From a virus: a stretch of 21,144 nucleotides of DNA. The DNA lies in IMG/VR virus record IMGVR_UViG_3300044980_000023, positions 1 through 21,144 of that record, one strand, 5' to 3'. The position numbers were made by a program, and so were the translations under genes. Under the pieces are notes generated by a model. The model was not told the origin of the DNA. It did no database searches and saw nothing but the letters and a program-made list of their open reading frames with translations. This document shows, piece by piece, positions 1-21,144 of this stretch (position 1 is the first letter of the stretch; every line of letters begins with the position of its first letter).

Positions 1-394
1 CCCATACGCGGGGATGATCCGCGACTGGTGGGTTAGGATCGGTCGTGACGATACTTTCCCGCAAGGACGCTCGAATCGCCACGCACTCAATCCACGGTGA
101 AAGACTGCCGACAACAAGTGTTGGGCCGGCAGGCGGCGATTCATTGATGGACGCGGCGACTGCTTCCCATGCCCCCGGATAATCCGGTGGTGCGTCCGGA
201 TGTTCAAGCATCCACTTGAAAAGTTCCCGAGTCCACATCAAGCGCGGCTCATGGCATCCATCGCGGTCAATATCACAGCCGCTCGTCATGGTCAGCCGTT
301 CCACGACTCCCGACGGAAATTGACCAGCCTCAATCTCGTGCGTCTTCCCGCACGCCGAACACGGCCGGGCGATTTTTTCGAGGATCGATCTCAT
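1..394 (-). CDS. DUF268/methyltransferase-like protein, N-terminal part (cut by window edge)
   Basis: The ATG at 392-394 overlaps the connector stop as ATGA, and the frame stays open to base 1, giving 131 residues of a longer protein. Residues 11-47 contain scattered Cys and a C-x2-C (CSAC), suggesting a small zinc-binding element. Residues 92-131 read LVVGSLSPWIECVAIRAS then VTTDPNPPVADHPRV, which resembles the opening of DUF268/SAM-dependent methyltransferase-like proteins (VGS-x2-PWxE, then VTT-x-D/E). The family call is a suggestion from this short stretch. The missing C-terminal part would decide it. Confidence 0.5.
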   Translation of the reverse strand, partial: MRSILEKIARPCSACGKTHEIEAGQFPSGVVERLTMTSGCDIDRDGCHEPRLMWTRELFKWMLEHPDAPPDYPGAWEAVAASINESPPAGPTLVVGSLSPWIECVAIRASLRESIVTTDPNPPVADHPRVW

Positions 395-1314
395 ACCATT
401 CTCGCCCCAACATCCCGATATTCCGCAAGCAAGTCCATCGCGCCTTGCGGGATGATCCGGATCTTATCGTTGAGCGTGTAATTGTAGTCCAACGCGCCTT
501 CCGACTTCAGCGCTGGATTTATGCGGCCGGTGCCCCAGATCGCCACGCACGTTAGCAGGCACGCTTCCTGCACCGCGTCGGGGACTTCGTTGAATCCGCC
601 CTGCCAGTCGCACCGGATATTCTGCTCGCCTGGCGGGAACCGCCCCCAGACGATCCCCTTCGGCGCGTCCAGTCTCCAGCCGTTACTAACCGTGAATTGC
701 GATATGCCGTCATAGAACAAGCCAGGGCCGCCGAACGGAGCATATTCGAGGTACTGGATCAGGCCGGCGCCAGGACCGTATAGGGTCTCATAGGCTCCTT
801 CGCTCGGCTGAAAATCGGCGCTCGCATTGTTCGCGTATCCCACGGTCGGCGTGGCCAGCCATCCGTTGCCGAGTGCGTTGACCGCATTGGCGACTGTCTG
901 CACGGTCGGGTAACTGCCCCACACGATCGATGAGTTCCACGCTTCAACGCCGCTGGCGACCGTGAAGAGGACGAGCCCGATTGCCGTTGTCCGCACGGTT
1001 GCCCGCGAGTATGTTGTCGTATTCGTGTTCTGGATTTGCAGAACAATCGTCGGCCGTGCCGCGAGACGGGTGATTTCCTGGATCGGGATTTCCGTGAGGT
1101 AGAAGACGTCGAACGGATATAGGCCACCGTCGAAAACCTTGGAGTAAAAGTTGCTGTTGAAGTTCCGCCGGCAATATCGCCTGATTTTGTTCGAGGCCGC
1201 CTTGATGATGTCATTCAACTGCCCGGCCGGAAGGTTCGCGAGAAACTGATTGGTCTGCGCGTAGTTCGGCGCGATGAGCGGCGGGATGGGATTTAGGATG
1301 ACTGGCGCGCTCAT
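391..1314 (-). CDS. gp6-like head-tail connector protein with large insertion
   Basis: A 307-residue protein, about two to three times the length of typical gp6-type connectors. The N-terminal part (NDIIKAASNKIRRYCRRNF at 34-52, then VFYLTEIPIQEITRL) and C-terminal part (VPDAVQEACLLTCVAIWGTGRI, then IIPQGAMDLLAEYR) match the two halves of the connector fold that closes the portal and links it to the tail. Between residues about 90 and 230 is an inserted beta-rich domain (RATVRTTAIGLVLFTVASG, VNALGNGWLATPTVGYA). Start and stop both overlap neighbours as ATGA. Confidence 0.8.
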   Translation of the reverse strand: MSAPVILNPIPPLIAPNYAQTNQFLANLPAGQLNDIIKAASNKIRRYCRRNFNSNFYSKVFDGGLYPFDVFYLTEIPIQEITRLAARPTIVLQIQNTNTTTYSRATVRTTAIGLVLFTVASGVEAWNSSIVWGSYPTVQTVANAVNALGNGWLATPTVGYANNASADFQPSEGAYETLYGPGAGLIQYLEYAPFGGPGLFYDGISQFTVSNGWRLDAPKGIVWGRFPPGEQNIRCDWQGGFNEVPDAVQEACLLTCVAIWGTGRINPALKSEGALDYNYTLNDKIRIIPQGAMDLLAEYRDVGARMV

Positions 1315-1565
1315 TTTTTCGATTCGGCCAGGACTTGGCGGAGGCGCATTTCAGCGGCCTTGAGATTCTTCGTCGCTTCGATTGCGGCTCTGTCCTGCTG
1401 CTGGAAAATCGCGGCGGCGGATTCTTGAGCATTGCTGGCATCGCCGAGTTCGATCTGCGCTTTCATGTCCACCTCAAGTGCCCGCTGATATTGGGCCAGC
1501 GCCGATTCGACCGATTCATTGATCGGAGTTTCCGGCGTCGGCGCTTTCTTCGGTTCTTTCGCCAT
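1311..1565 (-). CDS. small coiled-coil protein
   Basis: An 84-residue protein with a basic, Pro-rich N-terminus (MAKEPKKAPTPETP) and a charged Ala/Glu/Gln/Lys helix from about residue 15 to 80 with heptad-like hydrophobic spacing, typical of a coiled coil. It sits three bases after the preceding gene and overlaps the connector start as ATGA. Plausibly a small structural or assembly factor for the neck. Not recognised. Confidence 0.6.
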   Translation of the reverse strand: MAKEPKKAPTPETPINESVESALAQYQRALEVDMKAQIELGDASNAQESAAAIFQQQDRAAIEATKNLKAAEMRLRQVLAESKK

Positions 1566-1568
1566 GCT

Positions 1569-2126
1569 TCACTTCGTTCGTGTTTCGCCGGAGCGGATCA
1601 TCTTGTCGGCGGGAGGCCCTTTTGTGGATTTCGCTGGCGGCACATCGGGATAAATTCGATCGACGATCCTCTTGATGAGTTCCTCTTGGCCATCGCGCGT
1701 CACGGCGTTTTTTTCTAACGCTTCGCGCTTCTGTGCCGCCTCCAGGTCGGCCATGTTGCTCACGCCGTACTTCTCGAATTGGTGGGCCAAGGCATTCCGG
1801 ATTGAATGTTTCAAATGCGGCGATCCATTCCCTTCCCAATCTGCGGCGGAAATCGGGAACGTGTCGCCGGGTTGCGCGAGCGATCCGCCAACATAATCGC
1901 TCAGTGTTACGCCCGGCAGAACCGTTGAATTGCAGGATGCGTGCGCGGCCATAGCCGATTGCACTTCTCCTGTCGTTGCGAACGGCTTCAACCCCATCGT
2001 CTCCGCCGGGCCTCCGTACAATGATTTCCACGAACCTGAGCGGTCGAAATACTCCGCACCAGCCGCGCCGTGGCGCTTGCCGACGAATCCTGAACCGAAC
2101 GCGATGATCTTAGGGGTTTGGCTCAT
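1569..2126 (-). CDS. hypothetical protein with a capsid-like C-terminal motif
   Basis: The ATG at 2124-2126 is preferred because a GGAGG site lies upstream (though about 15 bases away) and the frame then starts seven bases after the glycosyltransferase stop. A GTG at 2162 would overlap it. The 185-residue product has a Gly/Ser-rich first half (IIAFGSGFVGKRHGAAGAEYFD), then a helical segment (HLKHSIRNALAHQFEKYG, then MADLEAAQKREALEK). Residues 150-162 read LIKRIVDRIYPDV, matching LVKQLVDRIYGDV in the capsid delta domain at nine of 13 positions. The basic, Pro-rich tail suggests flexible binding. No known domain. Confidence 0.6.
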   Translation of the reverse strand: MSQTPKIIAFGSGFVGKRHGAAGAEYFDRSGSWKSLYGGPAETMGLKPFATTGEVQSAMAAHASCNSTVLPGVTLSDYVGGSLAQPGDTFPISAADWEGNGSPHLKHSIRNALAHQFEKYGVSNMADLEAAQKREALEKNAVTRDGQEELIKRIVDRIYPDVPPAKSTKGPPADKMIRSGETRTK

Positions 2127-2133
2127 GCCGATT

Positions 2134-2742
2134 TTATACCGCCTCCCGATGCTTCCCGCCACAGTAATCGTGCCAGATGACGCAATCCGCTGGCTCAGGC
2201 CCGAACTCGCGGCGGATTACCAGATCTTCAACGCCGTTCTTTCGACACATCCAATTGTACGTCTTCGGGAGCCAGAACGGCTTGACCGGCGGTCGATGCT
2301 CTTTCCAAACGGCGTCCAGCGTCTGATCGTCAATCGCCGCCGGATTTGCATGACAGGCCGCGGACCATCGCACGAGAAGTTCTATCGCCGGCGCGGTATA
2401 CCCCCAGTACGAGACGCCGCCTGAATTCAAAAGTTTCGTGCCGTCAAATTGATGATCGGCCATGCACCAGTTGTAAATCGCGAAATCGTGTTCGTTTCGG
2501 CAGAGCAGTGCTGGGAACTTGCGGACGACGCAATCACAATCGAGCCATAGAACCGGTTCCCGCGCATCGAGCAGGTTTTGCAGGATGAACGCGGCCTTCA
2601 TGTTGATCGTGCGGTGCCAGGTCTCCCGGGAAGGCCCTTGTACGATCTTGTTTTTCAGGCCGACGGCTTCGCAGGATGCGCGGAGGCGATCGGCGAGGCG
2701 CGGGTATGCACCATCGGACGTGTAGAAGGAAATGGCGATCAT
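2134..2742 (-). CDS. second glycosyltransferase-like protein (DxD, nucleotide-sugar fold)
   Basis: A 202-residue protein whose ATG directly follows the SPFH stop. N-terminal MIAISFYTSDGAYPRLADRL resembles the first strand and helix of nucleotide-diphospho-sugar transferases. A DxD motif lies at D68-C69-D70 (VLWLDCDCVV). Then NSGGVSYWGYTAPAIELLVRW and DDQTLDAVWK follow, typical of this fold. The final residues GKHREAV are basic. It likely transfers a sugar to an acceptor unknown from sequence. Together with the epimerase and first glycosyltransferase it forms a compact sugar cassette. Confidence 0.68.
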   Translation of the reverse strand: MIAISFYTSDGAYPRLADRLRASCEAVGLKNKIVQGPSRETWHRTINMKAAFILQNLLDAREPVLWLDCDCVVRKFPALLCRNEHDFAIYNWCMADHQFDGTKLLNSGGVSYWGYTAPAIELLVRWSAACHANPAAIDDQTLDAVWKEHRPPVKPFWLPKTYNWMCRKNGVEDLVIRREFGPEPADCVIWHDYCGGKHREAV

Positions 2743-3279
2743 TTAATACCGCTGGTTGGTCTGCCCGGGCGTGATGTTCTCATGGCCCGATGTGCACCAT
2801 GATCCGCCGTTAATCAGCCGATAGGTCTTCACCTCTACGTCCTCGACGAACTTAACGAATTCAATTTCTACACCGGTTTCACCGGTGAAGTATTTCCTCA
2901 GATTGGCAAGGCTGACATCCGCATCACGCGACGCAGCGATTTCCCCTTGAGCTTTCGATATGACGATTTGGCTCGGTGCGCCAAATCTCGACATCGCCTT
3001 GAGCGGATCGGAAATCCTGAATCCGAGCGTAGAGGAAATATACCGCGTGCAATTCTTCGTGCTGCCGGCGACCGTTACGGGCGGCGTGGTCTCGATCCGC
3101 AGTCGCGTGTTTACGAAAGTAATCGTGTCAACGAACGGGATCCGAAAATGGAATCCAGGCGAAAGAGTGCGAGCATGTTTCCCGAAGCGGATGCGCACAC
3201 CAATTTCCCACGGTGGAATCGTCACCCAGAACTTCCACGAATCGAGAATCCGGGAAATCCATACGATGAATTCGTTCAT
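2743..3279 (-). CDS. SPFH/band-7 (stomatin-prohibitin-like) protein
   Basis: A 178-residue protein coupled by ATGA to the upstream glycosyltransferase. An N-terminal amphipathic or membrane-associated segment (FIVWISRILDSWKFWVTI) precedes a band-7 core: IPPWEIGVRIRFGKHARTLSPGFHFRIPFVD at 21-51, TRLRIETTPPVTV at 58-70, and YISSTLGFRISDPLKAM at 80-96. SPFH proteins form ring scaffolds on membranes; phage versions are rare. The protein lacks the long C-terminal coiled coil of full stomatins and ends in a short Gly/Asn/Gln tail. The next gene starts directly after its TAA. Domain call from motif pattern. Confidence 0.72.
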   Translation of the reverse strand: MNEFIVWISRILDSWKFWVTIPPWEIGVRIRFGKHARTLSPGFHFRIPFVDTITFVNTRLRIETTPPVTVAGSTKNCTRYISSTLGFRISDPLKAMSRFGAPSQIVISKAQGEIAASRDADVSLANLRKYFTGETGVEIEFVKFVEDVEVKTYRLINGGSWCTSGHENITPGQTNQRY

Positions 3280-4013
3280 TTCTTACCGATCCACGCCTTT
3301 CCATCGCGAATTTCTTCGGGGATTCCATTGGCCGCGAAGTCAGCCTCGGATTGGTATCTGGCCTTGAAATCCGGTCCTGGCCATGTCCGCACCCACTCCA
3401 TGTGCGCCACCGGGACTTTCATCGCGATGAATAGGGAGTTGCCAACTGATTCAAACATACGCCAAAAATTCATATCCGCAGGTACGTGGCCGTCATGCCA
3501 TTCCCCGTTTTTGTCCGGCTTGGCATAAAACCACGGCTTCGGCATCCTCCTGAGTGCGTCCACCCGAATCAGCGTCAGGCCGAAATGGGCAGAGACGACG
3601 CGGACCAGTTCATCGCTGAACATATGGCCCGGCACGACATTCGGAAGCGTGCCCGTCACCGGATCGCGTACGGCGGCTAGGACTTCATTGCAGTTGCGTC
3701 TGACTTGTAGGGCCGCGATTGCATCGGCGCGGTCGTAGGACCGCATCAGGGCGTAGAGCCGCGCGACATCTTCGACGCGGTGGGGGGTGTCGTAATCGAC
3801 CGTCAGGACGAATTCAGCCCCGGCGTCGCGAGCTTCTTCCATGCAACCCGTGAGGCTCTCGGACCAATACGCGGAAGTGTTTCGCCGCATTTTGATGCCC
3901 AGGATTCCAGCAACCTCGATTGCGTTGAAGGCTATCTCCGTCGGCATCAGGCGCGGCAGGGAGAAAACGCCAATCACCTTCCTCCCAATATCCGAGAAAT
4001 CCACGTCAGGCAT
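3276..4013 (-). CDS. glycosyltransferase (GT-A, DxD)
   Basis: A 245-residue cytosolic protein, eight bases after the epimerase with an AAAGGA ribosome site in the gap. It shows a GT-A pattern: an N-terminal nucleotide-binding half (KVIGVFSLPRLMP ... ECMEE-like helix), the DxD-type D73-Y74-D75 in FVLTVDYDTPH, then HFGLTLIRVDALRRMPKPWF at 143-162 and a C-terminal acceptor region with HVPADMNFWRMFESVGNSLFIA. Coupling to the epimerase suggests it uses a GDP-sugar, but the donor cannot be read. The stop overlaps the SPFH gene as ATGA. Confidence 0.72.
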   Translation of the reverse strand: MPDVDFSDIGRKVIGVFSLPRLMPTEIAFNAIEVAGILGIKMRRNTSAYWSESLTGCMEEARDAGAEFVLTVDYDTPHRVEDVARLYALMRSYDRADAIAALQVRRNCNEVLAAVRDPVTGTLPNVVPGHMFSDELVRVVSAHFGLTLIRVDALRRMPKPWFYAKPDKNGEWHDGHVPADMNFWRMFESVGNSLFIAMKVPVAHMEWVRTWPGPDFKARYQSEADFAANGIPEEIRDGKAWIGKK

Positions 4014-4021
4014 TATTTCCT

Positions 4022-5008
4022 TTAGACCGGCCTCGGGTATTGCCCTACCATCTGGTCGTAGATCCAGCGGTAGGTTTTCTCCATGCCGTCGCGAAGTTTC
4101 GTGGCCGGTTCCCAGTTTAGCAACTGGCGTACGAGCGTGTTGTCGCTGTTTCGGCCATTCACGCCTTTGGGCGCGTCGAGATTGTAGCGCCGCTTCAACT
4201 TGACGCCCGCGATTTCCTCAACGATGTCTGCCAGGCGGTTGATGCTGACGCCCTCGCTTGAGCCGAGATTGAGCGGATCGCGGATATCGCCGGCCATCAT
4301 CAGGTCGATTCCCTTGATGCAATCGTCGATGAACATGAACGAACGGGTTTGCTCGCCATCGCCCCATATTTCAAGATAGGTTTCGCCCGACAACTTGGCA
4401 TGGATGATCTTGCGGCACATGGCGGCGGGGGCCTTTTCGCGGCCGCCGTGAAAAGTTCCGCACGGCCCGTAGACGTTGTGTAACCGCGCGACACATGTCT
4501 CGACACCTCCATCCTCGCGATAATGACGGCACATTCTTTCACTGAACAGCTTTTCCCAGCCGTACCCATCTTCAGGCATCGCGGGATAGGCGTCGGATTC
4601 TTTCAGGGCGACATAGATTGACTTGGCGGCCTGTTTGTCGGCATTGTATACGCATGCCGATGACGCGAAGAAGAAATGTTCCACACCGCACTGACCGGCC
4701 GCGATCAGCAGGTGAGTGTTAATCAGGACGTTGAGCATGCACGCGGCCTTGTTTGTTTCGATGAAGCCGATGCCGCCCATGTCGCAGGCAAGATTGTAAA
4801 CCGTATCCGTACCAGATACGACGGAAAACGCTACTTCCCTGCGACTCAGATCGGCCACGAGATTTTCGGCATCGGGATATACTTGCTGCCAATCCTTGAG
4901 CGGCTTGATGTCCACCGCACGGACAGCGTGGCCCTTGCGAAGCAAATCGCCCACGAGGTGGCCTCCGATGAAGCCGCCGGCACCGCATACAAGAGTCTTG
5001 GATTGCAT
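4022..5008 (-). CDS. GDP-mannose 3,5-epimerase-like NAD-dependent sugar epimerase
   Basis: A 328-residue short-chain epimerase/dehydratase. The NAD-binding GAGGFIGG is at residues 9-16. The sequence tracks plant-type GDP-mannose 3,5-epimerase closely: ACDMGGIGFI at 74-83, SSACVY with C119, KESDAYPAMPEDGYGWEKL with Y149 and K153, GPCGTFHGGREKAPAAMCRK with K192, DGEQTRSFMFIDDC, and GRNSDN with R286. Spacing of Cys, Tyr/Lys and the second Lys agrees with the known catalytic set. The enzyme would convert GDP-D-mannose to GDP-L-galactose or GDP-L-gulose. The family is clear at motif level; the exact substrate is inferred. A much longer open frame reaching 5584 is an upstream artefact overlapping the accessory gene. 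Confidence 0.88.
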   Translation of the reverse strand: MQSKTLVCGAGGFIGGHLVGDLLRKGHAVRAVDIKPLKDWQQVYPDAENLVADLSRREVAFSVVSGTDTVYNLACDMGGIGFIETNKAACMLNVLINTHLLIAAGQCGVEHFFFASSACVYNADKQAAKSIYVALKESDAYPAMPEDGYGWEKLFSERMCRHYREDGGVETCVARLHNVYGPCGTFHGGREKAPAAMCRKIIHAKLSGETYLEIWGDGEQTRSFMFIDDCIKGIDLMMAGDIRDPLNLGSSEGVSINRLADIVEEIAGVKLKRRYNLDAPKGVNGRNSDNTLVRQLLNWEPATKLRDGMEKTYRWIYDQMVGQYPRPV

Positions 5009-5014
5009 TGCAGG

Positions 5015-5049
5015 AAAATCCGGAGCGCCCAATTTCTGGACGCGCCGGA
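5015..5049 (-). terminator. terminator-like hairpin in front of the epimerase gene
   Basis: In the 56-base gap after the accessory structural gene, the transcribed strand has a 12-position stem (ten Watson-Crick pairs, one G-T, one mismatch) around a 7-base loop at 5031-5037, followed at once by TTTTCC. It lies six bases before the epimerase ATG and no standard ribosome site is visible there. It could be an intrinsic terminator or attenuator separating head genes from the sugar island, or a hairpin that controls epimerase translation. Confidence 0.5.
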
Positions 5050-5064
5050 GTTGAAGCGCCGAGC

Positions 5065-5562
5065 CTAGTAGTCGTTGGGCGACACGCCAGCGCCGACAAT
5101 TTGCGATGCCAGAGATCCGGTCGTCGGACCCGCCCCGACAATCGGGGGAGTCAACTGAGGATCGCCCAGCACCACCATATTGCCGTACGTCTCGGCCGCC
5201 GCCGTCGTCCCACTGGTGGTGAACGTCAACGCGAATTCGACCCAGGAAAATCCGTTGTTCGCGTCGAATGACTGCGAATTCACGTTGATGACGGCGGCCT
5301 GGTTCGACGCCGTGATGGCCGTCGATAGCGTGATGGGATTCTGCATTGCCTTCGCGCCGGCTCCAGTGCTGCTCGTCGCCTGCTGCACCGTCGCGGTGAT
5401 CGATTCTCCGGAGCCGACAACCCCGACGGTGATGATTGCCTGAAAACGCTTGTAGTATCCCGCATTGATCCATCCGGTATTCGCCGAACTTGACGAATGG
5501 GTCGCGGGATAAAGAACGCCGATCAGCACTTGATCGTCGCTCAATGCTGTGTATCCAGCCAT
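5065..5562 (-). CDS. probable capsid-associated structural protein (165 aa)
   Basis: A 165-residue beta-rich protein directly after the capsid gene, preceded by an AAGAGGT ribosome site. It has the pattern MAGYTALSDDQVLIGVLYPAT, GYYKRFQAIITVGVVGSGESI, VQQATSSTGAGAKAM, then AVINVNSQSFDANNGFSWVEFALTF. This recurs in phage proteins encoded just after HK97 capsid genes, whose role is often given as decoration or simply hypothetical. No catalytic motif or Cys. A decoration, head-accessory or small spike role fits the fold pattern and position. The family link is recalled rather than tested. Confidence 0.65.
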   Translation of the reverse strand: MAGYTALSDDQVLIGVLYPATHSSSSANTGWINAGYYKRFQAIITVGVVGSGESITATVQQATSSTGAGAKAMQNPITLSTAITASNQAAVINVNSQSFDANNGFSWVEFALTFTTSGTTAAAETYGNMVVLGDPQLTPPIVGAGPTTGSLASQIVGAGVSPNDY

Positions 5563-5581
5563 GATGAAACCTCTTTCGTGT

Positions 5582-5605
5582 CAATCGCCTTGCGGCGCGT
5601 GATTG
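5582..5605 (-). other. small GNRA-type hairpin between capsid and accessory gene
   Basis: On the transcribed strand CGCC-GCAA-GGCG forms a four-pair stem with a GCAA tetraloop. Four more pairs (CAAT/ATTG) form outside it across a four-base bulge. No T-run follows, so it is not a terminator. It lies in the 67-base gap 5563-5629 upstream of an AAGAGGT ribosome site. Confidence 0.3.
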
Positions 5606-5629
5606 TTTTGATTCCGTCGAACCAGTTCC

Positions 5630-6913
5630 TTAGCTCACGTTCGTGTTGAGCACGACGCACGGGCTGTACTTCAGGCTCGTCGATTTCGCACCGCTCAAGG
5701 TCGTGTCGCGCCACGGCCGGCCGTCCATGCGGAAAGTGGTCCGGTACGCGATTTCGTCCGTGAGGAAATAAATGTGAATCGACATCGCCCGAGCCATCCC
5801 GGTCGACTTGTAGCCGATGACGTAGGATTTCGCATCCCACTTGATGATGTCGCCTTGGTTGCCGAGCGGCTGACAGTTGATGAGCGGCATGACGCGGGTG
5901 CCGAGCAAGTTCGGCGGTCCCTTCACATCGCCCATCGTGCCGGGAGCGAAGTACAGGTATCGCCCGTTGGCGTCCTGCAACTGGAGCAACTGCGGATTCA
6001 CGTCGCGCTTGCTGATGAGCCAAACGCTGCGATCCTGGTTGCCGTCAAATGCCGAATCCATCGCGATGACATCCGGAGTCTGAACTTCCAAGCCGGCGGT
6101 TCTGGTCACGACAACCGTTGACGGATGGGAGACGATCCCAGTCGGCTGCCCGGCACCCGTGCCGTTGATGATCGCATCGTTGATCTTGTAGGTCATCGCC
6201 TCCGCTGTCAGGAAGTTGATAATCGACTCAATCGCAATGCCGTCCTCCATCAATTCGCTCGTCACCGGCGTCAGCACGGTCAGTTTGTTGAGCGTCAATT
6301 GCGGCTGACGATAGGCCGGCTTGCTCGTCGAGATCTGTGCGCCTTCACCCTCCCAATAGGCCGTTACGCCGAACTGGCCCTGCTGGATGTAGTTCAGGGC
6401 CGGGAGCTTCATGCTGTTTGATTCCATTGGAATCGTGAAGCATGAATTGAAAAGCGACTGCTGGCTGATGATGTCGTTGTAAATCGACGTCGCATACTGC
6501 ACCGGCGTAGCATATCCGCCGTCGGCGTCGATGTTTTCCGATGCCCCGTTGGCCTTGAGTCGGCGTGTCAATCGCTCGTCGCGCTCGCCGGTGCGGGCCT
6601 TGCGGACAGCGATGTAGAATTCGCCGGAGGACTTGAACCCGTCCGTTGGATCGGCCAGGTTGTTGTCCGGATTGACTACGAGGTCCGGGCGCTTGCCGGT
6701 CGCCTTGAATTGGACGTCGCCGTAAATGCGATCGACAAGTTGCTTGACGAGCCGATCGCGGAGTTCGGCCGCCTTCTGGACCACCTTTTCGTCCGGCTTG
6801 TGCTCAACGCCGAATCCGCCTTTGATGACGAAATCCGCAACGTTGTCCTCAAGCGCGGTAGTCGAGTCCGGCGCGTGTTCGCCGTACTGCTTGGAAAATT
6901 TGATTGTCTTCAT
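5630..6913 (-). CDS. HK97-fold major capsid protein
   Basis: The ATG at 6911-6913 is chosen for its CAAGGACT ribosome site and gives 427 residues; an upstream start at 6994 lacks support. Residues 1-115 are a charged helical delta-type domain (AAELRDRLVKQLVDRIYGDV). Residue 130 onward begins the mature fold with DADGGYATPVQYATSIYNDI, followed by the beta-hinge and spine (MKLPALNYIQQGQFGVTAYW), E-loop-like and P-domain segments, AEAMTYKINDAIINGTGAGQPTGI near 270, and the A-domain end with FRMDGRPWRDTTL. Several hundred copies form the icosahedral shell; the delta domain is removed by the protease encoded upstream. The precise cleavage site cannot be read. Confidence 0.95.
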   Translation of the reverse strand: MKTIKFSKQYGEHAPDSTTALEDNVADFVIKGGFGVEHKPDEKVVQKAAELRDRLVKQLVDRIYGDVQFKATGKRPDLVVNPDNNLADPTDGFKSSGEFYIAVRKARTGERDERLTRRLKANGASENIDADGGYATPVQYATSIYNDIISQQSLFNSCFTIPMESNSMKLPALNYIQQGQFGVTAYWEGEGAQISTSKPAYRQPQLTLNKLTVLTPVTSELMEDGIAIESIINFLTAEAMTYKINDAIINGTGAGQPTGIVSHPSTVVVTRTAGLEVQTPDVIAMDSAFDGNQDRSVWLISKRDVNPQLLQLQDANGRYLYFAPGTMGDVKGPPNLLGTRVMPLINCQPLGNQGDIIKWDAKSYVIGYKSTGMARAMSIHIYFLTDEIAYRTTFRMDGRPWRDTTLSGAKSTSLKYSPCVVLNTNVS

Positions 6914-6929
6914 GGGATGAGAGTCCTTG

Positions 6930-6948
6930 AAAAAACGCTTTGCGCTTT
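6930..6948 (-). other. weak hairpin with T6 run just before the capsid ribosome site
   Basis: On the transcribed strand AAAGCGC-AAA-GCGTTTT forms a 7-pair stem (one G-T pair) merging into six T residues, ending a few bases before the capsid AAGGA site. It looks like a short attenuator or terminator but the GC core is only three pairs. Either a leader element or chance. Confidence 0.3.
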
Positions 6949-7060
6949 CCCTGAACTCACCATCTCCACCGATCTTGCGTCCTACTTTCTCCACCGTTGC
7001 CGGCTAAAAGCTCCAGACGATCGGCTGACGTGTCCATCAAGGTACGGTCGCTGATTCGCG

Positions 7061-7076
7061 TTGCGGCTCGCCGCAA
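7061..7076 (-). other. perfect 6-bp hairpin between tRNA-like element and capsid gene
   Basis: TTGCGG/CCGCAA stem around a 4-base loop, 25 bases downstream of the tRNA-like element on the transcribed strand. No T-run follows, so it is not a classic terminator. It could be a processing or stability element. The rest of 6949-7101 shows no gene, no clear -10/-35 pair and no repeat. Confidence 0.4.
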
Positions 7077-7101
7077 TTCACGAATGAGATTTTCTGCAAG
7101 A

Positions 7102-7171
7102 CTGGATGAGGGGAATCGAACCGCTCCCTTCCCGGTAAACCGCCGGGCGTGCGCCTTTACACTTCATCCGT
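7102..7171 (-). tRNA. tRNA-like element, possibly degenerate tRNA-Asn(GUU)
   Basis: On the minus strand 70 bases fold as a cloverleaf. The acceptor stem has GGATG/CATCC pairs, with its two outermost pairs mismatched. The D-arm is GTGT-AAAGGC-GCAC with the GG of the loop. The anticodon stem is a perfect CCCGG/CCGGG around a 7-base loop CGGTTTA, and the T-arm has a canonical TTCGATT loop on a five-pair stem with one C-C mismatch. Odd points: base 33 is G rather than U, base 8 is A, and the loop would place GTT (Asn) at 34-36 with T at 37. It may therefore be a non-functional or atypical tRNA. It sits in the only long gap (6914-7181) of the head operon. The anticodon assignment is tentative. Confidence 0.55.
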
Positions 7172-7181
7172 CAGTTGAATA

Positions 7182-7670
7182 TTAGCCAGCCGCCTCTGGC
7201 GTGGCAAGGATTTTCTCGTTTCGCCTTGATTTGACGTTCGTTGCAAAGAAACTCCCTGGCGATTCTGCCGTGCGGAGTCCTTCGTAATCCGCGGCGGGGA
7301 CGCCGAAATACCGATAGATGCCCCCACCGACGAAGGCGATTTCCAGTTGCATCGCTTCCGGGTCGTACCGTGCCCACTTCAAATTCGACGAATTCTTGAA
7401 ATCGTGCTGACCGTTCGGAGTTGCGATCGGCTGCACCTGGCCCCATCCGTCGAACGTCACGGTCTCCGGAATCGCCTGATGCCGCGTAAATGCCGGATTG
7501 ACGAACGGAACGGCACCGCCTTGCGGGACATCCTGTAAATCCTCGTGCTCCACCAGAAGGACGACGCGCCCGCATTCGTCGGAAATGGCGCTGACGATTT
7601 CCGTTCCCGGCGGCAGATGTAGAACGTCGATCAGCAATTCGTTGGTGATTTGGAGCTTGCCGCGTTTCAT
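7182..7670 (-). CDS. KTSC-domain protein
   Basis: The ATG at 7668-7670 gives a 162-residue product and an ATGA overlap with the zinc-ribbon gene. An upstream in-frame start at 7739 would overlap by over 70 bases and is rejected. Residues 1-60 are a small domain (LLIDVLHLPPGTEIVSAISDE, then VVLLVEHEDL) often found in phage accessory proteins. Residues about 94-150 match the KTSC domain: SSNLKWARYDPEAMQLEIAF, GGGIYRYFGVPAADYEGL, AESPGSFFATNVK. KTSC is a small beta-rich domain found alone or fused to nucleic-acid enzymes. Its role in phages is not settled. The gene ends ten bases before the tRNA-like element. Confidence 0.75.
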   Translation of the reverse strand: MKRGKLQITNELLIDVLHLPPGTEIVSAISDECGRVVLLVEHEDLQDVPQGGAVPFVNPAFTRHQAIPETVTFDGWGQVQPIATPNGQHDFKNSSNLKWARYDPEAMQLEIAFVGGGIYRYFGVPAADYEGLRTAESPGSFFATNVKSRRNEKILATPEAAG

Positions 7671-7990
7671 GTTGCGATCCAATTCCTTTGTGCTTCGCAC
7701 TGATCGATGGTCAATTTCCCGGCCATCGGCAATCCGCACGATTTGCAGTAATTAGCGTGCGACACGTTGTCGAGGCGGCATTCGGTACAATATCCTTCGC
7801 GAATGTGTCGTCCTTCTTTCCAAATGCGAAATTCAAAATCTGATGTCCGCAAATAGATCGTCACCCGCGGACCGATCCCGTAAGCGAGCCATAAGCGCCA
7901 CTCATCGCTTCCCTCTCGTTCGGCGTTTATTGCTTCCAGCCGCAACAGCGGATAATTGGGACAGGGATCGCCAATGTTCGGAATCGGCAT
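7667..7990 (-). CDS. small zinc-ribbon protein
   Basis: A 107-residue protein. Residues 20-65 are a small beta-rich segment (EWRLWLAYGIGPRVTIYLRTS, then FEFRIWKEGRH). Residues 68-85 hold a clear zinc ribbon: C68-x2-C71, ten residues, C82-x2-C85 (CTEC ... YCKSCG). The C-terminus is a short helix. It begins ten bases after the protease gene and its stop overlaps the next start as ATGA. Zinc ribbons of this type commonly bind nucleic acid or stabilise small folds. No more specific role can be read. Confidence 0.7.
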   Translation of the reverse strand: MPIPNIGDPCPNYPLLRLEAINAEREGSDEWRLWLAYGIGPRVTIYLRTSDFEFRIWKEGRHIREGYCTECRLDNVSHANYCKSCGLPMAGKLTIDQCEAQRNWIAT

Positions 7991-8000
7991 TTGTCTTATC

Positions 8001-9959
8001 CTACACGCCCCCCATGTCCATTATCAACCTGTCCTCCACCTCCCGCATCGCCTCTTCCACGATTTCGTCGGTCTGAAGTTCGACCATCTTCGCGGCCAAA
8101 GCCTCAGCGTCGGCGTCCTTCTTGTCTTCATCGCGTTTTTGCATCATTTCCATGATCGCCTTTGCGGCCCCGGCAATCGCCGACGCGCCCTGGGCCGATG
8201 CCCGCGCTTCGGCGTTGGCGACGGCCTTGCGGTAGATCTTCCCTCCCTTCCCGACAGGATAAGCCCATCGTCCGGCGTTTTCTTTCGGCTGGGATGCATC
8301 GACGCCAAGGCACATCATCGGGTCAAGCTCGGTATCGTTCGGCTTCTCCCAGTCTTCGTCGCTGACATCGCCAGACGAAACTTTCGATTTGATATGGCTG
8401 ACTGCCGTATTCAGGCCGATCGATTTCGCTGCCTTGAGCGCCGCCGCCTTCTCCGCCGCGCTCATGCCGCCGGGAAGATCGGCGCCACCACCAGCCCCGA
8501 GCGGCGGGATTGCGTCCGAATTCGTCGTCACGGTTCCATCCGGCTTGACCATCGCGGGTTCTCCCCAATCCTTCCCGCACATCTTGCAGGTGAACATCAT
8601 CGCCGGGTGCATTGTCCCATCGGTCTTCATCATTTCCGGGGGCTTGTCGGCGTCCTTCATCATGACGGGCTTGCCATCTTCCCCCTTCATGACTTCGACG
8701 CTGTTATTGTGGCCGCACGCCTTGCACATCGGCATTGAAAGCGGGACGGCCATGCCGCCATCCGCCCCAACGTTTTCGCCCGCACCCATGTCCTTCTTGA
8801 GCATCGGCGCGGGTTGGCCGCCGTTCTCGTCAATCGCTGTCGCCGGTCCTGGCCCGGGCGCGGAGTCGGCCAAGTCCATCGCCTTGCACATCGTTTCGTA
8901 ATACGCCTTCCCAGCCGCACCGCCGTGCATCTGAGCTAAAGCGTAGGCCGGTGTTCCCGGCTTCGCCCCGACATGGTTCGGCGCGGCGTCATGGAACGCC
9001 TTACACGTCTTGCACATGCCCGGCGATGCTTCGCCACCCATCGCAAGGTGCATGCAGAGCGCTTTCATTTCCGGCGTGACGTGCGTTTTGCACTCGCCGG
9101 CCTCACAACGGGCCATCCCGTCCTTGTGGCAGGCGACGACTTCTTTCGGCGGCTGGAAGTCAAGATGCTGGTAGGTCTGCGGGCCGGGCGATGAGACGGG
9201 CGGCATGTCAGCCATTTTGGTGCTCCTGTAATTCGGCGGAACGACAATGATTGTCCGACGTGCGTTTTTTGCGGCTTGGATGCATGGCGTGTATGCTTCG
9301 ATCGCCTTGCGGAACATATCCGCCATCGGCGCGAATTCCTTGCTCACGCTCATCATCAGCGCTTCCTGATTCGCGCCGATCGGGCAACCAGCGTACTCGA
9401 AGCCGTGCCATTGGTCGATGATCGGCGCGGACTTCCAATCCGGGTGAATCTCAATCTCCGCTGGCGTTGCCGTCCGGATGTTCTTTGGCAGGAATCCAAT
9501 GCTTTTGCCCGTGCAAGTGGGCACAGGTTGTTGCATGAGATGGAGAACGGCAGAGGGAAGCCACGGTGCATCGCCCCAATCTTCGGGCTTCGTCGGATAC
9601 TGCGTACAGGCGACGATTGCATTCGGCGTGGCCTTCATCCAGAGGCACGAACCTAATGGTAATTGGTCGTACTGATGGCAGAAGGTGACGACATTATTGT
9701 AATCTTGCCATGACCCGCCAGCGGGGATGACTACCTCTCCGTCCCGGTCCTTCGCGTCGGTTGTAATCGTCGAAACGTCCGTCCGGCTCCCCGCGTCCAT
9801 TTTCAAGTCGGACGGCGCTACTGCTTTCGCCATGCGCCGATAGGTGAAGTCCTTCGGCAAGCCCTTCGCCGCCGTTTCAATGTCCCGCGCGATGTCCTCA
9901 AACATGCGCAGGCCCATCGGTCCCTCCACTACGGATTGTCCTTGGCGTAGCTTTTTCAT
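8001..9959 (-). CDS. HK97-type prohead protease fused to zinc-ribbon and scaffold-like regions
   Basis: A 652-residue protein from the ATG at 9957-9959 (a GTG at 10022 would add 21 residues). Residues 55-210 match the HK97 prohead protease: a DVSTITTDAKDRDGEVV opening, a candidate catalytic His95 (FCHQYDQLPLG), Ser153 in TGKSIGF, then the GCPIGANQEALMMSVS strand. It would cleave the capsid delta domain and itself during maturation. Unlike typical 200-residue proteases it continues with a Cys/His-rich block (C277, C285, C290, C302, C316, C319), two further C-x2-C knuckles (412-415 and 458-461) in a Met/Lys-rich stretch, and a helical acidic C-terminus (about 575-650) resembling a scaffold. Fusion of protease and scaffold is known. 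The Cys-rich insert is unusual. Confidence 0.85.
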   Translation of the reverse strand: MKKLRQGQSVVEGPMGLRMFEDIARDIETAAKGLPKDFTYRRMAKAVAPSDLKMDAGSRTDVSTITTDAKDRDGEVVIPAGGSWQDYNNVVTFCHQYDQLPLGSCLWMKATPNAIVACTQYPTKPEDWGDAPWLPSAVLHLMQQPVPTCTGKSIGFLPKNIRTATPAEIEIHPDWKSAPIIDQWHGFEYAGCPIGANQEALMMSVSKEFAPMADMFRKAIEAYTPCIQAAKNARRTIIVVPPNYRSTKMADMPPVSSPGPQTYQHLDFQPPKEVVACHKDGMARCEAGECKTHVTPEMKALCMHLAMGGEASPGMCKTCKAFHDAAPNHVGAKPGTPAYALAQMHGGAAGKAYYETMCKAMDLADSAPGPGPATAIDENGGQPAPMLKKDMGAGENVGADGGMAVPLSMPMCKACGHNNSVEVMKGEDGKPVMMKDADKPPEMMKTDGTMHPAMMFTCKMCGKDWGEPAMVKPDGTVTTNSDAIPPLGAGGGADLPGGMSAAEKAAALKAAKSIGLNTAVSHIKSKVSSGDVSDEDWEKPNDTELDPMMCLGVDASQPKENAGRWAYPVGKGGKIYRKAVANAEARASAQGASAIAGAAKAIMEMMQKRDEDKKDADAEALAAKMVELQTDEIVEEAMREVEDRLIMDMGGV

Positions 9960-10054
9960 GGGCTCGACCGAAATAGGTGCTGAGGAAGTTCTGTTCCGGC
10001 GGGACGGAAATAGAATCCGCACACCCGACAGTAATTGGCAGTCAGAGAGACCAA
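9956..10054 (-). CDS. possible small CxxC protein overlapping the protease start
   Basis: A 32-codon frame from a TTG at 10052-10054 reads LVSLTANYCRVCGFYFRPAG and onward, and its TGA overlaps the chosen protease ATG as ATGA, the same coupling used elsewhere in the operon. It carries one C-x2-C knuckle resembling ANYCKSCG in the zinc-ribbon protein encoded at 7667-7990. Against it: no good ribosome site, no ATG, and only one Cys pair. The frame is open without an ATG back to a stop near 10094. It may be a decayed remnant of a larger zinc-ribbon gene. Low confidence. Confidence 0.3.
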   Translation of the reverse strand: MVSLTANYCRVCGFYFRPAGTELPQHLFRSSP

Positions 10055-10098
10055 TAAAAGTTGTGTCCCATTATTGAAAACTTCTACCGTCAGTTATG

Positions 10099-10836
10099 CT
10101 ATTCCCGAGCCCGGCTCGATTCCGTATGCGCGATCGGCGGAAGACTTTTCGTCCATGCTAAAAGCTTCCGCTCCCAGTCCCCCGACCGATACGCGTCCGG
10201 TTGCTGCTTCTCGTACCGCGCCGCGCCAGATCCGCCGACGGTGTTGTTGCAATGCACGTCGCGGTTGAGGTTCGCCGCCTCGACCGTCCTGTATAGCTCA
10301 AACAGGAACGGATCGCCGTACTGGTTCGCCTTGGCGAACGTCTGCGGGAAGACGCGACCGAAGATGTCGATGTGCTGTCGATGAAAAATCGGGAATGTCG
10401 GGAAGTCTGGAAACGCATCGTCGTAGAACGCCTCAACGCCGTAGCCGCGATTGACGAGCGGGCGGCATAGCTTTTCGTCCCATCCCTCAGTGCGGAACTC
10501 AAGATCATCACCAGCGAACAGGAAGCAGTCGCATCCATCGCGGTATCCGCGCATGGCCAGCGTTTCCCAGATCGCACAAATCTTGTGCTCCAGGCCATCG
10601 AGAATGACCGGCACGATGGTTGCCCCGGTCGCTTTATAGAGTCGTGATGAGACCGCAGGCAGGCGTTCGCTGAAGTACTCATCGGTGTTATCGATGCCGA
10701 GATAGATCGTCGCCTCGGTTGCTTCGCTAATCGTGGCATTGAACGACTTCGCGAACACGTCGAATAGCCGCTCGGGAGCGAATAGCTCGCGCGATGTGAC
10801 CGGGAGGCCGATTTGCAATTTCGTTTTCTTCACCAC
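10099..10836 (-). CDS. GT-A type glycosyltransferase-like protein with MuF-derived tail
   Basis: A 245-residue protein starting with GTG, preceded by a GAGGAAAT ribosome site. It has a Rossmann-like N-terminal half (KLQIGLPVTSRELF ... ATIYLGIDNTDEYF), a metal-binding-type acidic pair in LFAGDDLEF at 107-114, followed by GWDEKL and a C-terminal half with FPIFHRQHIDIFG and NQYGDPFLFELYRTVEAANL. This pattern fits family-2-like GT-A glycosyltransferases in phages. The donor and acceptor are unknown. The last residues IAHTESSRAR match the MuF protein at 151-160, both in protein and DNA, so the 3' end looks like a recombination product. It follows the linker-bearing gene after a 99-base gap. Confidence 0.65.
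   Translation of the reverse strand: MVKKTKLQIGLPVTSRELFAPERLFDVFAKSFNATISEATEATIYLGIDNTDEYFSERLPAVSSRLYKATGATIVPVILDGLEHKICAIWETLAMRGYRDGCDCFLFAGDDLEFRTEGWDEKLCRPLVNRGYGVEAFYDDAFPDFPTFPIFHRQHIDIFGRVFPQTFAKANQYGDPFLFELYRTVEAANLNRDVHCNNTVGGSGAARYEKQQPDAYRSGDWERKLLAWTKSLPPIAHTESSRARE
10109..10135 (-). repeat. 27-base direct repeat of a MuF gene segment (copy A)
   Basis: This copy codes for IAHTESSRA at the end of the glycosyltransferase-like gene. It matches 13168-13194 in the MuF gene at 25 of 27 positions in the same orientation. Weaker similarity (an ATAACT block, with a 5-base length difference) continues just past the stop codon at 10099. Confidence 0.75.
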
Positions 10837-10935
10837 GATATTTCCTCGGTCGATGCGATCGGCTGCGTCCAGAACAAACGGCGCAAATAGGCAATGGAAG
10901 GCAGCATCCTGGCGCTAGGTAGAATCGCGGGCCTT

Positions 10936-12192
10936 TCATGATTCGTCCATTTCCTTCATCGCCAATTCCGCCAACTTGATCGCATCCGCAATGTTCCCGT
11001 CGTGTTCCCCGACGTACTCGATTGCATGGGGAAGGCAGGCCGCAAACGCCTCGTCACCAGCATGCTCTTTGAACGCGTCGCATAGGATGCCGACAACTTT
11101 GTTGACCATCGCCTCGTCGGATTCCGCGGCCTTCACGCTCAACGCGGTAGCCGCGTGTGCGAAGTTTGCCGGGTTGATTTTCTTGATCGCGTTCTTGATG
11201 CCTGTTGCCGCCGCTTTCGCGATCTTGATCGGGTTAGTCGCGAGCGACGCCGCGACGTAAGCGGTTGACGCCAGCGGGACGAAAGTGGACGCCGTGGCAA
11301 GGTGCGGCATGCCGGATAGTTCGAGCCCCAGCATGACGGGCTTGAGCAGGAGAACATCATAGCCCGCACAGACGGCCTTGACGCGGGAAACCTCTGATTC
11401 GGAAAGGCCCTTGATACTCGCGTTCCAGTCGTCAATCTCTTGGGACTGCAAATCGCTATCGCCATCGAATGGCTCGATTACTTTCGCCCGCGCCACGAGT
11501 TCCGCCGCTTTGTTTCCGATCGCAAACGTGATGAACGAAGCTTTGATCGCGCCCTTCGATACAATCGCGATGCCTTGCTTGATCTTCGTGATAGTTCCTG
11601 CAGGCGCGGTAATGGCGGACATCGCCGCCTTCTCCGCTTCTCCGGTCAATTTCCCCGTCGCGAGTTCGCGGACATAGTTCATTGCGCCGGTAGCGCCGCC
11701 CTTCACCGCATGCACGATCTGATGTTCGATCTGTAGCGGGACTTCAAGGATGTTCAAAGCGCGGGAAGCGCCTTGCGGGTGCTCGTGCGCGCCACCGGAA
11801 CCTTCGCCGCTCGCGAATTGGCCACCATCGGGAGAGCCAGCGGGGACGCGGGCTTGTTCCTTGATGGATTTTTCCTCGGCGTCTTCTTTGTCGCCTAATC
11901 CATCCGTGATCGTGACGACCGTGGCGTCTTGCTCCCCATCGAGAAATTGCTGAAGAGTTTTCGCCACGTCCATCACGTCGGCACTTTTCGGAGCGTCATC
12001 TTTAATCGCGGCATCAACTTGGCCGATCAGGTCCGCAACATCCTGGCACCAACCATGTTCGTACAAGTGCACAAGTTCTCCGTACTTTTTCAGATCAAGC
12101 CCGTCAACCCAATCGCCGAAATCGCCGTAGCCTTCATTGCTGGCGATCTGGATCGGCCCGACGGTCCTGTCGATTTGAAGATATACGCTCAC
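10936..12192 (-). CDS. modular protein sharing the MuF linker; candidate cargo or partner protein
   Basis: A 418-residue protein starting with GTG in a GTGA overlap with the MuF gene. Residues 1-100 are a small domain (IASNEGYGDFGDWVDGL, then YGELVHLYEHGW) of a kind seen near phage portal and MuF genes. Residues 115-134 are a linker (RVPAGSPDGGQFASGEG) nearly identical in pattern to the one in the MuF protein. Residues about 140-418 are helical and Ala-rich, with hydrophobic stretches around 205-230 and 275-320 and a basic segment at 322-340. The layout (small head domain, linker, variable tail) suggests virion cargo, or a partner/immunity protein for the MuF tail. No enzymatic motif is visible. 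Confidence 0.7.
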   Translation of the reverse strand: MSVYLQIDRTVGPIQIASNEGYGDFGDWVDGLDLKKYGELVHLYEHGWCQDVADLIGQVDAAIKDDAPKSADVMDVAKTLQQFLDGEQDATVVTITDGLGDKEDAEEKSIKEQARVPAGSPDGGQFASGEGSGGAHEHPQGASRALNILEVPLQIEHQIVHAVKGGATGAMNYVRELATGKLTGEAEKAAMSAITAPAGTITKIKQGIAIVSKGAIKASFITFAIGNKAAELVARAKVIEPFDGDSDLQSQEIDDWNASIKGLSESEVSRVKAVCAGYDVLLLKPVMLGLELSGMPHLATASTFVPLASTAYVAASLATNPIKIAKAAATGIKNAIKKINPANFAHAATALSVKAAESDEAMVNKVVGILCDAFKEHAGDEAFAACLPHAIEYVGEHDGNIADAIKLAELAMKEMDES

Positions 12193-13643
12193 TTCTTCGG
12201 TCTCACAATCTCGCCCGTCTTGCTGTTCTTGAAGCAGCGCCCCTGTTTATCATTGATTTCCTTCCACTTTCCTTCATGCAACTTTCCGTCCGTTCGCTGA
12301 GCGCCTGGCGGCAGGTTGGCCTCGGGCGTCGCCATCAGTTTTTTGACTTCGCCGATGCTCTTGCATTTTTGCATTGACTCAATGCGCGCTGAACCAGCCA
12401 CACCACGCCGATAGTAATACACCCGTTTTGATTCGTCGTGTTTGGCTGCCCCTTTTGCGTTGTAGACTTCTCGATCGTCAATGACGCAGGTATGGAACGT
12501 AGCGTCGTTTTTTCCTTCCCACGCCACCTTGCGGACTTGGGCATAACGATCCATTGTGAGCTTTGACGCCTTGTTGCTCACCATTGTTTTCAATTCGATG
12601 CCATGCTCCACGCGGCCACCCCTCCCGGCCACAACATCGACGGGCTCGTTATCTGCGTACGACAGGCCACCGACGCCTTTTGCGAATTGCGGCTCGTTAT
12701 GCTCTTCCGCGTATCGCTGGATATCCTTGCCGACGTAGGTTGCCGATTGCTTGGCAATTTCTGCTTTCGTCTGGGGGCTCTGCGCCTTCTCGCTCGATCG
12801 CTTGCCGGATCGCTTCGCCACGCCGCCGCCTGCGCCTTCACCTGCCGAAAATTCGCCGCCCCCCGGTTCACCCGCCGGAACTCTCCCCTGTTCCTTCAGC
12901 CGCAATACCTTCGCGGCATTCGCTGCCCCCGCAGCATCGATTTCCTCGGGCGTCTTCAGCGGGAACGTCACGCTGCAAAAACAGTTTGGATGCCCTGGTG
13001 GATGCTCGACCGGCCCGTAATCCGTCACGCCGAACGGCTGATCGAACGGGATGACGCCTTGCGCCGCGTATCCCTGGCAAATAATGCAGGCGTCGGCCGC
13101 GATGAGCCATTGTTTACCCTGCGCCACCCCGCTTTCACTGACTGTAGTTATCTGCGCCGCATGCCGCGCCCGGCTCGATTCGGTATGCGCTATCATCGTA
13201 GCGCGGTTCTTGTCCAAGTCCTCGAAAACATCCATCACGCGATTGCGCATCAGGGTCCGCGTGTCGCCGGTCGTTATTCCCTCGACAAGTTCCTGGCGCA
13301 ATTGGTCAAGAGCTTCATTCAACTCCTTCGCGGTCGTGTCATTTGTGGCCTGAGAAAACTTCAACGCCTGAGCCTTCACCGCCGCCGGCAGGTTTCGGTC
13401 AACGACAGAGAAAAGATCGGGCGCTAGGGATGGCTTCGGTAATGCGGCAATCGTGTCTTTTACCGCCTCAACGCTCTCACCGAGCAGGTGCGGCGCGGCG
13501 GCGCGGGCAAGCGTATCCGTCCAGCCGGATAGGTCGAGTAGCGGCGCGACTTCGGCAACTTGGGCATCGAACGCGGCGATTGCCGGGTCAATGTCATCGG
13601 TTGCGGTTTCGTCGGACGCGTCTTTGGTGAGGATGGCGGTCAT
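12189..13643 (-). CDS. MuF-type head morphogenesis protein with nuclease-like C-terminal domain
   Basis: With the ATG at 13641-13643 (TGATG overlap with the portal, GGGAAG ribosome site) the product has 484 residues. Residues 100-230 are the Mu gpF/SPP1 gp7 head-morphogenesis domain: IAHTESSRAR at 151-160, a C-x2-C at 186-189 and the HPNCFC signature at 218-223. This family binds portal or capsid and can be packaged and ejected. A Gly/Pro linker (RVPAGEPGGGEF) at 254-265 joins it to a separate C-terminal domain. There D336 and E350-L-K352 have the spacing of a PD-(D/E)xK nuclease, followed by a strand with CVIDDREVYN. MuF proteins with toxin-like C-termini are known. The nuclease call is inferred from motif spacing only. 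Confidence 0.85.
   Translation of the reverse strand: MTAILTKDASDETATDDIDPAIAAFDAQVAEVAPLLDLSGWTDTLARAAAPHLLGESVEAVKDTIAALPKPSLAPDLFSVVDRNLPAAVKAQALKFSQATNDTTAKELNEALDQLRQELVEGITTGDTRTLMRNRVMDVFEDLDKNRATMIAHTESSRARHAAQITTVSESGVAQGKQWLIAADACIICQGYAAQGVIPFDQPFGVTDYGPVEHPPGHPNCFCSVTFPLKTPEEIDAAGAANAAKVLRLKEQGRVPAGEPGGGEFSAGEGAGGGVAKRSGKRSSEKAQSPQTKAEIAKQSATYVGKDIQRYAEEHNEPQFAKGVGGLSYADNEPVDVVAGRGGRVEHGIELKTMVSNKASKLTMDRYAQVRKVAWEGKNDATFHTCVIDDREVYNAKGAAKHDESKRVYYYRRGVAGSARIESMQKCKSIGEVKKLMATPEANLPPGAQRTDGKLHEGKWKEINDKQGRCFKNSKTGEIVRPKK
13168..13194 (-). repeat. 27-base direct repeat inside the MuF gene (copy B)
   Basis: Copy B lies in the conserved helix of the MuF domain (IAHTESSRA, residues 151-159) and matches 10109-10135 at 25 of 27 bases. 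It is likely the parental copy, because this motif is functional in the MuF family. Confidence 0.75.
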
Positions 13644-15511
13644 CAGCGCTTCCCGTTGCCGTTGACGCCCCGGAACCACTTGCCGACTTCATCGTCCGGA
13701 ATCCGGTCGATCGCCGCAAGGACGGCCTCGCGCTGATCGCGGAATACACGCTTCAACGCATTCTCAAGGTGGGGGGCCGGCGGCTGGGGTGGCGCGAATT
13801 CCGGTATCGGCTTATGGCCGGATTCATCCGGGTCGATTCGCGGGGTGACGATAGCCTTTGGTTCTGGTGCTGTCGGCCCATTGTGAACGTGAATCACCGG
13901 CACGGCTATTGATGGTTTGAGTAACGAAGCCAGGGCCTCGATTGCCTTTGCGAGCCGATTGACTCTCTTCGGTTTCGGCAACCGCACCGGCTTTCCGCGT
14001 TCATTGACCGCGCCGGATGGATCAATCGGGTGATCCTCATCGTGGACTTCCTCGCCCGGCGTCTCCGGCTTTGGCGCGCCGATTCCTCCCGGCGCGGCTG
14101 GTGCAGGTTTATTCGGCGTTCCATCCGGATTGAGCGCGACGACCGTTGACGGAACAAGGTATTGGTCAAGTTGCGGACCGACCTCTTTAGCGCCGATCTG
14201 CTTGCGGACCTCGTTGCCCGTGACGAATCCGCGATTGACGGCGAGCGTAAATTTCGCCTTCGTGTCTTCCGAGTCCGTAAGGCCAGGCGGATCGTCAAAC
14301 GCGAAGAAAAGCCGCTCCGCTGCTTCGTCCCCGAACATTGGCGTGTAGAACGTGTTCAGTGCCGCCTCGTCGCGGCGCAGGCGCGGCAAACCAGCGTCAA
14401 GGGCATGAGCGAATTCCCCACTTTCGGCGCTGGCCCGGTTGGCGCTGTCTCGCTTCAGTTTCGTCATTGGGACGTGATAGACCTCCGCGATCAACTCTCG
14501 CCCGAGATTGTAGCGGGCCGCGTCAAGTACGTCGTTCATCGGCCATGTAATCGGGGTGATGGTTCCCGGAATGTCGGCGACGATCATTGAACCCGCCCCG
14601 GCCATCCGGTATCGCGTCCGCAAAAGTGATTCGAGCCGGGCCGATTCATCCCTTCCAAGCGATCCGCCGAATTCATCGCCGGTCGGTGTGAACACGGCAT
14701 CCGGGCGCCCACCGTTCTGCACGCGGGCGCTGGTCAGGCCGTCGGCAAATCGCAGCAACCGGGCCTGCTCAAAGCACGCCCGAAGTGGAGACATGCCGCC
14801 GGAATATCCGCCCGTCGCCATGTCGGTCATGCGGAACGGGACGACTTCTTTCGGCGGGTAGTTCGACAGCTTTCCCGTACCCAGCGCGAATTGATAATAC
14901 TCGATGATCGGGGCATCATCACCAACGCCAGGCCATTCCGTGACGAACTGCGGCGCGAGCACCCATATCTGCGAAGGGACGGAACCAACCGATCGGCCAC
15001 CCACTTTCGTTTCATTCCGCTGGCCGCAATACCAATAGGCGCGCCCCACCGTCTCCTGATAAAGCTGCGTTGCCTCCAGGAGCGTGAACAGGCTCATTCC
15101 ACATCCGTCATTTTGCGAGCCGCGCGGGTTAGGCTTTTCGATCAGATTTAGCGCCGGATGATCCGTTACCTCGTCAAGTTCTTCGGCGTCCCCGACCGTA
15201 TTGCCGATGTTTTTTTGCAGGTGACGCCAGCCTTCATCAGTGACCGCCTTCGTTCGCCCGTACTTCTTTAGCCGCGATCCGCCTTCGCCCTTGCGCGTTT
15301 TGATGTAGAGGCGCAGGCGCGTCTTTGCGATCAACTCGGCATTCAGCGATGAGCAGGCATAGGCCGTGCTCAGGTTCTCGCGCACAAGCATCAGCGGGGA
15401 CGGGGAAATATCCCGCCGGAAGTAATCGACGGTGCCCTGACCGCCGGCCATGATGCTGCCCGCGGTTCCGGCGTAGGGTGAGACAGATTTTAGGGAGAGA
15501 GCGAAGTTCAT
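13643..15511 (-). CDS. HK97-family portal protein
   Basis: A 622-residue protein with the HK97 portal pattern: LSTAYACSSLNAELIAKTRLRLY near residues 47-69, DHPALNLIEKPNP at 117-129, then LFTLLEATQLYQETVGRAYWY and MSPLRACFEQARLLRFADG at 240-258. The FNPG-like segment and clip are less clear. Later comes the stem/wing sequence ELIAEVYHVPMTKLK at 339-353. The dodecameric portal is the DNA gate at the capsid vertex, with terminase outside and the connector below. Residues about 460-560 are a Pro/Gly-rich low-complexity tail, and the last 60 residues are charged, longer than typical HK97 portals (about 400-430 residues). The ATG at 15509-15511 overlaps the upstream stop as ATGA and is preferred over a GTG at 15529. 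Confidence 0.93.
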   Translation of the reverse strand: MNFALSLKSVSPYAGTAGSIMAGGQGTVDYFRRDISPSPLMLVRENLSTAYACSSLNAELIAKTRLRLYIKTRKGEGGSRLKKYGRTKAVTDEGWRHLQKNIGNTVGDAEELDEVTDHPALNLIEKPNPRGSQNDGCGMSLFTLLEATQLYQETVGRAYWYCGQRNETKVGGRSVGSVPSQIWVLAPQFVTEWPGVGDDAPIIEYYQFALGTGKLSNYPPKEVVPFRMTDMATGGYSGGMSPLRACFEQARLLRFADGLTSARVQNGGRPDAVFTPTGDEFGGSLGRDESARLESLLRTRYRMAGAGSMIVADIPGTITPITWPMNDVLDAARYNLGRELIAEVYHVPMTKLKRDSANRASAESGEFAHALDAGLPRLRRDEAALNTFYTPMFGDEAAERLFFAFDDPPGLTDSEDTKAKFTLAVNRGFVTGNEVRKQIGAKEVGPQLDQYLVPSTVVALNPDGTPNKPAPAAPGGIGAPKPETPGEEVHDEDHPIDPSGAVNERGKPVRLPKPKRVNRLAKAIEALASLLKPSIAVPVIHVHNGPTAPEPKAIVTPRIDPDESGHKPIPEFAPPQPPAPHLENALKRVFRDQREAVLAAIDRIPDDEVGKWFRGVNGNGKR

Positions 15512-15708
15512 TGCTTGCGCCTGCGCCACGCCAGGAACCTGTTCACCGAGTCAACCGCGAATCGTGCATTCTGGGCCGCGATCGTCAGCCCGATGATTGT
15601 CAGCCCTACGATGAACGCGGTTCTCGGTTCCCATCCAGCGCCGTAGTGCAGTCCGAGCCAGATGAGCGCGGTGCCGATTGCAAGATCGGTGGCGTATTCC
15701 CAATTCAA
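15508..15708 (-). CDS. small two-helix membrane protein, holin-like in size
   Basis: A 66-residue protein with two hydrophobic segments, about residues 7-24 (TDLAIGTALIWLGLHYGA) and 30-46 (AFIVGLTIIGLTIAAQN), separated by a short polar turn and followed by a basic tail (FLAWRRRKQ). It starts with TTG directly after the stop of the preceding gene. A weak CGGGAC ribosome site is about 6 bases upstream. Its stop overlaps the portal start as ATGA. The size and topology would fit a holin or a small membrane accessory, but no lysis gene is adjacent, so only 'membrane protein' is supported. Confidence 0.6.
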   Translation of the reverse strand: MNWEYATDLAIGTALIWLGLHYGAGWEPRTAFIVGLTIIGLTIAAQNARFAVDSVNRFLAWRRRKQ

Positions 15709-16035
15709 TCATCGTCCCGTGAAAAGGCGGTGGCCCGCGCTGACGATCCGTTGCAGAATGCTTCGATTGCCCGGCACTTTCGCAAGATGATGGCCAGGAA
15801 CGTTGACGATCAGCGCTGGGCCGATGCCGAAGAACTCGAGCCGCAATTGCGTTGCCGGTTTCCCATCTGGGCCGGAGTCGACGCGACGTTCCGTGACGTT
15901 CTTGAGCCGGCGCGGATCGATGCCGACTTCCGCGAGCCGCTGCCATATTGCGTCGCGCACTTCCGCCTTCAGCTTGTCGGCAGTGAAAGTCTTCAGGGGA
16001 GCGTCGGGAATTTCCTGGGCGAAAATGTCGTCCAT
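15709..16035 (-). CDS. hypothetical protein between terminase and portal (108 aa)
   Basis: I chose the ATG at 16033-16035, which shares a base with the terminase stop (TGATG) and has a GGAG ribosome site about 10 bases upstream. An in-frame ATG at 16065 has no ribosome site. The product starts MDDIFAQEIPD and is a small alpha/beta protein (LKTFTADKLKAEVRDAIWQRL, then LRLEFFGIGPALIVNVPGH) with a basic C-terminus (SAGHRLFTGR). No Cys, no signal peptide, no recognised family. Position between large terminase and portal suggests a packaging or portal-assembly accessory, but that rests on synteny only. Confidence 0.65.
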   Translation of the reverse strand: MDDIFAQEIPDAPLKTFTADKLKAEVRDAIWQRLAEVGIDPRRLKNVTERRVDSGPDGKPATQLRLEFFGIGPALIVNVPGHHLAKVPGNRSILQRIVSAGHRLFTGR

Positions 16036-17540
16036 CAGTCTTCTTCTCCGGAAAAGGTTTGCCACATCGCACGATCGCGAATCACGTCATTTTGCTGGAT
16101 TTTCGCGATGTTCATTTGTTCCGTCTCTACCGTCTGGCGTTTTTCATCAATCGCTTCGTCCCACTCGTCATCACGCTTGCCGCGCAAGGGTCCGCCGAGC
16201 CGCTGGACATGCAGGCAAGCATACGAAACCATGTCTACCTGATCGTCGTGTACGCCTTTCGTTGGGAAGCTCAACAGTTCAGCTTCAAATTCGCTCGTCC
16301 ATCCCGCGCCGATTGGCAAGTAAACCGCGCCATGCTCAAGGCGAATCTGCGCCGTCTGAGACCGCGCGAGCTTGTCGCCTTTTGCTTTGATGCCCCTGAT
16401 GTTTAGGCCGCGCTTGCGAACCGTCTGGACGACGCCGAGTCCGATGCCAGCTTTCTCGACCAGCAGATACGGAACATTATATTCATAGCAAATTTGCATC
16501 AACTTTTCTTCAACGTCGGGAATCTCGAATTGATCCCGCCAGACGTGAATGAAAAGAAGATCATAGGTCGGAGTGACATCGCATACCCCCATCACGGTAT
16601 AATCCGGGTCGTTGTCGTCCCGCTTCTCCGTCCCCGCAATGTCGGCTACCGCGAACCGACTGCACGACTCAACATGAACCGGCCTTTGTTCTTTGCCGAG
16701 CAAATAGTATTCCCCGGTCTCATTGAATCTCCAAGTCTTTCCTTCAAACCATTTGGCCTTGAACACGCCAGCATCCGGCCGCACGTCCCAATCACCGTGT
16801 CTAAGTTGCTTGCGCGTGATGTGGTCGAGTGCACTAAGACTTTCCTCGTAACTCTCCTTGTCCAGATACGGGTTATCTTCAAGCTTGGCCGAGACGAAAA
16901 CGCGATCCTCGCGCGTCTCTGCATCGATGAATCTGGATTTTACCCACGAATGTCCAACGCCCCCTGGGTTTGAAGCTGACCGCATACGGAGCGGCACGGG
17001 CATTTGATCCGGCTTGCGTAGACGACTGTGCAAATATCGATACTGGGATTCGGTGAATTGGGTGAGTTCGTCAAAACCGATGAATTGGAACGCAGCACCT
17101 TGGTATCGATATTTGTCAATCTCCGTCTTGAGGTATCCGAATGAAAGGGTTGATCCGTTCGGGAATGACCACTGATATTTCTGCCCGTCCCATTTCGCGT
17201 CGGTCCCTTGAAGAATCAGATGGGATAAGGGGATTAGCGCTTTCGGCAAACTCAGATCAGCGAACGTGCGGCGGAAGAGAATCGCGGCGTAGCCGGGGAC
17301 CGTCACGAACTGAAGAGCTGCGGCGAGAAGAGCGACCGACTTGCCGCCTCCCGCCGCCCCGCCATACATCACTTCCTTAGCGGGCCATGTCAGAAAAACG
17401 AACTGTCGCGGACTGGCACCTTCCCATACCTTATCGACAAGACGATTCAGGTATGGATTTTCAGTTACCGTTTTTCGGTACAGTTTCGACGCCCATTCTT
17501 TGTCGGGCAAAAGACTCGAACTCTTGGGAGCAGCGTTCAA
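16035..17540 (-). CDS. terminase large subunit (packaging ATPase/nuclease)
   Basis: A 501-residue protein with a full terminase layout. It has a Walker A-like motif at residues 60-68 (GGAAGGGKS), Walker B with catalytic acid at 153-158 (FIGFDE), and a coupling-type SNPGG at 190-194. The C-terminal RNase H-like nuclease has candidate acids D300 (VADIAG), E362 (LLVEKAG) and the HDDQVD cluster at 431-436. It powers DNA translocation into the prohead and cuts the concatemer, docking on the portal. The start overlaps the small subunit by 80 bases. No later ATG precedes Walker A, so this ATG is accepted, though an internal non-ATG start cannot be excluded. The stop overlaps the next gene as TGATG. 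Confidence 0.95.
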   Translation of the reverse strand: MNAAPKSSSLLPDKEWASKLYRKTVTENPYLNRLVDKVWEGASPRQFVFLTWPAKEVMYGGAAGGGKSVALLAAALQFVTVPGYAAILFRRTFADLSLPKALIPLSHLILQGTDAKWDGQKYQWSFPNGSTLSFGYLKTEIDKYRYQGAAFQFIGFDELTQFTESQYRYLHSRLRKPDQMPVPLRMRSASNPGGVGHSWVKSRFIDAETREDRVFVSAKLEDNPYLDKESYEESLSALDHITRKQLRHGDWDVRPDAGVFKAKWFEGKTWRFNETGEYYLLGKEQRPVHVESCSRFAVADIAGTEKRDDNDPDYTVMGVCDVTPTYDLLFIHVWRDQFEIPDVEEKLMQICYEYNVPYLLVEKAGIGLGVVQTVRKRGLNIRGIKAKGDKLARSQTAQIRLEHGAVYLPIGAGWTSEFEAELLSFPTKGVHDDQVDMVSYACLHVQRLGGPLRGKRDDEWDEAIDEKRQTVETEQMNIAKIQQNDVIRDRAMWQTFSGEED

Positions 17541-18066
17541 AATTCTCCAGGGAAATCACGACGCGTTTTTCTATAGTTCCGGAATGATCGACTTTATCGG
17601 CCCACTGCCCAAGTTCCTGTGCCGCCTGTTTTTCGTGCTCGCGTAATTCGCGGAGAAGTGCGGCATCTAAAACATATTCGCCGATCCGTTCAAAATCTTC
17701 GCCCTTGCCGATCCCTCGAACTTGATGGACGATCAACCCGGTTTTTCCGCCGGGCACGTCCTGCATTTCTGGTGATTCAGAACGCTCCCTGATGATCTGG
17801 TTCATCAGGTCGTGTCGCCGCTGCAGGTGCCAAACCCGGTTCTCGATAATAGCAATGCCGCGTCGGCGCACACGGGCACGGAACTCGGCGATGTGATCGT
17901 CAACGCGAGCCCTGAACTCCGGCACGTTCTTCCAGTCGGTAAGCGACCGCCTCGCGATTTGTAACTTTTCGGCGATTTGATCGTTGCTAAGTTCATCGAA
18001 GGCAACAAGAAGCGCAGCTTCCTCGCGAACCTTGTTCCACCGGAAAATTTGTACTGAACCGGGCAT
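17461..18066 (-). CDS. terminase small subunit-like DNA-binding protein
   Basis: A 201-residue protein just upstream of, and overlapping, the large terminase gene, the usual place for the small subunit that recognises phage DNA for packaging. Residues about 15-50 (EEAALLVAFDELSNDQIAEKL then IARRSLTDWKNVPEFRARV) read as a helix-turn-helix of the type that pairs a short DQIAEKL helix with a recognition helix. The middle (residues 55-85) is Arg-rich and helical, and residues 125-170 are another charged helix. The family assignment comes from the helix-turn-helix and synteny, since small terminases diverge strongly. The overlap with the large subunit is 80 bases, which is long for this operon. 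Confidence 0.75.
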   Translation of the reverse strand: MPGSVQIFRWNKVREEAALLVAFDELSNDQIAEKLQIARRSLTDWKNVPEFRARVDDHIAEFRARVRRRGIAIIENRVWHLQRRHDLMNQIIRERSESPEMQDVPGGKTGLIVHQVRGIGKGEDFERIGEYVLDAALLRELREHEKQAAQELGQWADKVDHSGTIEKRVVISLENFERCSQEFESFARQRMGVETVPKNGN

Positions 18067-18078
18067 TTTGTGGCGAAA

Positions 18079-18711
18079 TTAACTCGACTGTCCGTAAGCC
18101 TGCCGAACGCTCTGATTCACGTTGAATCGGCCGCCATCGAGCGGACCCTGTTTCACGCCGGAAATGTACAGGCAGCTTTCCCAGAAGAAAGATCCCGCCG
18201 CCGTCAGTTCCATCCCGCGCGCATTGATCGCAACCGTTACCGTCGTCGCCGTCTGGCCGTTGACGTTCGCGGTCGAAAGCGTCAAGGCCCCGTCTGATGC
18301 GACAACGGGGGAAACCGGCGGCGCGCCGTTCTGGATTGTCAGGCCATCGGATCCCGCACCAGGGTTGCTTAGTACGATTGTCAGAACAGCAGCGGAGTCC
18401 GCATCGGTCTGGTTTTGCTTGACCGTCCAGACTATTTGCGTCCAGTCGCTGCTATCGAGTCCTTGATATACCCACTTGAACGCATACGGGTAGTCGATCG
18501 TGGATTGAAGGACCGCCCCGGTGAACCACGTCGGGGAAGTCATCTGAGTAAACGCGCTCACGATGATCCCCGAGACGTATTGGATAGGCTGAACGATCCA
18601 CGCAGAATCGTATTGGACCGGCTGGATATAAACTGCCGCCGGTGGCGTCGGGGTCGGTATCGGCGGAATGCGGCCGGAGAACGCCCACCAATCGAATTGG
18701 AAGATCGACAT
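18079..18711 (-). CDS. WWAF-motif beta-rich structural protein (210 aa)
   Basis: The N-terminus FQFDWWAFSG followed by a Pro/Thr linker matches the 38-aa peptide encoded just upstream. Residues about 28-50 hold an imperfect direct repeat (IQPVQYDSAWI then VQPIQYVSGII). Residues 60-200 are beta-rich, with aromatic pairs (FKWVYQGLDSSDWTQIVWTV) and Gly/Asp loops, ending in a domain with FFWESCLYISGVKQGPLDGGRFNV. This resembles small phage appendage proteins that read like a beta-sandwich. The stop is 12 bases before the small terminase gene. A virion decoration or fibre role is inferred from composition and neighbours. No named family is recognised. Confidence 0.55.
   Translation of the reverse strand: MSIFQFDWWAFSGRIPPIPTPTPPAAVYIQPVQYDSAWIVQPIQYVSGIIVSAFTQMTSPTWFTGAVLQSTIDYPYAFKWVYQGLDSSDWTQIVWTVKQNQTDADSAAVLTIVLSNPGAGSDGLTIQNGAPPVSPVVASDGALTLSTANVNGQTATTVTVAINARGMELTAAGSFFWESCLYISGVKQGPLDGGRFNVNQSVRQAYGQSS
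18576..18641 (-). repeat. imperfect 33-base tandem repeat in the 210-aa WWAF protein gene
   Basis: Two units of 33 bases start at 18576 and 18609 and share CGTATTGGA-x2-GGCTG. They encode IQPVQYDSAW and VQPIQYVSGI. This looks like an in-frame duplication that lengthened the N-terminal arm of the protein. Confidence 0.5.
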
Positions 18712-18715
18712 GGCA

Positions 18716-18994
18716 TCAGGCCAACCCGAGCACGGCAGCCGTTGTTGCGGAATTCACGAACTTCGGGATCACGTTGAACGTCTGGCCGGCAACGACGGCG
18801 ATCGTCGGACCGACTGATGAATCATTCACGAGCGTCATGGCAAGATTCCCGTTCGCAACGATGTAGAGCTGGCGGATGTTCTTGCTCGTGAGGTCTACTG
18901 TGTCGCTCGGACTGATTTGGATCTGCTGCATTGCCGACGCATTGATGCCGCCGACGTTTGACCCGAGCGATGCTGATGGTCCGGTTACTGCCAT
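18716..18994 (-). CDS. small spike-base-like protein (RCAP_Rcc01079-type)
   Basis: A 92-residue all-beta protein. The core from residue 26 (ISPSDTVDLTS, then RQLYIVANGNLAMTLVND, then an AVVAGQTFNVIPKFV stretch and VNSATTAAVLGL) follows the pattern of the small phage and gene-transfer-agent spike base family: a SDTVDL opening, a GN-x-tolerant strand, a G-x-x-h-P-h strand and an S.T.A..VL.L close. The family is recalled from knowledge and could not be checked here. It is thought to form a small beta-barrel at the base of capsid or vertex spikes. It lies between the 38-aa WWAF peptide and the 210-aa WWAF protein with gaps of nine and four bases. Confidence 0.6.
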   Translation of the reverse strand: MAVTGPSASLGSNVGGINASAMQQIQISPSDTVDLTSKNIRQLYIVANGNLAMTLVNDSSVGPTIAVVAGQTFNVIPKFVNSATTAAVLGLA

Positions 18995-19003
18995 TGCCGA
19001 TCC

Positions 19004-19120
19004 TCAATTTTGGCTCACGCCGATTCCGATACCGATGAAAATTCCGCTCGCGGGGAAGACGGCTGGCGGCGTAGGTGTTGCGCTTGATGCACCGAATGCC
19101 CACCAATAAAGTTGAAACAT
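19004..19120 (-). CDS. 38-aa WWAF-motif peptide gene
   Basis: The product begins MFQLYWWAFG and continues with a Pro/Thr/Ala stretch and a Gly/Ile-rich C-terminus (GIFIGIGIGVSQN). I chose the ATG at 19118-19120 because a GTAGGACA ribosome site lies just upstream and the upstream gene stops seven bases earlier. A longer frame reaching 19246 would overlap that gene by over 100 bases and reads as shadow sequence. The N-terminus closely resembles that of the 210-aa protein encoded at 18079-18711 (FQFDWWAFSG ... PTPPAA). The function is unknown. A short hydrophobic or assembly peptide is possible. Confidence 0.5.
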   Translation of the reverse strand: MFQLYWWAFGASSATPTPPAVFPASGIFIGIGIGVSQN

Positions 19121-19127
19121 GGTTGTC

Positions 19128-19796
19128 CTACGTCGCGCTCGTGCCGATGACGCTGAAGGTGTCGCCGGTTGCTGGCGCGCTTCCGAGCGCCTGGGCAATT
19201 CCGATTGTGGCGGTTGATCCGGCCGTGAATGTCGTGATGTTCGCACAAACAGCCTTGAGCGCCGCCGTCACGTTCCCGCTGAACTGCACGTAAGCATTGA
19301 CGAGATTCCCGCCCGTCGGCAACCCAGAGGCGGTGAAACTTGTCGTGCTCGTTCCCGTAACCACGGTGCCGATGAGTGCGGGAATCGCGGGAATCGCGGA
19401 CATGCCAAAGCGAACACCGTCCTGATTATCCACACCAGTTATTTCCATTTCAGCAACGCACGGAGCCATGTTTGCCGCGCCCTGGAGATATACCGTCACG
19501 CTGCGGCCCTTGCTTGCGGCCACGACGGCGTTAGGCAAGTCAAGCCGATAGACACCGGGCATGTTGGTCGAATCGATTTCCTTGAATCCTCCGCTTGAAT
19601 ACGCGGAGTTGACGGCGGCGAGGGTCGCGAGAACGATTTGCACAGATCCGGCATTCGCGCCCGCAAAACTATAGTACGCGGTGAGACTGGACGTGTTGTA
19701 TGCAAGCCCAGTCAACGGCGCGCCGGTCGTGCTGTTCTGGATGAATAAGTTGATTGATTGGCTCGTCGCGCCCGCAAGGATGGAAAGTTTCGCCAT
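19128..19796 (-). CDS. phage fibre/baseplate-type beta-sandwich protein, unknown
   Basis: A 222-residue protein opening with a segment (residues 1-110) of the kind seen in small phage structural proteins: TSQSINLFIQNSTTGAPLTGLAY, then a conserved-looking EIDSTNMPGVYRLDLPN stretch and VTVYLQGAANMAPCVAEMEI. That resembles the N-terminal domain of baseplate upper or fibre-anchoring proteins. Residues about 135-222 are a second Thr/Ala/Gly-rich beta domain (FTASGLPTGGNLVNAYVQFSG ... ATGDTFSVIG) that could be an Ig-like or carbohydrate-binding module. The start has an AGGAT ribosome site about 6 bases upstream. Most likely a virion appendage protein. The exact role is not known. Confidence 0.6.
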   Translation of the reverse strand: MAKLSILAGATSQSINLFIQNSTTGAPLTGLAYNTSSLTAYYSFAGANAGSVQIVLATLAAVNSAYSSGGFKEIDSTNMPGVYRLDLPNAVVAASKGRSVTVYLQGAANMAPCVAEMEITGVDNQDGVRFGMSAIPAIPALIGTVVTGTSTTSFTASGLPTGGNLVNAYVQFSGNVTAALKAVCANITTFTAGSTATIGIAQALGSAPATGDTFSVIGTSAT

Positions 19797-19800
19797 TTGG

Positions 19801-20703
19801 TTATCCTCTCATCCCGCCGGTCATGCCAGCGCTGGCAAACAGGCCGGGCGGTGGGGCAATCCCCGTCGTTGTTCCCACTAGAACCGACACGAGAACTTGA
19901 GCGGAAGTGGGAACGTGTTGCAAACCAGCGATGCCGTTGACGGTGGCGGTGCTGATAAGCTGAGCCGCCGTCGCGGCGGTCGGAACCGTGAGGCTGACCG
20001 TGCCACCACTGCCGGTCAGGGTATAGCTGACGGTGCTTCCGGATTGACTCGCCGATGCAATGCAATTGATCGCGGCAAGGGAGGTCACGCCGCTCCACGT
20101 CACGGCCGCCCCGAGCGATCCGACCACGAGGCTAACGCCGGCACCGCTCTGGGTGATTGTGTTGAATGAAGAATTCGCAGCGTTGATGTTTGAGCAAACG
20201 ACGGGGCCGAAATTAACGGTGTTAGTGGTGCTGATCTCCGTCGAGTTTAGACCGCCTCCAAAATCCACCGTGATGCCTGTCGAATACACCGCCGTACCGT
20301 CATCGGTCCAAGTCGCCGCGCCGTCGCTTATGGTGATGTTAAACTGACATGATCCAGAACCGGTTATTGATACCGTGCCGAATTGCGGGTCGCTGTTGAA
20401 AATGCAGCCGACCATCTTCACGCTGCCAGTAGAGTTCATTACGCCGCCGTTGAACTGAACATCTGTGACGGTTCCACCCGACGCGACGTTTATCGCTGCC
20501 GTACCCCCAAGATAATTCGCGCCGGTTCCACTGCTGTCGGTGCAGTTCGCACACGGCACCTGCGTTCCAGTTGTGGCGATATTGGTCGAAACGGCCGCCA
20601 GGATCAGATTATCGGCACCTGTCGGAACATTCAGCGTGTCGTAATTGAGAAAATTCGACAGGTCGAAGTCGCCAACGGTGTTTTCGTAAGTGTCGGTTGC
20701 CAT
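19801..20703 (-). CDS. beta-rich repetitive structural protein, possible beta-helix fibre
   Basis: A 300-residue protein dominated by Gly, Ser, Thr, Asn, Val and Ala with short hydrophobic strands alternating with polar turns, the pattern of right-handed beta-helix or fibre/spike proteins. Residues about 20-230 carry this pattern. Four Cys occur, including a CANC pair near residue 51. The C-terminus is Gly/Met/Pro-rich (FASAGMTGGMRG). No signal peptide or membrane segment is seen. The stop lies four bases before the next start and the downstream ribosome site (AGGATAA) overlaps it. Position before the terminase genes, among other beta-rich proteins, suggests a virion surface or adhesion component. 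This is an inference from composition and context, not a family match. Confidence 0.6.
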   Translation of the reverse strand: MATDTYENTVGDFDLSNFLNYDTLNVPTGADNLILAAVSTNIATTGTQVPCANCTDSSGTGANYLGGTAAINVASGGTVTDVQFNGGVMNSTGSVKMVGCIFNSDPQFGTVSITGSGSCQFNITISDGAATWTDDGTAVYSTGITVDFGGGLNSTEISTTNTVNFGPVVCSNINAANSSFNTITQSGAGVSLVVGSLGAAVTWSGVTSLAAINCIASASQSGSTVSYTLTGSGGTVSLTVPTAATAAQLISTATVNGIAGLQHVPTSAQVLVSVLVGTTTGIAPPPGLFASAGMTGGMRG

Positions 20704-20709
20704 CGCCGA

Positions 20710-20949
20710 TTATTTCGTCGTAGTCTTCGTTTCGTGGCCAGTCACCCTGATTCCATGTGTCTTGATTCGCGTGAGAAGAGCATGCACCTCGTCGGGCGTC
20801 GACGCGCGGCCATCGATCTCGAACCCCGTGGAGACAATGGCACCAGCAGGATCCAGCGTGACGTACTTTTCCACGTGATGGATTTCCGGCGCTGATGGCG
20901 TAACCGTCGAAACCTGCGCGCCAACTTGCGGGTGATTGATCTGACTCAT
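20710..20949 (-). CDS. small hypothetical phage protein (79 aa)
   Basis: The start is fixed by the ATGA overlap with the preceding gene. The N-terminal 25 residues are Ser/Pro/Gln-rich and probably flexible. Residues about 28-72 form a compact alpha/beta segment (YVTLDPAGAIVSTGFEI, then STPDEVHALLTRIKTHGIRV) ending in a Lys/Thr tail. No known domain is recognised. It sits six bases upstream of a 300-residue beta-rich protein, so a role as a small structural or accessory protein of the same fibre-like cassette is inferred from position only. Confidence 0.6.
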   Translation of the reverse strand: MSQINHPQVGAQVSTVTPSAPEIHHVEKYVTLDPAGAIVSTGFEIDGRASTPDEVHALLTRIKTHGIRVTGHETKTTTK

Positions 20950-21140
20950 GGCAGCGTCCCCGCATACGTCGCCAGCGCCTGCGCTGCCGTGGTATACGCC
21001 GCCTGCTGTGTTTGTAGGGTCGCCAGGAGCGCATCAAGCGGCGCGGTGACCTGCTCGACGCCCGTCGCGGCCGAACTGACGGCGGCAACCAATGTGGCGA
21101 GTTGCCCGGCGTCGATCGTGCCAGAACCGATGCTGGCCAT
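20946..21140 (-). CDS. small Ala/Thr-rich helical protein, unknown function
   Basis: A 64-residue protein rich in Ala, Thr, Gln and Leu with no Cys or aromatic core. Residues about 12-60 read as one or two amphipathic helices with heptad-like spacing of V, L and A, so a short coiled coil or oligomerisation peptide is plausible. Its stop codon overlaps the start of the next gene as ATGA at 20946-20949, which places it in the same operon. I do not recognise a family. It is the first gene visible at the right edge, and its promoter, if it has its own, is outside the window. Confidence 0.6.
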   Translation of the reverse strand: MASIGSGTIDAGQLATLVAAVSSAATGVEQVTAPLDALLATLQTQQAAYTTAAQALATYAGTLP

Positions 21141-21144
21141 GTAT

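Follow-up and report, generated by a model that had tools for sequence, protein, structure and literature searches.

A small sugar-modifying island lies within the head operon of a probable Planctomycetota phage, known from a 21,144-base virus record analysed over its full length (the window). Its four genes (2134–5008) encode a GDP-mannose 3,5-epimerase (GME), a glycosyltransferase (GTb), a short Band 7 protein and a second glycosyltransferase (GTc). On balance the island is probably a virion-glycosylation module inserted in the head operon. It would be expressed late from that operon, with GTb and GTc, co-translated with the GME, transferring the L-sugar of its donor product, or sugars built on it, to the capsid or a decoration protein. 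The footing of this proposal is the gene order, the family and active site of the GME, the families of the glycosyltransferases and the absence of the sugar genes from related proviruses, all of which can be read in the DNA. We infer that the enzymes would be active, that GTb and GTc would use the L-sugar donor and that a virion protein would serve as acceptor. The narrower proposition, that the phage makes its own GDP-L-galactose or GDP-L-gulose in the head operon and that this L-sugar coats its capsid, is more tentative.

All assigned genes of the window are on the minus strand. In the direction of the operon they run from the small and large terminase through portal, MuF, GTa (a possible third glycosyltransferase), protease, major capsid protein and small head protein into the island, and thence through two genes of unknown function to the head–tail adaptor (Table 1). 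The original prediction had set the island between capsid and connector genes, and this placement holds, with the major capsid and small head proteins on one side and the adaptor on the other. The predicted epimerase gene with a full catalytic set is likewise intact, opening with an ATG at 5008 and carrying the complete set of GME residues. The two tightly coupled DxD glycosyltransferases said to follow it are GT-A-like, do possess such motifs (DYD and DCD) and are closely spaced, but they are not adjacent, as an overlooked Band 7/SPFH gene separates them. GME and GTb are co-oriented with a gap of 8 bases, GTb and the Band 7 gene overlap by ATGA, and the junction of the Band 7 gene with GTc reads TAAATG. 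The HflK/stomatin-like Band 7 gene is tightly coupled to both glycosyltransferase genes. Upstream of the capsid gene, at 7182–7739, lies a gene for a KTSC-domain protein (PF13619, 6e-19).

Table 1. Genes of the island and of the surrounding head operon.
Feature	Position	Strand	Length (aa)	Basis or remark
GME, GDP-mannose 3,5-epimerase	4022..5008	-	328	plant GME in PDB, catalytic residues, tree
GTb, putative GT-A glycosyltransferase, kin to STIV A197 and to phrog_1574-type proteins of phages	3276..4013	-	245	
Short Band 7/SPFH-domain protein	2743..3279	-	178	PF01145, 1e-13, residues 20-114
GTc, nucleotide-diphospho-sugar transferase family protein	2134..2742	-	202	PF03407
GTa, possible third glycosyltransferase, outside the island	10099..10836	-		phrog_14945, E 0.0012, weak
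Small head protein, likely decoration, possible acceptor, upstream of the island	5065..5562	-		phrog_28483, 3e-19
Major capsid protein, possible acceptor	5630..6994	-		PF05065, 1e-32; phrog_10, 5e-37
Gene downstream of the island	1569..2126	-		no family match (Pfam, PHROG)
Head–tail adaptor, downstream border of the island	391..1314	-		phrog_442, 6e-13

Sequence comparison identifies the epimerase firmly as a GME. Its best match among solved structures is plant GME (4e-87), the next family in the PDB search being UDP-glucuronate decarboxylase (5e-26), and it is 46% identical to the Arabidopsis enzyme (AtGME). The NAD-binding motif of the SDR superfamily, GxxGxxG, is present as GAGGFIG (residues 9–15), and the S...YxxxK signature as S117, Y149 and K153. 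Residues S117, C119, Y149, K153, E191, K192 and R286 correspond to Arabidopsis Ser143, Cys145, Tyr174, Lys178, Glu216, Lys217 and Arg306. The set thus includes the catalytic Cys145 and Lys217 and the assisting Arg306 (C119, K192 and R286 here), whose roles have been described (PMC6678494). The phylogeny called for in the original prediction took the form of a quick tree of 80 proteins, with a long-branch warning at the join of plants and outgroup and with UDP-sugar enzymes represented in the PDB search instead. In it the epimerase groups with plant and bacterial GMEs and not with GDP-fucose synthase, GDP-mannose dehydratase or dTDP-sugar enzymes, all GMEs separating from E. coli gmd, fcl, rfbB and rfbD (SH-aLRT 99). 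The window protein has bacterial and viral GMEs around it in the tree, its nearest neighbour being a sequence from Phycisphaerales (Planctomycetota; support 91), and its closest bacterial relatives, at 62–69% identity, are uncharacterised proteins. A dTDP- or UDP-sugar identity is ruled out by the gap in the PDB search, the tree and the catalytic residues. Its predicted product is a donor of a rare L-sugar, either GDP-L-galactose or GDP-L-gulose. The enzyme has its catalytic residues and NAD motif in common with the characterised GMEs of Arabidopsis and Methylacidiphilum (MfGM35E); unlike these it is phage-borne and lies inside a head operon.

There is good reason from sequence to regard GTb and GTc as glycosyltransferases. 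GTb itself matches no family in Pfam or PHROG, phrog_1574 included, and its kinship emerged through L137, a GTb-like protein of 210 residues from a six-frame search of Planctomycetota genomes, which has matches to phrog_1574 (5e-21) and also to glycosyltransferases in PHROG. Against a profile built from L137, six phage relatives and A197 of the archaeal virus STIV, GTb scores 35.7 bits, whereas none of 500 shuffled versions of it exceeds 4.8. At 22–26% identity GTb is a remote member of the family. Its DxD motif is DYD at residue 73, and Asp180 aligns with the catalytic base of A197, Asp151 (PMC4187194). The GED motif, common in the A197/phrog_1574-type family although not known to be required, reads PAD in GTb, where the catalytic Asp alone is kept. 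GTc matches PF03407 (Nucleotid_trans) with 26.7 bits against a curated cut-off of 22, and carries DCD at residue 68. GTa is weakly indicated as a glycosyltransferase by its PHROG match and a DD motif; phmmer gave no significant match to a member of phrog_14945, and direct kinship to the glycosyltransferase beside the GME of viral contig L004 was not significant. Single-sequence AlphaFold models were too poor for structure search (pLDDT 36 for GTb, 45 for GTa). Scans of viral contigs returned no relatives of GTb, GTc, GTa or the portal, and a scan of genome contigs none of GTb. The 3' end of GTa (10105–10135) and the MuF gene (13164–13194) share a direct repeat of 31 bases at 90% identity, and both copies encode IAHTESSRAR, as if a remnant of MuF had been fused to the tail of GTa.

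The host is probably a bacterium of the Planctomycetota. Of 294 Planctomycetota genomes 10 have portal relatives, whereas no genome from Verrucomicrobiota (0/289), Acidobacteriota (0/199) or Pseudomonadota (0/200) has one, the phylum being the one given in the title of each search's central locus; the restriction of these relatives to one of four phyla points to a host there. A Verrucomicrobiota host, hinted at by the top GME match, is unsupported by these counts. In contrast to the portal, the large terminase (16035–17540) has its closest cultured-phage relatives in the methanogen phages psiM2 and psiM100 (39% identity). Among Planctomycetota genomes there are proviruses whose portal, protease and capsid proteins are related to those of the window. 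Four of these were followed beyond the capsid gene, three of them as far as the adaptor and one into the later genes of its contig; this stretch has no sugar gene and encodes proteins of unknown function along with small ones of head type. A relative of the small head protein directly follows the capsid gene in one Planctomycetota provirus (L241), and another (L243) has a similar gene. Since the interval from capsid to adaptor is shared with related proviruses but contains no sugar gene in them, the island is an insertion into a gene order that is otherwise common to both, which vindicates the word 'inserted' in the earlier description. Compositional foreignness was considered and rejected: in GC content and codon usage the island resembles its neighbours.

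Insertions of sugar genes between capsid and connector genes are already known. Cluster J mycobacteriophages carry 8–10 inserted genes at this position, many of them for glycosyltransferases (PMC3706429), and the arrangement that marks the cluster J type, glycosyltransferases between capsid and head–tail connector genes, is found in the window when it is compared with Minerva. In Omega and Minerva, as here, several glycosyltransferases and other non-structural genes separate the major capsid gene from the connectors. The cluster J insertion differs in its methyltransferase and kinase genes, its lack of a GME and its Mycobacterium host, and only gp14 and GTb are recognisably common to the two. 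In Minerva the gene immediately following that for the capsid encodes gp14, a GTb-family member that scores 46.9 bits with the profile. Other GTb relatives show the same placement: their genes come next, or almost next, after that for the capsid in three Manatee Spring phages, a Microcystis phage and a P22-like phage as well as in Minerva (MW202462, MW202496, MW202711, MW202691, Microcystis phage Mel-JY34 and Minerva); a further relative is in the head-to-tail gene region of Methanobacteriales virus vir323. Eighty IMG/VR contigs encode the nearest relatives of the MW202496 protein; they were chosen by similarity to that one phage and so are not independent. Of these, 40 have a capsid homologue no more than 2.5 kb upstream and 78 have at least one homologue of the MW202496 head-region genes. 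Cyanophage relatives of the family, in the two regions examined, are not beside capsid genes. What is new, within the material examined, is the joining of a GME to such an insertion.

STIV offers a more distant parallel. Its A197 (PDB 2C0N) is a GT-A glycosyltransferase, as GTb probably is, and the two have a DxD motif and a catalytic Asp in common (PMC4187194); A197 is essential, and the major capsid protein of STIV is glycosylated (PMC10551542). STIV is, unlike the window phage, a non-tailed archaeal virus, and the similarity of A197 to GTb is remote. Phage-encoded glycosyltransferases, as in the window, are also a feature of virion glycosylation in mycobacteriophages, where, according to Freeman et al. 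2023 (cited in PMC11256854 and PMC12619734), they reportedly decorate capsid and tail proteins of Che8 and others. To our knowledge neither a dedicated donor-making enzyme in STIV nor an L-sugar donor enzyme in the mycobacteriophage systems is known, and capsid glycosylation has been shown for few phages only. In the F1 mycobacteriophage Maravista the glycosyltransferase genes are near the 3' end of the genome (PMC11256854).

Two readings of the island are live, virion modification and remodelling of the host surface, of which the former is the likelier. The original prediction preferred it too, and that preference survives because GTb relatives adjoin capsid genes in several unrelated phages and the STIV capsid is glycosylated. 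Against it stand the remoteness of GTb, with its GED to PAD change, and the setting of other viral GMEs away from head genes. In the 33 contigs that carry them, the neighbours have nothing in common with those of the window GME except a weak terminase similarity in L004 and L005. The viral GMEs examined lie among genes for GT2, GT11 and GT25 glycosyltransferases and for methyltransferases (FkbM included), outside recognisable head-gene neighbourhoods; no head family is among their 25 commonest neighbour matches, and a GME among head genes was found in no other phage examined. Such clusters are usually taken for host-surface genes, and this company is what would be expected were the L-sugar added to host polysaccharide or lipopolysaccharide, blocking superinfection or altering a receptor, with the head-operon position signifying late expression only. 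The GME of cyanophage S-SCSM1 sits in just such a sugar/methyltransferase cluster and has been interpreted in this way (PMC9602691), and a place in a late operon would also be apt for enzymes that work on the host envelope. Despite this, an action on the host surface is somewhat unlikely: no membrane-bound glycosyltransferase, polymerase or flippase was recognised in the 21-kb window, late expression would leave little time for superinfection exclusion, and the capsid-adjacent position of GTb relatives recurs in unrelated phages.

A further question is whether the product of the GME is used by its neighbours. GTb and GTc may instead glycosylate the virion with ordinary host donors, the GME serving another purpose or a glycosyltransferase outside the 21-kb fragment. 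Donor specificity is not revealed by the sequence of a glycosyltransferase, and the STIV and mycobacteriophage modules function without a known GME (PMC10551542). This arrangement is nonetheless improbable given the 8-base spacing and common orientation of GME and GTb and the recurrence of GME–glycosyltransferase adjacency in other viruses. In S-CAM9, SynMITS9220M01 and L004 glycosyltransferase genes come immediately after a GME gene, a pattern suggestive of donor–transferase coupling, though short of proof of donor use. The cyanophage clusters (S-SCSM1 ORF123, S-CAM9 and SynMITS9220M01) resemble the island in this order of genes; they differ in belonging to large T4-like phages, in forming a separate GME clade and in having no head genes in the stretches examined. 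Glycosylation of hypermodified bases in phage DNA, a known activity of phage glycosyltransferases (PMC12619734), is very improbable here, for no base-hypermodification genes were recognised in the 21-kb window, the island stands among head genes and GTb is kin to A197 and to capsid-adjacent enzymes. In L004 an independent GME–GT–GT cassette (7989–10239) has two glycosyltransferase genes with 4-base overlaps.

Virion modification thus being favoured, this phage may sugar-coat its own particles. If so, a head-operon cassette that combines donor synthesis with transfer would predict the sugar in advance, a specific and testable outcome. Phages infecting cyanobacteria, mycobacteria and probably Planctomycetota have one glycosyltransferase family beside their capsid genes, archaeal viruses have kin of it, and this recurrence suggests that virion glycosylation is commoner than has been recognised. 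In the environmental phage lineage of the 80 IMG/VR contigs (L151–L230), where the capsid proteins are about 84% identical the glycosyltransferase encoded after them is often only about 50% identical; the transferase therefore changes much faster than the shell.
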